A stretch of 64,000 nucleotides of DNA from a virus, in IMG/VR virus record IMGVR_UViG_3300023181_000026, positions 62,001 to 126,000 of that record. The stretch is one strand, 5' to 3'. Each line of letters begins with the position of its first letter. Positions within the stretch are counted from its first letter, which is position 1. The position numbers were made by a program, and so were the translations under genes. Shown in pieces: positions 1 to 64,000 of this stretch. The notes under the pieces were generated by a model. The model saw only the letters and a program-made list of their open reading frames with translations, was not told the origin of the DNA and made no database searches.

Positions 1-301
1 CAGTGTCTACTAAGCTCTTAATCTGTTTTTGTCCTATATTATTGTCTCCCGCATAAATAATTTCTCCTGCTCCTACATTTACAAGGCTAGAAGAACTTCC
101 CCCTGAACCTGACTGATTTTTTAATTCGCATACTACATCGTCAATAGCTTCCAAAGTTTGAGTTAAAGGTGTATTTGAATTTACAGAGATACAATTTAAA
201 TCTATTCCGTCATAAACTATATTATCAGTGCTTACATCTCTGAAACAGTTAGATTTCTTTTTACAAGAACATTCTATTGGTTGGTTACATTTATTACACA
301 T
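1..301 (-). CDS. Partial fibre-like structural protein (N-terminal 100 residues)
   Basis: The ATG lies at 299-301 and the frame stays open to the left edge, so the C-terminus is missing. The N-terminus is Cys-rich (MCNKCNQPIECSCKKK), followed by a segment around NTPLTQTLEAID and a Gly/Ser linker. The DNIVYDG and CIS elements resemble its upstream neighbour (304-858), suggesting a family of related attachment proteins. It is the most distal visible gene of the virion operon, after the tailspike. A minor fibre or adaptor role is inferred from position only. Confidence 0.6.
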   Translation of the reverse strand, partial: MCNKCNQPIECSCKKKSNCFRDVSTDNIVYDGIDLNCISVNSNTPLTQTLEAIDDVVCELKNQSGSGGSSSSLVNVGAGEIIYAGDNNIGQKQIKSLVDT

Positions 302-303
302 AA

Positions 304-858
304 TTAAGATGTTTCGTTAAATAAATCCCCTGTTGCTGAATATGTTGTAGTCGTCACTCTTCTTATATTTACTCTCCCCCAAGTTTGAATAGCATCATTA
401 GTATCTGTATTAACAGTTGGTACTACAAATAAAGGGGCTGTATCATACTCTTGTTCTATTTTAATTGTTTCCGCCATTTCTCCATTTACAAATAAATTAC
501 ATTCAAAATTAGAAGGTAAGGCAGAGTTTATAGCAATTCTTGGAACATTTACAGCAGAGTTAATTATTATATTCTTTCTATTATCAATGGTTTGTAAATT
601 ATAAGTCCCATCAATATCTAAAGTCTTATCTGTGAATGCTTGTCCTGCTGCTTCTAAAGCTATTATTCTACTATTTTTATTTATTAAATCTAAAGTAATC
701 GCTGAGTTAACTTCAGTTTGTGTAGATTCTGCTGACAAAGATAGGTATACTATAGCCGTAGGAGTTGATATGCAGTCTGTAGAAAAGTACATTCCATCAC
801 AAGGATCAGGAGTGTTATTTACTACTACGTTGGTGTTTTTTGGGCAGTCTATGGGCAT
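304..858 (-). CDS. Putative tail fibre/accessory structural protein
   Basis: The 184-residue protein starts with a Cys-containing head (MPIDCPKN) and a CISTPTAIVYLSLSAE stretch like that of the next gene. A Ser/Thr/Asn-rich beta-type region follows, with a predicted short helix near residues 55-75. No enzymatic motif is visible. It overlaps the upstream gene by 10 nt and stops 3 nt before the downstream start, so the three genes look translationally coupled. A small fibre or adaptor role is inferred from context. Confidence 0.6.
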   Translation of the reverse strand: MPIDCPKNTNVVVNNTPDPCDGMYFSTDCISTPTAIVYLSLSAESTQTEVNSAITLDLINKNSRIIALEAAGQAFTDKTLDIDGTYNLQTIDNRKNIIINSAVNVPRIAINSALPSNFECNLFVNGEMAETIKIEQEYDTAPLFVVPTVNTDTNDAIQTWGRVNIRRVTTTTYSATGDLFNETS

Positions 859-1205
859 TGATTCTCTTGTAATTGTTGAACTTGTGATTCTAAAATTGAT
901 ACTCTTTCAGTTAGAGCTTCTATAGTAGTTTGCTGAGTGCAAATAAATGTCTGTATATTTTCCAGAGCTGTATTTACTTTTATTTCGCCCGAAGCGTAAG
1001 TTATACATCCGTCTCTTAAATTTTCTAAATCAGAATCTTCTTTTATTTCTTCTATTAAGGAATAAATATCTTCTGTTATCTCTTGCATATCTAAGCAATC
1101 ATCTTCTGATAGACTTGATATTTCTGGTATTGTTCCTTGGTATTCTACACATGTTGCGTAGTTTTTAGAACAAGTATTTTTTGGTTTAAATTTACCTACG
1201 CACAT
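849..1205 (-). CDS. Small structural protein with C-terminal coiled coil
   Basis: The 118 residues begin with a Cys-containing segment (MCVGKFKPKNTCSKNYATC) and an acidic middle, and end in a heptad-like coiled coil (about residues 92-116, containing LTERVSILESQVQQL). It lies between a 78-residue protein and two Cys-headed fibre-like proteins. The coiled coil suggests a trimeric fibre or adaptor component. No family is recognised. A hairpin at 1232-1257 lies directly upstream of its start. Confidence 0.55.
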   Translation of the reverse strand: MCVGKFKPKNTCSKNYATCVEYQGTIPEISSLSEDDCLDMQEITEDIYSLIEEIKEDSDLENLRDGCITYASGEIKVNTALENIQTFICTQQTTIEALTERVSILESQVQQLQENQCP

Positions 1206-1231
1206 CTTTTCTTTTTTATTATTTTTAATTT

Positions 1232-1257
1232 AAGGAGGGCATATTTCAACCCTCCTT
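1232..1257. terminator. Hairpin between structural genes
   Basis: An 8-bp perfect inverted repeat (AAGGAGGG / CCCTCCTT) surrounds a 10-nt loop in the gap between the 78-residue gene and the coiled-coil gene. The T-tract follows on the plus strand, while on the transcribed minus strand only UUAAAUU follows. It may be a weak terminator or an RNA 3'-end stabiliser for the minus operon. Confidence 0.5.
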
Positions 1258-1275
1258 TTTATAAATATTTGATTA

Positions 1276-1512
1276 TTAAGCTTTTGGCTTCCTGGGTTTT
1301 GGTTTTGGTATACCAACTTCTAAAATAGCCTCCTGAGTAAAAGGTGTCCAATCTACCTCTTCAAAGTCAAGTGGATCAAGTTTGGTTATAGCATCATCTA
1401 AATTAGCAAGCCATTCTCCTGCTGGATTTTTCTTGATATCATAATCAAAATCTTTGTCTTGTAGTAAAGAACACGCTGTGTCTTCTGAAATTTTTGCAAC
1501 TCTTTCTGCCAT
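1276..1512 (-). CDS. Small structural-operon protein with PKPKPRKPKA tail
   Basis: The 78 residues comprise an acidic first two-thirds and a basic Pro/Lys C-terminus reading VGIPKPKPRKPKA. The same VGIPKPK element ends a 21-residue microprotein at 10414-10479. It sits between the fibre gene (1539-2894) and the Cys-headed proteins. The function is unknown; a short basic tail could be a docking peptide. Confidence 0.55.
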   Translation of the reverse strand: MAERVAKISEDTACSLLQDKDFDYDIKKNPAGEWLANLDDAITKLDPLDFEEVDWTPFTQEAILEVGIPKPKPRKPKA

Positions 1513-1538
1513 TTTTTATTTATTTGTGATTTAAATTA

Positions 1539-2894
1539 TTAGTATTGTATTTCTTGTCCAACTGTAAATGCTGCACTTCCAGCACCACTAGTAACAGCCC
1601 TTAGTCTAACATACCATCCTGCTTGTACTTCCCCTTGAACATTGTTGGTAGAAGTTTTATTAAGAGCTACTGCAACTGCTACGGCATCTGAAAATCCTGC
1701 TTGACTTATACTTGTCCAAGTTGAGTTATTAGGACTAACTTCTAGGTATACCATTGAACTTCCTGACGATAAAAGTAATGTAAGAGCTATAGTGTGAGTT
1801 ATTGTATAACTAACTCTAGTATTTCTAGTAGTTGATATCTGCACTCCTGCTGCATTAATAGTTTTTACAGCAGTATTGTTAAAACTAGGCGAACTTACTG
1901 TATAATTAGGAATATTTATGTTTCCTGTACTATTGTCATAAGTTGCCGCTCCTGAAGTGCCTGTAGTTGTTAAACTTATAGCTGCTCTAACTCCTGCTTG
2001 ATTTATTCCATCTGTAATACCATATCCTGCTAAAGTTGTAGGTTTTCCTGTAAGTGAACTAAAACTCTGTGGAGGAACTGTTGTTAGAAATCCTGCTCCG
2101 TTAGTTAATTGATTAGTATTTGTTGGGATAGTTGGTGTACCTGTTAAAGTACTGTAAGGAATATTAGACCCTGTTGCTATTGCTCCTACATCAGAAGCAT
2201 TCAAAGTAACTGCGCCTGTTTTTGTATTTACAGACGTAACAGGATAATTTACAGTTGGTATAGTTGGTTTATTTGCCAAATCTACATAGTTACCACTTGT
2301 AGCCACATTTGCTAGCCCTGATATCTTTGATGCATTTAAGGCTGTTATCCATGCAGGATTATTATAACTTTCATCTGTAGAGACATTTCCTACTTGCCAA
2401 CTTATATTGGTCTCTAAAGTTTTTGTAATTCCATTAACCGTTATACTTCTATTAAGTGGAGCTTTTGTAGCTATTTCAGATTCCATATTAGCTATAGCTG
2501 TATTAGCTACAGGTACGCTCATAAACTGAGAATCATCCACACTCAATTCATTTGAACTCATTAATAACCCACTCCCTGCTGTTATCTTATTCTCTAAGTC
2601 ATTGTAATCCCCCGTAAAAGCTACATCAGAAAATGCAGGTTTATTTAAAGTTGTACCCCAATCAGAAGATGTCATACTTTTAAGATATCTACCTGGATCT
2701 GTTTCTAAAAGTTCATTCGGCTTTAAGACGGTTGTGCCATTATCTTCTAACATAGAATTCTCATCAAAATACCAAGTTTCTAATGGTTTAGGGTTTTCGT
2801 AATCTACTGTCACTACGGCTACAGCTTGTCCGTGAGCTAACAGGTAATCTCTCATGTCAGTTAAATCATAAACATTAAGATAATCTCTAATCAA
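1539..2894 (-). CDS. Tail fibre protein
   Basis: The 451 residues form a low-complexity, Ser/Thr/Asn/Gly-rich beta-structured chain with repeated fibre-shaft elements such as TSGNYVDLANKPTIP, SSLTGKPTTLAGYGITDG and TGNINIPNYT. These are typical of Bacteroidota phage fibres. The C-terminal 110 residues look like a compact beta-sandwich receptor-binding tip. It follows the 1383-residue spike by 22 nt, whose C-terminus carries similar shaft sequence, so the two probably form the host-recognition apparatus. Confidence 0.75.
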   Translation of the reverse strand: MIRDYLNVYDLTDMRDYLLAHGQAVAVVTVDYENPKPLETWYFDENSMLEDNGTTVLKPNELLETDPGRYLKSMTSSDWGTTLNKPAFSDVAFTGDYNDLENKITAGSGLLMSSNELSVDDSQFMSVPVANTAIANMESEIATKAPLNRSITVNGITKTLETNISWQVGNVSTDESYNNPAWITALNASKISGLANVATSGNYVDLANKPTIPTVNYPVTSVNTKTGAVTLNASDVGAIATGSNIPYSTLTGTPTIPTNTNQLTNGAGFLTTVPPQSFSSLTGKPTTLAGYGITDGINQAGVRAAISLTTTGTSGAATYDNSTGNINIPNYTVSSPSFNNTAVKTINAAGVQISTTRNTRVSYTITHTIALTLLLSSGSSMVYLEVSPNNSTWTSISQAGFSDAVAVAVALNKTSTNNVQGEVQAGWYVRLRAVTSGAGSAAFTVGQEIQY

Positions 2895-2916
2895 TTTTAT
2901 ATTTGTTTTTGGGTTA

Positions 2917-5900
2917 CTATTTGAAAACTTTTACTGTAAATGTTGCACTTGTAGGATTAATAGCTGCTACAGAAAAATTAATAAATCTTACTGTAACTGT
3001 GTTAGTTGCTGATACAAAAGCTGTGTATAAAGAAGCAGCTGCTGGAGTAGGAGAACCTAAACTCACTGCATCTCCTATTGATGCACCTGTAACTGCTATT
3101 GTTAAGTCTGACGAAGCATTTGCTGCCGTTGAAGGAAAATCTAAAGTTGCTGATCCTGTTAAAGTATTTCCTGCCAGTATTTGTAAAGCATTCTGAATAC
3201 TTGTAGCTGCTGTAATTGTACCAACAGTAGGTGTCCAACCAACTAATGAAACATTTCCTCTTACAGCAGCTGAAAAGTTTACAGAACTTCCATCACCTCT
3301 TATATATGTGGCAGATGTGCCCGAACCAGTCCATGCTATAGAACTACCTGTAAAGTATGGAAGTCCATTTCCTGAAAGAGTGTCTTGTTTCGTACCTAAT
3401 GCTGTGAAAACTCCGCCACTTGATACAGCATTCGGACTTCCAGATGTTGGCATATCATCAATAGTAACTCCACCTCCAGATATAGCTCCATCAACATATT
3501 CCTTTGTTACTAAAGTCTTAGCTCCATAAATATAAGTTGAACCAGAAGGATAATTAAGTCCTATATTATTATTGTCAGTAAATACTCTTGTGTTATCTAC
3601 TATATTAGTTGAAGTTCCGCTAAATGGAGTTGTTAGACCATTATATATACCTGAATGAAGTATCGTTAAACCTCTATCATAAATATTACTTATCTCTACA
3701 TTCCTCATACCTCCCGAAGAAGGGTTTAAATATATTGCAGGGAAAGTGTTATTCTTCGCTTTAGTAAAATTAGTAATTGTAGATTCTGCTAAAGTTCCTT
3801 GTAAATTAATTCCATATCTGGAATTATACATTTTTATATTATCAATACTGATATTCCTACAAGTACCCATAGGAGTAGCTCCTCCATAATCAGGATTAAA
3901 TGATCCAAATATAGCAAAACCTCCTGTAATTTCACGCGTCAATTCAGAAGCTACAGAGCTATCAGTAATGTTTCTAAGACTTACATTGTATATTTCAGAG
4001 CCCATTGTATTTAAACATCTAAAAATACTGTTATAACAATATACATTAGCGTTTTCAATTATAATGTCATGAATATTATCATACTCAGGCATATATGTTT
4101 GTCCTGTAACAGTTGGAGTGTTTAAATTACCTGGTACATCGTCAGGAGAGGCTAGACCAGCTCCTAATATCCCTGCTGTAAATAAATTATCATCTGTATG
4201 ACCTGTAATATTAATAAATCTACCAAAAGATCCTCCCATTACATTTTTAATACCATCGCAATTAGGAAATCTTTGAGGAATCCCGTTAATGTCGCGATCT
4301 CTAGGACTATCTAAATGAATGCGCATAGCGTCATAATAGGTACATCTTTCAAAGCTTATGGAATAACCATGAGCATTTCTAACAGTTACTCCCTCTATAC
4401 TACAATTATCTGTAAAACAAAAGGCAACCATAATATTACGCCAATCTCCTGTCTGTTTTTCTGATGGGTTGGCTGCATCTGATCCATAGGCATAAACTAC
4501 TCCAGAAGGTGGTGTTGCCGTAGAAGTAAGGCTTAAGGTTTTGTTATTGTCACCAGAAGATCTAGGATTATCAGCTCCTTCTAATATTGCACTGCCAATA
4601 CCTATTATGTGTATATTTTCTTTTGGATTCAGCCAAGGCTCAGAAATACCTATACCTGTATTTACTGTCCTGAATAGATTATCTCTTGAAGTATCTGATA
4701 ACTTTAATTTGCTGTCTACAATGTATATTACTGTATTTGTATCTAGTAAAATAGCGTTATCTATCATCCAAACATTAGAGCCTCTCTGTTCGTTATAGCC
4801 TATCCATACAACTTTACTGTTATTTTGAGAAACATAGTCGGCGGCTTGCTGTATTCTTTCAGTATCTGTTCCTTCAAAGTTTTCTGGATATACAAAATTA
4901 GAGCTATCTAAAAAAGACTGTAAAACTACGTCATTACCATCAAAAATTAAATTGCCTGCCGTAGTAGAATCTTGATTAGGTGTTTTAGAATAGGGCTCTA
5001 GCTCTATATTTGGAGTGATTTGAAAACCTGTGGCTCTAAAAGCTTTGCCTGAATTACCTGCAAATTGTATAATTCCATTTGATGTAAGAGATGTAGTTGG
5101 AGTGAAACTCGCACTAACTCTGTATATATCGTCTGATATTAATTCCACTACAGGATAAAGAGACGCATGAATATTACCTATCTTTAGACTAAAGTCTGCG
5201 TTTGATTGCGCCGATGTAAATCCTACCACAGGTTTAGAATTGTCATCCATTTTTACATAAACAGAAAGGTTATATGTAACTCCTGCTTGTAGCGTAGCAC
5301 CGTACCAATTTTTATTTGTTCCTAAAGTTCCTCCAAACCTAACGGCTGTGGTGAAATCATTAATACCCCAATTAAAACTTTCATATGTTATGTTAGAGGC
5401 TGTACCTTCATTTTCAGTTGGCTCTGAATTTAGAAATAAATTAAACTGCTGCTTTCTTCTGGTTACAAGATTATAATTATTAATATATAATCCTCTGTAT
5501 TCTAAACCACCTAATGCTGCCGATTGATCATTTTCAAAGACAGGTAGCCCTATAGCTGTAGCTTTATTATTTATTTCTAGAATCCCTGTACTACTTATCG
5601 TACCCGAAGTTTGTATATTTTTATCCTGATAATCTCCTGTATTATTAACTAAAAATTCCCCTTTATAAATAGCACTTCTTTCTAAATTTAGATATATTGC
5701 TTCAAGATTAGTATCAGAATTTACAAACATTACATCTTCAAAAGACCCATCGTTTTTAGAAATATAAGTCTCTAATATATCTTGCCAATTAATTAAATCT
5801 TGGGATACCAGCATTCCAGCTCTTGCGCCAGATGTCCCTGTAGGTGATGTCATTCCATGAACTGTCATGTAATACAATCCATTATGTACTTTTATGTCAT

Positions 5901-7068
5901 CGGGTATAATTGCAGATCCCCAATCTATGGTAGCATTTGATATATTATATGAAGGTTTTGATTGATTAAATCCTGATCCCACAGCTACAGGATTTTCATT
6001 TTTAATAAAGCTTATGCCGTCCGTACTAGTTGCTAGCCCTATTGCTCCTGTTTGCCTTCTTGGTGCGTCAATCCCTTCATAGTATAAATAAAACGTTCCT
6101 TCATTATAATAAGTTAAAGGACTTCCCACTGAGTCAGCATCCCAATCTTCTCCACTACCGCTAGTTAAAACAATTCCTTGATTATCCCAATTTATTAAGT
6201 CTAAAGAGGTGTGTAATTGTATAGTTTTTATATTATTACTAGACTCTTCACTGTAGCAATAATAAGTCCCATCTACTTTTATAACATAAGGGTCTTCTGC
6301 GGGGGTATCAAATAGTAGTCCGTTTTTGATGAACGTTTTTCCCTCGTCCGTACTAATAGCCATTCCAACTCTTGAATCTATACCTGCTGTTCCATTTACA
6401 CCTGTATAAAAAATATAGTGTTTTTTATCTTCATCAATAAAATAATTTCCTATCTCTCTAAGTGTAGAATCCCATTCACCCGTAGAGGCTTCTATTAAAG
6501 GGTCGGGGTAAGGAGCATTCGATATGTAGTTGAATGAAAGATTGTTTATTAAACTTTGGTTACTTATTAACTCTTTAACTGTACCTACATCTGGAATACT
6601 TCTCTCGTCTGTTATTTGTTTTGCACTGTAATCTTGGGCGTATCTTAGACCCTTACTTTCTTTTGTATCTAGTATTTCTATTCCTTCAGGACTTCCTGAT
6701 GCTCCGCTTGGGTATTGAATACCTACATAACCTTCTGGGGCATTATTACCTATAGAAAATCCTTCTGGGTATAAAGATAGCATCCCTCCTTCACTTGTCT
6801 CACTACTTATCGATTGTAGTAAAATATTTGTAGGGACACTTCCGTCACTCCCTGTCTCTAAAACTTTTTGAAGGTTTGGACTTACACCCCCCCCTCCGTC
6901 TCCTATAAGATAGGGAATAGCATTAGCGTCTGTAACATACATTTGTATATCTTCACCAGACTTTATAAAATATATTGTGTGTGCTGTTAAATCTTTTTGT
7001 GCGGGAAGCCCTAACAAGAAGTTATGAGCCACGATTGGAATACAATGATTCAAATTATTATTTTTCAT
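2917..7068 (-). CDS. Giant tailspike: GH43-like propeller plus pectate-lyase-like beta-helix
   Basis: This 1383-residue virion protein has several modules. An N-terminal attachment region (about 1-180) is followed by repeats typical of five-bladed glycosidase-like propellers (about 190-470: GKTFIKNGLLFDTP, YYNEGTFYLYYEG, STDGISF). A jelly-roll carbohydrate-binding-like region follows (about 540-690, with VTYNLSVYVKMDD). A parallel beta-helix comes next (about 710-1140, NIHIIGIGSAILEGAD, CSIEGVTVRNAHGYS), of the kind seen in polygalacturonase/pectate-lyase spikes. The C-terminal shaft and tip (about 1160-1383) contain SGSPNAVSSGGVFTALGTKQ. It probably binds and cleaves capsule or exopolysaccharide at the cell surface. 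Substrate and catalytic residues cannot be assigned by eye. Confidence 0.75.
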   Translation of the reverse strand: MKNNNLNHCIPIVAHNFLLGLPAQKDLTAHTIYFIKSGEDIQMYVTDANAIPYLIGDGGGGVSPNLQKVLETGSDGSVPTNILLQSISSETSEGGMLSLYPEGFSIGNNAPEGYVGIQYPSGASGSPEGIEILDTKESKGLRYAQDYSAKQITDERSIPDVGTVKELISNQSLINNLSFNYISNAPYPDPLIEASTGEWDSTLREIGNYFIDEDKKHYIFYTGVNGTAGIDSRVGMAISTDEGKTFIKNGLLFDTPAEDPYVIKVDGTYYCYSEESSNNIKTIQLHTSLDLINWDNQGIVLTSGSGEDWDADSVGSPLTYYNEGTFYLYYEGIDAPRRQTGAIGLATSTDGISFIKNENPVAVGSGFNQSKPSYNISNATIDWGSAIIPDDIKVHNGLYYMTVHGMTSPTGTSGARAGMLVSQDLINWQDILETYISKNDGSFEDVMFVNSDTNLEAIYLNLERSAIYKGEFLVNNTGDYQDKNIQTSGTISSTGILEINNKATAIGLPVFENDQSAALGGLEYRGLYINNYNLVTRRKQQFNLFLNSEPTENEGTASNITYESFNWGINDFTTAVRFGGTLGTNKNWYGATLQAGVTYNLSVYVKMDDNSKPVVGFTSAQSNADFSLKIGNIHASLYPVVELISDDIYRVSASFTPTTSLTSNGIIQFAGNSGKAFRATGFQITPNIELEPYSKTPNQDSTTAGNLIFDGNDVVLQSFLDSSNFVYPENFEGTDTERIQQAADYVSQNNSKVVWIGYNEQRGSNVWMIDNAILLDTNTVIYIVDSKLKLSDTSRDNLFRTVNTGIGISEPWLNPKENIHIIGIGSAILEGADNPRSSGDNNKTLSLTSTATPPSGVVYAYGSDAANPSEKQTGDWRNIMVAFCFTDNCSIEGVTVRNAHGYSISFERCTYYDAMRIHLDSPRDRDINGIPQRFPNCDGIKNVMGGSFGRFINITGHTDDNLFTAGILGAGLASPDDVPGNLNTPTVTGQTYMPEYDNIHDIIIENANVYCYNSIFRCLNTMGSEIYNVSLRNITDSSVASELTREITGGFAIFGSFNPDYGGATPMGTCRNISIDNIKMYNSRYGINLQGTLAESTITNFTKAKNNTFPAIYLNPSSGGMRNVEISNIYDRGLTILHSGIYNGLTTPFSGTSTNIVDNTRVFTDNNNIGLNYPSGSTYIYGAKTLVTKEYVDGAISGGGVTIDDMPTSGSPNAVSSGGVFTALGTKQDTLSGNGLPYFTGSSIAWTGSGTSATYIRGDGSSVNFSAAVRGNVSLVGWTPTVGTITAATSIQNALQILAGNTLTGSATLDFPSTAANASSDLTIAVTGASIGDAVSLGSPTPAAASLYTAFVSATNTVTVRFINFSVAAINPTSATFTVKVFK

Positions 7069-7072
7069 TTTC

Positions 7073-7396
7073 TTACCAGTCTGTTTTACCTAAGTTAGAG
7101 GTTATTTGACAAACGGCATGGGGTTTACATTCTTTAGTGTGATCTTTCTTTTTCGGTTTATTTTTCCTATGGCATTCGTACCCCCTTTCTCTTTTTATCA
7201 TTTCAGAAACTTCGCAACTAGGAATCTTTAAAATATTATAATAAGCTAATAGCCACAAATATTTCTTCTTATCTCCTAAACAGTCTACTTTAAATTTATC
7301 ATTTAAGAACATATTATCCCCTTCAGAAATTAATTGTTCTCTGAAGTCATTGTATAAGTTCTCTTGATTTATTTTTAGTATCTGTTGTTGTGACAT
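7073..7396 (-). CDS. Small protein of the baseplate/fibre cluster
   Basis: The 107-residue protein is charged, starts MSQQQILKINQENLY, and has a Lys-rich Cys-containing C-terminus (HRKNKPKKKDHTKECK). It overlaps the upstream gene by 22 nt and ends 4 nt before the giant tailspike, so it may be a chaperone or adaptor for it. No family is recognised. Confidence 0.55.
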   Translation of the reverse strand: MSQQQILKINQENLYNDFREQLISEGDNMFLNDKFKVDCLGDKKKYLWLLAYYNILKIPSCEVSEMIKRERGYECHRKNKPKKKDHTKECKPHAVCQITSNLGKTDW

Positions 7397-7911
7397 TCTT
7401 TACAGTTTAATATATTTTGAGCTTCTTCAAAAAATCTTTGTGCTTCTTTTATTTCGCCAACAGTTGTGTGTGCTATTGCTTTTTCTAAGTAGAAGTCTGA
7501 TTTTTGTATAAGTTCAAATTTTTGTTTAGTGACATCATTGTAATGAAATCCTATTTCTATAAGTTTTTTGGCGCGATTTAAATTATGAACATCTGTTTTT
7601 AGATAATATTTCTCTTCAAAGAATTCTGATTGAGCAGAGAAGACCCTTATTTTCCAAATTCCATCACTCAAATCCGACAACTCATCATCACAATCAGAAC
7701 ATCCTAAATAAAGTGTCTCACTGTTAAATTCACTTATAGTCTTCTTATTAAATGTGTAAGTTATAGCCTCGTTAGAACCTGGAGGTGTTATTGAAATATA
7801 GCTTGCGTCATCATAATATATTAACCAATTACTATAATCTCCAATAAGTAGAACCTTTGGATCTTTTGAATCAAATACTTGAAATCTTATTTCTACTTTT
7901 CCTGTTGGCAT
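7375..7911 (-). CDS. Putative baseplate/tail accessory protein
   Basis: The 178 residues fall into two halves. The N-terminal half is a beta-sandwich-like domain (about 1-95) with a CSDCDDE motif. The C-terminal half is helical and TPR-like (about 105-175), ending in NCKECHNNRY, a possible zinc site. It sits directly before the spike genes. The role is inferred from position; no enzyme motif is visible. Confidence 0.55.
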   Translation of the reverse strand: MPTGKVEIRFQVFDSKDPKVLLIGDYSNWLIYYDDASYISITPPGSNEAITYTFNKKTISEFNSETLYLGCSDCDDELSDLSDGIWKIRVFSAQSEFFEEKYYLKTDVHNLNRAKKLIEIGFHYNDVTKQKFELIQKSDFYLEKAIAHTTVGEIKEAQRFFEEAQNILNCKECHNNRY

Positions 7912-7916
7912 GATAT

Positions 7917-8030
7917 TTATGCTTCTAATTCTTCAATCCTTGCTTCTAAGGCATCAATTTGAGCTTGCATTTGATTGATTACTAAATTTAATTTTTGTGG
8001 TAATCCGAACCAAGTAAATAATATTTCCAT
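7917..8030 (-). CDS. 37-residue coiled-coil microprotein
   Basis: A short frame in the 121-nt gap begins MEILFTWFGLPQKLNL and ends in a clean heptad pattern (MQAQIDALEARIEELEA). It starts 2 nt after the spanin-like gene stop and has the A/T-rich start context of its neighbours. A trimerising or dimerising peptide is likely. The function is unknown. Confidence 0.5.
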   Translation of the reverse strand: MEILFTWFGLPQKLNLVINQMQAQIDALEARIEELEA

Positions 8031-8032
8031 TT

Positions 8033-8671
8033 TTAAAATTCTATTATTGTTTTTATTCCTACTGTTTTATCTGTTGTCGCTGTTCCTAGTATACTTATTG
8101 TTCTGTATCTATATCCTATCCCTGCTTCATAATTAGTTTTTTGCGTATCCAGATTTCTATTTATTCCTCCCATTATAAGGATACCTGTAGTTTTATTTTT
8201 TACAGTTGTTACTTCTTTTAATGTTTCTTTAACTGTTGTTTTTATTTCTTTGCGCAGATATTTTATTTCATTATTATCAAGCTTTCCATAAACAGTTGTT
8301 TTTACATTTATCTTTACGTTTTCATCTTCAAAATCTGAACTATACTCTCTTTTTCTTGCGGCATCTGCTAAAACTTTATATCTTGAAATAGAATCTTTAG
8401 CTGATTTAAGCTCATCTAAGAGGCTTTCTTGTAGTGGGGAGGGCAAGTATATAGGTTTGCCTATAAAGACTGTGTCAGGCTCTGAAACAGGTATTTCTGA
8501 CTGATTTGAAGGCTCTTTAAATTCTCCTGATACTTCAGGTATTTTTACTTCCTTATCTGTTATTGTAATTTTAGTTTCTTCGGTAGTGTCACAACTTTTA
8601 GTTAAAGATAAAATTATAAGTACTATAACTGCTATGCCTAATACATAATGCTTCCAATCTAGATTTTTCAT
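8033..8671 (-). CDS. Membrane-anchored protein, spanin-like
   Basis: The 212-residue protein has an N-terminal transmembrane anchor (about residues 8-25) followed by a hydrophilic periplasmic region and a predicted coiled coil (about 80-110). The C-terminal half has strand-rich repeats ending GIKTIIEF, which recall a small beta-barrel. It overlaps the endolysin gene by 4 nt (ATGA). Lysis-cassette position and topology suggest envelope disruption, but a structural role is possible. Confidence 0.55.
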   Translation of the reverse strand: MKNLDWKHYVLGIAVIVLIILSLTKSCDTTEETKITITDKEVKIPEVSGEFKEPSNQSEIPVSEPDTVFIGKPIYLPSPLQESLLDELKSAKDSISRYKVLADAARKREYSSDFEDENVKINVKTTVYGKLDNNEIKYLRKEIKTTVKETLKEVTTVKNKTTGILIMGGINRNLDTQKTNYEAGIGYRYRTISILGTATTDKTVGIKTIIEF

Positions 8672-9258
8672 GCGCCAAATATTTTTTTATTATCTGTTAC
8701 AGCTTCTAATCTGTGTTTAAATCCATTGGCATCACCGTATTTTGAAGTTTTTCTGCCTATATTTATTAAATCACTTATACTGTCAATGTCATCTTTATCC
8801 GCTAATAAATTACCATTTATTTTAGTCCAGAAGTTTATGGCAGCGATTATAGAATCTGCTTCCGTCAATAGCAAATCAGGATTATTAACATAGTCTATTC
8901 CTGTATCTTTTGTCAACGCTTTGTAATTATCCTTACCTGTAGTCATGATAAAGCCTCTTCCTCTATACTTATAACCTTCCCCCGTAGATTCCAATCCATT
9001 TCCCATTCTACCTCCATAAACCCTATTACCTATAGCTTGAGGCTTTTTTTCGTAGTTTTTAGCTTCTTGTAATGTTTTAAAATACTTAGGAAAGATCTCT
9101 AGTAATCTTTTTGCGGAATAATTTAAATTTTCGGATATAGGTTTTAAGCCAGATTCAGCTTCAAGTTGCCCAAAGAAATGACTTAACCTCAAGGGTGTAT
9201 TTATTTTGGCTTTATTCAGTATAGTTTTGTATTTCTTTGAAAGTTCTAGTGGTGTCAT
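8668..9258 (-). CDS. Endolysin, GH19 (chitinase class I-like) muramidase
   Basis: The 196-residue protein matches the GH19 endolysin pattern: FFGQLEAESGLKP with the likely catalytic Glu (E33), NLNYSAKRLLEIFPKYF, RVYGGRMGNG, and the diagnostic YKYRGRGFIMTTGKDNY. It would cut the peptidoglycan glycan backbone. No signal peptide is visible, so release depends on the adjacent holin. Its ends overlap the holin (9255) and the spanin-like gene (8671) by 4 nt each, forming a compact lysis operon. Confidence 0.88.
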   Translation of the reverse strand: MTPLELSKKYKTILNKAKINTPLRLSHFFGQLEAESGLKPISENLNYSAKRLLEIFPKYFKTLQEAKNYEKKPQAIGNRVYGGRMGNGLESTGEGYKYRGRGFIMTTGKDNYKALTKDTGIDYVNNPDLLLTEADSIIAAINFWTKINGNLLADKDDIDSISDLINIGRKTSKYGDANGFKHRLEAVTDNKKIFGA

Positions 9259-9509
9259 AAATCTTCTTCATTTTTAACTTGTGGCTCTTTTGATTGAAAC
9301 TTCTTATCGAAAATTGTTCCTCCTACCATAGCTGATAAGAATAATAAAAGAGAATCGAAAACTGCTTTTCCTTCTCCATTAGGTGTTTGGTCATAAGCTA
9401 CAAATCCACCCAATAAAAGAGTAAATATAAATGTAATTAATATTATAAAGCTTTTACGGCTGAATTTCCCTGATGGTGTCTGTAGTAGGTCTAATAGAAG
9501 CTTTTTCAT
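9255..9509 (-). CDS. Putative holin
   Basis: The 84-residue protein has two hydrophobic segments (about 20-40 and 50-66) and a charged C-terminal tail (KKFQSKEPQVKNEEDL). Size, topology and 4-nt coupling to the GH19 endolysin fit a two-TM holin that would permeabilise the inner membrane. No holin family is identified by motif. Confidence 0.7.
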   Translation of the reverse strand: MKKLLLDLLQTPSGKFSRKSFIILITFIFTLLLGGFVAYDQTPNGEGKAVFDSLLLFLSAMVGGTIFDKKFQSKEPQVKNEEDL

Positions 9510-9738
9510 GCGCTAAAGTTATTTTTTGTACTTCTAAGTGGAAGCTGTCTACTTCTTTTTCTATTTTTAAGTTTTTGCTGTATAAGGTAGTGTTTTTTAT
9601 TAGTTGTTCTGTTCTTGCAACATCTACCATATATACTCTCCGCTCACTTAATTCTTCTGTTTTTGGATTTGTGTCGCCAAAATAAATAAAAGCAGAGATG
9701 ACGCAAGATACTCCTGTTAAAATTGTACTCTTAATCAT
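9454..9738 (-). CDS. Small envelope-associated lysis-cassette protein
   Basis: The 94 residues start with a hydrophobic N-terminus containing Cys (MIKSTILTGVSCVISAFIYF) and continue with a hydrophilic helical region. The Cys could be a degenerate lipobox, making an outer-membrane spanin possible, but the -3 position is atypical. It overlaps the holin start by 56 nt in another frame and the upstream spanin candidate by 4 nt, consistent with nested lysis genes. Confidence 0.5.
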   Translation of the reverse strand: MIKSTILTGVSCVISAFIYFGDTNPKTEELSERRVYMVDVARTEQLIKNTTLYSKNLKIEKEVDSFHLEVQKITLAHEKASIRPTTDTIREIQP

Positions 9739-10073
9739 TTCTTTTTATACTGTTTAATGGTTTCATAATCTTTATAAAGGCGTTCTTGCAATTCGTCATA
9801 CTTCTTACTCCAAAACTCATTAGATTTTTCCAAGTCTGCTTGCCTTTTGTCATTACATTCTTGGATCCGTAAGTTAAGAATAGATATAATACTATCATTT
9901 CTATTAGATCGGCTATCAGAAATATCAGTATCTCTTTCATTGTCAGAATGTAGTCTATAATTTTCGTAAAACATTGCGCCTAAAACTAAAAGTAAAAGAA
10001 ATATCACAGCATTTTTTGGATTTTGTCTTGTTATCCATTGAGATAATTTAATCCATAACGAGATTGCTGTCAT
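9735..10073 (-). CDS. Putative inner-membrane spanin
   Basis: The 112-residue protein has one transmembrane segment (about 22-38) and then a long charged helical tail to the end (DELQERLYKDYETIKQYKKK). This is i-spanin topology. It precedes the holin and endolysin and overlaps the next small envelope protein by 4 nt. Assignment is from topology and position only. Confidence 0.55.
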   Translation of the reverse strand: MTAISLWIKLSQWITRQNPKNAVIFLLLLVLGAMFYENYRLHSDNERDTDISDSRSNRNDSIISILNLRIQECNDKRQADLEKSNEFWSKKYDELQERLYKDYETIKQYKKK

Positions 10074-10407
10074 TTTTATCTTTGTTGAATATTGAAATTA
10101 TTATTAATAAAATAAAGTGGTTCAATATTACGCTCTCATATAGTTCATAATATACTTCAATAGGATACCTTAAGTCAATCTCTGTAATAAGATTTAAAAC
10201 TAATACAGTGGAGAGGGTCATTATAGATTCAAATCTCCAACTTTTAAAATAAAAAAGAACTCCTAATAAAGATATTACTAATAAAATCGTATCTATGAAT
10301 GCAAACAATTTATGATTCAAATAGTAGAAATCATTTTCTACGAATATGTAAAGTGTCATGTACAATGTTAGCATCAAAAACGGTGCAAATTGCGTTACAC
10401 TTTTCAT
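10048..10407 (-). CDS. Four-helix membrane protein of the lysis region
   Basis: The 119 residues contain about four hydrophobic segments (roughly 6-24, 34-52, 60-77, 93-109) separated by short charged loops. It overlaps the spanin candidate start by 26 nt. It could be an antiholin/holin-type protein or an unrelated membrane protein. No family is recognised. Confidence 0.5.
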   Translation of the reverse strand: MKSVTQFAPFLMLTLYMTLYIFVENDFYYLNHKLFAFIDTILLVISLLGVLFYFKSWRFESIMTLSTVLVLNLITEIDLRYPIEVYYELYESVILNHFILLIIISIFNKDKNDSNLVMD

Positions 10408-10413
10408 GCTATT

Positions 10414-10479
10414 TTATTTTTTAGGTTTCTTGGGCTTATTTTTTGGCTTAGGTATGCCAACTTTATTTTTGTTATTCAT
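10414..10479 (-). CDS. 21-residue basic microprotein MNNKNKVGIPKPK...
   Basis: A 22-codon frame encodes MNNKNKVGIPKPKNKPKKPK plus a final Lys. It would be ignored by length, but its VGIPKPK core and Pro/Lys tail match the C-terminus of the protein at 1276-1512. It lies between the hairpin after the large virion gene and the membrane protein start. It may be a free docking peptide or a gene remnant. Confidence 0.35.
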   Translation of the reverse strand: MNNKNKVGIPKPKNKPKKPKK

Positions 10480-10500
10480 TGTGTAGTAAGTTTGAAATTA

Positions 10501-10524
10501 AGGGGAAGTTGTTACGCCTCCCCT
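10501..10524. terminator. Hairpin after the 761-residue virion gene
   Basis: A 6-bp inverted repeat (AGGGGA / TCCCCT) with a 12-nt loop lies 27 nt past the minus-strand stop at 10551. As with the other two hairpins of this arm, the T-run is on the plus-strand side and the minus transcript has only UUAAUUU after the stem. It may be a partial terminator or 3' stabiliser. Confidence 0.5.
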
Positions 10525-10550
10525 CTTTTTCTATTTAGTTGTTTGTCTAT

Positions 10551-12836
10551 TTATACGCTAAAAGCCCTGATACCTTCCAAACCAGCCGCACCTGCAATAC
10601 TATTCAGTAAGTTTTCTACTGGTTTGTGTTGTCCGACTTGTGCTAAGATGTGGTATATAAAAGTTTCTCCATGTTTAAGGGCTGGTTGTTGAGCAAATGT
10701 CGATCTACATACTTCTATAGAAAAATCTACATATTGAACCGATTGGTCTAATACTGATTCCTCGTCTGTGAATAGTACCCTTGTTAGTGGACTCATATGC
10801 GCCTCTTCACCTGTGAAATAAACTCTATCCCTAGCCTCTAACCATTGGAAGTTTCCTCCTAAGTGAGTTCTTGGTTTCCAAGTTGATAGGTAAGTAACTG
10901 CCATTGGTTCATCTTTTAATTCGCCAATACCTTCTCTTACTTCATCTAAATGTCCTCCGCTTACTCTAATCATTACAGAACTATCTGTAAATCCTATTTT
11001 GTCTCTAAGATATTCGTTAGATCTAATCTCTAATTTTTTACCTCTGAACCTGATACCCATTAAAGAAGTTGTAGGTTCTGGAGATTCTACTATTTTCCAT
11101 TCATTACCTTCATAAGGTCTTGGCTCTTCTGAAACATAAAAGTCTTGGAAAATTGGTGAACATTCTTCGCAAACCATATTAGTAATAACCTCTGCTTGGT
11201 AACGTGTTTGACAGCCTCCTGTAACGGGTAAGTCTACAACTGCTACTGCACCTACTGTTCCTGCTAAGTTAGTTGTAGCATTAGCTATTGATATTGCTGG
11301 AAAAGCGGTAGTTGCATGAGTGAAAGTAAGTACTGCGCCGTTGGCGGTTACGGTTACCCCTTTATCTGCTAGAAGTGCCGCGCCGTGAGTTGATACAAAA
11401 TTAGTAGCTGTTACTGCAAGAGATGTTGCAAATGTTGCTAGATAAGCTGTACCTGCCACTGTAATATTTGCTGTTCCAGAAGTTCCTGTTAGAGTTACTG
11501 TCTGTGCTGAATTAAGTGAAGGTGCATCTGCAATTACAATATTATTATCAGGATAATGTGCTTGAAGTTCCGCTAGTCTGTTTTCACCGCATTCATTATC
11601 AGCAAGTGTAATTGTGTAAAGTTGAACCGATACTTCACAAGTATCTCCTAATACCCAAGCAACTCCTGCTGGTGCAACTCCTGTACATACATCTGATACT
11701 TCTCCTAAAAGAGTAATTTCTGCTGTGCCTTTTACTGGTGTAGCTGTAAGGAAAGTAGTTTTTTGTGCGTCTGTAAGTTCTGCTGTCAGGATAAGTGTAT
11801 AACTTCCTACTCCGCCATCTTGACCTACTTTTACTACTGTACCTGCTACAAAACCTGCTAAGTCATCTACAGTTGTTGATAAATCTGCACCATCATCTTC
11901 AATCTTTACACTGTAAAGGAATCCTCCTGCTACTTCTGTATAGCCTGCTGGACAGTCTTCACAATCTTTAATTAGAGTTGTTGTGAATGGTGCTACGTAC
12001 GCTGTAAGAAGAGTATTAGTCTCAGTTACGGTTTCATAAATAGAGGTAAGTCCTTGACGTTCTTTTAAAACAATTTTATTTTCTGGGTAACGTGATTGAA
12101 CTGAAGCTACAGAAGCTTGATCCCCCATATCTTGAATAGTAAGAGTCTGATAAAATCTATCTTCTGTCTCAGGTTCTGTACCTCCTGTTGAAAGTTCCAC
12201 TGGAGTAATATCTACAACCTCTTGCATCTCAACTCCACCTCTTAATTGAAATCTTCTTAGTTGTTCAATTGCTTCAAGTACATATGGTCTAGCGTTTATT
12301 GCTTCACAGTTATCACCTGCTTCACATACTTCTGTACCATAGAACTTTTCTGGATCTAAATATACACTTGTAATAACCTTGTTATCAGGATAGCCATACA
12401 TTCCTATAAGTTCTCCCGAAAGTTCCACCGTGATTTTTTTACGATCTGCTCTTATAAGAGTGATTGCTGTTTCAGGGTCAATTCCGTTATAACCTAAAAT
12501 AACGTCATCCACTTCTTGTTCTGTTCTTTCTGGCACAGATACACTGACGCCTTTAACATCGTTAAGAGAGAAAGGTACTGAACTCATAGCTTTATTAGAA
12601 TGAGAACGAGAATTAGAAAGATTTCCTCTACCTACTTTTATAACATAGTTTTCATTTTTATTTCTTCCCGCGAAAGATGAAATAGCTTTTTGACCATTTC
12701 CATTAGCGTCTGCCTCTTTCATAGAAAATACTCCCACTTGACCTTTTGCAAGATTCAAAGAACCTCCTGCTGTCATAGTAGCACCGTTCAATATGGCAAA
12801 GTAACGGTGGATTTGTGAATTGTTTGTTTGTGACAT
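10551..12836 (-). CDS. Large virion structural protein with duplicated and Ig-like inserted domains
   Basis: The 761-residue protein begins SQTNNSQIHRYFAILNGA and has a conserved-looking N-terminal part (1-220) and C-terminal part (about 550-761). Between them are inserted beta domains. Two segments look duplicated: YPENKIVLKE near 255 and YPDNNIVIAD near 430. A Thr/Ala-rich domain with TGTSGTANITVAGTAYLATF (about 455-540) resembles decoration or Ig-like domains found in many phage tail and head proteins. It follows the connector genes, so a tail or portal-vertex role is likely. No tube or sheath fold can be claimed by eye. Confidence 0.65.
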   Translation of the reverse strand: MSQTNNSQIHRYFAILNGATMTAGGSLNLAKGQVGVFSMKEADANGNGQKAISSFAGRNKNENYVIKVGRGNLSNSRSHSNKAMSSVPFSLNDVKGVSVSVPERTEQEVDDVILGYNGIDPETAITLIRADRKKITVELSGELIGMYGYPDNKVITSVYLDPEKFYGTEVCEAGDNCEAINARPYVLEAIEQLRRFQLRGGVEMQEVVDITPVELSTGGTEPETEDRFYQTLTIQDMGDQASVASVQSRYPENKIVLKERQGLTSIYETVTETNTLLTAYVAPFTTTLIKDCEDCPAGYTEVAGGFLYSVKIEDDGADLSTTVDDLAGFVAGTVVKVGQDGGVGSYTLILTAELTDAQKTTFLTATPVKGTAEITLLGEVSDVCTGVAPAGVAWVLGDTCEVSVQLYTITLADNECGENRLAELQAHYPDNNIVIADAPSLNSAQTVTLTGTSGTANITVAGTAYLATFATSLAVTATNFVSTHGAALLADKGVTVTANGAVLTFTHATTAFPAISIANATTNLAGTVGAVAVVDLPVTGGCQTRYQAEVITNMVCEECSPIFQDFYVSEEPRPYEGNEWKIVESPEPTTSLMGIRFRGKKLEIRSNEYLRDKIGFTDSSVMIRVSGGHLDEVREGIGELKDEPMAVTYLSTWKPRTHLGGNFQWLEARDRVYFTGEEAHMSPLTRVLFTDEESVLDQSVQYVDFSIEVCRSTFAQQPALKHGETFIYHILAQVGQHKPVENLLNSIAGAAGLEGIRAFSV

Positions 12837-12866
12837 TGTCGTTTAATTGTAAATTAGTTGTTATTT

Positions 12867-13532
12867 TTAATTTTTACTGTTAATTCTGTCTTTATCAATG
12901 TCTATGGTAGACCTCCCCATCACCGCATTAAAGTCTTTTGCGGCAATTGAAATAATTCTATCCATTATCTTGTCATCAAATTCAGGATCAGAATTAATCG
13001 AAGGTGAGCCATCTGACATTATAAAACCTTCAAAATTTATTTGTTTTGGATATCTGTAATAAGAAAGGTATACTTCACTGATTTCAAAATCATCTTTATA
13101 TACTTTTATATTATTACTGGAAAGATTGTAGAATGTTTCTCTCCATTCAAAAGACGGTTTATTATTATAATCAAACTCAAGTAAATGTTTGTTCTCGTCT
13201 TTTATTTCTATAGGTAGTAGTTTTGCATTTTTACATTTTTCTTTTGAAGCTTTTACTGTCAAATTAGAAAAATCAAAATAATTGGCTGGTAGTTTAAAAT
13301 TTGTGTGATTTAGATGGGATTTTTCTACTTCAAGTCTTAAGTCGTCCACTAAAAGTATTTGTATATCTCTTAGAGTATCATCATTCCTCTTTTCTAAAGC
13401 CCACTCTGTAAATTTATTTTGTGCCTCGTTTATATGGTAAAAAGCTCTTCCTTTGTCTAAAGCTATATTGTCATTTGTAAAATTTTCATTGACTTTACTA
13501 AGGAGTTTTATATAAACGTTGTTTGCATTCAA
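12867..13532 (-). CDS. Putative head-tail connector protein
   Basis: The 221-residue protein has a helical N-terminus (YIKLLSKVNENFTND, INEAQNKFTEWALEKRND) and a central beta segment. It occupies the position after capsid genes where podovirus-like phages keep the portal-ring adaptor. The role is inferred from position and size. Confidence 0.5.
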   Translation of the reverse strand: MNANNVYIKLLSKVNENFTNDNIALDKGRAFYHINEAQNKFTEWALEKRNDDTLRDIQILLVDDLRLEVEKSHLNHTNFKLPANYFDFSNLTVKASKEKCKNAKLLPIEIKDENKHLLEFDYNNKPSFEWRETFYNLSSNNIKVYKDDFEISEVYLSYYRYPKQINFEGFIMSDGSPSINSDPEFDDKIMDRIISIAAKDFNAVMGRSTIDIDKDRINSKN

Positions 13533-13585
13533 AATTTACTTATTTTATAATTTTCCCCCGATTTTACTCAGGAGATTTTTTATTC

Positions 13586-14548
13586 TTATTTTGCAAATTC
13601 TTCGCAGATTTGAACTTTTACGTCTAGTAAATCTGGACTTTGCACTAATGATTTTGCCACTGTCTTCAAGTCTTTTCCTAAAGGAATACCATTGTAAACA
13701 TAATCTCCCACTGAATTTTTTGAAATTTTTCCTGCTTCTGACATTTTTTTAATTGTAGAATGTAGGTAAATAACTTCTTCAAACCCTTTATCATTGGAAG
13801 ATTCTACTAGTTCAATAAATATCTCTGGGTTTCTAACATCTCTATCTAACCACATATTAAACATAGTCTTAATTGTATCGCTTTCTACTTTGTCAGAAAT
13901 ATTTGCAACTCCAATATATTTAAGAATGTTTATTAGTTTTTGGGGATTTTCAGAAAGTAGTACGTAGAATTGTCCAATTGCATCTATAGTAGACACTGCT
14001 TTTTTCTGTTTAGTAGTCCTTTCTTTAGCTTTATCAACTACTACATATGCGGCGGCATTATACCTTGGATTACCTTTGTCATTTTCAGGGCAAATTTCTC
14101 CTGCCATCATAGCTAAGTAAAGTTGTAACATATCCTCAGGTTCTCCTGTATTTAGATATCTTCCTGCCCAAATCTCTACTTTATAGTCATTCCAGAAATC
14201 TTCATTATCTTGTGTAAGAATTCCTGATTTACCCATTTTCTTTTCAAATGGTTTAATTACGTGTTCTTGAAGCATTTTAAGTTTTTCCGTAACTATAGCT
14301 TGTGTCTCTCCTCTATAACAAGGGCTGAATTCATAAAGTCCTGTATCCCAAACATTTTCTGTATACGGGCAATAAACTGTATTACCTACGCTTGTTGAAG
14401 GAAGTTTTGTAGCTCCCTCTTTTTGAAATCCAGAAGGGGCTGTGGGGTCAAATCTATTTTCAATTTTATAGACCGCGTTTTTTTTGATTGACAAACCATT
14501 CACGTTGAATAGTTCCTCAGATTTATTAATGGGTTTTTTTGGTGGCAT
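13586..14548 (-). CDS. Virion-associated protein downstream of capsid
   Basis: The 320 residues start MPPKKPINKSEELF and contain a Cys/aromatic-rich region (GNTVYCPYTENVWDTG, YEFSPCYRG) and then mostly alpha-helical sequence. It is separated from the capsid gene by a GGCTCC/GGAGCC hairpin. The position between major capsid and connector supports a structural or capsid-associated role. No family is assigned. Confidence 0.55.
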   Translation of the reverse strand: MPPKKPINKSEELFNVNGLSIKKNAVYKIENRFDPTAPSGFQKEGATKLPSTSVGNTVYCPYTENVWDTGLYEFSPCYRGETQAIVTEKLKMLQEHVIKPFEKKMGKSGILTQDNEDFWNDYKVEIWAGRYLNTGEPEDMLQLYLAMMAGEICPENDKGNPRYNAAAYVVVDKAKERTTKQKKAVSTIDAIGQFYVLLSENPQKLINILKYIGVANISDKVESDTIKTMFNMWLDRDVRNPEIFIELVESSNDKGFEEVIYLHSTIKKMSEAGKISKNSVGDYVYNGIPLGKDLKTVAKSLVQSPDLLDVKVQICEEFAK

Positions 14549-14576
14549 TCTTATTTTTTCTTTGGTTTTTATTTTA

Positions 14577-14600
14577 GGCTCCCCATTTTACCGAGGAGCC
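14577..14600. terminator. Hairpin after the major capsid gene
   Basis: A GC-rich 6-bp stem (GGCTCC / GGAGCC) with a 12-nt loop lies 10 nt past the capsid stop. There is no U-tract on the minus transcript. It may attenuate read-through or stabilise the abundant capsid mRNA 3' end. Confidence 0.5.
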
Positions 14601-14610
14601 GTATTCTATA

Positions 14611-16320
14611 TTAGTTCAAGCCTATTTTTTTAAGCTCTATAATTATTGTTCTTGAAGGGTCTGTATTAACAAACGCTGACATACCGTGTACCCAGAATGA
14701 TCTTGACATTGTTTTAAGACTTGAAACGATATCTGAGGCTTTGGCTCCTGCATATCTACCGTTCTCATATCCCCAATACATATTGTCTCCTTCTGGCTTA
14801 ACGTAGTAGATACTTCCTTTACGTCCACCTTCTACAAGAGTTGTACCTTGAGGTAGGTTTTGACGAGCATTTGAGTATTCTCCATCTGTTGCATCATAGA
14901 TAACCATTGAATAAGTTGTATCTGCAAATCCATAGTCATTGAAGCCTTTACTAAATCTGTCAGATCCTTCCATAAAGTCTAAAGAAGCATCATGTTCAAT
15001 CTGTACAATACCGATTCCTGGGATTGGTACTTGAGTAAATACTACTGGAGCTAATTTAAGATCTGTCAAACTTTGACCTGAAACTGGGTTCTGAGGAAGG
15101 ATTCTATCTGCTCCTAAGAACGGACTCATTCCTGTAAGTTGTGCTACTACATATTTTTCGAAGATAGCTAACATATTTTGGTAAGCTTGCCATCCACATT
15201 TGAATTTAAGTCTGCGATCGTAATATTGAAGGTCTGGACGTGAAGCGAAAATATAAGAAGCTGCTTCTCTAATGTGGTTTACTGTTATTCCGTCTGGTTT
15301 GCTGTATTTGATTAGGCGACCTCGTCTCCATTGATGCCATAAACCTTCATTTATACGTTTAGTACCATTTTGCTCTGTTAAAACTGTAGCTCTACCAAAT
15401 AAAAGTTGATTAGCTTCAATTTTAATATACTCTGCCAAAGCTAGGAATTCATAAACTGATCCTACTGAAGCACCTGCTCTACGAATATTCGGAGCTGTTG
15501 GATTTGGAGTTCCCTGAGCAACTTGTCCATAAACAAACATATCTCCACCTACTTTTTGTACTTGCTCATCTAAATACATCTGAGCAAAATCCGCAGCTTT
15601 CTTTTCAAGAGCTCCAAAAGATTTTTTGTCAGCATACATAGTCCAAGAAGTTTCAACACCTCTATGGTTACCAAGAATAAACTCATTAGTTATTGTTCCA
15701 ACATTGTTAGGGCTTTCAATTCCAGAATAATGAACTGAATTTTCTCCCATTGAGTGACCTACTTTAAAGTATTGTACTCCTGGTTTAAGTTTATCTGCTG
15801 GGAAGTATTTAGAAGAATCCATTTCAGCAAGAAATACCCAATGTTTAAAGCTGTCTCCTACAGGCTCTACTTCATAATCTTCAGATACTACCACTTGCAT
15901 ACCATATTGCTTGCTGTAAGTAAGTACGTCACCTTTAGTATAAACTTGGTCTAATACGATTGGAAATACTGAGCCATCAATACCTGGAAGATCTGAGAAA
16001 TCCGAAGTATCTTCTGTTGTATAAACTCCTGATTTTTTAGTTACTGGAAGGTCATAAGTAAAACGACCATTTGGGCCATTAACTTCAAGAATTTGTTTAT
16101 TCCTGAATATCTCTGTATAAAGTGGTACTCTAAATTGAAGAGTATTAGAGAAAAGGTCTAGCAGTCCTAAATGGTTATTGTTAGGATCTTCTTGATACCA
16201 TGTATAAAGAGATGGTAAGTCCGCATAACTGGACATTTTAATTTTTTTGGAGTCTGTGAAATGTATTACCCTGTCTCCGTTTACAGATAGGGGTACTCCT
16301 GCGATTAAGTTCTGATTCAT
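14611..16320 (-). CDS. Major capsid protein
   Basis: The 569-residue protein follows portal and scaffold candidates in canonical order. It has a conserved-looking body with GATRVLTEQNGT-like and FLGADRILPQNP segments and an ending FWVHGMSAFVNTDPSRTIII, which recalls the C-terminal part of HK97-fold capsids of large Bacteroidota podoviruses. It would build the icosahedral shell. It has no prohead-protease neighbour. Mass spectrometry or structure comparison would decide; the order and size make it the best candidate. Confidence 0.8.
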   Translation of the reverse strand: MNQNLIAGVPLSVNGDRVIHFTDSKKIKMSSYADLPSLYTWYQEDPNNNHLGLLDLFSNTLQFRVPLYTEIFRNKQILEVNGPNGRFTYDLPVTKKSGVYTTEDTSDFSDLPGIDGSVFPIVLDQVYTKGDVLTYSKQYGMQVVVSEDYEVEPVGDSFKHWVFLAEMDSSKYFPADKLKPGVQYFKVGHSMGENSVHYSGIESPNNVGTITNEFILGNHRGVETSWTMYADKKSFGALEKKAADFAQMYLDEQVQKVGGDMFVYGQVAQGTPNPTAPNIRRAGASVGSVYEFLALAEYIKIEANQLLFGRATVLTEQNGTKRINEGLWHQWRRGRLIKYSKPDGITVNHIREAASYIFASRPDLQYYDRRLKFKCGWQAYQNMLAIFEKYVVAQLTGMSPFLGADRILPQNPVSGQSLTDLKLAPVVFTQVPIPGIGIVQIEHDASLDFMEGSDRFSKGFNDYGFADTTYSMVIYDATDGEYSNARQNLPQGTTLVEGGRKGSIYYVKPEGDNMYWGYENGRYAGAKASDIVSSLKTMSRSFWVHGMSAFVNTDPSRTIIIELKKIGLN

Positions 16321-16343
16321 TTATATTTGATAATTAGTTGTTT

Positions 16344-17393
16344 TTAGAGTTCGCTAAGATTTAATACTCCTGACTCTTTGTCGTTTTTAGATGTATTATA
16401 ATCTACAGTTCCACTTCCTTTACCTTTATTTGTTAATTTAATTGAATTAAAGGTTTGCTGTTTCTCTGCATTAATTATTTTTGCGGCTTTGTTCTTTACA
16501 TACTCTTCTTCATTTGTAAGGAACATAGCTAATTTTACTGCTTTTTCTGGATTTTTTCTCCACTCATCATAAAGAGCATCCACGGCATAAACTCCTTTTT
16601 CGTCTGGTTTAGATAATTTATCTACTATAGTTTTCCTAAAATTATCATTTAAGTCATACTTTTTAGCTTCGTCGGATAAAGATGTTCTGTAGTTTTTTAA
16701 AGCTTCTTGTTTTTGTATTTTAGCTTCCTGTGCTTGAACTGCTTGACTTTCTAAGTAACTGTTGAATACTGTATCTATGTCTTGTTTTGCTCTTCCTGCT
16801 GCTTTATCTAAAGTTAGATTTTTCTTATGACCATCTATAATGGAGTTTATTTCAAAATCTTCAAGACCTTTATTCTTATGGTAGAATCTAACTAAATTTT
16901 CCTGATCTGCTGGATTTTCCAAGTCTAAGTTTGAAATTGGATTTGAAGGGTTTTCATAAATATTTTTATAAGTTTCAAATACTTGTGAAACATTTCCTCC
17001 GTTTTTATCAATTTCCAAAGCCTTTAACATGATTGGGGAAAGACTGTCAGTTTTAACTGTGTCTACTTTAGCGTCCTCTTCCTTTTTAGCCATTTGGGCT
17101 TGAATAATCTCTTCAAAAACTTCTTCAGTTACATCTACTTCTTCAAATCCTTCAATGGCGTACCATTCTCCAGAATCTATTTTTCTTTGTACTAAAGCCT
17201 TATAATTAGAAGTACTTAATTCTTTTGGAATTTCGGTTGAACGTTCTTCTTTTTCGGGCTCTTCTGATTTAGGTGGGTCAGTAATATCTTCTTCCAGATT
17301 CAGAGGTATGTTTTCTTCTTGCGACTCCTCTTTAAATAGATCTTGTAAATCTAATACTTCGCCTTGGTCAATTGTTTGGTTTTCCGTTGACAT
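16344..17393 (-). CDS. Putative scaffold protein
   Basis: The 349-residue protein is strongly acidic at the N-terminus (DLFKEESQEENIPLNLEEDI) and largely helical, with Lys/Glu/Gln-rich stretches and a basic C-terminus (TNKGKGSGTVDYNTSKNDK). Low hydrophobicity and position immediately before the major capsid gene are the scaffold signature. A promoter at 17403-17433 lies next to its start, suggesting a separately boosted scaffold-capsid transcript. Confidence 0.65.
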   Translation of the reverse strand: MSTENQTIDQGEVLDLQDLFKEESQEENIPLNLEEDITDPPKSEEPEKEERSTEIPKELSTSNYKALVQRKIDSGEWYAIEGFEEVDVTEEVFEEIIQAQMAKKEEDAKVDTVKTDSLSPIMLKALEIDKNGGNVSQVFETYKNIYENPSNPISNLDLENPADQENLVRFYHKNKGLEDFEINSIIDGHKKNLTLDKAAGRAKQDIDTVFNSYLESQAVQAQEAKIQKQEALKNYRTSLSDEAKKYDLNDNFRKTIVDKLSKPDEKGVYAVDALYDEWRKNPEKAVKLAMFLTNEEEYVKNKAAKIINAEKQQTFNSIKLTNKGKGSGTVDYNTSKNDKESGVLNLSEL

Positions 17394-17402
17394 TATTTAT
17401 TG

Positions 17403-17433
17403 CAAATTTATTATTGTTTTGTTTATTTTCAAA
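17403..17433 (-). promoter_or_regulatory. Promoter for scaffold and capsid genes
   Basis: On the minus strand TTTG (430-433) is followed after 19 bp by TAAATTTG (17403-17410), matching the Bacteroidota -33/-7 pattern. The ATG follows within about 10 nt of the -7 box, so the mRNA would be almost leaderless. Confidence 0.6.
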
Positions 17434-17482
17434 AGAGTTAAAAATTATCTAATATGTTAAGAAAATTTCTTAGAGATGATAT

Positions 17483-20260
17483 TTAGTTTTTATTAACTAA
17501 TGCTATAGTCCTATCGTTTTGTTGTTTACTCTCTCTTAACTCTACTTCTCGTTCTTTAATAGCTAACATTCTTTCTCTATAATCTGATTCGCTTTCATCT
17601 TTTCCTCGTTTTCTATCTATTTCCTGTTGTTGTAGATTTTGCTGAGCTTCTGTTTGTTGCTGTTTATTTAATACGGTGGTAGCTTGAATAGTATTTTTAT
17701 ATAAATCGTTTTGGAAATTTTCATTTTGAGATTTTCCTAACTTACTTATCTGAGCCACTTCAATATCTACAAGTCTATCTTTATTTTTAGAAGTTTCTTG
17801 TCTGTCCCACTGTCTTTGATTTAATTGATCTGTGCTTTCTGCTTGAGCTTGTATTTGCTCCATAGTTCTAGCATGATCTTCTGATTGTTGTTGTTGTCTT
17901 CTTGATATTGACTGTCTTGCTATATCTAGTACTTCCTGTACTGTGTCTGACGTAATAAACTCAGCTAAAGCTAAAGTGTCATCACCTAAAGTATTTGTAG
18001 AAGTTATATAATTTTTAAAAGTTTCTAATTCTTTTCTTTTTTTAGAGTTAGAACTAGGCAGTACATTTAGTTTTCTAGCATAGAAATTTTCATCTGTAAA
18101 TTCTAATAGAGCCGTTGTATTATCAGAATCTGTGTAGAATGAACGTATGTCTTTATTATTTTTCTTAGAGTATTGAGCAACGTTAAGATGCATTTCTAAA
18201 GCCCCTTTTTTGAATCTACTAAATACGTCTAAATATTTCTCTATCTGAGCGTAACTTGCACTTTGAGAAACTTGCACTCCTTCTGCTGTTTCATACTTAG
18301 TAGGTGCTCCGAGCATTTGAGGAGTGATTCCTATCTGTTCAAAAGCGGCTTGTTTGTATAATAAAGCTCTTTCAAAGCAGTTTTGTATTTGAGGGACTAA
18401 TGTTAGATTTTGAGCTTGAAAAGGCACATTTCCTGTGGCAGAATTTGTGTTTTGGCGATTACTGTCAAATGGCATAAATCCTGTTTTTCTAGCTACATTA
18501 ACTAGATTCTCTAAAACTTCATCTACGCTATCACCTAGATTTCTATATTCTGCTGGAAGCATAGCCATGTCAAACATGAATATAATTCCCATTTCTTTTT
18601 CTGATAGATTCTGCACTTGATTCATTGCAAAATTATATCCTATCTGATAAGGTCTGATTATGTTAGCAAGAGAAACATCTACTATTCCAGCAACAGGTCT
18701 TTTGTTATTGTATACATTACTATTACCCTTTAGCTGCATATCCATAGGAGTACATTTCAAATAAATATCTTCTGAAACATCTCTGTTAAATAATGATATT
18801 TTTACTCCTTCATAAGTTACAGGTACGTAAGTGTATATTATAGTGTTTACTCTGTCTTCTAAATTCTTTTTGGCGTGTTCTTCAAGAGAGATGCTTGTTA
18901 TTTTTTTAATTTCATTATCTCTAAGGAAATCTTCTAGTAAATCTTCTGTAACTATAGCAATTTCAATTCTACCTGTTTCAGGTATTCTATAAGTAAGTTC
19001 GCCGACTCTCTTATATCCTTCCCAATAAGCTTCAGTTACTTGTAGTAAATCTGTTCTTATACTTAGATCATTTCTTAATTGTTGCGCTAGTTTTAGATTT
19101 GGACTATATCCTGAATTTGAATTTCTGTAAGGTAAATATCTTGGAACTTTTACGGAATTTCCTTCTTTATCGATAATTGTTGTTTCACCTGAAGGATTTC
19201 CTGTTAAGTCTTGAATTTCTAAAGCGTAATTATAATCTGCATAACTTTCATGTGGAGCAATAACAGAACCGTGTAAGTTACTTTCAAATAGATTTTTATA
19301 ACTTGTATTTTTCTCAGAGTATCCACTAACTAAAGAAGCATTTCCATTAATAAGCTTTTTTATCTGTTTCTCACTTAATTGACTTCCATATTTGTTTATT
19401 ACTTGAGAAGGAGTGTAGAAATGAACTCTGCCAACATATTCTGAGTCCTGTATATCTTTAGTATCTACATCCTGAGAAAAGAAAGTGTTTCTAGGATCCC
19501 AATTTTCAGGTTCGTAAAAATCCCATCCTATTCTATAATGCCTAAAACATCTGCCTGTTAAAAGTAAATGTTCTAAATTTTCTACATCTTTATGGCTAAG
19601 ATTAAACGCTTCCGTATCTTGATCTATTGTTAAGTTAGCCCATCTTACAAAGTTGTTAGTGTAGTTGGTCATATGCCTATCAATATCGGCAGGAGCCATC
19701 TCATTTCTTCTTTGCTGTATTTGTTGTATATAAGCTTGTCTTTCTTCTTCTGAATTAAACTGTGTACCGTCTAGAGTTAAACCTTCTTCAATAAGCCTTA
19801 TTTCAATCTCTTTCTGTATTTCTTCTCGAACATAATTGTTTATAAGGTCTTGCTTTCTTCTTTTATATTCATTTTTGGCAAAATCATCATCAGATGTTAT
19901 TGTAAATTTATCTGAAGAAGTTTTGTAAACAGCTATAATTGCTTTAACTATAAGAGAAATAAGGTCAAAATGTTTTAACGAGTAAGGTAAATCAACTTCA
20001 TCCATTAAATCTTCCAAACCTTTAAGTGCAGGTGGTAAATCTACCAGATCTGAATATATTAACTGCCCAGCCATCATCTTAAAATAATCGTTGAACTTTA
20101 CGTTCTCTCTAAGTTGCTGCAATCCTATGTTTTCGAGGGCATTCATACAGCCTTCCTCCCACTTTTTATTCTTTAAGTGCATAGGAATAGCTTGTGGTGG
20201 CAAAGTCCCTACTAAAGAGTCAAAACCATTATTACCATAAAAATAGGGAACTTCATTCAT
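17483..20260 (-). CDS. Portal protein
   Basis: The 925-residue protein occupies the portal slot between terminase/chaperonins and scaffold/capsid. It contains long helices (residues about 130-200), portal-like segments such as FRHYRIGWDFYEPENWDPRNTF and KTGFMPFDSN, and a Gln-rich coiled-coil C-terminus (about 770-925). It would form the DNA entry ring and terminase dock. It is long compared with classical portals, as in crAss-like and related Bacteroidota phages. A promoter is located just upstream. Confidence 0.78.
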   Translation of the reverse strand: MNEVPYFYGNNGFDSLVGTLPPQAIPMHLKNKKWEEGCMNALENIGLQQLRENVKFNDYFKMMAGQLIYSDLVDLPPALKGLEDLMDEVDLPYSLKHFDLISLIVKAIIAVYKTSSDKFTITSDDDFAKNEYKRRKQDLINNYVREEIQKEIEIRLIEEGLTLDGTQFNSEEERQAYIQQIQQRRNEMAPADIDRHMTNYTNNFVRWANLTIDQDTEAFNLSHKDVENLEHLLLTGRCFRHYRIGWDFYEPENWDPRNTFFSQDVDTKDIQDSEYVGRVHFYTPSQVINKYGSQLSEKQIKKLINGNASLVSGYSEKNTSYKNLFESNLHGSVIAPHESYADYNYALEIQDLTGNPSGETTIIDKEGNSVKVPRYLPYRNSNSGYSPNLKLAQQLRNDLSIRTDLLQVTEAYWEGYKRVGELTYRIPETGRIEIAIVTEDLLEDFLRDNEIKKITSISLEEHAKKNLEDRVNTIIYTYVPVTYEGVKISLFNRDVSEDIYLKCTPMDMQLKGNSNVYNNKRPVAGIVDVSLANIIRPYQIGYNFAMNQVQNLSEKEMGIIFMFDMAMLPAEYRNLGDSVDEVLENLVNVARKTGFMPFDSNRQNTNSATGNVPFQAQNLTLVPQIQNCFERALLYKQAAFEQIGITPQMLGAPTKYETAEGVQVSQSASYAQIEKYLDVFSRFKKGALEMHLNVAQYSKKNNKDIRSFYTDSDNTTALLEFTDENFYARKLNVLPSSNSKKRKELETFKNYITSTNTLGDDTLALAEFITSDTVQEVLDIARQSISRRQQQQSEDHARTMEQIQAQAESTDQLNQRQWDRQETSKNKDRLVDIEVAQISKLGKSQNENFQNDLYKNTIQATTVLNKQQQTEAQQNLQQQEIDRKRGKDESESDYRERMLAIKEREVELRESKQQNDRTIALVNKN

Positions 20261-20286
20261 TTGTAAACTTTATTATCAAGATGTTA

Positions 20287-20318
20287 CAAAAATAATATAT
20301 TTCCTTATAGGTAACAAA
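20287..20318 (-). promoter_or_regulatory. Promoter for the portal gene
   Basis: On the minus strand TTTG (315-318) and TATTTTTG (20287-20294) are separated by exactly 20 bp, the same spacing as the plus-strand promoters. It lies in the 74-nt gap between groEL and portal. Confidence 0.65.
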
Positions 20319-20334
20319 AGGTTAAGAATATCTC

Positions 20335-21921
20335 TTATATACCGTCAGCAAAAACAGGAACTGGTTTTGTAGCATAGTTTGTACAGTCTACTAATACAGC
20401 TTCGGTTGATAAGAATACTATGGCAACACTTAAAGCATTTCTTAAGGCGGATATAGTAACTCCTACAGGATCTAGTATTCCTGATTTATCTAAGTCTACT
20501 ATTTTATCTTTTATTACATCGAATCCTTTTTTACCTTTTACTTTGGTTTTTAATTCTTCTATCTGTTCTTTTGAGTATCCTGCGTTTAATAGGATTTGTT
20601 GGAACGGGTATTGAATTGAATTTTGTATTACTGTCTGACCTTCATTCTTAATTTTCATTCTTTTTGCGGCGTTTAAAAGTGCTGTTCCACCTCCTAATAC
20701 CACTCCGTCTTTATAAGCTACTGTAAGGGCGTTAACAGCGTCTACAATCCTATCTCTCTTCTCTTTCATCTCCATCTCTGAAGTTGCTCCTACATATATT
20801 CTAGCTACTCCTCCTTTCAGTCTTGCAACTCTTTCCTTCAACAGTTTTAAATCCGAAACATCTTCTGTGATATTTTGAAGTTCTAAAAGTGAAGTTACTT
20901 TTTCTTCAATTAAGTTATTTGTTTTACTATTTATAAAAGATGTGTAATCCTCGGTTAAAATTAATTTCTCTATCTCTCCTAAGTCTTCTACAGTAGCTTT
21001 GGAAATATCGTCATCCTTTTCTTGTAAGAACAGTTTAGAACCACAAACCAAAGCTATATCTTCCATAGCTTCCTCTCTAAATTGTCCAAATTCTGGACTT
21101 TGCATTACAGTAACCTTAATCTTATCAGCCATTCTTGTAGATATCAATCTTTGAAGTAGTAAAGGGGCTATTTCATTACATACTATAAGTAGATGGTCAC
21201 CCTGTGTTTTTTCCAGAATAGGGAGTATCTCTTCTTCTCTTTCTATTCTACCTATATATAGTAGTATTTTTGATTTTTTATATTCCGCTGTCTTTTTTAT
21301 TGTGTCCTGAAAAAAATATTGAGATTCAGGAGCCATTTTCATTTTAAGTCCTTTAGAAGTTTCTACATAAGTTTTAGAAGTCCTTGATTCTTCCACTGAT
21401 ATAAAACCATGTTCTCCTACCTCTTGAAATGTTTCTGCTATTAGCGTTCCTATTTCATCGTCATTGTTAGCAGATATAGTAGGTATAGCTTTCATTCTTG
21501 GGAAATCATCTTTTATGCTTATTGCGGATTTTTCTAAGTAGCTTATAACATCCTCTGTTGCATTTTCCATCTCTTTTTTAAGTTGATAAAATGATTTTCC
21601 TTCCTCTAAAACTTTTATACCTTCTTCTACAATGGCTTGAGTAAGTATGCAACTCGAACTCGTTCCGTCTCCTACAGCTTCATTAGTTTTTATTGCAGCA
21701 GAAATAATCATATTAGCCCCCATATTTAAATGAGGGTCTTCAAGTATTATACTATTTGCCACCGTAACTCCGTCCTTTGTGACTAAAGGTATTGAGTATG
21801 GTTGGTCTATAGCTACAGGTAATCCTTTTGCACCTGCTGTCACTTTAACCGCATTAGCTACTATGTCTAGTCCTTCTTTAAGTCCTTTTCTTGCCTCTTT
21901 ACCGTAAATAATTTTCTTCAT
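20335..21921 (-). CDS. groL: Phage-encoded group I chaperonin (GroEL-like)
   Basis: The 528-residue protein has GroEL signatures in order: KDGVTVANSIILEDP (Asp of the ATPase site), NEAVGDGTSSSCILTQ (GDGT nucleotide loop), an apical domain (about 190-370), and VDAVNALTVAYKDGVVLGGGTALL with the conserved Asp and GGG. It lacks a Gly-Met-rich C-terminal tail and is shorter than the usual 540-550 residues. It overlaps groES by 1 nt. It is likely used to fold a virion protein, with the neighbouring capsid, portal or terminase as candidates, with the cognate phage GroES. Confidence 0.92.
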   Translation of the reverse strand: MKKIIYGKEARKGLKEGLDIVANAVKVTAGAKGLPVAIDQPYSIPLVTKDGVTVANSIILEDPHLNMGANMIISAAIKTNEAVGDGTSSSCILTQAIVEEGIKVLEEGKSFYQLKKEMENATEDVISYLEKSAISIKDDFPRMKAIPTISANNDDEIGTLIAETFQEVGEHGFISVEESRTSKTYVETSKGLKMKMAPESQYFFQDTIKKTAEYKKSKILLYIGRIEREEEILPILEKTQGDHLLIVCNEIAPLLLQRLISTRMADKIKVTVMQSPEFGQFREEAMEDIALVCGSKLFLQEKDDDISKATVEDLGEIEKLILTEDYTSFINSKTNNLIEEKVTSLLELQNITEDVSDLKLLKERVARLKGGVARIYVGATSEMEMKEKRDRIVDAVNALTVAYKDGVVLGGGTALLNAAKRMKIKNEGQTVIQNSIQYPFQQILLNAGYSKEQIEELKTKVKGKKGFDVIKDKIVDLDKSGILDPVGVTISALRNALSVAIVFLSTEAVLVDCTNYATKPVPVFADGI

Positions 21922-22172
21922 TATGCTCCTAAAATATCGTCTTCTCTAATTACTATTATTTCTTTTCCTTCAAGCTCTACGTTTAAACCTGTTTGTTTTT
22001 GTTTTATTATAGTTTGTCCTACAAGATCCCTATCTACTACTGAATCTCCTATAGCTATAACTTTAAACTTATAGTCTTCAAAATCAAATTCCTGATTAGA
22101 ACTTGAAGTAAGTAGATTACTTTTCTTAATTTTTTCTAGAAACACTCTGTCTTTTTTTGGTTTTATCTCCAT
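21921..22172 (-). CDS. groS: Phage-encoded co-chaperonin (GroES-like)
   Basis: The 83-residue protein keeps the GroES outline: PKKDRVFLEKI at the start, a Ser/Asn-rich mobile-loop region (about 17-30), KFKVIAIGDSV, and the C-terminal EIIVIREDDILGA equivalent to the canonical VRESDIL ending. It overlaps terL by 10 nt and groEL by 1 nt. The classical IVL loop tripeptide is not obvious (NLLT instead), which fits co-evolution with the phage GroEL. Confidence 0.85.
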   Translation of the reverse strand: MEIKPKKDRVFLEKIKKSNLLTSSSNQEFDFEDYKFKVIAIGDSVVDRDLVGQTIIKQKQTGLNVELEGKEIIVIREDDILGA

Positions 22173-25100
22173 CTTGAAAATTTACTTGTATCTGTAAAGA
22201 ATTGTTTTTGTTTATATTGTCTTGATTTTTCCTTTTTCTGTTGCTGCTCTCCACTTTCCACTTTTACACCTACTGCATCTAAATAATCTGCCCAAGCTAA
22301 TGCGTGTGAAAAAGCAATCATTCTATCGAAGTTGCCTCCTGCCTTGTAATTAATAATTTCGTCTAGTAAATATATATCATTAATTCTTGTAATACCAAGA
22401 GCTTTTCTAGGGCTACCATCTTCATCAAATCCTATGATCAACTCCTCATTACAATAATTTAAAAGACTTTTCATCAAATGCGACTGATTCTTAGGTGTAG
22501 GATATAGTCCATAAGGAGTGTTAGCTGAAGCTTTTGGATTAATTCTTTTAGAGAAGTCTACTCCATCTGCTAGTAATAAATCTGCTTTTCCTTTTCTTTC
22601 CAAATATCTTATGAATCCGATATCCGCATTTTCCATAAGACACTGCGCATTAAACCCTTCTATTAACCATTCACAGTTTCTATCGAAATTATCAGGTATT
22701 GGAGGTCTTGAACAATAAGAAGCTAAAATACATCCTGCAAATGGATCGTCTAAAAGCCCTTCTCTTCTCAATATATAAAATGCACCTACAGATTCTGTTC
22801 CAGCTTTTGTCTGTTTATAAGGGTCAAGACCTGAAACATTTAAACCATAAGGAGGCATATCTGTAGGAATTTCATCAAATAATGTAACGGGAGCGTCATG
22901 TACTCCGCCTCCAAAAGGAAATTCAACTGGGCGTTTTGATGATAAAGTGTATTCTAACTTACTGCCTACTAAAGTTAAGTCTACTAGTTTGCCTGTTAAT
23001 CCTTGTTCAACTAAATATTGTCTGTGTCTTTGAGCTTCTTTTATAGGAAATGGATTTCCATTATCTGACCTCAATATATCATCTACATCTAGAGGATAGT
23101 ACATTACATACTTATCATACTCTGTAGGATCTTTTACTAGCTTTTTCCTATTATTAATAAATAAATCTTTTGCAAATCTCCAGTCAGTTTCACCTAGTTT
23201 TATCTTTTCTAAGTCTGGGGATGGAGTTTTTATTCTAAGATAGTCTTTAAGATTTGTTTCTTTTTTAAAATTGCCTTCTTCATATCCAAACTGGCCAGGA
23301 ACAAATATTCCAAAACTTCTTCTCTTCCATGTAATTAAATCCTTCTCTTCTATTCTATTTTCTAATCTATCCCAGTTCATTGGCAATAAATCATAAGTCT
23401 CAGGATTCATCATCATCTTTATAGCGTCTGTTGAAAGTTCCGCGTTTCCAGATGTACCAGTTAGAATCGGTACGCATTTCCAACCATGAGGTGTTTTAAA
23501 TGAAGGTAAGGCAGCAGTGTAAGGTGCAATGCAATCAAATTTTCCGCAATTATGGGTAACTATGTAATCTCCCGCTATAAAAAGTTTATCTTCATTGTCT
23601 ACTTTTATACAATATGCATCATCAATTCTTGACTTTTCTATATTCGTTATATTAACTCTAGTTCTGTAAAAATCTGCCTTACCTCCTTCTCTTTTTTTAA
23701 ATCTGTCTATTTTTCTTTCTAAATTAAATAGGCATTCATCTGCATAAAAATGTATTACATAAGATTTTTTACCTTGTTTATACTCTCCTTTGTATGTAAA
23801 TTTGGGATACTTTATAGAAACTTTAACTCTTATACCTAGACTTCTAAGTATTCTGACTACTGAATCCTTTATTCTTTCTTCCGATGTAGATATAGACTGA
23901 CCTCCTCTTTTATCTATTGTACCATCAGTATCTCCTAAGCCTTTTATAAATTGCTTTCTTTGTTCTATACTACCTCTCTCGTAGATTTCATTTATATTTT
24001 TCAGTTTAAAAGTACCTAAGGTTTTTAGATTTTGTATGTGAGAGTTAGTCTTTCCAGCTTTTTTCTTTACGTGTATTACATCACATACTGGAGATTGCTT
24101 AGGAGTATAACAGGAGTACTCTAGATCTATAGACTTAGCATAGTCTTTTATAGACTCTATTATTTGATTATCCATGCTTACAAAGCTCCCCCTATGGCAA
24201 TTACCATCTCCTGTAAATAAGCCCATTATGTAGGGGTCTATTAATAAATCTCTTTCTTCATATTCTATAGCTTTAGATAAAGGTATACTGTAAATAGATT
24301 TTATTACTTTCTCATGTCCATATCTATGATCTTTTTGAAAATATCTAAATTTTTCTAGAAGTTCCTTTGTTGACTTTACTGAGTGTTCTTTACTATTATT
24401 ATTTCTTACAGACCATAAATGATTTTCGCAGCACTCTATTTCTCTTCCGTCTGAAAAAGATATTTTATATAATTGTCTATTTTCAAATTTATGTTTTTCG
24501 AGCACTCTAGTTAACTTTCCATCTCCTCCATATATCTCATCACCAATTTCTATATCTTTTATTGGTATAGTCTTATCTTTAAGGTAAATCAAAGTATCTT
24601 TTTGTAAAGCTTCATCTAATATAAATACACTTGGTGCAGCACCTGCTGTTTTTTCAGACTTTTTAGTTTGTCCCTTCTCTAAGTTACGTATATAAATGTC
24701 TGAGTGAACAATAGGTGTATTAGCTTTGGTTTTCAATCCTAACTGAATGTGACTAGTCCAGTCGTTAGAATTATTCTCCATGTAGAAAGCATGGTTTATT
24801 TCCCCCATTGAAGTCTGAATAAGACGTGTTATCATCTCTAAGTCTTCTTTACTTCCCCCTGATACTGTAGCTTGAGAATTTGGCTTTATTAGTGCTTTCC
24901 AATGTGTTATTGAAGCTAAATCCGTCGATTTAGAGAACCTACGTGAGCCAAAAACTATCATTCCTTTATTACTTTTTTCAGCGTCATTATAATTTTCTGC
25001 TATAAAAAGTTCATTATCCCTCATTGGGGGTACTATGATCGGCTCCGTCCCATCTTCTTGAGGTATAGGTGTTTTAAAATAATTACAATGAAAATATAAC

Positions 25101-25270
25101 CAAGGGTGTACCCAATATCCATTTATGTTGACACCATAAGTAATTTTCTTCTTTTCTTCTTCGTAGAATTCTAAGACATCTTTACTTTGCTCCCAATAGT
25201 TTTTAGAGTTATCATATATAGGAGGATTTTTCATGTTTATGAAAAACTCTGGACTAGTGCTTATTGACAT
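22163..25270 (-). CDS. terL: Terminase large subunit precursor containing an intein
   Basis: The 1035-residue precursor would splice to about 681 residues. The N-extein holds the packaging ATPase: a Walker-A-like GSRRFSKST (about 108-116) and Walker B VFILDE (215-220). The C-extein starts CGKFDC and contains the motor TGTSGN motif, and then a nuclease RNase-H-like domain with LNVSGLDPYKQ, MENADIGF and a late acidic AWADYLDAVG. The intein occupies residues 221-574, immediately after the catalytic Walker B Glu. Neighbours are GroES and portal. It would package DNA through the portal. Confidence 0.9.
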   Translation of the reverse strand: MSISTSPEFFINMKNPPIYDNSKNYWEQSKDVLEFYEEEKKKITYGVNINGYWVHPWLYFHCNYFKTPIPQEDGTEPIIVPPMRDNELFIAENYNDAEKSNKGMIVFGSRRFSKSTDLASITHWKALIKPNSQATVSGGSKEDLEMITRLIQTSMGEINHAFYMENNSNDWTSHIQLGLKTKANTPIVHSDIYIRNLEKGQTKKSEKTAGAAPSVFILDEALQKDTLIYLKDKTIPIKDIEIGDEIYGGDGKLTRVLEKHKFENRQLYKISFSDGREIECCENHLWSVRNNNSKEHSVKSTKELLEKFRYFQKDHRYGHEKVIKSIYSIPLSKAIEYEERDLLIDPYIMGLFTGDGNCHRGSFVSMDNQIIESIKDYAKSIDLEYSCYTPKQSPVCDVIHVKKKAGKTNSHIQNLKTLGTFKLKNINEIYERGSIEQRKQFIKGLGDTDGTIDKRGGQSISTSEERIKDSVVRILRSLGIRVKVSIKYPKFTYKGEYKQGKKSYVIHFYADECLFNLERKIDRFKKREGGKADFYRTRVNITNIEKSRIDDAYCIKVDNEDKLFIAGDYIVTHNCGKFDCIAPYTAALPSFKTPHGWKCVPILTGTSGNAELSTDAIKMMMNPETYDLLPMNWDRLENRIEEKDLITWKRRSFGIFVPGQFGYEEGNFKKETNLKDYLRIKTPSPDLEKIKLGETDWRFAKDLFINNRKKLVKDPTEYDKYVMYYPLDVDDILRSDNGNPFPIKEAQRHRQYLVEQGLTGKLVDLTLVGSKLEYTLSSKRPVEFPFGGGVHDAPVTLFDEIPTDMPPYGLNVSGLDPYKQTKAGTESVGAFYILRREGLLDDPFAGCILASYCSRPPIPDNFDRNCEWLIEGFNAQCLMENADIGFIRYLERKGKADLLLADGVDFSKRINPKASANTPYGLYPTPKNQSHLMKSLLNYCNEELIIGFDEDGSPRKALGITRINDIYLLDEIINYKAGGNFDRMIAFSHALAWADYLDAVGVKVESGEQQQKKEKSRQYKQKQFFTDTSKFSRWR
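23549..24610 (-). mobile_element. Class 3-like intein with LAGLIDADG endonuclease in terL
   Basis: The 354-residue insertion runs from Ala221 (ALQKDTLIYLKDKT) to Asn574 (YIVTHN) with Cys +1. The Ala first residue excludes standard class 1 chemistry. A block B HxW (H284, W286), a block F Cys (C554, DAYC) and a block G Thr (T572, VTHN) fit the W-C-T triad of class 3 inteins. The central part has two dodecapeptide motifs, IMGLFTGDGNC and IKGLGDTDGTI, with acidic residues kept, so the homing endonuclease appears intact. Confidence 0.85.
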
Positions 25271-25271
25271 G

Positions 25272-25505
25272 TTACCAACTTATACTTAAGACATTATATT
25301 GTGGCTTTGATTTTACTTCATAATCTAAGCCCTCAAGATAAACTCCTACTTCATTACAAATATGTACCGAATTAAATTTTAATGCTGTAGCATTACTACC
25401 CATTTCGCTTTTCTTTTTTATTTCAGAGATAGCATCTTGTTTTGCCTTTTGTATTAATTTCGGGCTATTTTGTTCAACCAATTCTCTTGCTTCTTTTGCT
25501 GTCAT
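25272..25505 (-). CDS. Small protein upstream of terL
   Basis: The 77-residue protein is helical and basic in its first half (KEARELVEQNSPKLIQKAKQ) with a short beta end. It stops 1 nt before terL starts. The position fits a small terminase or packaging accessory, but its length is low for a canonical TerS. The function is not assigned. Confidence 0.5.
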   Translation of the reverse strand: MTAKEARELVEQNSPKLIQKAKQDAISEIKKKSEMGSNATALKFNSVHICNEVGVYLEGLDYEVKSKPQYNVLSISW

Positions 25506-25508
25506 ATT

Positions 25509-26066
25509 TTAACTAAATTGTTTTGGAAATCTTTTTTCTATAATTTCTTTCATTAAGAATGGGACTTTTTTATCTCCGTGAATTGGTATATTCTTAATTT
25601 CTCCTTTTGTCTCATCTAAATTAATTTTAGACATTACTTTTCTTAGAGTATTTATATTGGATAGCAAATCATCTTGGAATGTTATCTGCTCATCCATGTA
25701 AGTGTCATTATCTTCTATTTCCGCCCATCTATTAAGCTTTCTATAGATATTAGAACGCTCTATATAACCTTCCAGAAGTCCTTTTAATAACTTTATAAAT
25801 TCTATTGCGAATTTTCTATGAAGATTTCCCTCGGCCTCTTTAATAAAATACTCTAACCTTGTGGCTATAGCTTTTACCAGTTTCCATTCTATGTTATGTT
25901 CATTTTTAAGAACTGTAAATAAAGCTTCTTCTGTCTTTCTTCCCCAGTTTCTTGATTCAATGTAAAATTGAGTACCTGTTATGTGCTCTTTATATTGAGT
26001 GATGAATCTTTGAAGAACTTCTGGAGTGGATTGACTGTCTTCTATTTCTTCTTCATCAAATGCCAT
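25509..26066 (-). CDS. Helical protein of the packaging region
   Basis: The 185 residues are almost entirely alpha-helical and charged, with an acidic start (AFDEEEIEDSQSTPEVLQRF) and a basic end (EIIEKRFPKQFS). It is separated from the next gene by 3 nt and overlaps the upstream gene by 11 nt. It is a candidate small terminase by size and location, but no helix-turn-helix is obvious. Confidence 0.5.
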   Translation of the reverse strand: MAFDEEEIEDSQSTPEVLQRFITQYKEHITGTQFYIESRNWGRKTEEALFTVLKNEHNIEWKLVKAIATRLEYFIKEAEGNLHRKFAIEFIKLLKGLLEGYIERSNIYRKLNRWAEIEDNDTYMDEQITFQDDLLSNINTLRKVMSKINLDETKGEIKNIPIHGDKKVPFLMKEIIEKRFPKQFS

Positions 26067-26532
26067 TACTTTTTCTTATTTCGGCAAGATAAGAATGAAT
26101 CATATCTTTTCTTTCAGATACCCTTTTCTTTATGATTTCATCAAGTCCCGCTACTTTAGAAGATAAATTACCATTACTGTCAATTACATATGAAGTTTGA
26201 TTTTCCATAGCTAAAGCTTTGATAAACTTTGAATCCTCTTCTGATAACTCTAAATTAAATGACGTTCTTATAGAAGCCTCATTAATATATAAAAGCCTTT
26301 GAGATATTTTTTGAAGATCGCTTTGAATTAGATTTATTTTATAGACTTGGAACATATATTCTTCAACCATAGAATGTTTCTCTTTTGAGTCATTCTGTAT
26401 TGCTATATCTTCTTTATCCTTTTCAATAATCTGCTTTCTTTTCTCTTCCGCGATTTCAGATTCTTTTTTTAAAGCATCTACATATGTATTATATGTATCT
26501 CTGTATTCGGAAAACTCTTTTTTTAAATTCAC
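26056..26532 (-). CDS. Coiled-coil protein of the packaging region
   Basis: The 158 residues include a long Lys/Glu-rich helix (about 1-75, SEIAEEKRKQIIEKDKEDIA) and a second helical half. It overlaps its neighbours by 1 and 11 nt. The function is unknown; a structural or chaperone role is plausible. Confidence 0.5.
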   Translation of the reverse strand: MNLKKEFSEYRDTYNTYVDALKKESEIAEEKRKQIIEKDKEDIAIQNDSKEKHSMVEEYMFQVYKINLIQSDLQKISQRLLYINEASIRTSFNLELSEEDSKFIKALAMENQTSYVIDSNGNLSSKVAGLDEIIKKRVSERKDMIHSYLAEIRKSNGI

Positions 26533-26759
26533 TATATTTCAATTTTATTCTGTTCTTCTTCTCTTAAAGCTTTTTCTACTGCTTGGTAGTACTCTTCGTC
26601 AGATATTTTCATCATCCAACCTGTACTTGACTCTTTAGGTTTAGATATTTTTCTGAACATGCTGTAAAGGACATCACCTAAAGTGTAATCATCTTTAGTT
26701 TCTTCTGTTAATTCCTTAAGTCTATGAAGGAATAGAGATTTGTAATTAGGATTTGACAT
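26532..26759 (-). CDS. Small conserved-looking operon protein
   Basis: The 75-residue acidic protein (MSNPNYKSLFLHRLKELTEE) has a helix-rich C-terminus with DEEYYQAVEKALREEEQN. It is 1-nt coupled to the next gene and overlaps the DUF1573-like gene by 14 nt. No family is recognised. Confidence 0.5.
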   Translation of the reverse strand: MSNPNYKSLFLHRLKELTEETKDDYTLGDVLYSMFRKISKPKESSTGWMMKISDEEYYQAVEKALREEEQNKIEI

Positions 26760-27060
26760 TTCCTTTAATTGTTATTTTATTATTTAATAATTGCCCGTTT
26801 TGAGTGTAATAAACGGTGATTGGTTTGTTGAAACTTCCTAATAGATTAGAATTGTATCTAACTGTCAATAGTATCCCATTTTTCTCTGAATTGGCATTTA
26901 CACTGAAACATCCGCAGTGACTTGCTCTTGCATAAATTACATCTAAATCTTCTAAAAGAAAGTTAACTGTAGTGTCTTCTCCCTTTTTAATATTTCCATA
27001 ATCAAATGTACTTAAACCTGCCTCTTTTAATTTATGAGGTGTTAAATTATTTACTTTCAT
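26746..27060 (-). CDS. DUF1573-like Ig-fold protein
   Basis: The 104 residues follow the DUF1573 pattern common in Bacteroidota: FDYGNIKKGEDTTVNF, an ASHCGCFSV element, a VRYNSNLLGSFNKPITVYY core and an IKGNVKS end. In cellular proteins the family is usually exported, but no signal peptide is seen here. In a virion operon it could be a decoration or head-closure Ig module. Confidence 0.65.
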   Translation of the reverse strand: MKVNNLTPHKLKEAGLSTFDYGNIKKGEDTTVNFLLEDLDVIYARASHCGCFSVNANSEKNGILLTVRYNSNLLGSFNKPITVYYTQNGQLLNNKITIKGNVKS

Positions 27061-27063
27061 TTA

Positions 27064-27249
27064 TTAAGAATTTGTAAATACTTGGGGTAAAAACTCTATT
27101 GAATTTTGAATATTTGACCTAGATAAATCTATAGGTATAACTTTAATATTAAAATCCTTTTCGTATAAATTTATACTTTCCTTAAGTGTTCTATCAGAAG
27201 CCTTATATTCATTAGGTAACTGATTAATGTCTAAAATAATTGTTGTCAT
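27064..27249 (-). CDS. Small hypothetical protein
   Basis: The 61-residue protein begins TTIILDINQLPNEYKASDRTL and has a compact alpha/beta pattern. It overlaps the upstream gene by 4 nt. The function is not recognised. Coding is supported by tight spacing. Confidence 0.5.
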   Translation of the reverse strand: MTTIILDINQLPNEYKASDRTLKESINLYEKDFNIKVIPIDLSRSNIQNSIEFLPQVFTNS

Positions 27250-27569
27250 TTTTTATTTGGTATATAAATTGATTTCCATTTTTCATTCCCGTAATCGGAA
27301 CATTCCGTCTCTGGTTGTGCTGTCATAAATAGGGTGTCGCAGCCGCATATCGAACAAAATCCCCACTTCTTTGTAAGTTTTCCAAATAATAAGTTATATA
27401 AACTAGATAATATTGTTATGATTTTTACTTTCAAAGTCTTATTTTTAGTATTTGAAGAGTGATGTTCACAATTTAAGCACTTATTTATTCTTTCTATAAC
27501 CCAAGACTCTTCGCTAGGCTTTTTAAATCTGGAACTTAATATGATCCATAGTTTATTCCATTTTTTCAT
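27246..27569 (-). CDS. Zinc-ribbon protein
   Basis: The 107-residue protein carries CLNCEHH (about 31-37) and CSICGCDTLF (about 72-81), four to five Cys arranged as a likely zinc site, with a short hydrophobic helix between (IITILSSLYNLLFG). It overlaps both neighbours. Such proteins recur in Bacteroidota phage packaging regions. The role is unknown. Confidence 0.6.
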   Translation of the reverse strand: MKKWNKLWIILSSRFKKPSEESWVIERINKCLNCEHHSSNTKNKTLKVKIITILSSLYNLLFGKLTKKWGFCSICGCDTLFMTAQPETECSDYGNEKWKSIYIPNKK

Positions 27570-28002
27570 TTAATATCATGTAAACTCTATTCTGTTCGTC
27601 TTGCATTTCTTCTATTTTCTTTCCGTAATTGAAACTTCGCTTAAGAATATTCTCCATCTTGTGGTGATGACTTGAGGAATTTGGTCTTCCTGTTTCTTTT
27701 AAGTAGTTGTCAAGTATGTCTTTTTTATATTGATAGGCTATTTTCCTTTTTTTCGAGGCTTTATCTTCAGGATTTCTCTCTAATTTAGCCTCGCATTCTG
27801 AAATAACTTCTTGTACATATTTATTTTTGATGTACATAGTCCCTAAGAAAGGTAACTTAAATGAGCAACAATCTGTTGCCTCTGTTTGTTTATGAATCCA
27901 ATCTACACAAAACTTATATAAATATTCCATTTCTTTAGGAGTTCTTCCTAATTCTCTTGCCGATCTATTTATTACTTCATTTGTAAATGCTATATCATTC
28001 AT
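27553..28002 (-). CDS. IHF/HU-like candidate structural protein
   Basis: The 149 residues open with helices (NDIAFTNEVINRSARELGRT) and contain SFKLPFLGTMYIKNKYVQE, which recalls the strand-turn segment of HU/IHF-fold proteins. A basic helical C-terminus follows (ASKKRKIAYQYKKDILDNYL). crAss-like phages carry IHF-like virion proteins near the packaging genes. This assignment is tentative. Confidence 0.4.
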   Translation of the reverse strand: MNDIAFTNEVINRSARELGRTPKEMEYLYKFCVDWIHKQTEATDCCSFKLPFLGTMYIKNKYVQEVISECEAKLERNPEDKASKKRKIAYQYKKDILDNYLKETGRPNSSSHHHKMENILKRSFNYGKKIEEMQDEQNRVYMILNEKME

Positions 28003-28397
28003 TCTACTATCTTAATTGCAAATAACTTTTCTTTAGTTGTTTTATCTAAAAAGTAATCTTTTATCCTTTGTAATTCTGGAGATAAAAAATCGTTATGATA
28101 ATTCTTATTATCCTTTATCAAATACCCTAATTTTCTAAGTTCTGAATTTATCTGATGTATATTAGCTCTGGAAAAACCTGCATCTTGCATTAAATCTTTA
28201 GTGCTTGAACTTACCCCAAATAAAATATAATAAGATATAACCTCAACTGCTTTTGGTCTAAGATGAAGTTTATTCAAATCACTCTTATTTGCCAAAGCAT
28301 GGTTATTGTTTTTTATAATAGCGAATATAGAAACAATACGATTAATCTTGTCTAAATCGCTTGTGATTTGCATTTTATTCAGATAAACTTTACTCAT
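27999..28397 (-). CDS. Winged-helix/HTH protein, first gene of the late arm
   Basis: The 132-residue protein has an HTH-like unit around ILFGVSSSTKDLMQDAGFSRANIHQINSELRKLGYL (about 60-95), that is, a recognition helix followed by a wing. It is the first gene of the minus arm and starts within a few nt of a -7 box. A regulator of late expression or of the divergent switch is plausible, as is a small terminase DNA-binding subunit. Confidence 0.55.
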   Translation of the reverse strand: MSKVYLNKMQITSDLDKINRIVSIFAIIKNNNHALANKSDLNKLHLRPKAVEVISYYILFGVSSSTKDLMQDAGFSRANIHQINSELRKLGYLIKDNKNYHNDFLSPELQRIKDYFLDKTTKEKLFAIKIVE

Positions 28398-28402
28398 GAT
28401 TG

Positions 28403-28410
28403 CAAATATA
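28403..28410 (-). promoter_or_regulatory. Leaderless late-arm promoter
   Basis: On the minus strand TATATTTG is followed by CAATC and then the ATG at 28395-28397. Transcription would start almost at the ATG, giving a near-leaderless mRNA. The -33 site reads TTAG instead of TTTG at 20 bp. Confidence 0.5.
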
Positions 28411-28545
28411 TCACCTTTATTTTAAATTTCCTAATTTTTTTAGTTAAATTTTACTTAATTATTTTGTTGTTAATTTTATTTTCACTATGGCAAAATTATA
28501 AAAGTTATTCTTATCTTTCAAAAGTCTGATAATTTTTCTTAGACA

Positions 28546-28577
28546 TTTGCTTTATACTTTCAATTTTTATATCTTTG
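28546..28577 (+). promoter_or_regulatory. Early-arm promoter 1
   Basis: TTTG (546-549) and TATCTTTG (28570-28577) are separated by exactly 20 bp. It precedes the first plus-strand gene and faces the late-arm promoter, 136 bp apart. Confidence 0.7.
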
Positions 28578-28593
28578 CACTAAACCAAATATT

Positions 28594-28842
28594 ATGCTTA
28601 ATTACGAAGAATTTTTTGAGGCTATGTGGGATTATGTCTCGACAAAGGTAGTTAATGACCACTATTTTTTTGAAAGAGAAGATATGATGAGGGCTATAAC
28701 TAAAGATATTTATGATATTTATTGCAATGAAGATGCCTCTATAAATCCTAAATTCTATGGTAGAACAGTGGAATCAATATTCTTTCATTTGATTAAGCAT
28801 GAAAATGAGAAAGAAGAAGTTGACTACAATAATTTTAATTAG
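28594..28842 (+). CDS. First gene of the early arm, hypothetical
   Basis: The 82-residue acidic, aromatic-rich protein begins MLNYEEFFEAMWDYVSTKV. It stands alone between a consensus promoter and an intrinsic terminator (28863-28892), so it would be the first and independently expressed early product. Such genes are often host-takeover proteins, but nothing in the sequence identifies a target. Confidence 0.6.
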   Translation: MLNYEEFFEAMWDYVSTKVVNDHYFFEREDMMRAITKDIYDIYCNEDASINPKFYGRTVESIFFHLIKHENEKEEVDYNNFN

Positions 28843-28862
28843 TTGTTTTTATTTTAATATCT

Positions 28863-28892
28863 GCCCTCTGATTAAGCTTTCAGGGGGCTTTT
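28863..28892 (+). terminator. Intrinsic terminator after the first early gene
   Basis: A stem GCCCTCTGA / TCAGGGGGC (one G-T wobble) with an 8-nt loop is followed by TTTTG. It lies 20 nt after the first early gene. Confidence 0.75.
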
Positions 28893-28899
28893 GAATTTT

Positions 28900-29436
28900 A
28901 TGGAAAGAAATATTTGTTCAATAGATGGTTTATCAGTTGTTAAACGGTATGGTGATAAAGAGATAAGTAAAACATTTAATTGCTATAAGGATTTATATGA
29001 TTTTATTAAAGGCTGTGACATAGTTTTATTTGGCGGCATAGAAAAATTAATAGAAAGGCTTAGGTCTGAATTTATAACTTATGATTTTAGAGATGTCAAA
29101 GTTATAGACTTATTAAAAGTTGAGGAATATATAAAGCCTAGAAATTTCAGTACTGTCTGTCATTCTTATGGATGTGATAATACTATTTTCAGTCTTTTAG
29201 AGGCACAAACTTTTAAATTAAGTAAATCGATAAGAGAATTAGATTTAATATCGTCAGGAGAATCAAAAAGACTAGATGTTGCAGGATATTTAAAAATTAA
29301 GGATGGTATAGTAGTTTGGGCTAAAGGCGCACACGAAAATAAACCAATCGTTAAAAATATACCTTATACTCAGAAAATACTAAATTCTCTTCCTTATGAA
29401 ACCCAAGAAGAAATAAAAAAAGTATTTAAAAGATAA
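28900..29436 (+). CDS. Degenerate DnaQ-like (exonuclease-fold) protein with DUF3820-like tail
   Basis: The ATG at 28900 is chosen over an upstream TTG. The 178 residues seem to align with the Bacteroidota epsilon-like exonuclease: CDIVLFGGIEKL at the second strand, VKVIDLLKV at the middle Asp, and PRNFSTVCHSYGC at the core helix. A C-terminal DVAGYLKIKDGIVVWAKGAH resembles the DUF3820 extension. The first DxE motif is absent and the final HxAxxD motif is not recognisable, so it is probably inactive. This is an inference from pattern; the family assignment needs a profile search. Confidence 0.4.
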   Translation: MERNICSIDGLSVVKRYGDKEISKTFNCYKDLYDFIKGCDIVLFGGIEKLIERLRSEFITYDFRDVKVIDLLKVEEYIKPRNFSTVCHSYGCDNTIFSLLEAQTFKLSKSIRELDLISSGESKRLDVAGYLKIKDGIVVWAKGAHENKPIVKNIPYTQKILNSLPYETQEEIKKVFKR

Positions 29437-29452
29437 AATTAACTCTTAGATA

Positions 29453-29484
29453 TTTGGTAGTTAGAATATTAATTCTTATATTTG
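29453..29484 (+). promoter_or_regulatory. Promoter before the 35-residue ORF/leader
   Basis: TTTG (453-456) and TATATTTG (29477-29484) are separated by 20 bp. The extended -33 sequence TTTGGTAGTTAG is identical to that of the promoter at 31116. Confidence 0.7.
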
Positions 29485-29548
29485 CTATTCAATATTCCCA
29501 GTATGCCCCTGAATTAATTTTCAAGCTATTGGGTTAATAACAGAATTT

Positions 29549-29656
29549 ATGAAAGCATTTATATTTAAAGACTCATTAGAAGGTAAAGAGATTGCGCCAA
29601 CATTAGTTATTTCTTTTAAAGAATTAGATTCACTTTTAGGTGGAATCGGAGTATAA
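29549..29656 (+). CDS. 35-residue leader peptide or small protein
   Basis: A 36-codon frame encodes MKAFIFKDSLEGKEIAPTLV and ends SLLGGIGV. It begins about 60 nt after the promoter -7 box and precedes a structured stretch and the primase-like gene. The composition looks protein-like. It could be a leader peptide controlling the downstream gene or an independent micro-effector. Confidence 0.4.
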   Translation: MKAFIFKDSLEGKEIAPTLVISFKELDSLLGGIGV

Positions 29657-29921
29657 AAATATTTAGTGAGTGTGAAAGGAGCTAGTCTCTGTAGTATATA
29701 CTCCGTGGGTGTTTTAAAGTTCACCTTTTTATCAAAAACTTAAATTACTATCCTTTACCACTATTTCGGGTTAAAAATGTGGAATTTTATCGGAATTATA
29801 TTCTAATGTGGATTGAAGGAGAACCTGAAGCATTGTGAAGTCAAAATATTTAAAATGCACCCCGTCTGATTGAGCCGTTTCTCCTCCTGAGCTCTTTCTT
29901 TCGGGGATTGTTAATTTAAAT
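29657..29921 (+). promoter_or_regulatory. Structured leader upstream of the primase-like gene
   Basis: This 265-nt gap has no convincing gene. GGAGAAC (29818 on) can pair with GTTTCTCC (about 29877-29884), while CCCCG (about 29862) can pair with CGGGG (about 29903-29907). The two stems interleave, which is pseudoknot geometry. The end abuts the start codon region of the downstream gene, so translational control is possible. Confidence 0.35.
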
Positions 29922-31127
29922 ATGCACGATTTAATAAAAAAACCAGATGAGTTTACAATTACAACTTTTAAAAATTTATCGAATTGTCGAGTTACAGGCC
30001 AAATAAATTTTTCTGAATGGCTTCTTAAAATTAAAAATGGAGATTTTGCAGAAGAAATAAATCTTGCTCGAAATGATGATTCTCAGAAAGATTTTATAAA
30101 GGTAAATAAAGTACCTTGCGTAACTATAAATTTTAATTATAATAATTATAAGAATAGTAAAAATTGTAGTAGTGCTACTGGACTACTTTATATTGACATT
30201 GATGCGCCTGATTTTGATATATCTATTATAGATAAGTCTTTAGTTAGAGCTTACTACAAATCCTTTGGTAATAAAGGATATGGTATAGTAGTTAAAGTAG
30301 ATGGACTTACTAGCGATAATTTTGAAAGTACTTATTTTAGTATTTGCGATAAATTAGGCATTTCTCAATATGTTGATTTAGGAGCTAAAAAGGCTAGCCA
30401 ATTCAATGTAATGTCTTTTGACACAGATTTATTTGATAACCCTAACTCTAGGATATTTAGTAGTTTCTCTACCCCCCTTCTAGAGAATAATAGAAGAGAG
30501 AGAAGAGCATATAGCACAGAGTGGGGGGTAACTAATGTTAGATTTAGTAATAGACAGGACTATATAAAAGGAGATGATGAGTATTTCGTTGATTTTGGAA
30601 ACATAGAAATTATAGAAGCAAAATTGCTTTACAAAAAAGTTTCAAAGAACAGAAATAATATTCTATTAGCATATTGTACAAACCTTTTATTCTTAAACCC
30701 TCAAATATATTATGACAGATTATATAAAATAATGCGTGCTGTAAATGAAAACAATTTTACAAATCCAGTAGATGATAATCAATTAAATAGAATTTTAAAT
30801 AGTGTTATAGGTTATCATAATTCAGGAGAATTAATACCAATACCTCAAAAAAAGAAAGGCAGTATAATATTTAGTGAAAAAGTTAAAAACAAATATACGA
30901 AAGAAGAAAAATTTGCAATTGTTAGGAAATTGAATTGTGAAAACACAGCTAAAAAAACTAAATTAAAATTAGAAAATATAATAAAGAATTGGGATTATTC
31001 TTTACATGGTAAAATAACACAAGTAAATATCGTAAGAAATCACCCTATATCAAAAAAAACTGTTGAAAAATATTATAAATTTTTTATAGAAATTATAAAA
31101 ATAAGTAACTCAAAATTTGGTAGTTAG
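29922..31127 (+). CDS. Primase-like protein (AEP superfamily, VirE-N/BT4734-like)
   Basis: The 401 residues contain the AEP signature LLYIDIDAPDFD (about 88-99), with two catalytic-type Asp residues (hhDhD), preceded by ATG and followed by AYYKSFGNKGYGIVVKVDG (about 110-128) equivalent to the sxH-type strand. The C-terminal 100 residues are basic and HTH-like. Cellular relatives are often fused to a helicase, which is absent here. It is the first replication gene of the early arm and probably primes or initiates phage DNA synthesis. Confidence 0.75.
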   Translation: MHDLIKKPDEFTITTFKNLSNCRVTGQINFSEWLLKIKNGDFAEEINLARNDDSQKDFIKVNKVPCVTINFNYNNYKNSKNCSSATGLLYIDIDAPDFDISIIDKSLVRAYYKSFGNKGYGIVVKVDGLTSDNFESTYFSICDKLGISQYVDLGAKKASQFNVMSFDTDLFDNPNSRIFSSFSTPLLENNRRERRAYSTEWGVTNVRFSNRQDYIKGDDEYFVDFGNIEIIEAKLLYKKVSKNRNNILLAYCTNLLFLNPQIYYDRLYKIMRAVNENNFTNPVDDNQLNRILNSVIGYHNSGELIPIPQKKKGSIIFSEKVKNKYTKEEKFAIVRKLNCENTAKKTKLKLENIIKNWDYSLHGKITQVNIVRNHPISKKTVEKYYKFFIEIIKISNSKFGS

Positions 31128-31147
31128 CTTTAAAATTATTAAATTTG
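31116..31147 (+). promoter_or_regulatory. Promoter before the small-gene block
   Basis: TTTGGTAGTTAG begins at 31116 and TAAATTTG lies at 31140-31147, with a 20-bp spacer. It overlaps the 3' end of the primase-like gene. The next ATG is at 31157, so the mRNA is nearly leaderless. Confidence 0.7.
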
Positions 31148-31156
31148 TTATTCACA

Positions 31157-31384
31157 ATGATAGATATGGAGAAACTTCTAATAATAGAAAATAAAATAAA
31201 TGCGCCAGAAGAAATAATTTATGGTGTAAGATTGGGTAAAGATAAAGGTAATTCTACAATAACAGATTTTTATATTAAATCCTGCTCAATGGAAGAAGAA
31301 GAAATTCAATTTAGAATTTACGGGTCTTTAGAAAGAAAAGCTTTAAGTAAAATATTCTTAGAATTATCAAATAAATTAAAATAA
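31157..31384 (+). CDS. Hypothetical protein
   Basis: The ATG at 31157 (MIDMEKLLIIENKINAPEEI) is chosen because an upstream TTG overlaps the promoter -7 box. The 75-residue product is alpha/beta with an acidic SMEEEEIQFRIYGS segment. Its stop overlaps the next ATG (TAATG). The function is not recognised. Confidence 0.55.
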   Translation: MIDMEKLLIIENKINAPEEIIYGVRLGKDKGNSTITDFYIKSCSMEEEEIQFRIYGSLERKALSKIFLELSNKLK

Positions 31385-31659
31385 TGAAAGAAAAAATAGA
31401 AACATTAATCGCCGAAAATAAATTATTAAAAGACCAATGTTGGGCGACAATAAACGAATTAAGAGAAAGCAGATTTAATAGGAGCTTAAAAACAGGAACT
31501 AAGATAGCTAAGTTAGAAACTGAATATGAAAATAGAAAAGAATTTATTGAACAGTTAGAAAGCTTAAAAAATTGTAATTATACAGAATTGAGTGCATTCA
31601 CAGAATGGAACAGTAAAGAAGACGCACTAAACTTTGATGAAAAACAAGATAAATTTTAA
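31384..31659 (+). CDS. Coiled-coil hypothetical protein
   Basis: The 91-residue protein is strongly helical: KEKIETLIAENKLLKDQCWA with leucine heptads through about residue 60, then acidic. It is coupled on both sides by TAATG overlaps. A small coiled-coil dimer is likely; the role is unknown. Confidence 0.55.
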   Translation: MKEKIETLIAENKLLKDQCWATINELRESRFNRSLKTGTKIAKLETEYENRKEFIEQLESLKNCNYTELSAFTEWNSKEDALNFDEKQDKF

Positions 31660-31805
31660 TGAAAATTGTAAAACTTTCTACCAAAGAAATAAATAATTTA
31701 ATTTCTGTATTACATGGCCTTAATAATATAGAACATATAAAATATTTTGATTTTTTGACAAAGAATAAAAGAAAAATAAGGTTTATTAATTCAGATAAAT
31801 TTTAA
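31659..31805 (+). CDS. 48-residue hypothetical protein
   Basis: The frame MKIVKLSTKEINNLISVLHG ends INSDKF and starts on the TAATG of the preceding stop. It is basic and helical. Tight coupling supports translation; the function is unknown. Confidence 0.5.
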   Translation: MKIVKLSTKEINNLISVLHGLNNIEHIKYFDFLTKNKRKIRFINSDKF

Positions 31806-31808
31806 ATT

Positions 31809-32003
31809 ATGCACGCATTTATAAAATTGCAAAATATGGAGTCTTTAATAAAAAAGTTAGAAGAATATATAGAATTTTTAAATAAAGCTAATGAGAGTCC
31901 TATAAACATAGCTTCTGCTCATGGATGGAAATGTAGTCAACAAGATGTCGAAAAAGGACAAAGACTAAGAGATGAAATAGAAAGTATAAAATTTTATCTA
32001 TGA
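31809..32003 (+). CDS. Hypothetical protein
   Basis: The 64-residue protein (MHAFIKLQNMESLIKKLEEY) has amphipathic helices and a central NIASAHGWKCSQQDVEKG motif. It overlaps the next start by 4 nt. No family is recognised. Confidence 0.5.
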   Translation: MHAFIKLQNMESLIKKLEEYIEFLNKANESPINIASAHGWKCSQQDVEKGQRLRDEIESIKFYL

Positions 32004-32335
32004 TAGACTTAACTAAATTTGGTTTTATAAAGACTGAGAAGAATACTTGGGTAGTATGGAAAGATTATATATACGATGATTTAAGAAGTGACTACGGATA
32101 TTATTTAAGAGCATCTATTCATGAACCATTTGTTGGTAAAATTACAAGCCCAGATATTGATTGTTATATGTATCAAATTATTGTACATAGATATGAATAT
32201 GATAGAACTCATATAGAACAATGGTTAGAAGAAGGAGAATCTCGTATATCATATCACGGACTTATACCATCAGAAGAGTTTTTTGAAGAACTGTTAGTTA
32301 ACTTAGGTATAAAATATGCCGTCGAAAAAGAATAA
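32000..32335 (+). CDS. Hypothetical acidic protein
   Basis: The 111-residue protein is rich in Tyr, Asp and Glu (DYIYDDLRSDYGYYLRASIH), with an EQWLEEGESRISYHGLIPS segment. It is probably a small globular alpha/beta protein. It is embedded in a run of overlapping genes between primase and recombination genes; the role is unknown. Confidence 0.55.
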   Translation: MIDLTKFGFIKTEKNTWVVWKDYIYDDLRSDYGYYLRASIHEPFVGKITSPDIDCYMYQIIVHRYEYDRTHIEQWLEEGESRISYHGLIPSEEFFEELLVNLGIKYAVEKE

Positions 32336-32513
32336 TCAACAAGACAAAATACAAGTTAGACAATTCAAAGATGGTTCCTTAAACTTTTGGTCGGAATTTC
32401 GTCATTATCATTTAACAGAAGATAAAGAAATTATACTTTGTGCAGGAGGCGGAGAAAGCGAAGAGCATTTAGAAAAACTAAAAGCTTATTTAAAGAGAAA
32501 AAAGTTGATATGA
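32316..32513 (+). CDS. Hypothetical protein
   Basis: The 65 residues start MPSKKNNQQDKIQVRQFKDG and end in a basic helix (LEKLKAYLKRKKLI). It overlaps the previous gene by 20 nt. A WSEFRHYHLTEDKEIILCAG core looks beta-rich. The function is unknown. Confidence 0.5.
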   Translation: MPSKKNNQQDKIQVRQFKDGSLNFWSEFRHYHLTEDKEIILCAGGGESEEHLEKLKAYLKRKKLI

Positions 32514-32653
32514 ACTATAAGTTACAGCTTTGGAATGATTGTAAATGCGGTCAAAGAAATTACAGAGAGTTAGAAGATCTTAAAAATTATACTTCAAGTA
32601 TACTATGTGTAAGTTGTAAAGAAGAAATAATAATTGGGTATGAGAGAATATAA
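32510..32653 (+). CDS. Small zinc-ribbon-like protein
   Basis: The start at 32510 is preferred over an upstream in-frame start inside the previous gene, because the 47-residue product MNYKLQLWNDCKCGQRNYRE is compact. It has a CKCG pair and a CVSC pair (SSILCVSCKEE), which suits a zinc ribbon. The role is unknown. Confidence 0.5.
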   Translation: MNYKLQLWNDCKCGQRNYRELEDLKNYTSSILCVSCKEEIIIGYERI

Positions 32654-32888
32654 AATAGAAACTGTACAAGATATGTTTGATGTAGTTACGACTGATAACA
32701 TAGAAAGATTTTTAATGGATTTTTGCATGGCTTTTCATATGATGGCGGAAGCAAAAGAAAATTTACATAAAGATGGAATAGACTTATCTGAAATAAAAAA
32801 TCCTTATTTTATTTGGAAAGATGATGGTAAGACAGATATAAGTTTTAAATTTAATGACAATGAAAGTCTTGAAATAAAAGGTAAATGA
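32640..32888 (+). CDS. Hypothetical protein before the NinG-like gene
   Basis: The ATG at 32640 is chosen over a TTG 6 nt upstream. The 82-residue product (MREYKIETVQDMFDVVTTDN) has a Met-rich helix DFCMAFHMMAEAKENLHKDG. It overlaps the NinG-like gene by 4 nt, suggesting co-translation with recombination functions. Confidence 0.5.
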   Translation: MREYKIETVQDMFDVVTTDNIERFLMDFCMAFHMMAEAKENLHKDGIDLSEIKNPYFIWKDDGKTDISFKFNDNESLEIKGK

Positions 32889-33349
32889 AAAGAAAGCCAT
32901 TAAAATACTATCAAGCTAAAAACAATTTTGACTTTAGTACAGAAGATTATAATTCTCTGTCAATATCGCAGCTTAAAAAACAAGCAGATTATTGGATGAG
33001 ACAACATCTGTTGAGAGAAACAGACAGTAGATATGGAAAGTATTTTTGCCCTCTAAAAAAGGCGTGGCTTCCAGCAAATCAGCTAGAAGTGGCTCATTTT
33101 ATAGATCGAGCAAATATGAGTACAAGATACGATTTAAGAAACTGTCATTTAGTATCAAAACAGTCTAATACTTTCGATGCACAAACCCCTAAAGAAGGGT
33201 ATAAATCACAGCATCATTTTGACTATGAATGTTTTTTATTACAAGAATATGGAGAAAATATACTAAAAGAGTTGGCAGATAAAAAGGAATTAACTATATT
33301 TGCAAGAGAAGATTACATAGAAAAAATTAAATTCTTTAGAAATGTCTGA
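32885..33349 (+). CDS. NinG/Rap-like recombination nuclease
   Basis: The 154-residue protein has the NinG-type core: KYFCPLKKAWLPANQLEVAHFIDRANM-like sequence (about 56-82), then TRYDLRNCHLVSKQSNTFDAQ. The His and RYDLRNCH element match the HNH-like fold of the Rap Holliday-junction endonucleases. The zinc-binding Cys set is reduced compared with lambda NinG. It is followed by a coiled-coil gene and a RecA-like gene, so a role in phage recombination or branched-DNA resolution is likely. Confidence 0.65.
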   Translation: MKRKPLKYYQAKNNFDFSTEDYNSLSISQLKKQADYWMRQHLLRETDSRYGKYFCPLKKAWLPANQLEVAHFIDRANMSTRYDLRNCHLVSKQSNTFDAQTPKEGYKSQHHFDYECFLLQEYGENILKELADKKELTIFAREDYIEKIKFFRNV

Positions 33350-33752
33350 CATACACCCTTGGTTCAAATTAAATGACTTAATAGAAGACTACTCAGAGAA
33401 TAGAGAAAGCTACAATGCAGAAAAATTACAAGAGCTTAGGGAGTCTATAAGCTTACAATTATTTTTCCTATCTGACTCTTTTTCTGTTGCAATATCTCTA
33501 TACGATCAAAAAGAACATATAAGAAAGTCAAAAATGGCAGAAAGAGAGCAATTCTATAGGCAAGATAAAGGATCTGATGGGAAGTCAATGACTGTTGCTG
33601 AAGCAGCCAATCTCGCTAGAATAGACTGTTCTAAAGAAGTCGATGATTGTAAAGAAGCTCTTAGACAAAAGAAAAGGGCTGAAATAGTATTAATGGCTAC
33701 CCAGCAAATATTAAATTCAATTAGCAGCCGCATTCATATGATAAAAAATTAA
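33342..33752 (+). CDS. Coiled-coil protein of the recombination block
   Basis: The 136 residues are nearly all helical and Glu/Lys-rich, with a basic middle (KEHIRKSKMAEREQFYRQDKG) and EAANLARIDCSKEVDDCKEA. It lies between the NinG-like nuclease (8-nt overlap) and RecA-like gene (9-nt gap). A recombination mediator or partner role is inferred only from location. Confidence 0.5.
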   Translation: MSDIHPWFKLNDLIEDYSENRESYNAEKLQELRESISLQLFFLSDSFSVAISLYDQKEHIRKSKMAEREQFYRQDKGSDGKSMTVAEAANLARIDCSKEVDDCKEALRQKKRAEIVLMATQQILNSISSRIHMIKN

Positions 33753-33761
33753 ATATATAAA

Positions 33762-34760
33762 ATGGCAAAAAAGCAGGTTACAGAAGATTCTACATTATCA
33801 GCAATTGATAAACTTTACGCAAAATATAAAAAAACAGATAATATTTTTGAAGCTCCAAAAAGTTTAGAGGATATAGATGTTTCAGTTGAAAGAATGATTA
33901 ACCCGTTCTTATCATTTGATAGATATCTAGGAGGAGCTCCAGCTTACGGAAAAATTACAACATATTCGGCATTTGCAAGCTGCGGTAAAACTTCACTAGC
34001 GTTAGCCTTAGCTGGAGCAAACCCCGATAAAGTTATAGGTTTTAGTGATAATGAATTTAACTGGAGTGATTCTTCCTACTTATGGATTGACAAATATTTT
34101 GGCATAGAAAAAGAAAGAATACATATTTTACAGCCAACTTATTTAGAAGAAGGTGCGGAAATGGTTGAGGATTTATGTGAAGTTGCAGATATAGTTATTT
34201 TTGATGGATTTGACTCACTAGCTCCTAAAGGAGAATATCAGGCAACTATGGAAGAGCAACAAATGGGATTACAAGCCAGAGCATATAAGAAATTCTTTCG
34301 CAGGTCTATGGGTAAGATATATAAATCAAAAGCTGCTCTTATCATAACAAATCACTTATATGAAAATATAGGGAATGTATTTGAGCCGTTTAAAGAACCA
34401 GGTGGTAGATCTATCCATGACTTCGCATCACAAAAATTATATCTTACGAGAAGTAACGTAAAGGACGTAAAGACAGGAAAAACTGTAGGTCAAGATGTAA
34501 ATGTAACTGTAAATAAGGATAAATTATCGGGCAATAGAGGTGCTAAGTTTACACTACCTTATGATAATGTAAATGGATTTGATGTTGAAATGGATATCAT
34601 AAACAATGCAGTGGACTTAGGTGTAATTAAACAGTCAGGGGCATTTTTCAGTTATGAAGGTACTAATATAGGCCAAGGTAAAGTAGCAGCTAAAAATACA
34701 CTTAAAGAGAATCCTGACCTTACGGTGGAAATAGTATTTAAATGTAAAGAGTTATTTTAA
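33762..34760 (+). CDS. RecA/UvsX-like recombinase
   Basis: The 332-residue protein has the RecA-fold ATPase motifs: a P-loop AFASCGKTSLALALAG (Lys at about 76), Walker B ADIVIFDGFDSLAP (Asp about 148), and a Q-rich segment EEQQMGLQARAYKKFFRRSM. NHLYENIGNVFEPFKEPGGR, equivalent to the RecA L1/L2 NQ region, and FASQKLYLTR follow. The first P-loop Gly is Ala. It ends with an FSYEGTNIGQGK segment resembling the RecA C-terminus. It likely drives strand exchange in replication and repair with the neighbouring SSB and NinG-like nuclease. Confidence 0.8.
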   Translation: MAKKQVTEDSTLSAIDKLYAKYKKTDNIFEAPKSLEDIDVSVERMINPFLSFDRYLGGAPAYGKITTYSAFASCGKTSLALALAGANPDKVIGFSDNEFNWSDSSYLWIDKYFGIEKERIHILQPTYLEEGAEMVEDLCEVADIVIFDGFDSLAPKGEYQATMEEQQMGLQARAYKKFFRRSMGKIYKSKAALIITNHLYENIGNVFEPFKEPGGRSIHDFASQKLYLTRSNVKDVKTGKTVGQDVNVTVNKDKLSGNRGAKFTLPYDNVNGFDVEMDIINNAVDLGVIKQSGAFFSYEGTNIGQGKVAAKNTLKENPDLTVEIVFKCKELF

Positions 34761-34906
34761 TGAAAATCTGCACACTAGATAATAACGGAGAATGTACGAT
34801 TTGTAATTGTAGTTTTCAAAACTGCGCATATGACAGAATGATAAATAAAGATTACAGATGGGAATCAAAAGAAGAATTAGAAGAAATGTTTAAATTTTTA
34901 TTTTAA
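34760..34906 (+). CDS. Cys-rich 48-residue protein
   Basis: The product MKICTLDNNGECTICNCSFQ has Cys at positions about 4, 12, 15, 17 and 22, a likely zinc knuckle, followed by an acidic helix. It is coupled on both sides by TAATG overlaps between RecA-like and GIY-YIG genes. Confidence 0.55.
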   Translation: MKICTLDNNGECTICNCSFQNCAYDRMINKDYRWESKEELEEMFKFLF

Positions 34907-35325
34907 TGCCGCCGAAAAAAGAAATAATAAATTGGACTTATAAAGGTAAAGAAGTCTTAACAGTTAAAGATATTCCTGAAAAAGCTCTAGGTTTCATATA
35001 TAAAATAACATTGGAAGATTTTCGGTATTATATTGGACGCAAGACAGTTTTTAAGCCTAATTACACAAGTGGTAAATTAAAAGGGCAATGTAAAGGAGAG
35101 TACAGTTGGAAAACTTATTGTGGGTCTTCTAAGGAACTTCTAGCTTTAATTAAGTTGGGCGCAAAATATAAAAAAGAAATTATAAGATATTGTTATTCAA
35201 AGGCAGAAATAACATATGAGGAAACCAAGGAAATATTGTGCAGTGGAGCTTTAACAGACCCTAACTGCCTAAATTATTGGATCAAAGCAACAGTTTATAG
35301 TAAACATTTAAAAGAAAACAGTTAA
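34906..35325 (+). CDS. GIY-YIG nuclease (Seg-like)
   Basis: The 139-residue protein holds GFIYKITLEDFRYYIGRKTV (residues about 29-48), the GIY...YIG pair with the downstream Arg, then YSWKTYCGSSKELL and a C-terminal CLNYWIKATVY with a candidate metal-site Asn. It could be a free-standing homing endonuclease or a DNA-processing nuclease. It is embedded in the recombination operon, coupled by TAATG to the preceding gene. Confidence 0.7.
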   Translation: MPPKKEIINWTYKGKEVLTVKDIPEKALGFIYKITLEDFRYYIGRKTVFKPNYTSGKLKGQCKGEYSWKTYCGSSKELLALIKLGAKYKKEIIRYCYSKAEITYEETKEILCSGALTDPNCLNYWIKATVYSKHLKENS

Positions 35326-35327
35326 AA

Positions 35328-36245
35328 ATGGCAATATACCAAATAGAAGGACGTTTAGTTAGTGAACAAGAGTTTTGGCAGAATAATACAGGAGGTATAA
35401 GTTTTATTACTTTTGAGTCTACTCCGAAAAAACAGACAAGAGAGAATATAGAAAAAATAATTAGAGAAGCTGAAGCAGAGTGTAAAAAAGGAATATATCC
35501 TAAAGGCTATTGGGACACTTTTGAATATGACTATGACGTAAGAAAATTAATAGAAACACAAGAAAGAGTTTATCCCCAAAAAGAAGAATCAAAAAAAGGA
35601 ATGAGTACTAGACATAAAGCAGGAGATAGTAATCCTTTAGAAGAGCTTAAAAATTCAAGGGTGCATTCAAAAACAGAAGAGCAAATACATGAACAGCTTG
35701 ATATTAGTAAGGAAGATATTGATAATCTTAATATTAGATCATTATATAATGGTGTGAATGGTCAAATATTTACTCCTGTTGACTCGTTTAAAACTGAGGA
35801 AGATGAAAATATAAACAGCGAAATTAAACCTTGTCCATTAGTAAACAAAGGTAAAGTAACTTATTGGGGAGGAATCGGTATTCAGCCTCTTACAGTTGAT
35901 GATAACGGTGATTTTGTTAAAGAAGCAGATTTAGGTGTGAAACAAAGCGAAGGAAAGCTGTTCTATGAATTTGATTGGGAGTTTATTGAGGCGGCGGCTA
36001 AAAGAATGCAGGAAAACAAAGGAGATAAGTATCCTCATTGGAATTGGAAAAAGCCTATAGAAATAGAATCTCTAAAGCAAGCTATTAATAGACATCACAT
36101 AGAAGTAATGAAAAGCAATTATAGAGATGGAGAAGACCCTTTAGGACATGTAGTAAGTTATATGTGTAACGCTATGATGTTGTGGCACCAACTTAAAAAT
36201 AGGAATGAAAGTCAACAAGATTATAGTAAAATATTTGCACAATAA
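35328..36245 (+). CDS. Nucleotide pyrophosphohydrolase-like protein (DUF5664-like C-terminus)
   Basis: The 305 residues have a charged N-terminal part (1-165) and a C-terminal helical domain (about 205-300). The domain includes EGKLFYEFDWEFIEAAAKRM, KYPHWNWKKP and a helical SYMCNAMMLWHQL end, matching the dATP/dGTP pyrophosphohydrolase-like DUF5664 layout in which a His/Asp pair and an Asp-rich helix bind nucleotide. It could shape dNTP pools or feed a modified-base route. The N-terminal half is unassigned. Confidence 0.55.
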   Translation: MAIYQIEGRLVSEQEFWQNNTGGISFITFESTPKKQTRENIEKIIREAEAECKKGIYPKGYWDTFEYDYDVRKLIETQERVYPQKEESKKGMSTRHKAGDSNPLEELKNSRVHSKTEEQIHEQLDISKEDIDNLNIRSLYNGVNGQIFTPVDSFKTEEDENINSEIKPCPLVNKGKVTYWGGIGIQPLTVDDNGDFVKEADLGVKQSEGKLFYEFDWEFIEAAAKRMQENKGDKYPHWNWKKPIEIESLKQAINRHHIEVMKSNYRDGEDPLGHVVSYMCNAMMLWHQLKNRNESQQDYSKIFAQ

Positions 36246-36265
36246 ATAAAAAAGAATTATATTTG
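36234..36265 (+). promoter_or_regulatory. Promoter of a structured leader upstream of SSB operon
   Basis: TTTG (234-237) and TATATTTG (36258-36265) are separated by 20 bp. The promoter overlaps the 3' end of the preceding gene. Confidence 0.7.
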
Positions 36266-36512
36266 CTATTATAAATCATTCAACTGAAGATAGGGAGTAA
36301 TGTGCCACTAAAACTGGAAGCACAACTGGGAAAGGAAGTTACTCAGCCATTATAGTTAAGCTAAGTTAACGTTCTCTATTGTAAGATATTTTTGCTACTA
36401 ACACAACAGTACTATCTGGTAAGCACTTTGATTAAGTTCATGAGGAGTCAGATTAAAAATAGTCTACTTAGAAATAGATTGAATGGTTTTAATATTTAAA
36501 CAAAAAACGCCA
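36266..36512 (+). ncRNA. Structured untranslated leader or small RNA
   Basis: The roughly 245 nt after the promoter carry no convincing gene. GAGTAA (36294-36299 region) can pair with TTACTC (about 36349), enclosing GTGC/GCAC. A second -7-like box TATTTTTG lies at 36387-36394. The downstream genes are a small acidic protein and SSB. It could be a regulatory 5' leader or a stable RNA. Confidence 0.35.
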
Positions 36513-36980
36513 ATGAAGTTTTTATACTTAACTGCTCTAAGAAGAGAATTGAATGAAGCCGCGCAAAAAAGATTAGATGAATTTGAAGATGGAGAGGACA
36601 ACTATGAAGCTCCTAAAGATCACAATGGAAACTCTTTAGAATTTTATATAGAAAATAATTTAAAAGCTCCCGACTACCTAAAAGAAGCAAGTAAGAATTC
36701 AGAATATATTCAGTTTGATTTAGATGAGGATTATGACGTGTATCAAGTAGATGTTATAGTGAAACTAGATCAATTTTCAATGGCTATTGACGATGCAGAA
36801 GGAGGTTGTGTAGTATATTTAGAAAACGCTACAAACGTTCAGGTTTTAGAAACGGCGGAAGAAGTAGAATTTCAAGTAAGATATCATTCAAGAAATAATT
36901 GGGAGATATTTAAAGATTATATAGAAGTAAAATACAATAGAATTAAAAATAAATTAAAATCAATAAATAAAAATGAGTAA
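36513..36980 (+). CDS. Acidic hypothetical protein before SSB
   Basis: The start at ATG 36513 (MKFLYLTALRRELNEAAQKR) is preferred to the earlier one at 36483 because the later context is more protein-like. The 155-residue product is acidic with Asp/Glu runs (DEFEDGEDNYEAPKDHNGNS). It overlaps SSB by 8 nt. It may be an SSB-associated or DNA-mimic-like protein; this is inference from charge. Confidence 0.5.
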   Translation: MKFLYLTALRRELNEAAQKRLDEFEDGEDNYEAPKDHNGNSLEFYIENNLKAPDYLKEASKNSEYIQFDLDEDYDVYQVDVIVKLDQFSMAIDDAEGGCVVYLENATNVQVLETAEEVEFQVRYHSRNNWEIFKDYIEVKYNRIKNKLKSINKNE

Positions 36981-37677
36981 GTATTTAAATGTAGAGTTTG
37001 GAACAGGAAAGGTTTATGAAAAATCAAATGACCCAAGAGAAGGATATGAAGAATTTGTTTCAAGTAAGGGTAATAAGACTTTTAGAAAATATTACACAAA
37101 GGGAGTTTATGGAACTCTAACTGCTGTAGAGAAAAGGGATTCCCCTATAGGAGAGCAAATTCAGTTAGTATTAAAAGATAAGTCAGGAGAATTTCAAAAT
37201 CTTCAGTTTTCTTTATATGACACTAATGGTAATATTGATAATCGTTTTGCAGAAAATCTAATTAGAACGCTACCTAATGTTAAAATAGGCGAGAATTATA
37301 GAATTTTCCCTTATGTTATCGAGGCAGACGAAAAAAATAAATACGGTTCTTCAGGTGTATCAATTGTTAAAGCCAATATAGAAGCAGAAACGGTAAATAA
37401 AGAAGATAAAGTTGAATTAGCTTACAGATACCTTAAAAAAGACGAGGAAGCTAAAGATACGGATGTTCCTAAATTAATTTTTAAAGAGCAACGCGGAAAG
37501 AATAGACCTACGGCAGCATCATTAGAAGAAAAAACCAATTTCCTTTATGATGTTTTAATGGCTAATTCTACAAAAGGTGAATCACAAAGTCAGACTTCAA
37601 ACACTCCTCCATCACCAAAAGTAGATGATACTAAAGGAGTAGCGGCTCAATATGAGAATGACTCATTACCTTTCTAA
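36973..37677 (+). CDS. ssb: Single-stranded DNA-binding protein
   Basis: The 234-residue protein has an OB-fold-like core (about 40-130: GVYGTLTAVEKRDSPIGEQI, FQNLQFSLYD). A flexible acidic tail ends YENDSLPF, the typical SSB C-terminal peptide that docks partner proteins. It is followed by an intrinsic terminator. It would coat ssDNA during replication and recombination alongside the RecA-like protein. Confidence 0.75.
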   Translation: MSKYLNVEFGTGKVYEKSNDPREGYEEFVSSKGNKTFRKYYTKGVYGTLTAVEKRDSPIGEQIQLVLKDKSGEFQNLQFSLYDTNGNIDNRFAENLIRTLPNVKIGENYRIFPYVIEADEKNKYGSSGVSIVKANIEAETVNKEDKVELAYRYLKKDEEAKDTDVPKLIFKEQRGKNRPTAASLEEKTNFLYDVLMANSTKGESQSQTSNTPPSPKVDDTKGVAAQYENDSLPF

Positions 37678-37690
37678 TAATCAATACTAT

Positions 37691-37724
37691 AGGCGGACTA
37701 GAATAAAAACTTTTCCGCCTTTTT
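37691..37724 (+). terminator. Intrinsic terminator after SSB
   Basis: The inverted repeat AGGCGGA / TCCGCCT (7 bp, 16-nt loop) is followed by a T-tract. Confidence 0.8.
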
Positions 37725-37737
37725 AAAATAAAAACCA

Positions 37738-38013
37738 ATGAAAGAAGAATCAATAGACTTAAATAATTTACCGCCAGAATTCCAAATGTATTTTCATAAA
37801 TCACAGATGGAGCGCGTAAAAAAAGAATGTAAAGGAATAACTTACATATCCCACTTGAAGCAAAAAGACAGTTATTTCACTGTAGTTAGAATCAAAAATG
37901 ATTTAGGAGGTAAAGATGAACTAAACTTTCCTCTTCAGGTAGAGCCTAGTAGAATGACTGCAAAAGAATATGATTTTATAATTGAAACTGTTAATGCTCA
38001 TGAAAGAAACTAA
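37738..38013 (+). CDS. Hypothetical protein
   Basis: The 91-residue protein (MKEESIDLNNLPPEFQMYFH) has a mixed alpha/beta pattern with a GGKDELNFPLQVEPSRM stretch. It opens a chain of overlapping small genes after the SSB terminator. The function is unknown. Confidence 0.55.
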   Translation: MKEESIDLNNLPPEFQMYFHKSQMERVKKECKGITYISHLKQKDSYFTVVRIKNDLGGKDELNFPLQVEPSRMTAKEYDFIIETVNAHERN

Positions 38014-38176
38014 ACAACTTTACGAGAGTCTTTTATCAGACGGGGATTTATTCGATCTTGTTTCTGGAATGTCAGGGCAGTGGGAAAAAGATAAAAAACT
38101 ATTTTCAATTTACTATGATCAGCAAATGGCTTATATAAATGATTTTGATATAGAGGATGAAACAGATTTTAGTTAA
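38000..38176 (+). CDS. Small acidic protein
   Basis: The start at ATG 38000 is preferred to in-frame upstream candidates (ATG 37994, TTG 37982). The 58-residue product MKETKQLYESLLSDGDLFDL is acidic, with a Gln/Tyr-rich end. It overlaps the previous gene by 14 nt and the next by 20 nt. The role is unknown. Confidence 0.45.
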   Translation: MKETKQLYESLLSDGDLFDLVSGMSGQWEKDKKLFSIYYDQQMAYINDFDIEDETDFS

Positions 38177-38390
38177 GTATAAAAATAAATTAAATTTCCC
38201 TTTAGATGACTCCGACATAAATCAGATTATAGTTTATTTACAGAACGGTCAATTAAAGAAATTACACTTTGAGTATGGAGATTTAATTTTGGACGTTTGT
38301 TTAGAATATGCTGAATCTAAAGAGGACTATTATTTATGCGCGAAATTAAAAAAGTTCTATGAAGAAATTAATAGATATAGAAGAGATTAA
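38157..38390 (+). CDS. Hypothetical protein
   Basis: The 77-residue protein (MKQILVKYKNKLNFPLDDSD) has a strand-rich first half and a helical C-terminus (LCAKLKKFYEEINRYRRD). Overlaps of 20 and 32 nt on either side show tight operon packing. No family is recognised. Confidence 0.5.
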   Translation: MKQILVKYKNKLNFPLDDSDINQIIVYLQNGQLKKLHFEYGDLILDVCLEYAESKEDYYLCAKLKKFYEEINRYRRD

Positions 38391-38694
38391 AAGATTACAG
38401 GAAGAACTAAAAAAAGCTGAAAATAATTTCTCTAAAGCTATTCAAATCTATAAAAGAGAAGCGGGAATAACAGAAGGTAGTAAAATAAAACTTACAAGAA
38501 GTTCCTATGATTTAATGACGGGAAAAGAAATCAAAGAGGAATATTACCTTATAATAAAAACATGCTATTTTAATCCTAAACTTCTTCAGTTTCAATATAC
38601 TTTCTCACACATAACGCCTCTAGGTAAGGTAGCAAATAAGAAATGCTCTATATACCATAACATAAAAACAGACTTAATAGAAAAAATAAAATGA
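38359..38694 (+). CDS. Hypothetical protein
   Basis: The 111-residue basic protein begins with a helix (KKLIDIEEIKRLQEELKKAE) and then a beta-rich region (GSKIKLTRSSYDLMTGKEIK). It overlaps the next start by 4 nt. No family is recognised. Confidence 0.5.
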   Translation: MKKLIDIEEIKRLQEELKKAENNFSKAIQIYKREAGITEGSKIKLTRSSYDLMTGKEIKEEYYLIIKTCYFNPKLLQFQYTFSHITPLGKVANKKCSIYHNIKTDLIEKIK

Positions 38695-38870
38695 GATTTA
38701 CTTATATCTTTGAAAATAGTATTGATACGGAAAATGTGAATGAACTTATCTCCAAGCTGTCAGAGCATGAAAAAATTGATTTATTTTTCTCGACTGATGG
38801 CGGTTATATATTTCCTATGAAATCTGTATTGCATTATCTTAATTCAAGAAAGGATGTTATTACTAACTGA
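38691..38870 (+). pseudogene. ClpP/SDH-like protease remnant, N-terminal half
   Basis: The 59-residue frame MRFTYIFENSIDTENVNELI continues to a FFSTDGGYIFPMKSVLHYLN segment that looks like the glycine-rich strand-turn-helix of ClpP-like/serine-dehydrogenase folds. It stops at a TGA just where the nucleophile-serine segment would follow. The next frame (38854-39123) starts inside it and carries the expected downstream half, so the pair looks like one gene broken by a deletion or frameshift. Confidence 0.45.
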
Positions 38871-39123
38871 ATATGAAGGTGAGAAAACAATAACTAATGA
38901 ATTAGAATTTATGATGGCGCATTGCATAGATGCGGAAGAATATACAGTTAGGAAATCAGCAGTGAGTAAAAAACAATTCGCCAAACAAAGAGATAAAGAT
39001 AATAAAAATCTAGCTGAAGGATTAAAAAGAATAGGATTTACTCCAAAAGAAATTAAAAAATTTCACAAAGGAGAAGACGTTATACTGTATCAAAAAGATT
39101 TTAAAAGAATAAATTTAAAATAA
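38854..39123 (+). pseudogene. ClpP/SDH-like protease remnant, C-terminal half
   Basis: The 89-residue frame begins MLLLTEYEGEKTITNELEFM and continues MAHCIDAEEYTVRK, a segment matching the strand plus MxH element after the catalytic-serine region of ClpP-like proteins. It then continues as a helical NLAEGLKRIGFTPKEIKKFH tail. The upstream half is in another frame (38691-38870). The GxSA-type nucleophile segment is missing between them. It may be translated but cannot be a complete protease. Confidence 0.45.
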
Positions 39124-39129
39124 ATTATA

Positions 39130-39315
39130 ATGATGATACACGTAAACGAAATAAAGTTTGAAGAAACAGATGCTTGGACTAGACAATTCAATAAATGTTC
39201 TGACGAATTTAAAAAGTGGGATGAGGCCATAACGGAAGAGGAAAAGAAAGAGGCTTGGGATAATTACTGTCACGAAAGATGGTTTTTAGAGCAAGGTGGG
39301 TATAAGTGGAAATAG
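39130..39315 (+). CDS. Small Trp-rich hypothetical protein
   Basis: The 61-residue product (MMIHVNEIKFEETDAWTRQF) is highly acidic and Trp-rich, ending FLEQGGYKWK. An ATGATG start is present. The function is unknown. Confidence 0.5.
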   Translation: MMIHVNEIKFEETDAWTRQFNKCSDEFKKWDEAITEEEKKEAWDNYCHERWFLEQGGYKWK

Positions 39316-39435
39316 AGCTTAAAATATACTAAGGTATATAAGACTATCAAAAATATATAAAAGTGTCTCAGAAAGCCTTAAATTAGTGTTTAAGAAAGAA
39401 TATATAAATAATTAACTAGGCTTCGCGCCAGAAAA

Positions 39436-39747
39436 ATGAAAGCAAAAGAAATATTCTTACCAATGCAGCCTCACAATATAATGAAAATATTAGAAGGACA
39501 GAAAACGACAACTATAAGATCTAAAGAGACTACAGGATTAACAACTGGTGAAGTAGGTATAATATCGTTTAGAGGAAATCAATATAGTATTATAAACTTA
39601 GGATATTTAACTATAGAAGAAGCTGGCGGTAAAAAGGAAATAATAAAATCTGAAGGATTAAATAGTGAAGATGAGTTTATGTTTAAACAGTCTAAAGATT
39701 GGGTTAATGGAAAAGGTAAGATGTGGGTTTATAGAATGTGGAAGTAA
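39436..39747 (+). CDS. ASCH-like domain protein
   Basis: The 103 residues contain NIMKILEGQKTTTIRSKETT (about 11-30), equivalent to the RxTTxR-type motif of ASCH folds, followed by a beta-barrel-like GEVGIISFRGNQYS segment and a C-terminal KMWVYRMWK. ASCH proteins are proposed RNA-binding or modified-nucleotide modules. It is terminated by a hairpin at 39757-39780. Confidence 0.6.
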   Translation: MKAKEIFLPMQPHNIMKILEGQKTTTIRSKETTGLTTGEVGIISFRGNQYSIINLGYLTIEEAGGKKEIIKSEGLNSEDEFMFKQSKDWVNGKGKMWVYRMWK

Positions 39748-39756
39748 GTTACAATG

Positions 39757-39780
39757 TCCCTCCTAGTGAGGGATTTTTTA
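39757..39780 (+). terminator. Intrinsic terminator after the ASCH-like gene
   Basis: TCCCTC / GAGGGA stem (6 bp, 5-nt loop) followed by a seven-T run. Confidence 0.8.
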
Positions 39781-39800
39781 TTAATCTAAAATAGGATGTC

Positions 39801-39968
39801 ATGGCTCTAAGAATAAGAATTACAGGCGAAATATTTTGCGCGGCAAAAACAAAAGAACAAGAAGGAGATACTTACATAAACGATAATACGCTATCAGAAC
39901 TAACTGGAGCTATAAGACCTAGTAAAACAGAATACAAAGATGGACTGTGGTTAAAGAAGATAGTTTAA
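39801..39968 (+). CDS. 55-residue hypothetical protein
   Basis: A 56-codon frame encodes MALRIRITGEIFCAAKTKEQ and ends DGLWLKKIV. It begins just after the ASCH terminator and has normal codon use for the arm. It is the last credible gene before the largest non-coding gap. The function is unknown. Confidence 0.4.
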   Translation: MALRIRITGEIFCAAKTKEQEGDTYINDNTLSELTGAIRPSKTEYKDGLWLKKIV

Positions 39969-40307
39969 AGCATGTCCTAGTAAAGAATATTAAGTTTGTA
40001 CGAGTGGGAATTAAATCATAATCTTAAAAATTTATTGAGTGACGGTGTCAAAGATAGCCCAACTCAGCAAATCCCACAATCAGGCGCGTTTCTTCCCAAA
40101 CCCCTATACTTTTAAATCCCTCTTTTCAAATTCCAAAACCAAAATCGACTTTTCAAATCAAAAAAGTTTTATTTTTTATACTATTTTATTTGGTGGTTTA
40201 AATATATCGTCGTATATTTACCATAGGTAAGACGGTAAGTTAATCAGTTCTTTTATAGCTGCTTATAGTATTTGTAAAGATTATCTTTTTAGAAAACTTT
40301 AACATTA
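39969..40307. other. Non-coding stretch with pyrimidine-rich tract and palindromes; origin-like
   Basis: No convincing gene is present. Between about 40070 and 40190 the plus strand is C/T-rich, with repeated CTTTTCAAAT (near 40121 and 40149). Two adjacent inverted repeats follow: AAATATA/TATATTT around TCGTCG (40200-40219) and TTACC/GGTAA (40218-40230). The combination of strand asymmetry, direct repeats and nested palindromes in the largest gap is what a replication origin or a regulatory hub would show, but no direct evidence exists. Confidence 0.3.
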
Positions 40308-40614
40308 TATACTTGCACAGAATAAACAATTAGCTTATCTTTACTATAACAAAATGAATGAGTGATACCACACGGTAAGAGTTTCTTTGACGTAATGTGA
40401 AGCAGTTATATATAGGATAGAATTTTCCTCAAAGCGTAAAGGCGTGAGTTAACTACCGACAGCAGATATAACATTTTAAGTCGTATTAGCACTATCTTGA
40501 GACTATAAACAACGAATGTGTATCATAGGCATTAGCCAAACATTTAACGGATAATTTATTTATCCTTATTTATTATATAAGACAGATTGAATTTATTTTC
40601 TTTCTGTCTTTTTT
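40308..40614 (+). ncRNA. Orphan non-coding RNA candidate of about 300 nt
   Basis: A -7-like box TATACTTG (40308-40315) is followed by about 265 nt without an open frame, a possible CTTTGA / TCAAAG pairing (near 40393 and 40430), a GGATAA / TTATCC hairpin (around 40548-40564) and an intrinsic terminator at 40580-40614. Promoter, structure and terminator without coding sequence suggest a free-standing RNA. No -33 TTTG is found at the 20-bp spacing. Confidence 0.35.
40580..40614 (+). terminator. Intrinsic terminator of the orphan RNA
   Basis: AGACAGA / TCTGTCT (7 bp, 16-nt loop) followed by a run of T. Confidence 0.75.
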
Positions 40615-40724
40615 AATTCTTTTCCCGCGAATAAAAACTTTCAAAGGAATAGCCGTTAGATATTCAGTTATCATATAGATCGATACTATTAACGGTTACT
40701 AAATCAACCTTAAAACTTATTATT

Positions 40725-41033
40725 ATGAAAAATTAAATCAGTACAATAGATATACAAGCAAAAGAATGGTTTGACAAAGTCAATGGTAATTCTTATTTTG
40801 CGGCTTTGGTAACTTTAGACTTCGGATTGTCGAGTGAAAAAGTAATAACAATACCTTTTCAATATGGTTATGGCGAACAATATCTAACAGAAACAAAACA
40901 TCAACTTCAAACGGATGGCGTACTGCCGCAAGAAACTAGTTATAACTTGCAGGAATGGTGCAGAGAAAATAATATAATCTTAAGGCATTCAATAAGAAGA
41001 AAGTGTTTAAAGCGTGAGTTAACTAATATCTAA
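40725..41033 (+). pseudogene. Gene interrupted by TAA at codon 4
   Basis: ATG AAA AAT TAA opens a frame that continues without a stop as ISTIDIQAKEWFDKVNGNSY and then VTLDFGLSSEKVITIPFQYG, ending CLKRELTNI. The N-terminal residues in front of the protein's first typical TTG (40806) look like genuine coding, and the ATG is in the same frame. The TAA at 40734-40736 therefore looks like a nonsense mutation, a sequencing error or a recoded stop. The protein family is not assigned; translation from a weak internal start remains possible. Confidence 0.5.
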
Positions 41034-41038
41034 CTGTC

Positions 41039-41227
41039 ATGAAACTAAGAAGATTTTACTTTAAGAATATAGAAGTTATATTAATCATAGCTTGTGTAAT
41101 AATTTTATCAGTTTTGTTATTAGCTTTAATGGAATGGTTTACTAATTCTTTTCCAGTTGTTAGCTTAATCATTTGTGTTTTTATCTTTTTGGCGGCGAAT
41201 AAATTAACTAAAACAAAAGTATCATGA
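41039..41227 (+). CDS. Two-helix membrane protein
   Basis: The 62-residue protein has two hydrophobic segments (about 11-30 and 37-54) separated by NSFPVV and a basic end (KLTKTKVS). It overlaps the next gene by 4 nt. It could be a host-membrane modulator; the function is unknown. Confidence 0.5.
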   Translation: MKLRRFYFKNIEVILIIACVIILSVLLLALMEWFTNSFPVVSLIICVFIFLAANKLTKTKVS

Positions 41228-41484
41228 ATGATTTATATTTTAACGGCGAAAAGCTAACAAAAGAAAGCATAGAAAAAACTGAACAGTGGTTCATTAATAA
41301 TGCTCAAGGGTGTATTGATGAAGTACTCTCAGGTGAGGTAAGAGTTAATGATAGAGAAAGTTATTTTAAATCCTGCAATGAAAGAATGCAAAGGTATAAA
41401 GATAAGACTTATACTATCTCTTTGACTTTCTTGCAACACGCATATTATGAACAGACGGGAAAATCAATAGCTTTACTGCCATAA
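41224..41484 (+). CDS. Hypothetical protein
   Basis: The 86-residue product (MNDLYFNGEKLTKESIEKTE) is helical with paired Cys-containing segments and a TISLTFLQHAYYEQTGKSIA end. The form recurs in Bacteroidota plasmids and phages, but no function is assigned. Confidence 0.55.
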   Translation: MNDLYFNGEKLTKESIEKTEQWFINNAQGCIDEVLSGEVRVNDRESYFKSCNERMQRYKDKTYTISLTFLQHAYYEQTGKSIALLP

Positions 41485-41495
41485 AACGAATAATC

Positions 41496-41621
41496 ATGAG
41501 CCTATTAGAAACAGTTAACCAATTAAGTTATAAGAAAGAGTTATTGAATGAGCTTTCTTTAAGCGCGGAAAAACAAAATAAAAAATATATAGAAACTTTA
41601 AAACAGCTTATAGTATGTTAA
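41496..41621 (+). CDS. 41-residue helical protein
   Basis: The short frame MSLLETVNQLSYKKELLNEL ends QLIVC. It overlaps the next gene by 7 nt. It is amphipathic-helical; too short for family recognition. Confidence 0.4.
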   Translation: MSLLETVNQLSYKKELLNELSLSAEKQNKKYIETLKQLIVC

Positions 41622-41752
41622 TATATTTAAAACAAGGTTGGTATGAATATAGAAGTGAGAAAGAAGGTAATGTTCATGCTTTCGGATTAAATAACATAAG
41701 AAGTCAAGTAATAGAAAGATTTGATTTTGATATAATAACTTTGCTAAATTAA
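41615..41752 (+). CDS. 45-residue hypothetical protein
   Basis: The frame begins MLIYLKQGWYEYRSEKEGNV and ends DIITLLN. It overlaps the previous gene by 7 nt and ends 6 nt before the next. A small alpha/beta product; the role is unknown. Confidence 0.4.
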   Translation: MLIYLKQGWYEYRSEKEGNVHAFGLNNIRSQVIERFDFDIITLLN

Positions 41753-41758
41753 AATATT

Positions 41759-42046
41759 ATGATAAACTTCGACAATCTTAAAATAGGGGATAAAGTATTT
41801 ACTATACCTGTTTCAATGAGGGTAACAGAAAGTGTTTACGCAGGAGTATTTAATACTTTTAATCAGTGGGATAATAAACCACGCCACGTATTTTTAAACA
41901 GTTTCCTTAATAATCTTGAAACGGTATCAGTAGGCTATGAAAAGAAATATAATCGATTAAACAGATATTTCTATACAGAACAAGAGGCAACCGCCCGCCT
42001 GAAAGAGTTGATAAAAGAAGAACAGGAAAAAGACTACGAATATTAA
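41759..42046 (+). CDS. Hypothetical protein
   Basis: The 95-residue product (MINFDNLKIGDKVFTIPVSM) is beta-rich with YNRLNRYFYTEQEATARLKE and an acidic end. The GDKVFTIP opening is reminiscent of SH3-like modules common in phage small proteins. The function is not assigned. Confidence 0.5.
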   Translation: MINFDNLKIGDKVFTIPVSMRVTESVYAGVFNTFNQWDNKPRHVFLNSFLNNLETVSVGYEKKYNRLNRYFYTEQEATARLKELIKEEQEKDYEY

Positions 42047-42058
42047 AACAAAAACATC

Positions 42059-42208
42059 ATGAAAAAACAATTAACATCGATGGATATAAGAGTAATTCGT
42101 GTACCATCGCCGCAAAAAGAAGAAATACAGAATAAAATAAAACAAGCTAGAAAAATAGAACATACTCAACTGGCTAAGATGCACTTCCCCGATATTTATA
42201 CAAGATAG
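42059..42208 (+). CDS. 49-residue hypothetical protein
   Basis: The frame MKKQLTSMDIRVIRVPSPQK ends DIYTR. It is basic and helical and separated from its neighbours by short gaps. The function is unknown. Confidence 0.4.
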   Translation: MKKQLTSMDIRVIRVPSPQKEEIQNKIKQARKIEHTQLAKMHFPDIYTR

Positions 42209-42212
42209 CATT

Positions 42213-42488
42213 ATGAAGACGATAAAAGACTTTAAAAAAGGCGACACTATAGAGGTAACTTATATAAAAGATTCTCATAGTGGGTGCATTGATACTTATA
42301 CTATAGAAAGTAAGAGTATTATTAATGATGGGCGCGGGCAAATACTACTATCAACTATAAAAAGAATAAATCCTAATTACATGCCTCAATACTATGAGAG
42401 AGGGATTAATACGATGGTTGTTGATAGCTTGTGGTTCGATGAAGAGTTAACAGGTAGAAGAATAAAGATCGCGCCAAAGAAAAATTAA
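42213..42488 (+). CDS. Hypothetical protein
   Basis: The 91-residue product (MKTIKDFKKGDTIEVTYIKD) reads like a small SH3/OB-type beta-barrel, with IESKSIINDGRGQILLSTI. It sits in the small-gene series; no function is known. Confidence 0.5.
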   Translation: MKTIKDFKKGDTIEVTYIKDSHSGCIDTYTIESKSIINDGRGQILLSTIKRINPNYMPQYYERGINTMVVDSLWFDEELTGRRIKIAPKKN

Positions 42489-42499
42489 ATAGAAAAATA

Positions 42500-42643
42500 A
42501 TGGAAAAAGAATTTCAATTACTAAAAAGTCAAAACTTATGCTATGATGAGATAGCGAATAGTTTGCATTCAAAAGGTTGGGCGTGGGTAGACGTTAATGT
42601 GTTTATTGCCGAACAAAAGTATAACAATTTTAAGTTTAATTAA
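42500..42643 (+). CDS. 47-residue hypothetical protein
   Basis: The frame MEKEFQLLKSQNLCYDEIAN ends KYNNFKFN. A small HTH-like unit is possible (YDEIANSLHSKG), but the sequence is too short to call. It ends 3 nt before the next gene. Confidence 0.4.
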   Translation: MEKEFQLLKSQNLCYDEIANSLHSKGWAWVDVNVFIAEQKYNNFKFN

Positions 42644-42646
42644 CTG

Positions 42647-42838
42647 ATGAAAATACTATCAAATGAAAGTTTCAATTTGTTAAAAGAGAGAGGTCACGCA
42701 GTTCCAAGAAACAAAGAAAATTATATAATACCTTTTATGGTTGGTAAGGAGTATAAAGTCTATAATGAGGCAAAAACAGAATCTTTAAAAGTAGTTTGTA
42801 CACAAGACTGTCCTCATAATTTAAAAATCTCCCAATAA
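42647..42838 (+). CDS. Hypothetical protein
   Basis: The 63-residue product (MKILSNESFNLLKERGHAVP) is basic with a C-terminal CTQDCPHNLK pair of Cys. The function is unknown. Confidence 0.45.
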   Translation: MKILSNESFNLLKERGHAVPRNKENYIIPFMVGKEYKVYNEAKTESLKVVCTQDCPHNLKISQ

Positions 42839-42857
42839 AAATTAAAACATAAATTTT

Positions 42858-43010
42858 ATGAACCTACAACAAACAATAAGCAAGATAACAGGTCTTACAG
42901 TAAGTGAAGAAGATGTAATGACTTACGCTCGTGATAACTTTGGAGTATTAGCAAGTTATTTAAGGCAGGAAAGTAAACAGAAAATAAAAGGTTTGGAGGG
43001 TAAAGAATAA
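42858..43010 (+). CDS. 50-residue hypothetical protein
   Basis: The frame MNLQQTISKITGLTVSEEDV ends GLEGKE and is amphipathic-helical. Its 3' end contains the -33 element of the next promoter. It ends 13 nt before the -7 box region. The function is unknown. Confidence 0.4.
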   Translation: MNLQQTISKITGLTVSEEDVMTYARDNFGVLASYLRQESKQKIKGLEGKE

Positions 43011-43023
43011 ATCACTATCTTTG
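42992..43023 (+). promoter_or_regulatory. Promoter of the HTH gene
   Basis: TTTG (992-995) and TATCTTTG (43016-43023) are separated by 20 bp. It overlaps the end of the previous gene. Confidence 0.65.
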
Positions 43024-43050
43024 TACATAGAACTATAAAACCTTGTATAA
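43024..43050 (+). repeat. Direct repeat, left copy (leader of HTH gene)
   Basis: TACATAGAACTA followed by ACCTTGTATAA forms a near-copy of 43353-43380. The copy lies between the promoter and the HTH gene start. Confidence 0.5.
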
Positions 43051-43052
43051 AA

Positions 43053-43349
43053 ATGGCATACTTTATTACACAAAAAGACAATGGGAAGACTTATATCATA
43101 ATAGATAAAACGTCTTTAGCGGGCTTATTAGGAGTACACAGACACACAATAACCAATTGGTTTAAACCTAATGAGGAAGGAATCGCCGCAAAACAAAAAG
43201 AAACAGATAAATTTACTGTAATAAAAGCAGATGAATACATACAACCTATAAAAAGTAGTGGTAATAGAGATAGTAAAGAAGACAAACATAGAAAGATTAT
43301 AGGGGAATTAGAATGTAAATACCCTAAAAAGAATAGAAAAAGACGTTAA
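43053..43349 (+). CDS. Helix-turn-helix DNA-binding protein
   Basis: The 98-residue protein contains SLAGLLGVHRHTITNWF (about 24-40), an AraC/MerR-like HTH with a recognition helix ending in Trp/Phe, followed by a basic tail (KHRKIIGELECKYPKKNRKR). It has its own promoter, and its leader is repeated after the gene. It is a likely phage repressor or regulator. Confidence 0.65.
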   Translation: MAYFITQKDNGKTYIIIDKTSLAGLLGVHRHTITNWFKPNEEGIAAKQKETDKFTVIKADEYIQPIKSSGNRDSKEDKHRKIIGELECKYPKKNRKRR

Positions 43350-43352
43350 TTA

Positions 43353-43380
43353 TACATAGAACTAAGAACCATTGTATAAT
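43353..43380 (+). repeat. Direct repeat, right copy
   Basis: TACATAGAACTA followed by ACCATTGTATAA repeats the leader found at 43024-43050, directly after the HTH gene stop. The two copies flank exactly one gene. Confidence 0.5.
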
Positions 43381-43707
43381 AATTCATAAGTGATGGGATA
43401 AGGGGAGGACAACATTGACCCCACCCCTCACAAGTTTTCAGCCCTTAGTATTCCTAATTAAAATATACCGATTGGTATATAATATTATCTTAAGTGTTGG
43501 ACTATTCACATATATACTTATGTAAGTGCTTTGTTTATAGGGGGTTATAATAATTCTTAATTGACAGAATTATCGTTTATCGATAATAATATTAGAAGAC
43601 TACCCACCCCAAACAAAAGCCTACCACTACCAACCAGTTGAAAAACGGCACTCAAAACAAACCAATTCCGCATTCTTTCTTTAATTAATTCTTAATATTT
43701 ATACAGT
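43381..43707 (+). promoter_or_regulatory. Gap with operator-like palindromes
   Basis: No gene is seen. There are two perfect inverted repeats: ATATACC/GGTATAT around GATT (about 43463-43480) and ATTATCG/CGATAAT around TTTAT (43569-43587), the latter following a TTGACA. The arrangement downstream of an HTH gene is typical of operators for that or another regulator. Confidence 0.35.
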
Positions 43708-43935
43708 ATGGCAATTACACTAAAAACTAATGAAGGCTTAAATAACAGCCAATCTTATAGAACCATTGAACAGACTTTAAGAGAAATAGATTTCAATAAA
43801 AGGCTTGCTGACATATGTTCTACTTCTAATAGGGAGTATGCAGATATAGATCTTTCTAATTTTCTTTCTTATGTTGTAACTCATTATAGAAATAGAAGGA
43901 TGCAGGATTTTGGAGAAAGTTTTTTCAGTCTTTAG
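43708..43935 (+). CDS. Hypothetical protein after the operator gap
   Basis: The 75-residue protein (MAITLKTNEGLNNSQSYRTI) is helical with an RNRRMQDFGESFF end. It is preceded by the palindrome-bearing gap, so its expression may be controlled by the upstream HTH protein. The function is unknown. Confidence 0.45.
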   Translation: MAITLKTNEGLNNSQSYRTIEQTLREIDFNKRLADICSTSNREYADIDLSNFLSYVVTHYRNRRMQDFGESFFSL

Positions 43936-44086
43936 ATTTCTGTTTAATTCTTTTTTCCGCGCCAAATTTGAAATCAAGGCATTAGTAGGTTTACACTCTG
44001 AAATAATAAAGGGTTCGTGTTCGATTCTGATAATGCCGCAAAAAATAAACCTTAAACACTATGGAAAACATATTAAAAAGTAAATT
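43936..44086 (+). other. Non-coding gap with tRNA-like remnant
   Basis: A stretch at 43978-44037 has complementary ends GGCATTA / TAATGCC and a GTTCGATTC sequence, as in a tRNA T-loop. The internal arms do not fold into a D-arm and 7-nt anticodon loop, and the span is only about 60 nt, so a functional tRNA cannot be claimed. A nine-codon frame lies at its right end. Confidence 0.25.
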
Positions 44087-44248
44087 ATGATACCAACAAA
44101 CACTTTAGCAAACAGGTATTTATATGAAATTGAAAACAAAATTGTGAATGTTCACCAATGTATTCTTAATGAATACGGCGATATAGTTGTAACCAATGTA
44201 GAAGATGATTACTATTCCTTTACTAGATTATATTACTTTTGTTTTTAA
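44087..44248 (+). CDS. 53-residue hypothetical protein
   Basis: The frame MIPTNTLANRYLYEIENKIV ends RLYYFCF and is preceded by a short A-rich start context. It is beta-rich and Tyr-rich. The function is unknown. Confidence 0.4.
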   Translation: MIPTNTLANRYLYEIENKIVNVHQCILNEYGDIVVTNVEDDYYSFTRLYYFCF

Positions 44249-44266
44249 CAGTTGTAAATAAGGTTT

Positions 44267-44302
44267 TTTCATTTTCTTTTCGCGGCGGACATGAAAATGA
44301 AA
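44267..44302 (+). other. 10-bp hairpin with G/C-rich loop
   Basis: TTTCATTTTC and GAAAATGAAA form a perfect 10-bp stem around a 16-nt loop containing CGCGGCGG. It lies in the 151-nt gap after 44248. There is no T-tract, so it is not a standard terminator. A -7-like TAACTTTG lies at 44355-44362. Confidence 0.4.
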
Positions 44303-44399
44303 CTGATAAAACACTTGAGAATACTAAAATAAAGCTCTCTAATCAATTAATTACTAACTTTGGTATAAGACTATACCTTAACTAAAAATAAACACTAAA

Positions 44400-44627
44400 A
44401 TGAACTCATTTAAAGAAACACAAGAAAAATATAAAAATGCTGACCTAGATACTTTATTAGAACTAATTCAGGTTGAAGAAGTGGCACAATTAGAAATAGG
44501 CTTACCAATTTACTTTGACAAATGGTACACAGTTAGTACAGATTTAGGTATAATAGCTTACTTCGGAAATGAAATGGATGCTTGCAGTTTTAGACTTAAT
44601 TATATTAACAGGATACTAAATACTTAA
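44400..44627 (+). CDS. Hypothetical protein
   Basis: The 75-residue acidic protein (MNSFKETQEKYKNADLDTLL) has an alpha/beta layout. A possible promoter is upstream at 44355-44362. The function is unknown. Confidence 0.5.
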   Translation: MNSFKETQEKYKNADLDTLLELIQVEEVAQLEIGLPIYFDKWYTVSTDLGIIAYFGNEMDACSFRLNYINRILNT

Positions 44628-44632
44628 AAACT

Positions 44633-44728
44633 ATGGAAACAATATTTCACTATTACGTAGAAGTCAGAGATAAAGAAGGAAACCATTTTCAAGATTTCGA
44701 GGGAAATAAAATGAAAAAAGATTTTTAA
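44633..44728 (+). CDS. 31-residue hypothetical peptide
   Basis: The frame METIFHYYVEVRDKEGNHFQ ends MKKDF. It lies 5 nt after the preceding stop. Composition is protein-like, but the length precludes more. Confidence 0.35.
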   Translation: METIFHYYVEVRDKEGNHFQDFEGNKMKKDF

Positions 44729-44744
44729 AACACACTTAGAAATT

Positions 44745-45005
44745 ATGAAAACATATCAAGGTAATCCAATATTACAAATTAAAGAAAAAGTAAGTGAAGG
44801 TAATTTAGTTCCTTTCGGTCTTTATAGGGATAGATTTCCTGATAATGGTTGGGGAGAATTGTCTTGGATTAATCTTTCTGCCGCCAATCACAAAGAAGAA
44901 GACAGTCAAGAACTGAAAATAAAACTTCTTGAAGATTTGGCTTATGCTTTTGGGACAGATACTGTAGAATTTAATAGGCAATTAATTGAACATAATTTAA
45001 TATGA
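44745..45005 (+). CDS. Hypothetical protein
   Basis: The 86-residue product (MKTYQGNPILQIKEKVSEGN) includes FGLYRDRFPDNGWGELSWIN and a helical end. It overlaps the next gene by 4 nt. The function is unknown. Confidence 0.5.
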   Translation: MKTYQGNPILQIKEKVSEGNLVPFGLYRDRFPDNGWGELSWINLSAANHKEEDSQELKIKLLEDLAYAFGTDTVEFNRQLIEHNLI

Positions 45006-45145
45006 AAAATAAAGAACTTAGAATAATACAGAATAAAATTGATTTAGAATGGCGTAAAACCTGCACAACATATTCAGAAGCCAGTAATAGAGCAGATAGA
45101 ATTTCAAGGTTAGAAAAACAAAAAGAAAAGTTTTATGACAGATAA
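45002..45145 (+). CDS. 47-residue helical protein
   Basis: The frame MKNKELRIIQNKIDLEWRKT ends EKFYDR and is strongly basic and helical. It overlaps the next gene by 11 nt. The function is unknown. Confidence 0.4.
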   Translation: MKNKELRIIQNKIDLEWRKTCTTYSEASNRADRISRLEKQKEKFYDR

Positions 45146-45314
45146 ACAATTTAATGAACTTATTACATTTATAGCAATAGGCTTTTCAGTTTTAGTGATT
45201 TTAATAGGTGTATCAACGGCGGCTATAATTAGAAACATTCCGCAAGAAAAAGAGCCTATAGAATCTCATAAAGTAAGTACAACAGTAGAAACAGATAACT
45301 TAACATTTGAATAA
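45135..45314 (+). CDS. Single-pass membrane protein
   Basis: The 59-residue product has a hydrophobic segment at about 10-30 (ITFIAIGFSVLVILIGVSTA) and an acidic C-terminus. Host-membrane modulation is possible. Its stop is 3 nt from the next start. Confidence 0.45.
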   Translation: MTDKQFNELITFIAIGFSVLVILIGVSTAAIIRNIPQEKEPIESHKVSTTVETDNLTFE

Positions 45315-45316
45315 AG

Positions 45317-45622
45317 ATGATATTTATAGCACTTTCAATAGTAATGATAGTAATAGGATCAATCCTTTTTCTGGCGGGATTTATAACTAAGAAACTAAAT
45401 TACTGGACGATAGGATCCTGCCTTTTGTTTATTTCGCTGCCATGTATTATAATTTCTGTAAATGCATATAAGGCTCTACCCGAAATAGAAAACAACTTCC
45501 TTTACAAACTTGATCCGAAACAAGAATACTATCTTATAGAGAATAATAATGGCGGTTCAAAAAGATTAGATACAGTTCCTTACGGACATTTAGAAGAATA
45601 TATAGCAACAGATAATTTATAG
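45317..45622 (+). CDS. Membrane protein, two TM segments
   Basis: The 101 residues have hydrophobic segments at about 1-18 and 28-50, then a soluble tail (LDPKQEYYLIENNNGGSKRL). The function is unknown. Confidence 0.5.
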   Translation: MIFIALSIVMIVIGSILFLAGFITKKLNYWTIGSCLLFISLPCIIISVNAYKALPEIENNFLYKLDPKQEYYLIENNNGGSKRLDTVPYGHLEEYIATDNL

Positions 45623-45627
45623 AAATT

Positions 45628-45819
45628 ATGGTAACAATAAACTTTAACGGAGGAATTTTTGAAGTAACTTCTTTTGATTCAGATGGATGCATCGAAGAAA
45701 TACTTAGGTCAACACAACCTAAAATTAAAGTATCTGTTTTTCAAAGAGAAGGTGAATTAAAAATACATGGTTGGAAAAATTATCAACCTTTTACAATAAT
45801 AGTTAATGGCGGCAATTGA
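45628..45819 (+). CDS. Hypothetical protein
   Basis: The 63-residue product (MVTINFNGGIFEVTSFDSDG) is beta-rich with a KIHGWKNYQPFTIIV end, overlapping the next start by 14 nt. The function is unknown. Confidence 0.45.
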   Translation: MVTINFNGGIFEVTSFDSDGCIEEILRSTQPKIKVSVFQREGELKIHGWKNYQPFTIIVNGGN

Positions 45820-46501
45820 TACTATTAGAAACATGGATAACCACGAACTACTGAACTACTATTATTATTGCGTAGTAAAAAGATTGGAGTATTTAAAACT
45901 AAGAGGCTTTATAGAAAGTTTTCACCCTGAATATAGACATAATCGAATATATGTAGGTAAAGCAAATATGCCACAATTACATTGTCCAAATGAAATGTTT
46001 TTATTGTCGGAAATGTGGGATAGATTTATTAACAGCTCGTTTATGGAACAATGTTGGTGGAAAACAAAAAATCCGTGGGCTACAAAGATAGGATACTTAA
46101 CACTGACAGAAGAAAACATAAAGCCAATTATAATAAATCTTCCCAAAAAAGATGTTTATATTACTTACAATGACAAGCAATATAAATATATAGGGTCGGG
46201 AAGTAAAAGAAGAACATATTTATCGCCTTGCGAGACTTTTGTTATAAAAATACCTTACGTTACTAATTTGGGTTATGAAGAAAACAAAAGAGAATTTGAA
46301 ATGTATAAACAAAATCCTAATTCAATATATGCTAAATGTAATTTATTAGAGGATGGTTTTTTGAAAATGGAATATGTAGAACCTTTATTTTTAACTAAAG
46401 ATGACAATTACCCTGATTGGGTAAATGATATAGCAGAGGCACAGGTAGGGTATAATTTACAGGGTAAGTTAGTAGCTTATGATTATGGTTCAGATATTTA
46501 A
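45806..46501 (+). CDS. Kinase-fold-like protein, probably degenerate
   Basis: The 231 residues have a C-terminal kinase-like core. The Gly-rich-loop-like segment is YIGSGSKRRTYLSPC (about 129-143), followed by TFVIKIPY (strand with Lys), an acidic KREFEMYKQN helix, a hinge-like GFLKMEYVEPL and an ending LVAYDYGSD, which resembles the DFG metal loop. The HRD catalytic loop is missing; the corresponding segment is short. The N-terminal 90 residues are unassigned. A later ATG at 45834 is an alternative start. Activity is uncertain. Confidence 0.45.
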   Translation: MAAIDTIRNMDNHELLNYYYYCVVKRLEYLKLRGFIESFHPEYRHNRIYVGKANMPQLHCPNEMFLLSEMWDRFINSSFMEQCWWKTKNPWATKIGYLTLTEENIKPIIINLPKKDVYITYNDKQYKYIGSGSKRRTYLSPCETFVIKIPYVTNLGYEENKREFEMYKQNPNSIYAKCNLLEDGFLKMEYVEPLFLTKDDNYPDWVNDIAEAQVGYNLQGKLVAYDYGSDI

Positions 46502-46534
46502 AACCTAAAAAAACAAACAAATAACTTATAAATT

Positions 46535-46759
46535 ATGGAAGATTTTAAAGAAAGAATAAAGTATATTAAGGTAAATTCAGGTAGAGTTATAGGGAAGCTA
46601 ACAAATTATCCTATAGCCTGTCAAGCAGATAACTTAGAGATGTTGCAAGAAAGACTTTCTGTCATGCTTCAATCTTATATTAATTTCGCGCAAAAAGAAA
46701 TTGATAACAAAAACTTTGAAGTTCAAGAAGTTGAATATGAAGATTGGTTAAAATTATGA
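46535..46759 (+). CDS. Hypothetical protein
   Basis: The 74-residue product (MEDFKERIKYIKVNSGRVIG) is helical with an acidic C-terminus. It overlaps the next start by 4 nt. The function is unknown. Confidence 0.5.
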   Translation: MEDFKERIKYIKVNSGRVIGKLTNYPIACQADNLEMLQERLSVMLQSYINFAQKEIDNKNFEVQEVEYEDWLKL

Positions 46760-46965
46760 AAGCAGTTTTTAATACAATACAAGCAGAAGATTTTATAGAA
46801 TCATTAGAGGAATTTATAGAAGCGGTAATAGAATTTAAAAAAGAATATGACGGTTATAATGCTAATAATAGATTTTCATATCCAAAATACGAGGAAGATA
46901 AAGTTAGCAACTTTAAGGACAAACTAGTTAATATGTTAAGGAGTAATACTTTTGAATCAGAATAA
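46756..46965 (+). CDS. Hypothetical protein
   Basis: The ATG at 46756 is chosen over an upstream TTG. The 69-residue product (MKAVFNTIQAEDFIESLEEF) is acidic and helical. The function is unknown. Confidence 0.45.
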   Translation: MKAVFNTIQAEDFIESLEEFIEAVIEFKKEYDGYNANNRFSYPKYEEDKVSNFKDKLVNMLRSNTFESE

Positions 46966-46967
46966 TT

Positions 46968-47390
46968 ATGAAAACAATACTAATATCACTTTTAAGCCTC
47001 TTATTTTTATCTTGCGGCGAAGAATATAATCAATATAAAAACGGGCAAGAAACAGGAAGTAAAATCTGGGAAAATAGAAAACCAACAGAATTAGAAGGAC
47101 TTTATAGCAACTCAGAAGGAAGTATAATATTTATGAGTGACAGAGTAAGTATAAATACTCCAAATCATTATCATGAATTTAAATATTTTGAATACATGAA
47201 TGCTCTAATATATTGTAACGAAGAAATCACTGATTGGTATATTAGAGTAAATGATAATGAGTATAGATTTAATGTTGATAAAGAGGTTACTATATTCTAT
47301 TTCAAAAGAGATAAGGATAAAGTCTTTACTAGAGTAGGAGTATTTTATAAAGAAATGCAATTTGAACAAACCCCAATAATAGAGAATTAA
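46968..47390 (+). CDS. Lipoprotein
   Basis: The 140-residue protein has a lipoprotein signal (MKTILISLLSLLFLSCGEEY; lipobox LSC at Cys16) and a beta-rich soluble domain (NGQETGSKIWENRK, YYIR-like strands). It is a likely periplasmic or outer-membrane-anchored host-interaction protein, perhaps involved in superinfection exclusion. Confidence 0.7.
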   Translation: MKTILISLLSLLFLSCGEEYNQYKNGQETGSKIWENRKPTELEGLYSNSEGSIIFMSDRVSINTPNHYHEFKYFEYMNALIYCNEEITDWYIRVNDNEYRFNVDKEVTIFYFKRDKDKVFTRVGVFYKEMQFEQTPIIEN

Positions 47391-47392
47391 TT

Positions 47393-47734
47393 ATGAAAAC
47401 ACCACAAGAAAAAGCAACAGCTTTATATAATATGTTCTACAATTCCATCTCTAACTATGGACAATGTGAGACGGAAAGAGAAGCGGATGCAATAAAACAA
47501 GCTATAGATTGTGTAGATGAAATACAAGACGCCTTGGAAGAACAAGGTCTAATAACACATTCTAACCAGGAGTATTATAATCAGATAAGATATATACTAT
47601 CTAACTTTAATAAAGAGGAGTGTTGGGGCGAAGTTTTTGATAAATTTCAAACAGAGAAGGATATAGATACAATGGTTTTAGAAGAGGGCTTAGAAGAATG
47701 GTTAAATGAAAGATATGAAATCAAAGAAAAATAG
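47393..47734 (+). CDS. Hypothetical helical protein
   Basis: The 113-residue product (MKTPQEKATALYNMFYNSIS) has long charged helices. It overlaps the next small frame by 29 nt. The opening resembles MTPKEKAIELAESLHSI at 50636, so the two may be paralogues. Confidence 0.5.
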   Translation: MKTPQEKATALYNMFYNSISNYGQCETEREADAIKQAIDCVDEIQDALEEQGLITHSNQEYYNQIRYILSNFNKEECWGEVFDKFQTEKDIDTMVLEEGLEEWLNERYEIKEK

Positions 47735-47831
47735 TTTAGGAAAAGAAGGTTTATTCTACTTAGTAATGATAGTTATAACTTTATTTTGTATTTCAGTTTT
47801 ATTAATCTCTTTTTGCGCGAAAAATGGCTAA
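47706..47831 (+). CDS. Short single-TM protein
   Basis: The frame MKDMKSKKNSLGKEGLFYLV ends LISFCAKNG, with a hydrophobic segment at about 17-38. It overlaps the AP2-like gene by 8 nt. A G/C-rich GCGCG island lies at the overlap. Confidence 0.4.
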   Translation: MKDMKSKKNSLGKEGLFYLVMIVITLFCISVLLISFCAKNG

Positions 47832-48015
47832 ATCAGAACTTTATAAAGGAGTTTACCACGCATATAAAAAACATGGTAAAGAAGATGAAAGGTGGAGATG
47901 TGTTTTAGATGGTTTAACAACTTATCATAACACAGAAAGAGAAGCAGCAATAGCATTTGATAAGAAATTGATTAATAAAGGCAAAGAGCCTGTAAATGTT
48001 TTAATAAGAAAATAA
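47824..48015 (+). CDS. AP2/ERF-like DNA-binding domain protein
   Basis: The 63-residue protein carries the AP2 outline: YKGVYHAYKKHGKEDERWRC, then VLDGLTTYHNTEREAAIAFD with the EAA helix core, and a C-terminal KKLINKGKEP. It is a single domain without HNH or integrase. In phages such domains often sit with homing nucleases, but here it stands alone, so it may be a small DNA-binding regulator. Confidence 0.6.
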   Translation: MAKSELYKGVYHAYKKHGKEDERWRCVLDGLTTYHNTEREAAIAFDKKLINKGKEPVNVLIRK

Positions 48016-48017
48016 CT

Positions 48018-48497
48018 ATGAAAATAACAGCAAAGTACTCAGTTTTATCCTATGATGGCAAAAAGGGCTTTATAAAAGATACTTACGAGTGCCCCGACTT
48101 TAAAGACATAGAAAATAGTTTAGAGATTCAAGGTAAAGTGCACAAATCAATATACACTGCAATACAACAAGCGGATGAATGGTTATCTGATATTGATAAG
48201 GCTGATTTTATGGAAGATAATGATATACATATGATTTTTGATTGGAGTATTATATCCGCCATAAAAGAAGATACACAATTAATCCCTTCAAAAGTTAAAA
48301 TATCGAAAAAAGAGGGGGTATATTTGTGGTTAACCCACTTAAGTGGGTTTGGAGAAGATTTTCAAAATGAGTTTAGAGCTGTTTATACAAAACTATATCC
48401 TAAAATAAAGAATCTTAAATTGGATAAACAAATATCAATGACTCTAAGTGGTATTGATTTAGCGTGTACAGCGGCGGAGTGGCTTATCAAAGTATAA
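48018..48497 (+). CDS. Hypothetical protein
   Basis: The 159-residue product starts MKITAKYSVLSYDGKKGFIK and has a central HMIFDWSIISAIKEDTQLI and a helical end (YPKIKNLKLDKQISMTLSGI). No family is recognised. Confidence 0.5.
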   Translation: MKITAKYSVLSYDGKKGFIKDTYECPDFKDIENSLEIQGKVHKSIYTAIQQADEWLSDIDKADFMEDNDIHMIFDWSIISAIKEDTQLIPSKVKISKKEGVYLWLTHLSGFGEDFQNEFRAVYTKLYPKIKNLKLDKQISMTLSGIDLACTAAEWLIKV

Positions 48498-48559
48498 CAG
48501 ATATCCTAAACGGCAGTAAAAGATTGGAAAATGTAAAAATAGAGGAAAAATTATAAGCC

Positions 48560-48880
48560 ATGAAAAAGACAATTAGAGAGTATTTTAGTATAGAAGATTT
48601 AGATGGAATGGCAGTAGATGAAATGATAACTTATTTAAAATCCTTTAAAGAAAAACTTATAGAAAAAGGAATGTCAACAGCTAAATATTCTTTTGACAAA
48701 TGTTGGGAATGCGGATCAGACTGTATTGGTTCAGAATTTATTTTAGAAAGAGATGAAACTGAAGAAGAAATACAGGAAAGACTTGCTGCGCAACAAAAAG
48801 AATTTGAGGAGTTTAATAAAAGAATCCAAGCAAAAGAAATCGCCGAACTAAAAAGACTGAAAGAGAAATATGAGAAATAA
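48560..48880 (+). CDS. Hypothetical protein with CWECG pair
   Basis: The 106-residue product has an acidic helical N-terminus, a FDKCWECGSDCIG zinc-knuckle-like region (about 46-58) and a Glu-rich coiled coil to the end (EETEEEIQERLAAQQKEFEE). The function is unknown. Confidence 0.5.
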   Translation: MKKTIREYFSIEDLDGMAVDEMITYLKSFKEKLIEKGMSTAKYSFDKCWECGSDCIGSEFILERDETEEEIQERLAAQQKEFEEFNKRIQAKEIAELKRLKEKYEK

Positions 48881-48884
48881 AACA

Positions 48885-49034
48885 ATGAGAATAGAATTTA
48901 TCGGACGTAAAAAGACTAACAGAATGGAAGATTTTAATTACTATATCTCCCAGGTTGTAGCAGCAAATGACTTAGGAGATGCAATTCTAGAGTTAGAAAA
49001 GAAATATGTAGTAGTAGAAGTATTAAATAGCTAA
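48885..49034 (+). CDS. 49-residue hypothetical protein
   Basis: The frame MRIEFIGRKKTNRMEDFNYY ends VVEVLNS. It lies 4 nt after the previous stop and has protein-like composition. The function is unknown. Confidence 0.4.
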   Translation: MRIEFIGRKKTNRMEDFNYYISQVVAANDLGDAILELEKKYVVVEVLNS

Positions 49035-49045
49035 AAATAAAGAGT

Positions 49046-49228
49046 ATGGAACCATTAGAAAGACTTAAAGAGTTATATAAACTCCAAATAAAAAGCGAGT
49101 TTACACCATCTTATAAAAAGAATAGAGCAAGATATTTAACTTCCAGAGAGTTTGCTTTAGATTGTGAATTAGTCAGATTCAATCAAATAGATTTTATGGA
49201 ATATGAAGAAGATAATAGAAATGGTTAA
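49046..49228 (+). CDS. 60-residue hypothetical protein
   Basis: The product (MEPLERLKELYKLQIKSEFT) is charged and helical. It is 3 nt from the next gene. The function is unknown. Confidence 0.45.
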   Translation: MEPLERLKELYKLQIKSEFTPSYKKNRARYLTSREFALDCELVRFNQIDFMEYEEDNRNG

Positions 49229-49231
49229 GTC

Positions 49232-49426
49232 ATGAACATCAAGCAATTACTTGAATTTTCGCGCGAAAAATATAAAAACACAACTGTAAAAAACTTTCAA
49301 GGAAATCAGGTAAAAGTTATAGGAGAGATTAAATACAATAGTAAATTAAAAACAATAAGCTGTCTTTCTACTTGTTTAGCTAAGATTAATATCGATGAAG
49401 TAGAATGGGTGAGCGTAATAGAATAA
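49232..49426 (+). CDS. 64-residue hypothetical protein
   Basis: The product begins MNIKQLLEFSREKYKNTTVK and ends in a beta segment around CLSTCLAKINIDEVEWVSV. The function is unknown. Confidence 0.45.
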   Translation: MNIKQLLEFSREKYKNTTVKNFQGNQVKVIGEIKYNSKLKTISCLSTCLAKINIDEVEWVSVIE

Positions 49427-49430
49427 AATT

Positions 49431-49664
49431 ATGAAACATACATTAACAGATCCGCTTATATTAAGCGATACAAAATATGGGTATAAAGTAAACAAACCTT
49501 TACAATATGGTCAACAGAGTTTAGTTTCCTTACAGGTTGCAGAAGAAATAATTGGTGCGCTGAACGATGTTTTAGCTAATACTGCATGGAATAACATAGA
49601 AAAAAATTCTTTAACCAATGCCCAAGAAGTGCTTAGAAAATATAAGAACCATGATAACATTTAA
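49431..49664 (+). CDS. 77-residue hypothetical protein
   Basis: The product (MKHTLTDPLILSDTKYGYKV) has a short beta part and a helical end (EVLRKYKNHDNI). It overlaps the next start by 14 nt. The function is unknown. Confidence 0.45.
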   Translation: MKHTLTDPLILSDTKYGYKVNKPLQYGQQSLVSLQVAEEIIGALNDVLANTAWNNIEKNSLTNAQEVLRKYKNHDNI

Positions 49665-49815
49665 GACTAAATCTCTAACAGATAAGGATATAGACACAGG
49701 AGTTTATACAACCATGTTTCTATCTTTTGAGCGCGCCATAGAAAATGAACAGATAAAAGAAAAAGTTTTAGGGTATAAAGTAACAGAACAAGGAATAGTA
49801 ATTATATTAGAATGA
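49651..49815 (+). CDS. 54-residue hypothetical protein
   Basis: The ATG at 49651 is chosen (MITFKTKSLTDKDIDTGVYT). The product ends EQGIVIILE, overlapping the ATG of the next frame by 4 nt. The function is unknown. Confidence 0.4.
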   Translation: MITFKTKSLTDKDIDTGVYTTMFLSFERAIENEQIKEKVLGYKVTEQGIVIILE

Positions 49816-50233
49816 CGATATTTTTATCAGTTTTGTTATTATTTCTTATTTGTGCCGCACAAATTAAAGCACAAGAGCATAAAATAGCGTATTGGTATGA
49901 CGCAATAAATTCAGAACAGAAACAGGCATAAAAGTAAGACTGTATAATATAAACGCGCCAGAAAAAGGAGAACCTAAGAGTTATGAAGCAATTCAATTCA
50001 TGAGACAATTCAAAAAAGTAACAATAAAACTAGTAGACTTTGATAAATATGGAAGACAAGTTTGTAAAGTATATTATAAAGGTAAAGATTTAAGTTTACT
50101 CTTAGTACAAAAAGGATATGCTCAGATTTATTGGAAGTATTTTGATGGTAATGAATCTTTTTTGAAACGAAGTTCCTTCACAGCCCAAAATAAATGTAAG
50201 AAATTAAACTATGAAAAGTATAGAAGAAATTAA
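49812..50233 (+). pseudogene. Broken staphylococcal-nuclease-like secreted nuclease
   Basis: A 39-residue frame from 49812 (MTIFLSVLLLFLICAAQIKA) is a signal peptide plus HKIAYWYDA and stops at 49931. Another frame continues the fold: KVRLYNINAPEKGEP (with Arg and Glu of the SNase site, Asp to Asn) and FDKYGRQVCKVYYKG with the second Arg, ending at 50233. Between the two frames the DGDT segment is lost, so the gene looks broken by an indel. An internal start at 50000 would make only the C-terminal part. Confidence 0.55.
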
Positions 50234-50483
50234 AAACGAGGTTGCTGTAAACAATGGCTTTGTTGATTGGAGAGCTGTTATGTTTTATCATAAACAATCG
50301 CTAAATACAGAAGAGTTTTCAGAAATAGTAGATCAGGTAGCATATGAACACGCACAACAATGCTGCGATGAACAAATACGTGAATGCAAGGAAGGGATAA
50401 TCTTAAGCATTAGCAATATAACATACAGACGTAAAGCCGCTAATATTGTAGCGAACACCCCTAACGTAGTAACAACAAAGTAA
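50211..50483 (+). CDS. Hypothetical protein
   Basis: The 90-residue product (MKSIEEIKNEVAVNNGFVDW) is helical, with a CCDEQIRECKEG Cys cluster and a Thr/Asn-rich end. It starts inside the 3' end of the broken nuclease. The function is unknown. Confidence 0.5.
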   Translation: MKSIEEIKNEVAVNNGFVDWRAVMFYHKQSLNTEEFSEIVDQVAYEHAQQCCDEQIRECKEGIILSISNITYRRKAANIVANTPNVVTTK

Positions 50484-50484
50484 A

Positions 50485-50631
50485 ATGGAAAATAAAATAA
50501 AATGTTCAGGTAACTGTAAAGAGCATTCCGATATAGTAAAAAAAGTCTATGTTTTTGGATGGGGTTATTTTAATTATTGTAAAAATGCAATTGAAACGGA
50601 TATTAATAAGGGTTTAATAGTAACAGAATAA
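50485..50631 (+). CDS. 48-residue Cys-containing protein
   Basis: The frame MENKIKCSGNCKEHSDIVKK ends LIVTE. Three Cys residues (about 7, 11, 32) suggest a metal site. It is one nt after the preceding stop. The function is unknown. Confidence 0.4.
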   Translation: MENKIKCSGNCKEHSDIVKKVYVFGWGYFNYCKNAIETDINKGLIVTE

Positions 50632-50635
50632 AATT

Positions 50636-50854
50636 ATGACACCAAAAGAAAAAGCAATAGAATTAGCAGAAAGTCTTCACAGTATTAATAATTCTGACGG
50701 TCTAATGGATAATGTAGAACTTATTTGTAAGACAGTTATTGATACTCTTGAAAGTGTTGTAGGCTCTCAAAGGTATGTAAGGACACAACATGAAAATGAT
50801 ACTTTAGATTTTTGGGAAAAAGTGGCTATAGAGGCAAAAAAACTTAAATTTTAA
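50636..50854 (+). CDS. Hypothetical helical protein
   Basis: The 72 residues (MTPKEKAIELAESLHSINNS) recall the opening of the protein at 47393. It is mostly helical and acidic. The function is unknown. Confidence 0.5.
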   Translation: MTPKEKAIELAESLHSINNSDGLMDNVELICKTVIDTLESVVGSQRYVRTQHENDTLDFWEKVAIEAKKLKF

Positions 50855-50857
50855 ATT

Positions 50858-51091
50858 ATGGAACGCATACTATCAATTTCTAAATCGACGGGGAAAGGTC
50901 AACAACCAAAACTAGAAATAAAAATAACAGGAGATCAATGGGCTATAGTACATCTATGGGGCTCTACTTATTATACAGAAGTGAGTGATAATATTCCTAA
51001 GAGTTCTATCCGTTCTTTAGCTTTAGACTTTTTCCGCCAAAAAAATGTGGAAAAATATGTTAACATGGAGTTAAAAACTGTATTTGAGTAG
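50858..51091 (+). CDS. Hypothetical protein
   Basis: The 77-residue product (MERILSISKSTGKGQQPKLE) is beta-rich in the first half, with a basic IRSLALDFFRQKNVEKYV helix. The function is unknown. Confidence 0.45.
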   Translation: MERILSISKSTGKGQQPKLEIKITGDQWAIVHLWGSTYYTEVSDNIPKSSIRSLALDFFRQKNVEKYVNMELKTVFE

Positions 51092-51128
51092 TAATAAAAC
51101 ACTAAATTTGCTAACAAGAATTAAAATT

Positions 51129-51377
51129 ATGAAAATAACAATAGGAAATATATTTACAAGCCTTCTGTTTATACTATGGCTTATATGGACGGTTTATGTG
51201 TTCAAAAGATTTTTTAAATATCACATAAAAAATTTGACAAAAGACACTCCTCCAGTAACATTCATAGAAGCTCTTTGGTGGTTGATAAATATATTTGTTC
51301 CAATAGGTGTTTTAGTTTGTTGGATAATTATAAAAATTATAGAGTTTGTTAGTATTAATTGGGATAAAAGTATTTAA
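51129..51377 (+). CDS. Two-TM membrane protein
   Basis: The ATG at 51129 is selected over a TTG at 51084 because a TAAATTTG -7-like box lies between (51104-51111; TTTG at 16 bp). The 82-residue product has hydrophobic segments at about 8-25 and 46-70. It could be a host-membrane protein; the role is unknown. Confidence 0.5.
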   Translation: MKITIGNIFTSLLFILWLIWTVYVFKRFFKYHIKNLTKDTPPVTFIEALWWLINIFVPIGVLVCWIIIKIIEFVSINWDKSI

Positions 51378-51378
51378 A

Positions 51379-51696
51379 ATGAAAACAAATGTTTATTTAG
51401 GAATTGCTATTAGAATAATAGTTTTATTTGTAGTGGGGATGATATCTACATTTATTCCAAACCAACTAAGAGACTTCTTTGGAGACACTCCATTTAAAAC
51501 AATAACTGTAGACAGCTCTATTTATAGTTATTCAATAAACAATGATGGCAGTATTGATCAAAATTGGATATGGGGAGCAAGACACTATTGGTATTTTAAC
51601 ATGATGCTTCTTTTATTTTTGTTGTCATTATTAAATGTAATAGTTTCAATAAGAAATTTAGTTTTAAAGAATTATCCTGAAAGTTTTAAAAAATAG
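51379..51696 (+). CDS. Two-TM membrane protein
   Basis: The ATG at 51379 follows the previous stop by 1 nt. The 105-residue product has segments at about 5-25 and 76-98, with a soluble loop containing FFGDTPFKTITVDSS. The function is unknown. Confidence 0.5.
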   Translation: MKTNVYLGIAIRIIVLFVVGMISTFIPNQLRDFFGDTPFKTITVDSSIYSYSINNDGSIDQNWIWGARHYWYFNMMLLLFLLSLLNVIVSIRNLVLKNYPESFKK

Positions 51697-51704
51697 ATAA
51701 AAAT

Positions 51705-52028
51705 ATGAAAAAAGTTTTATTAATAATAGCAATAGCGGGTTCATTAATTTCATGTGAGTCGCCCAAAGATGAATATTACACAGCAACTAAACATGTATGT
51801 AATTGTCAAGAAATAGAAAAATTACAAGCTTTTATGAACAGTAAAGTTATTAAGGCTTCTAATAATATGTCTGATGAAGAGATGGAAGATGTAATAGCAG
51901 AATTAAGAAGAACTGCTATAGAAATATATTGTCCTCAAAGACCTGTTCCTCACATTAGAAAAGCAGGAGAAAGGTGGGGAGAAATAGACTTCACTAAAGT
52001 AGATTCTTGTCAATTTATAATGTATTAG
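51705..52028 (+). CDS. Lipoprotein
   Basis: The 107-residue protein has MKKVLLIIAIAGSLISCESP (lipobox ISC, Cys17) and a small soluble domain with paired Cys (KHVCNCQEIEK). It is likely surface- or periplasm-anchored. It may modulate host adsorption or exclusion; this is inference. Confidence 0.65.
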   Translation: MKKVLLIIAIAGSLISCESPKDEYYTATKHVCNCQEIEKLQAFMNSKVIKASNNMSDEEMEDVIAELRRTAIEIYCPQRPVPHIRKAGERWGEIDFTKVDSCQFIMY

Positions 52029-52043
52029 AAAATTAAATAAAAT

Positions 52044-52937
52044 ATGAGTAAAAATCTGTATTACAAAATACAAACACTGCCACAGACAGCAGAACTAAAG
52101 ACTGAATCAAGAGAATTCAGTATATTTAGAAATAAGAATAGAGACTTAAAGACAGGAGAATTACTATCTGAAAAAGACACCTTAGAGCTTTATTATAAGA
52201 GTGCGGGGAAAAACCCTCTTGTAGGGGCTATTTACAGTCTATCAGTTGGGTTCGTAGATGAAGAAAGTCAAGTAATAAGGGTTAAGGTTTTTAAGGGATC
52301 TGAGAGGTCTATTCTACAATCTTTTATCAATACTTGTAATGATGAGTTCTTTAAGGGGTTTAAATTAACAAGTTTTAATTTCTCTTTTATTCTGCCGTTT
52401 CTAAGAAGTAGAATGCTTATAAATGGTATGAAGTTAGAATTACCTGATGGACTTATAGATATAGGACGCAAACCTTGGACTATCAGCGGGTTAGACGTAC
52501 AAGATCAATATAAAGGAGTAGGGTGGTATCAGAATTCTTTAGAAGAATTGGCTTATATATGTGGACTAGATACTGATTTTATTAAAGGAGAGGATGTTTA
52601 TTCGGTTTTTTTAGAAGGCGGCGAAAAACAATTAGAACAGAGTATTATAAATGAAACTATTGCTTTAATAAACTGCCACAGAATTATAATAGGAGAAGAA
52701 AAGTGTGAAGAATATACCTCTAAAGTTGAGTTAGTTGGAGAGGTTGAAGAAAAGAAATTAGGTTTAATGGATAGAATCTTCGCAAAAGGAGAGCTTACAA
52801 AAGATTTAGAAAAAGAGCTTCTAGATAAGATAAAAGACTATTCTAAAGAAGAAAAACAAGAAGTGGTTGAAATTCTTAAAGGCACTTTAGGTACAAGAAA
52901 AGTAAATGCGGCATTAATTAAAAGAATTATAAAATAG
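52044..52937 (+). CDS. PolB-like exonuclease-fold protein lacking catalytic acids
   Basis: The 297 residues follow the predicted PolB-related 3'-5' exonuclease family: YKIQTLPQTAEL (motif I, normally FDIETLP), a strand-helix block around GAIYSLSVGFVD, FNFSFILPFLRSRMLINGM (motif II, normally NIKGFDIPFL), LDVQDQYK (Asp kept) and a C-terminal helix where the YC..D motif reads IINETIALI. Motif I Asp and Glu, motif II Asp and motif III Asp are thus replaced. The fold is likely kept but nuclease activity is probably lost. It neighbours an intact-looking RecB-like nuclease. Confidence 0.6.
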   Translation: MSKNLYYKIQTLPQTAELKTESREFSIFRNKNRDLKTGELLSEKDTLELYYKSAGKNPLVGAIYSLSVGFVDEESQVIRVKVFKGSERSILQSFINTCNDEFFKGFKLTSFNFSFILPFLRSRMLINGMKLELPDGLIDIGRKPWTISGLDVQDQYKGVGWYQNSLEELAYICGLDTDFIKGEDVYSVFLEGGEKQLEQSIINETIALINCHRIIIGEEKCEEYTSKVELVGEVEEKKLGLMDRIFAKGELTKDLEKELLDKIKDYSKEEKQEVVEILKGTLGTRKVNAALIKRIIK

Positions 52938-53582
52938 ATGATAGTATTACCTAAAAAGAAAAAGATTAATGGAGAAGAGAGTTTTTATTTATCTTATTCT
53001 CAAATATCATCATATTTAAAATATAAAAAGGATTATTATTCTTCATATTTTTACGGGACACCTTTTACAGGCAACTCTTATACAAAATTTGGAGGAAATA
53101 TAGGAGAAGCTTTAGAAAAGAATGATTTTTCTCAATATGACCAAGAAGAAAGAGTATTTTTAGCTAGTTTGCCGAGATATGATGAATTTGAAAGAGAAAT
53201 AAATCTTAAATTGCCTAACGGTGTGTATGTTACAGGATTTATAGATTCAAATACAAAATGCCTTAGTAAGATACTAGATTATAAAACGGGAAGCGAATCA
53301 AAGAAGACAGAGTATGATGACCCAATGAAGTATTTACAAATACCTTTATATGCGGCGGCAATAGAGCAAGAGACAGGAATTATTCCAGAAGATTGCAAAG
53401 TTGTTTTGATAGGGAGATCAGGAAACGGCTTTAATAATGAAGAGTTAAAACTTACAAAAGAGCATTGGATAATAGAACTTTCTGTTAACAAGAAAGAAGT
53501 AGAAAATGCAATAAAAGTTGCAACAGAAGTTTCAGAACAAATATCAAAAGAATATCAGCTATTTAAAAAACTTAACTCATAA
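52938..53582 (+). CDS. PD-(D/E)XK nuclease, Cas4/RecB-like
   Basis: The 214-residue protein has the RecB-family core: YLSYSQISSYLKYKKDYY near the N-terminus, GFIDSNTKCLSKILDYKTG (about 103-121) with the D-(D/E)XK residues, and the Q-x-x-x-Y motif YLQIPLYAAAIEQETG. It starts at the stop of the exonuclease-fold gene, so the two are co-expressed. It is a likely DNA end-processing nuclease in recombination or replication. Confidence 0.75.
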   Translation: MIVLPKKKKINGEESFYLSYSQISSYLKYKKDYYSSYFYGTPFTGNSYTKFGGNIGEALEKNDFSQYDQEERVFLASLPRYDEFEREINLKLPNGVYVTGFIDSNTKCLSKILDYKTGSESKKTEYDDPMKYLQIPLYAAAIEQETGIIPEDCKVVLIGRSGNGFNNEELKLTKEHWIIELSVNKKEVENAIKVATEVSEQISKEYQLFKKLNS

Positions 53583-53588
53583 TCAAGA

Positions 53589-53819
53589 ATGGAAACAATA
53601 GAAGGAGATGTTAAATCACAGCCAGTTGATAAAAAGCCTAAATCTAAGATAAAAATAGACATATCTTTTATAAGATGGGTAATAGGAATGACAATAGCTT
53701 TTCTTTCAATAAGCCCTATAGTAAATGAGGTTAATTGGGTTAGGTGGTTAGCGGGAATAGTTTTAGCAACTTGTATTAACGGAACAATAAGAATTAAAAA
53801 CATTAAAATAAAATTTTAG
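53589..53819 (+). CDS. Small two-TM membrane protein
   Basis: The 76 residues have a basic N-terminus (KPKSKIKIDISFIRW) and two hydrophobic segments (about 33-48 and 51-67). The function is unknown. Confidence 0.5.
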   Translation: METIEGDVKSQPVDKKPKSKIKIDISFIRWVIGMTIAFLSISPIVNEVNWVRWLAGIVLATCINGTIRIKNIKIKF

Positions 53820-53823
53820 CATA

Positions 53824-54294
53824 ATGAAAAAACTAACAATAATAATAGCATTACTTTTATCATACATCTGTAATGCTCAATTAGGTTCAGATGTAACACA
53901 GGTTAATGTCATTCTTTCTGAGTCGGCGAGCATAGAAGTGATGCACAACACTGTAAACTTAGTAGTAGACACTGCTGATAAATATGAGAATGGTACTAAT
54001 AGTAATTTACCTTCTCACTTAAAAATAACCTCTACAGTAGATTATCAGCTGAATATGCAGCTTAGTAGTAATTTTACTGATGGTTCTAATTCTATTGCGG
54101 CGAATAAAGTGAATGTAACAGTTCAAGAACAAACAGTTGCTTTAAATACTAACCAAACTAATCTTCTTCCTTCAAATGCAGCCTGTATAGCAAGGTATTT
54201 AGATGTTAACTATACTTTGGAAGGTGGAAATCATTTACTTCTTCCTGCCTCCACTTATACAGCTCAATTAACTTACACCTTAATGCCGCAATAA
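53824..54294 (+). CDS. Secreted beta-sandwich protein
   Basis: The 156 residues start with a Sec signal peptide (MKKLTIIIALLLSYICNAQL, cleavage near residue 18) and then a Thr/Val/Asn-rich beta sequence with two internal similar halves (LSESASIEVMHNTVNLVV and LNTNQTNLLPSNAACI). It resembles small exported Ig-like/pilin-type proteins of Bacteroidota. It is an early-arm gene rather than a virion gene, so a role at the host surface is inferred. Confidence 0.65.
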   Translation: MKKLTIIIALLLSYICNAQLGSDVTQVNVILSESASIEVMHNTVNLVVDTADKYENGTNSNLPSHLKITSTVDYQLNMQLSSNFTDGSNSIAANKVNVTVQEQTVALNTNQTNLLPSNAACIARYLDVNYTLEGGNHLLLPASTYTAQLTYTLMPQ

Positions 54295-54296
54295 AA

Positions 54297-54851
54297 ATGA
54301 TACTAGACAAAACACAAAAAGCCTATGAAGATATATTAAATCTTCTTGAAAAACACAAAGGTTTGCATAGCTATGATGTAGAGAATCTTAAACAGAAATC
54401 TCAAAACCACCTATTCGGCCTAAAACTGAAAGAAACCTACGGACTTGAAATAAATGAAAAGGCTATATCTTCAACAACTTGGAACACCTTTGGAGATTAT
54501 AGAAGTATAGGAATGTGGGGAGAAAAATACAGAAGAACAATAAGTTGGTCAGTGGATGGGAGGCAACCAGATGATGAAATGCTTTTAAAGATAGGATTCT
54601 CTACAGGAGCATATATGTTTGGTCAAGACTACCCTAAAGAAATATTCACGCAATTTTGGCAAGATTTAAGATCTTATAGTCCTAAATATACAGATGAAGT
54701 TAATAATTGTCTTTATTTTGACTTAGAAAACGCGGCAGAAGTTTTTAATAATTTTGATAAAATCTTAGCAAAACATAGAGAAATTAATAATGAGGACGCT
54801 AAAGTTAGGAGAAGAAAACAATTAGAGGCAGAGTTAGAAAAATTAAAATAG
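54297..54851 (+). CDS. Hypothetical protein
   Basis: The 184-residue product (MILDKTQKAYEDILNLLEKH) is helical at both ends, with a middle IGMWGEKYRRTISWSVDGRQ and a basic C-terminus (RRRKQLEAELEKLK). No family is recognised. Confidence 0.5.
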   Translation: MILDKTQKAYEDILNLLEKHKGLHSYDVENLKQKSQNHLFGLKLKETYGLEINEKAISSTTWNTFGDYRSIGMWGEKYRRTISWSVDGRQPDDEMLLKIGFSTGAYMFGQDYPKEIFTQFWQDLRSYSPKYTDEVNNCLYFDLENAAEVFNNFDKILAKHREINNEDAKVRRRKQLEAELEKLK

Positions 54852-54878
54852 GTATAAAATGAAACTAAAAGAAATAGT

Positions 54879-55214
54879 ATGAGTGTAAAAACAGGATTAA
54901 ACGATGAGCAAGTAAAATACATAACAGACTTTGCTTTAGAAGAAGGGTATGTAGAGGCAGATTTTTCCGAGGATGATTTTTATGAATATCTCAGAGAATG
55001 CGATAAAGTTGGTGAAGTTGATAATGATGAAAGAAGGCATTGGGAAGAGTACATTTCAATTGTAGAGATAGGTGGAAGATACTTTGGCTTTCATGATGCA
55101 CACAGTAGCGGCGATATGTCTGCAAGAGAAAAAGGTTTTGAACCAGATGATATGATATCCGAATATGAGCCACAAGAAATAAAAACAATAACTTATAAAT
55201 TAAAGAAAGTATAA
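54879..55214 (+). CDS. Acidic hypothetical protein
   Basis: The 111 residues (MSVKTGLNDEQVKYITDFAL) include EDDFYEYLRECDKVGEVDND and a GGRYFGFHDAHSSGDMSARE stretch. The form recurs in phage accessory regions without a known role. Confidence 0.5.
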   Translation: MSVKTGLNDEQVKYITDFALEEGYVEADFSEDDFYEYLRECDKVGEVDNDERRHWEEYISIVEIGGRYFGFHDAHSSGDMSAREKGFEPDDMISEYEPQEIKTITYKLKKV

Positions 55215-55215
55215 A

Positions 55216-55707
55216 ATGAAAAAATTATTAGTATTAGGAGCATTAGCTTTGGTGTTCGTTTCGGTGTCAACTGTTATGGTTGTAAAAAGTATTCAGTTTG
55301 ATAAAGCTTGTGCGGGATTTTTAGAAAGAGCTTCTAATGCGACTACTACAGAAACAGCTTTAGCCGAACTTAAAAAAGCAACCACTTATTTAGAAGGAAA
55401 TAAGCTAACCGCAGGATATACATCAGTTCTTTGGCAAACACCAGATGAAGATATAAATTTTTGGTATACAAACATTAAATCGGCGGAAAAAGAATTAGAA
55501 AAAGTAGACTCTAAAACAACAGCATTAGAAAAGACCAACATATTGATGAAGTTAAGAGAAACTTTAATTGAAAAAGGAGATAAATCAGACCGTGTCTCAG
55601 TACCTAGAGGTCTTTCTAGATATCCAAATAATTTACCTCTTGGGGCACTTTGGTTATTATCGTTAATTCCTATGATAATCTTAATTGTTATTTGGAGTAA
55701 AGAATAA
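55216..55707 (+). CDS. Membrane protein of LemA/LPXTG-like topology
   Basis: The 163 residues have a signal-anchor TM (about 3-22), a helical periplasmic or cytoplasmic domain with TTTETALAELKKATTYLEGN and KSAEKELEKVDSKTTA, and a C-terminal TM (about 142-160). The topology N-TM-helices-C-TM is common in phage-encoded membrane proteins. The function is unknown. Confidence 0.5.
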   Translation: MKKLLVLGALALVFVSVSTVMVVKSIQFDKACAGFLERASNATTTETALAELKKATTYLEGNKLTAGYTSVLWQTPDEDINFWYTNIKSAEKELEKVDSKTTALEKTNILMKLRETLIEKGDKSDRVSVPRGLSRYPNNLPLGALWLLSLIPMIILIVIWSKE

Positions 55708-55744
55708 CAAAATTTATTAACTCACTAATTTTATCTGTTATCTA

Positions 55745-55776
55745 TTTGTGAGAATGAAATAAAAGATTTATATTTG
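55745..55776 (+). promoter_or_regulatory. Promoter of a short terminator-ended RNA
   Basis: TTTG (745-748) and TATATTTG (55769-55776) are separated by 20 bp. It lies in the gap after a gene, transcribing a short untranslated stretch. Confidence 0.7.
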
Positions 55777-55782
55777 CTCTTA

Positions 55783-55901
55783 TAAATTAGGCGACCATAG
55801 ACAAAGAGTGGCGCGGTAAACGATAGCCTTGTAATGAGGGTCGAGTTATCAAAAAAATAAAGAGAGTAAGTTGCTTCCCCCGAGCTTCTTCTCTCTTTTT
55901 T
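55783..55901 (+). ncRNA. Structured small RNA of about 120 nt
   Basis: The region from the promoter to the terminator lacks a gene. CGACC (near 55792) can pair with GGTCG (near 55839), and inside, ACAA/TTGT with GGC/GCC form a second arm, giving a branched fold. A terminator stem AGAGAG/CTCTCT closes the RNA at 55859-55901. The shape is that of a stand-alone small RNA or attenuator for 55930. Confidence 0.45.
55859..55901 (+). terminator. Intrinsic terminator of the small RNA
   Basis: AAAGAGAG and CTCTCTTT flank a loop containing a TTCCCCC run, followed by a T-tract. It lies 28 nt before the next gene. Confidence 0.7.
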
Positions 55902-55929
55902 AATGCAAAATTAATTAAACACATAATAA

Positions 55930-56178
55930 ATGAAAGCAGTTTACGAAAAATATTGCGGGAAAGAAATTAAAACAGGAAATTACAGCGGACAAGTAGCAGG
56001 ATACAGTGAAGACAAAGTTATTCTAGCTGTTGAAGGTAATCCTATACCTTCATTTAAAAGACTAGATAAAGATTCTTGGGTTGAAGATCAATGGAGAGCA
56101 GGAAATCATCGTTTTGTCTATTCTGATGAATCGGCTATTGAACGTTATTTAGGAGTGAAAGGTATGTATGGCAAATAA
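55930..56178 (+). CDS. Hypothetical protein
   Basis: The 82-residue product (MKAVYEKYCGKEIKTGNYSG) has a beta-rich GQVAGYSEDKVILAVEGNPI like a small SH3/KOW barrel and a helical end. It is preceded by the small RNA and terminator, so expression may be controlled by attenuation. It overlaps the next gene by 11 nt. Confidence 0.5.
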   Translation: MKAVYEKYCGKEIKTGNYSGQVAGYSEDKVILAVEGNPIPSFKRLDKDSWVEDQWRAGNHRFVYSDESAIERYLGVKGMYGK

Positions 56179-56524
56179 AGGATGGTATAGCTTACAGGAT
56201 ATTTCAGATTTGAGTGAATTAAAGTTTGATAATGTTTATTATCGCGCGCGGAAACTAAAATTAAAACCAAGAAGAATATCTCACGCTCATTATTATAATG
56301 AGCAGCAAAAAGAAGCTATTATAAACTATATTCCGCATAAAAAACCGAATCAAAAAAACAATAGAAAGAAAATAACTTATATAGAGTTTTTCTTTAAACA
56401 AGGTACAGCTACAAAAGTTGCAGAAACGTTAAATACAAGTAGATACTATGTGCAACTGGCAGTTGAAGAGTGGTATAAAGATGGTTGTATCACTGTAGAA
56501 AGTAAGATGAATAATGAGAGATAA
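56168..56524 (+). CDS. HTH DNA-binding protein
   Basis: The 118 residues contain DISDLSELKFDNVYYRARKL (about 9-28), an HTH-like unit, and a second one in ATKVAETLNTSRYYVQLAVE (about 79-98). The middle is basic (KKPNQKNNRKKIT). It overlaps both neighbours. It is a possible regulator. Confidence 0.5.
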   Translation: MANKGWYSLQDISDLSELKFDNVYYRARKLKLKPRRISHAHYYNEQQKEAIINYIPHKKPNQKNNRKKITYIEFFFKQGTATKVAETLNTSRYYVQLAVEEWYKDGCITVESKMNNER

Positions 56525-56873
56525 AGATAAAATATTAGAAGCAGCGTTATCAACAACTATAATAATGCAAATATTATGTCAGGAGTTAGAATTATTACCT
56601 CCTACATTATCGCGCAAAAAAGTTAAAAAGCTAAGTAATGAACTGATAAGAGAACTATCTCCTATAATAGAAACTTATTTCGACAGAATGTTCTTCACAG
56701 ATGAAGAAATTACTCAAACTATAACAGGAGAATATGAAGATCTTATAAAACTATTAGCTGGTAAAGGTATTCAGAGTAAAGTGTTTATTAAACAAGCACT
56801 ACAAGCTCATTCTATAGATTATCAAAAAGCAGAATCGGTTATACAGGATATTATAATTAATGAAACAGAATAA
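56514..56873 (+). CDS. Helical hypothetical protein
   Basis: The 119-residue product (MRDKDKILEAALSTTIIMQI) is nearly all helical with a Glu-rich end. It overlaps the previous gene by 11 nt. No family is recognised. Confidence 0.5.
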   Translation: MRDKDKILEAALSTTIIMQILCQELELLPPTLSRKKVKKLSNELIRELSPIIETYFDRMFFTDEEITQTITGEYEDLIKLLAGKGIQSKVFIKQALQAHSIDYQKAESVIQDIIINETE

Positions 56874-57092
56874 ATCAAAAGTAGAATATACCTACTATTT
56901 TTCAGAATCAGTTGCAGTATTTCCATTATTTATTGGAAGTTAGGTAGTAGAATTTGTATAAGTGCAGTAAAAAATGTTAAAATTAACTTAAAGAGAGCTT
57001 AATAGTTCTCTTTTTTATTTATATTTGCTTTAAAACAAGAGAGTTTGACAAAATTGGAAAATAAAATAGTAATACTTTTAAAGATTTAGATT
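56874..57092 (+). promoter_or_regulatory. Terminator-promoter gap
   Basis: No gene is seen. A hairpin AGAGAGC/GTTCTCT with a T-run (56992-57016) is followed immediately by a TATATTTG -7 box (57020-57027). The -33 site would fall inside the hairpin, and the 20-bp TTTG is absent there. Confidence 0.5.
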
Positions 57093-57482
57093 ATGGAAGA
57101 AACAGCGAAACAAAAATCAATACGTGAAGCATACGGAGAAACCTGGAATAGCTTTAAAAATAATGTTGACAGTAACGGGTGGATACATGATAGAGATTTC
57201 TGGGGGCGTTGGCCTGAAAATACAGGCGTTATAAAATGGGAAACAACAGACCATGATGATGAATATTACGACACCCGAAGACCTGTTATACTTAAGGGTA
57301 TAGAAAAAAACAACGGATGGATTTCTATTAACTCAAAAGAAGATCTACCTGACCACACAGCAGAAAGACATGTTAGATGCAAGGATGGAGACATATTAAT
57401 ATTGTTAGCTACACCAAATTATCTTCTAAAGAATTGCACCCACTATCAAGAATTAAAAACAATTTTACCCCCAATTTATTAA
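57093..57482 (+). CDS. Hypothetical protein
   Basis: The 129-residue product (MEETAKQKSIREAYGETWNS) is Trp- and Asp-rich in the first half (WIHDRDFWGRWPEN) and ends in LPPIY. No family is recognised. Confidence 0.5.
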   Translation: MEETAKQKSIREAYGETWNSFKNNVDSNGWIHDRDFWGRWPENTGVIKWETTDHDDEYYDTRRPVILKGIEKNNGWISINSKEDLPDHTAERHVRCKDGDILILLATPNYLLKNCTHYQELKTILPPIY

Positions 57483-57485
57483 ACC

Positions 57486-57947
57486 GTGAACAAAATTAAA
57501 ACCCTTATACCCCTTAGTGAGTTTGTTTCTAAAATAGATGAAATATGTCCTATTGAAATACATGAAATGGATTATGATCACCAGGGAAGACAACTTCAAC
57601 TAATAAAAAGATATAATGAATTTCTTTTACAAAAATTAGAACTAGGTATGTTTATTCCTGTCGATGCCAATAATAATCCTACAGAAGATATTTCTAATGA
57701 AGGTTCTTTTGCCACCGCTTATTATAATGAAGCTAAGTCCAAAGTAATTTTTGAGGAATTTTATACAAAACAGTTATATCCCCCTTCAAAATCTTTTCAA
57801 GTTACAGATTTAAATGACCAACAAATATGTATATATAAAGATAGACCCGATTATTTTATTTGGAATTATGAAACTTTGGAAGATTTAACTAAACTTAATC
57901 TGGGGTTAACAGAAACAGGTTTAAAACAAATCTATGGAACTATATAA
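57486..57947 (+). CDS. Hypothetical protein with GTG start
   Basis: The 153-residue product starts at GTG (ORF MNKIKTLIPLSEFVSKIDEI). It is alpha/beta, with a C-terminal LGLTETGLKQIYGTI. No ATG is better placed. No family is recognised. Confidence 0.5.
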   Translation: MNKIKTLIPLSEFVSKIDEICPIEIHEMDYDHQGRQLQLIKRYNEFLLQKLELGMFIPVDANNNPTEDISNEGSFATAYYNEAKSKVIFEEFYTKQLYPPSKSFQVTDLNDQQICIYKDRPDYFIWNYETLEDLTKLNLGLTETGLKQIYGTI

Positions 57948-57951
57948 AAAC

Positions 57952-58110
57952 ATGATACTACCTTCTTTAGTATGCGCAATAGCTTCTGCTTTCTTCTGTT
58001 ATAAGTATTTAAGCGGGAGTAAGAAAAATGAGGAGATAACTTTCTGTCTATTTCTTCTGTTTTTTGTGGCGACATTTTTAATAATAGTAATAGATATAAG
58101 TAAATTATGA
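57952..58110 (+). CDS. Two-TM membrane protein
   Basis: The frame MILPSLVCAIASAFFCYKYL ends DISKL, with hydrophobic segments at about 4-18 and 32-48. An in-frame ATG at 57934 is an alternative start. It overlaps the next gene by 4 nt. Confidence 0.45.
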   Translation: MILPSLVCAIASAFFCYKYLSGSKKNEEITFCLFLLFFVATFLIIVIDISKL

Positions 58111-58487
58111 GAGATTATAAATTTAGAGCGTGGGATGATTTAAATAAAAGATGGCTATTAGGCTATGAATATTTAAAATTAGGCGGTTTTTCTATGAAGG
58201 GAGAAGTTATGGTGTTTGGAGAATATTCTAATATGCTGAATTCTTTTAGGATGGAAAATTGGGATAAAATCATACTAATGGATTTTTCGGGCAAAAAAGA
58301 TAAAAACGGAAAAGAAATATACTTAGGAGACATTAATCAAGATGGAGGAGTATTAATATGGAATCCAGATGATGCTTCTTTCTGTTGGGAATATAAGGAT
58401 GTTGAAACTCAACCTATGGGAGAAGAAGAATTATGGTGCATAATAACAGGAAATATTTATGAAAATCCAGAACTTTTAAAACAGTAA
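58107..58487 (+). CDS. YopX family protein
   Basis: The 126 residues match the YopX pattern: YKFRAWDDLNKRWL at the start, ILMDFSGKKDKNGKEIYLGD in the middle (beta-barrel core) and NIYENPELL at the end. YopX-type proteins are common in phages and prophages; a molecular function is not settled. Confidence 0.8.
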   Translation: MRDYKFRAWDDLNKRWLLGYEYLKLGGFSMKGEVMVFGEYSNMLNSFRMENWDKIILMDFSGKKDKNGKEIYLGDINQDGGVLIWNPDDASFCWEYKDVETQPMGEEELWCIITGNIYENPELLKQ

Positions 58488-58489
58488 TT

Positions 58490-58708
58490 ATGGCAACAGT
58501 AGAAGATTGGGAGTTAGAAGAAGCAATGATTTATTGGTTTGAACATTTTGATAAAAACGGTTACAGACATGTTTATGGTGAAACATCTTGGGAAAAAGTT
58601 GTAGAACTTTATTTTGAAGAAGCTTTAGATAAGACTTTAAACGATTTGCCTGAAATGTCGGATGAAGAAAACGATGCTATTATAGACAGAATAAATAAAA
58701 TGTTTTAA
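58490..58708 (+). CDS. Acidic hypothetical protein
   Basis: The 72-residue product (MATVEDWELEEAMIYWFEHF) is rich in Glu/Asp and Trp. It follows YopX by 2 nt. It could be a DNA-mimic-type acidic protein, but that is not supported beyond charge. Confidence 0.5.
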   Translation: MATVEDWELEEAMIYWFEHFDKNGYRHVYGETSWEKVVELYFEEALDKTLNDLPEMSDEENDAIIDRINKMF

Positions 58709-58754
58709 TAACGATAAACAAATCTATTAATAAGTTAAGGTTATTTATTATCTA

Positions 58755-58786
58755 TTTGGTAGATATATTATATAGTTGTATTTTTG
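58755..58786 (+). promoter_or_regulatory. Promoter of the replication-initiator leader
   Basis: TTTG (755-758, in TTTGGTAG) and TATTTTTG (58779-58786) are separated by 20 bp. The TTTGGTAG extension recalls the promoters at 29453 and 31116. Confidence 0.7.
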
Positions 58787-58792
58787 CTTTAT

Positions 58793-58985
58793 ATTATTTC
58801 TGTCATTATTTTGCGCTTAGTCGCTTTATTGGGCGGATTTTAAAATTACACATAAGTTTTTCTGGTTCGCACACAGTTTAAACTAAAATATAAATCTAAT
58901 ATTATTGAGACTAATTATTAGAGCAAAGGTTTTTAAAATAAGCCCCTTGTAAGTAGATGTCTCAAGTCTATTACAAGGGTTTTTT
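58793..58985 (+). ncRNA. Terminator-ended leader RNA of about 190 nt
   Basis: A promoter-driven stretch with no gene ends in a strong hairpin CCCTTGTAA/TTACAAGGG (9 bp plus a 4-bp inner TAGA/TCTA arm) and a T-tract (58944-58985), 7 nt before the next ATG. It is arranged like an attenuator or a small RNA upstream of the winged-helix gene. Confidence 0.45.
58944..58985 (+). terminator. Intrinsic terminator before the winged-helix gene
   Basis: A 9-bp CCCTTGTAA/TTACAAGGG stem with inner TAGA/TCTA pairing is followed by six T. Confidence 0.8.
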
Positions 58986-58991
58986 CGTTAT

Positions 58992-59909
58992 ATGATAGTA
59001 GGTAAAAAAGTACATGTAAACACTAATTTATATCCTGAGCTTAACAAGGCTGGCGGAGATAGATTAATTGCGTTTTACTGTCACCTAAAAGCCGCTAAAG
59101 GACGAGAAAATAGAATAAAGCCTATAATCACAGCAAATGGCAGAGTAATAAAACATCTAAATCTTATAAGAAAAGTTACAGGTTCTACAAAATCTACCTG
59201 TTCTAAATACATTTCTAAGTTAGAAGAACTAGGACTGTGTAATTTCTCTAAAGACGGAGGTTTTTATTTGATGGGTAATAACAAAACCCAAGCCAAGTAC
59301 GAAAGTAAATTTAGAGTAACAATAACCGTAGGAAATAATCTGGCAGAGACAGCCTTATTATCTTACGCGGTTAGAATAAAAGCATTAGAAAAGAAACAGC
59401 AAGAAAGCATAAAGATAAAACAATTTCAGACTCAACTAATTTCAAGAATTGACCAAAATATCCAAGTATCATTTGAAGATTATAAGGTTTATAAAAAACT
59501 AAGTAAGGATCAAAAGAGTTTAGATAAATTGGACAAGTACTGCGACAAAGTTGTCTTATCAAGAATGGGTTTTGCAAAATATAAAGACGGATCTAAAAAT
59601 AGTAACAGTAAAGGATATTATTGGAAAACTAAATTAAAATCGGCGGGAATAATAAAAACCCGAAGAAATAATAAGTTTATCATGAAGTGCTCCAAGTGGC
59701 AATACAACCTAATAAAACAGGAAGAACGTAACCCACGCTACAATTATTATAAAGGAGCAATGTATGAGGAGAGAATATCAGAATTTACCTGTGCTTCTTT
59801 CTCAGATGTTGTTAAGCCTTTAGAGATAGCTAAGACTAAGGATAAGATGAAACCTAAAGAGTACTTAGGGTTTGACTTCCTTGCCTTCTTAGTGAACCAG
59901 CCGCAATAA
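58992..59909 (+). CDS. Winged-helix replication-initiator-like protein
   Basis: The 305-residue protein has two HTH/wH-like units. The first (about 20-90) includes IKHLNLIRKVTGSTKSTCSK and YISKLEELGLCNFSKDGGFY. The second (about 165-240) includes MKCSKWQYNLIKQEE. The internal part is Lys-rich. It resembles phage replication initiators (O/RepA-like) or a large DNA-binding regulator. It is preceded by an attenuated leader. Confidence 0.5.
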   Translation: MIVGKKVHVNTNLYPELNKAGGDRLIAFYCHLKAAKGRENRIKPIITANGRVIKHLNLIRKVTGSTKSTCSKYISKLEELGLCNFSKDGGFYLMGNNKTQAKYESKFRVTITVGNNLAETALLSYAVRIKALEKKQQESIKIKQFQTQLISRIDQNIQVSFEDYKVYKKLSKDQKSLDKLDKYCDKVVLSRMGFAKYKDGSKNSNSKGYYWKTKLKSAGIIKTRRNNKFIMKCSKWQYNLIKQEERNPRYNYYKGAMYEERISEFTCASFSDVVKPLEIAKTKDKMKPKEYLGFDFLAFLVNQPQ

Positions 59910-60025
59910 TTATATACTTGAAATTAGTTGAGAGTAATAAAGTAACACTTCAAGTAAGAGGTGGATTTTTTATGTCAAAAAGTGAAATAAATGTTAAATA
60001 AAGTAAATCTTAAAAAGAATTAAAT

Positions 60026-60033
60026 TACATTTG
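60026..60033 (+). promoter_or_regulatory. Possible -7 box
   Basis: TACATTTG precedes the gene at 60039 by 5 nt. The -33 TTTG is not at 20 bp, so it is weak. Confidence 0.35.
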
Positions 60034-60038
60034 TAACT

Positions 60039-60320
60039 ATGAAAGATTATCAGTTTGTTCATGACACTAATGAGTATGTCAGAGAAAATTACCCTAAAAT
60101 CACGTTAGAACAAGTCAAAGTTCTTATAGATAGCGGAGTGGTAAGAAGATTTAGAAAACTAAGAAAGCCCAGAACATTATATGTTAATGAAAAGAACGGA
60201 GCTATATTATACTACGAATATACACAAGAGAAATTTAAAATGGCGTATTACTTCATAGATCCGAATCATCCAAAGGAAATAGAATATCAAAATAGTTTAA
60301 AACAAAAATCTGTAAAATAA
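60039..60320 (+). CDS. Hypothetical protein
   Basis: The 93 residues (MKDYQFVHDTNEYVRENYPK) are helix-beta, with VVRRFRKLRKPRTLYVNEKN. Basic middle; the function is unknown. Confidence 0.5.
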   Translation: MKDYQFVHDTNEYVRENYPKITLEQVKVLIDSGVVRRFRKLRKPRTLYVNEKNGAILYYEYTQEKFKMAYYFIDPNHPKEIEYQNSLKQKSVK

Positions 60321-60367
60321 TAATACTCTAATCGGAAATAAACCGATTATCTAATTAAAAATACAAC

Positions 60368-60538
60368 ATGAAAACTTTATATTCAATTTTACTTATAGTA
60401 GGTATAATGATATGGTCATCGAATTTTATAGATTGGATTAATGAGGGAGATTATTTTTTAGCTGCCTTAAGTTCTTTTATAACAGCTACATTAACTACTA
60501 CTTTAATAAACATACATAAAATAAAATGGGAACAATAA
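60368..60538 (+). CDS. Two-TM membrane protein
   Basis: The 56-residue frame MKTLYSILLIVGIMIWSSNF ends HKIKWEQ, with segments at about 3-18 and 30-46. It overlaps the next gene by 13 nt. The function is unknown. Confidence 0.45.
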   Translation: MKTLYSILLIVGIMIWSSNFIDWINEGDYFLAALSSFITATLTTTLINIHKIKWEQ

Positions 60539-60867
60539 AACACGACACTGTTATAATAACAGGAGAAGATTATACAGAGGTAGATACAGCTTATAAAAAA
60601 GCTATCGAATTATTTATAGAGAACTTTGATGAAAATCAATACATAGATCCTGAAAAAATAGTAAGTCCTATTATAAGAGGATTAGCTAATGACCAATATA
60701 GTTTCTTCCTAGCACCTGATGGTTCAAAAGAAGGTTGGGAGACTTCCGATATAGCTGACGAAGTAAGGGAAGTATTCTTGAATTATTTAGATACCACTTC
60801 ATTAGATTATGTTCATATTAAATTTGGCGGCGATACAAACAAAACAACTGTAGAAAGATTTAAATAA
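60526..60867 (+). CDS. Hypothetical protein
   Basis: The 113-residue product (MGTIKHDTVIITGEDYTEVD) has an alpha/beta pattern with SFFLAPDGSKEGWETSDIAD. It starts inside the previous gene, and its stop overlaps the next ATG. The function is unknown. Confidence 0.5.
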   Translation: MGTIKHDTVIITGEDYTEVDTAYKKAIELFIENFDENQYIDPEKIVSPIIRGLANDQYSFFLAPDGSKEGWETSDIADEVREVFLNYLDTTSLDYVHIKFGGDTNKTTVERFK

Positions 60868-61025
60868 TGAAAAAATGTACTTTCACTGAAGACGAAATTC
60901 TAAGAATACTTCATGACAGAATGAGATATACTATGGGATTTGATTATGATGACAAAACTACTTTAGAGTGGTGGGCGGCAATGGAAGAAAAAGGAATGAT
61001 AAATGAACAAACAAGAAATAATTAA
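60867..61025 (+). CDS. 52-residue hypothetical protein
   Basis: The frame MKKCTFTEDEILRILHDRMR ends NEQTRNN. It is acidic-helical with two Trp. It overlaps the next gene by 23 nt. The function is unknown. Confidence 0.4.
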   Translation: MKKCTFTEDEILRILHDRMRYTMGFDYDDKTTLEWWAAMEEKGMINEQTRNN

Positions 61026-61158
61026 ACAGATTAATATAGGTATAGACCAGATATCCAAAAGACAAGAGATTTGTTTAAACAGTGTAAGATATGATAAACT
61101 GGAAAGTTTTAAAGATGGTTTATATTACTGTCTAGGGCTAATTATAAATACAGAATAA
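61003..61158 (+). CDS. 51-residue hypothetical protein
   Basis: The frame MNKQEIIKQINIGIDQISKR ends LIINTE. It is helical and coupled by 1 nt to the next gene. The function is unknown. Confidence 0.4.
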   Translation: MNKQEIIKQINIGIDQISKRQEICLNSVRYDKLESFKDGLYYCLGLIINTE

Positions 61159-61328
61159 TGGAAGTACTTGATTTATATTTAGTAGTATCTTATCTTTACA
61201 TGTTAGGAGTAACTTTTGGTAATTTTTCAAATGGTTCTGATATTGGACTGTCTGACATAATTTATCTAGTTCTTTCCCCAATAATATTTCCTGTGCATGT
61301 TGGCTATTTTGCCACAAAAGAAAAATAA
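61158..61328 (+). CDS. Two-TM membrane protein
   Basis: The 56-residue product (MEVLDLYLVVSYLYMLGVTF) has segments at about 5-22 and 33-50. A terminator follows at 61351. The function is unknown. Confidence 0.45.
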   Translation: MEVLDLYLVVSYLYMLGVTFGNFSNGSDIGLSDIIYLVLSPIIFPVHVGYFATKEK

Positions 61329-61350
61329 ATGAATTGTTAAATTTATCATA

Positions 61351-61374
61351 ACGGGCTATATAGGCTCGTTTTTT
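61351..61374 (+). terminator. Intrinsic terminator
   Basis: ACGGGC and GCTCGT form a 6-bp stem (one G-U) with a 7-nt loop, followed by a six-T run. Confidence 0.75.
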
Positions 61375-61379
61375 ATTTG

Positions 61380-61387
61380 TAGATTTG
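61380..61387 (+). promoter_or_regulatory. Possible -7 box after terminator
   Basis: TAGATTTG follows the terminator directly. No TTTG at 20 bp. Confidence 0.35.
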
Positions 61388-61415
61388 TCTTAAGAAAATT
61401 AAAAAATATACAATT

Positions 61416-61673
61416 ATGGAAGGAGTATTAGACGGAGATCATTGGAGGACAGCACAGCTTGTAGATACTTTACAATATGCCGCAGATATAGAATTTGAAA
61501 TGAAAATAGTGTCCATGTTAAAACTAGAGCCTAAATTGATTAGTAAAAATGATTACGAAACAGATGTAAAATATATATTTGAATGGGGTAATTTATCAGG
61601 GTTAGGGGATAGTGTTTCCGAAGCTGTAAGAGATTTCAATAATAGCTATTATAATTCTAACAAGAAAAAGTAA
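61416..61673 (+). CDS. Hypothetical protein
   Basis: The 85 residues (MEGVLDGDHWRTAQLVDTLQ) are helical with NLSGLGDSVSEAVRDFNNSY at the end. The function is unknown. Confidence 0.5.
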   Translation: MEGVLDGDHWRTAQLVDTLQYAADIEFEMKIVSMLKLEPKLISKNDYETDVKYIFEWGNLSGLGDSVSEAVRDFNNSYYNSNKKK

Positions 61674-61710
61674 TAGAGGATATTTTACAAAAACTAAAAG
61701 AGAATAGAAA

Positions 61711-62013
61711 ATGAGCCAATTCTTAGAAGACTTTAAAAAATATCTTGCAGAAACACCCAGAGAACAGATAGAAGCTGATTGGAAAGCAACAGAAAAATAT
61801 GATCAAGTAGGAATACCTGTTGATGAGTTTATAGAATTAAATAAAGGGTATAAATTCACTAAAGAACTCCCTCCACAATTTAAACATGAATTCAGAAGTA
61901 TACCATATGAAGAGATTATAGATAATAGAAGTTCAGCTTATGCCTTTATAGATTTTAATAATTCGCCGTATAGAGAGGAAACAAATCAAGAAGAAAATAA
62001 TAAAGCATGTTAA
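61711..62013 (+). CDS. Acidic hypothetical protein
   Basis: The 100-residue product (MSQFLEDFKKYLAETPREQI) is helical with a Pro/Glu-rich end. It overlaps the next gene by 7 nt. The function is unknown. Confidence 0.5.
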   Translation: MSQFLEDFKKYLAETPREQIEADWKATEKYDQVGIPVDEFIELNKGYKFTKELPPQFKHEFRSIPYEEIIDNRSSAYAFIDFNNSPYREETNQEENNKAC

Positions 62014-62267
62014 GAATATTCAAATACACATTAGATACCATAGATGAACAGGTAATAAAATTACCTGAATTTTATAAAATATTATCATTAAAGGTTCAGA
62101 ACAATACACCACGACTATATGTTCTAATAAATGATAAAATCGAAGAAGAAAAAGAAATTAGGATAAGAATCTATGGAACAGGGCATCCTGTAGATGAAGT
62201 AGGAGAGTTCATAGGAACTTATCAGTTAAGTAATGGTCAATTAGTATTTCACGCCTTTATAGTATAA
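62007..62267 (+). CDS. DUF7352-like phage protein
   Basis: The 86 residues follow the common phage pattern: FKYTLDTIDEQVIKLPEFYK, ILSLKVQNNTPRLYVLIND, IRIYGTGHPVD and FIGTYQLSNGQLVFHAFIV. The name of the family is DUF7352 as I recall it; the function is unknown. Confidence 0.6.
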   Translation: MLRIFKYTLDTIDEQVIKLPEFYKILSLKVQNNTPRLYVLINDKIEEEKEIRIRIYGTGHPVDEVGEFIGTYQLSNGQLVFHAFIV

Positions 62268-62271
62268 TTTT

Positions 62272-62490
62272 ATGAAAACATTTAAAGTAATAAGCAACTC
62301 GGCATATGATGAGCATTCACCAATAACTTATTGGATAGAAGAGAGAAGTAAGATATTCTTTGGTATTTTCTCCCGCCGAAAAATATTAGGAGATTATAAG
62401 TTTGATAATGGAGGAGCTATGTCTGAAATGCCATTTTTTGAATTAGAACGGGCTTTAGAAAGAGTAGAACTATTAAAAAAGAATTTGTAA
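62272..62490 (+). CDS. Hypothetical protein
   Basis: The 72-residue product (MKTFKVISNSAYDEHSPITY) is beta-rich with a helical ELERALERVELLKKNL end. It contains a CCCGCC G/C-rich island at 62370. The function is unknown. Confidence 0.5.
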   Translation: MKTFKVISNSAYDEHSPITYWIEERSKIFFGIFSRRKILGDYKFDNGGAMSEMPFFELERALERVELLKKNL

Positions 62491-62491
62491 A

Positions 62492-62620
62492 ATGAGTAAG
62501 ATATTTTTGTATTACTACATTTATTGTATGATAGTAGTTTGTATATTCAGTTATGTAGTTTTTATACTTTGTCAAAGCGGATGGTGGTTTTTATTAGCCT
62601 ATGCATTATTAGATAAATAG
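62492..62620 (+). CDS. Two-TM membrane microprotein
   Basis: The frame MSKIFLYYYIYCMIVVCIFS ends LLDK and is almost entirely hydrophobic. It starts 1 nt after the previous stop. The function is unknown. Confidence 0.4.
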   Translation: MSKIFLYYYIYCMIVVCIFSYVVFILCQSGWWFLLAYALLDK

Positions 62621-62636
62621 CCTAAAACATATTCAA

Positions 62637-62792
62637 ATGGAAAGTGAAAAATTAGAAACATTATTATTCTGGCTATTTGCTATTATATTATTATGTGTTT
62701 TCAGCTATGCTATATTCTTCTTAGGTTATAACGGATCAAGTTATGTAGGAATGGTAATTATATTATTTTTTATTAACGATTTTAGAAATTAA
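62637..62792 (+). CDS. Two-TM membrane microprotein
   Basis: The frame MESEKLETLLFWLFAIILLC ends INDFRN with two hydrophobic segments (about 10-30 and 36-47). Next start is 1 nt away. The function is unknown. Confidence 0.4.
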   Translation: MESEKLETLLFWLFAIILLCVFSYAIFFLGYNGSSYVGMVIILFFINDFRN

Positions 62793-62793
62793 A

Positions 62794-62976
62794 ATGAATA
62801 AATCTCAACTCACAACCCTTATTTTATTAGCATCAATAGTAATCAATTCTGTATGTGCGACTATAGCTGTTCAGCAAATGTTAATCAGTTTTAATATAAC
62901 TTATCTTTTATTTTTTACGGCGAATTTAGCACTTATTTTACACACAGTAAAAAGAATATATGACGATAACCGATAA
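62794..62976 (+). CDS. Two-TM membrane protein
   Basis: The 60-residue product (MNKSQLTTLILLASIVINSV) has segments at about 5-25 and 32-50. It overlaps the next gene by 17 nt. It is one of three consecutive tiny membrane proteins. Confidence 0.45.
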   Translation: MNKSQLTTLILLASIVINSVCATIAVQQMLISFNITYLLFFTANLALILHTVKRIYDDNR

Positions 62977-63379
62977 AGATATTACAAAACCAATGAATTT
63001 ATTTCAATTAAGAATTTCAGGGTGGGATGGAGATGCATCTTACCATTTATTACTTCATCCAAATAAAACACAAGAAGAGTTTGAAAAGGAAGTTACCAAC
63101 TTACTTAGAGAAAAAGGAGAAGAATTTATAAAACAGGAAGAGTGCTACATAGGTAATGATAGTTGGCTTGATTATATCGTACCTTTCATGATAAATGACT
63201 TAGGTTATACAAATGCAGAAATAAAAGGACTTGTATGGCAAGAAGTGGGTATAATAAGAGAAAATAATCAATACAGTACAGATTGGTTTGACACTGTTGG
63301 AGAACAGTTATTTTCTAAAGCCGCGAAAAGAAATAGAGATATAGAATATGGCATGGAAAAACCACTTAAACAAGAATAA
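62960..63379 (+). CDS. Hypothetical protein
   Basis: The 139-residue product (MTITDKDITKPMNLFQLRIS) is alpha/beta, with YHLLLHPNKTQEEFEKEVTN and a C-terminal basic helix. No family is recognised. Confidence 0.5.
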   Translation: MTITDKDITKPMNLFQLRISGWDGDASYHLLLHPNKTQEEFEKEVTNLLREKGEEFIKQEECYIGNDSWLDYIVPFMINDLGYTNAEIKGLVWQEVGIIRENNQYSTDWFDTVGEQLFSKAAKRNRDIEYGMEKPLKQE

Positions 63380-63381
63380 TT

Positions 63382-63627
63382 ATGAATTACGATGAATATT
63401 TATTAAACCAACAGAATAATTTAGATAATAGACCTTTAAATAATGAAAAGGTCTATGTTCTATTTGATGAGAATAAAGGTATAGTATACTCTTCCGATCA
63501 ATATGAGGGTATGAAAGAGCTTATTTTCCAAGAAGGAGATGAGATTGGCTGGGTTTGGGAAAATGATTTCTATGCAAAAGATACTGAAAAAACATATAAA
63601 TTACTAAATAAAATAGAAAATGATTAA
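63382..63627 (+). CDS. Acidic hypothetical protein
   Basis: The 81 residues (MNYDEYLLNQQNNLDNRPLN) are acidic with a KVYVLFDENKGIVYSSDQYE beta part. It overlaps the next gene by 8 nt. The function is unknown. Confidence 0.5.
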   Translation: MNYDEYLLNQQNNLDNRPLNNEKVYVLFDENKGIVYSSDQYEGMKELIFQEGDEIGWVWENDFYAKDTEKTYKLLNKIEND

Positions 63628-63877
63628 ACTTGATAACCAATACTCAATAGATATTGATAATTTAAATTTCACTTTGCAATATCGCCGCGAAAAAGAAGTA
63701 GAAAAGAATGGAGAAAGAAAGACAGTAACCGAGAAATCGGATTGGTATTTTCCGTCTATTCAAATTTCCCTTAAAAAGTATTTAGATGAATCTATGAGAG
63801 AGTGTAATAGTGTGGATGAGATACTTAGAAAGATTGATGAAGTACACGAAACAATTAAAAAATTGAAACTAAAATAA
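63620..63877 (+). CDS. Hypothetical protein
   Basis: The 85 residues (MIKLDNQYSIDIDNLNFTLQ) are beta then helical, with a QYRREKEVEKNGERKTVTEK charged hairpin. The pattern recurs in Bacteroidota phage accessory genes without known function. Confidence 0.5.
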   Translation: MIKLDNQYSIDIDNLNFTLQYRREKEVEKNGERKTVTEKSDWYFPSIQISLKKYLDESMRECNSVDEILRKIDEVHETIKKLKLK

Positions 63878-63879
63878 AA

Positions 63880-64000
63880 ATGCCAGAAAAAGAGAAATTT
63901 TACAGATATAAATATGAGCCAGGGCAAACAACAACTGAAAGATTAAGAAATAAGCTTTGTTCAGTTTTTAATATTGTCCAATTGCTTGCAAATCCACGCG
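63880..64000 (+). CDS. Partial hypothetical protein (N-terminus only)
   Basis: The frame starts MPEKEKFYRYKYEPGQTTTE and continues to the right edge, 40 residues visible. It is basic. The function cannot be assessed. Confidence 0.5.
   Translation, partial: MPEKEKFYRYKYEPGQTTTERLRNKLCSVFNIVQLLANPR

Follow-up and report, generated by a model that had tools for sequence, protein, structure and literature searches.

A large terminase gene (terL) that carries a long extra segment directly behind its Walker B glutamate raises the question of what this segment is, and how a functional packaging ATPase could be produced in its presence. The gene lies on the minus strand of a 64,000-nucleotide stretch of viral DNA (the window; positions 62,001 to 126,000 of IMG/VR record IMGVR_UViG_3300023181_000026). 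As a sequence-only reading of the window had described, terL reads VFILDE (residues 215-220 of the ORF), then 354 residues that start with Ala and end in VTHN, then CGKFDC, and all coordinates, residues and motifs given there were correct on re-reading of the ORF. The insert is an intein, far beyond chance. It is nearly certain that this is a class 3 intein of full length, bearing a PI-SceI-like LAGLIDADG endonuclease and set directly behind the Walker B glutamate of TerL; class 3 splicing and homing are predicted for it.

The interrupted terminase gene and its phage

The features of the locus, all on the minus strand of the window, are as follows.

22163..25270 (-): terL precursor ORF, 1035 aa (N-extein 220, intein 354, C-extein 461)
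24611..25270 (-): N-extein, TerL residues 1-220, with Walker A-like GSRRFSKST and Walker B VFILDE
23549..24610 (-): class 3 intein, 354 aa, ORF residues 221-574, Ala1 to Thr-His-Asn354
24413..24421 (-): block B His64-Leu65-Trp66 (His B:10, Trp B:12; H284 and W286 of the ORF), context CCENHLW
24203..24223 (-): LAGLIDADG motif 1, GLFTGDG, ORF residues 350-356; Asp135 aligned to PI-SceI Asp218
23921..23941 (-): LAGLIDADG motif 2, GLGDTDG, ORF residues 444-450; Asp229 aligned to PI-SceI Asp326
23609..23611 (-): block F Cys334 (F:4; C554 of the ORF), predicted initiating nucleophile, context AYCIKV
23549..23557 (-): block G Thr352 (G:5; T572 of the ORF), His353 and Asn354, context IVTHN574
23546..23548 (-): +1 residue Cys575, predicted second nucleophile, followed by GKFDC; common to all three crAss-like Walker B carriers
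22166..23548 (-): C-extein, 461 aa, residues 575-1035, with coupling motif GTSGN and a nuclease domain (acidic motifs SGLDPYK, LMENAD and NFDRMIAF)

Joined by computation, residues 1-220 and 575-1035 form a large terminase subunit of 681 residues, the length that had been anticipated for the spliced protein. Both exteins are intact, including the Walker and nuclease motifs, and the ORF is open. The PHROG TerL family phrog_6681 matched best downstream of the insert (E=5.8e-85), while other TerL PHROG profiles matched the insert itself and were evidently built from intein-bearing members. A group I intron or other structured RNA, a tRNA and an alternative genetic code were considered and rejected, as there was no Rfam match and no tRNA, and the ORF is open in the standard code.

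The insert ends as inteins do, with His-Asn followed by Cys (THN354, Cys575). An intein-profile search, proposed as a check by the sequence-only reading, placed the NCBIfam end models at the junctions (intein_Nterm from residue 222, intein_Cterm at 552-575), with weak matches below the curated cut-offs. The two LAGLIDADG motifs had been read as an endonuclease, and this is borne out by Pfam matches to Hom_end (E=7.5e-13) and LAGLIDADG_3 (E=5.8e-9) and by the alignment of an acidic residue in each motif with PI-SceI residues 218 and 326, which we take to be the catalytic aspartates of that enzyme. Because Asp135 and Asp229 align with these residues, the endonuclease looks intact; the element is probably active, and homing is predicted.

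The phage resembles Cellulophaga phage phi4:1 and the crAss-like phages, to which it appears to be related: its TerL is 39% identical to that of phi4:1, the order of its head genes is the same as in phi4:1, and its capsid protein matches Crass_capsid weakly, below the cut-off. The virus record, of 131,611 bases and possibly incomplete, contains one TerL and one intein of the terL kind, and a search of it with the terL intein as query found no further inteins. Genes for GroES (83 aa, Cpn10) and GroEL (528 aa, Cpn60) lie at 20335-22172 (-), between terL and the portal gene, with GroES overlapping the end of terL; in phi4:1 and in the contig L056, the portal gene directly follows terL. The phage also encodes a RecA with a RecA C-terminal domain (window 33762-34760, +).

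Class 3 signature, fold and predicted splicing

Class 3 inteins lack a nucleophile at position 1 and possess instead Trp at B:12, Cys at F:4 and Thr at G:5 (PMC5222942; PMC5050341). The terL intein begins with Ala1, and its W66, C334 and T352 are in register with the M. smegmatis DnaBi1 class 3 intein (PDB 6bs8) and with 84 related phage inteins. Among the 85 aligned inteins, His64 is conserved in 85, Trp66 in 83, Cys334 in 85 and Thr352 in 84, and the columns of His353 (G:6) and Asn354 (G:7) hold the same residue in 85 of 85. A profile of 11 inteins had 6bs8 as its best PDB sequence match (E=5.1e-24), with Ala1, H-x-W, Cys and THN all in register; the alignment on which the proposed class assignment depended thus puts its Trp, Cys, Thr and terminal Asn in the DnaBi1 columns. 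DnaBi1 itself requires Cys118 (F:4), and its Trp67/Cys118/Thr137 triplet is visible in the crystal structure (PMC6195587). Departures from the signature occur elsewhere: the TerL intein of Vibrio phage VCO139 (L012:1288-2301), otherwise class 3, has HIN in place of HxW and thus lacks the block B Trp, and a Walker A class 3 intein (L045:2433-3158) has Ser in place of Thr at G:5 (VSHN).

An AlphaFold2 model of the intein, built with 29 sequences, reached a mean pLDDT of 93.1 and a pTM of 0.91. In Foldseek searches, this model matched PI-SceI over its whole length (E=2e-21), and the class 3 DnaB inteins 6bs8 and 6riy at about 2 A over 81-86 columns, which is part of the splicing domain, with 28-29% identity. 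The intein shares its splicing fold and residues with Msm DnaBi1 (6bs8) and MchDnaB1 (6rix), which lack an endonuclease and occupy another host protein and site, and its whole-length fold, including the LAGLIDADG endonuclease, with the VMA intein PI-SceI, which is eukaryotic and belongs to class 1.

By the class 3 route, the precursor would be translated whole, after which Cys334, aided by His64 and Thr352, would attack the Glu-Ala bond to give a branched thioester at block F. The acyl group would then pass to Cys+1, cyclisation of Asn354 would free the intein, and an S-to-N shift would join FILDE to CGKFD, yielding the 681-residue packaging ATPase/nuclease. By cutting terL alleles that lack the intein, the endonuclease would presumably spread the element. 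Given the position of the insert and the single TerL in the record, splicing is predicted to be needed to rebuild the ATPase.

Other readings of the same residues were weighed against this scheme. Ala1 and Cys+1 would also fit a class 2-like intein, with direct attack of Cys+1 on the upstream splice junction and a merely coincidental Trp-Cys-Thr set, but the triplet is nearly invariant in the 85 relatives, among them Gaia gp2, and aligns with that of the biochemically proven class 3 intein Msm DnaBi1, which makes this reading highly improbable. There is likewise only a very small chance that the intein is degenerate, either dead for splicing or capable of cleavage only, with TerL inactive or supplied from elsewhere. 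A class 3 intein, Arth_1007, is called a pseudogene in one published account (PMC3196547); in the terL intein, however, all splicing residues and both endonuclease aspartates are intact, as are the exteins, the ORF is open, and no second TerL is present in the 131.6-kb record, which may be incomplete.

The insertion lies in the catalytic centre, and this would suit regulated splicing that holds packaging back, for instance by a disulfide between the catalytic Cys334 and Cys60 or Cys61. Both of these cysteines sit in block B, and class 3 Msm DnaBi1 is redox-sensitive (PMC6195587). Cys61, three residues before His64, takes the place of Asp in DnaBi1 and Thr in class 1 inteins, and recurs in 11 of 37 representative relatives; Cys at the Cys60 position is found in 17 of 37. 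Such residues are common in phage class 3 inteins, and the redox idea was set aside on that ground. Moreover, five tested TerL inteins, including that of Gaia gp2 in a reporter, spliced quickly (PMC5050341), and the patchy distribution fits a selfish element. A regulated switch is accordingly judged quite unlikely. The earlier suggestion that terminase activation is coupled to splicing found no support as a form of regulation; it holds only trivially, insofar as a Walker B site still interrupted by the intein is not expected to work. Class 3 splicing and homing by the LAGLIDADG domain remain the preferred predictions for the locus.

Occupied and empty alleles of the Walker B site

Comparison with uninterrupted TerL homologues, which run through the Walker B site without a gap, fixed the insertion point where it had been placed. 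The Walker B region is uninterrupted in 40 of the 41 related TerL loci from IMG/VR; the one occupied locus, L022, is the same contig as L006. The site is empty in phi4:1 and Lbo-JY46, and intein-free TerLs read DE followed by V, I or C; no close intein-free sibling of the window phage was found. Class 3 inteins occupy the same site in two unannotated IMG/VR contigs, L056 and L006, which read FILDE/A...THN/CGK (slashes mark junctions), so that the crAss-like carriers at this point comprise three distinct phages. Both of these inteins have the Trp-Cys-Thr triplet and two LAGLIDADG motifs. L056 came from a scan for intein relatives and is additional to the 41 loci. When viral contigs were scanned with the intein alone, one relative was recovered; with the 11-row intein alignment too diverse for use as a query, a three-row alignment was scanned instead. 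A scan of GTDB genomes gave one TerL relative, which was left out, its match starting at the end of a contig stretch.

Once near-duplicates had been collapsed by hand, 32 intein-free lineages had Val or Ile after DE and 3 had Cys, while all three carriers have Cys (Fisher p=0.0024, relatedness not corrected). A class 3 intein can splice only with Cys, Ser or Thr at +1, so splicing would fail in an allele with Val or Ile; the insertion hit Cys alleles, or else Cys arrived with the intein. In the flanking DNA of the three same-site loci, no raised identity indicative of co-conversion was found at the junctions (14-18 of 30 bases), and arrival of Cys with the intein is therefore not favoured.

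Walker A carries class 3 inteins in L045, L047 and L048, three of the 40 loci uninterrupted at Walker B, and also in csAssE-Sib (L003) and in the fragment L004. The csAssE-Sib TerL, annotated only as a terminase, contains a 241-aa class 3 mini-intein (L003:1828-2550). The crAss-like TerL genes at L045:2043-6020 and L047:1965-5942 have two inteins each, an endonuclease-less class 3 intein in Walker A and a class 1-like intein (CMPPGER...SVHN/CDPYK) just before the nuclease aspartate. In L004:1453-4087, an unverified record, the TerL frame is broken downstream of the Walker A intein, probably by assembly errors.

Intein lineages and earlier reports

Insertion sites in mycobacteriophage TerL were catalogued by Kelley et al. 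(2016), including TerL1-e, a class 3 site at Walker B with Gaia gp2 as its representative (PMC5050341). The Gaia gp2 sequence (FIILNE/ALALDT...VTHN/S) places its intein at the same position as that of the window, directly after the Walker B acidic pair (VFILDE/C versus FIILNE/S), and both are full-length class 3 inteins with an endonuclease region. They differ in TerL family, in the +1 residue (Ser in Gaia, Cys in the window) and in their branch of the intein tree. For crAss-like phages, TerL inteins were described by Yutin et al. (2021; PMC7886860). The intein of csAssE-Sib is class 3 by sequence and comes from a crAss-like phage, as in the window; however, it and those of L045 and L047 are endonuclease-less, of about 241 aa, and split Walker A between K and T, whereas the window intein is full-length and lies at Walker B. 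Class and site are thus already published, and the window represents another phage group and a separate intein lineage.

In the intein tree, the window intein falls near L056, L006 and the Walker A intein of L048 (support 97/44), with L056 and L006 grouped together (98/93), while the Gaia Walker B intein belongs to another supported group (99/97). A single clade of all four Walker B inteins was rejected (p-AU 0.0055), which places the window intein outside the TerL1-e lineage, whose members would share an ancestor apart from inteins at other sites. The TerL tree differs: L056 groups with the window phage and phi4:1 (100), L006 lies in the other main clade (100), and L056 and L006 as TerL sisters were rejected (p-AU 0.00014). 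Together with the 98/93 support for L056 and L006, the contrast between their intein identity (49.9%) and extein identity (32.2%) suggests that inteins have been transferred across TerL clades. For the window intein itself there was no sign of transfer, its identity to L056 being 39.2% and that of the extein 43.1%, and the intein data do not reject the window and L056 as sisters (p-AU 0.13). Identities of the window intein run from 39% to L056 through 35.5% to L006 to 32% to Gaia.

The capture of the TerL Walker B codon by a separate intein lineage, in every case ahead of Cys+1 and with relatives also at Walker A, is modestly new. A broader proposal, with about an even chance of being right, is that class 3 inteins of two or more lineages (actinophage and crAss-like) have independently landed at the codon that follows the Walker B glutamate. 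On this view, the crAss-like lineage would have switched both between remote TerL clades and, within a single gene, between Walker A and Walker B, and would be tolerated at the latter site only beside Cys+1.

While the existing picture is unchanged by this finding, a full-length, probably active class 3 intein in a phi4:1/crAss-like phage joins the small set of Walker B insertions, and same-site relatives and many empty alleles are available for comparison with it. Together they offer natural material for studying why inteins come to lie in the active centres of ATPases and by what means those of class 3 pass from phage to phage.
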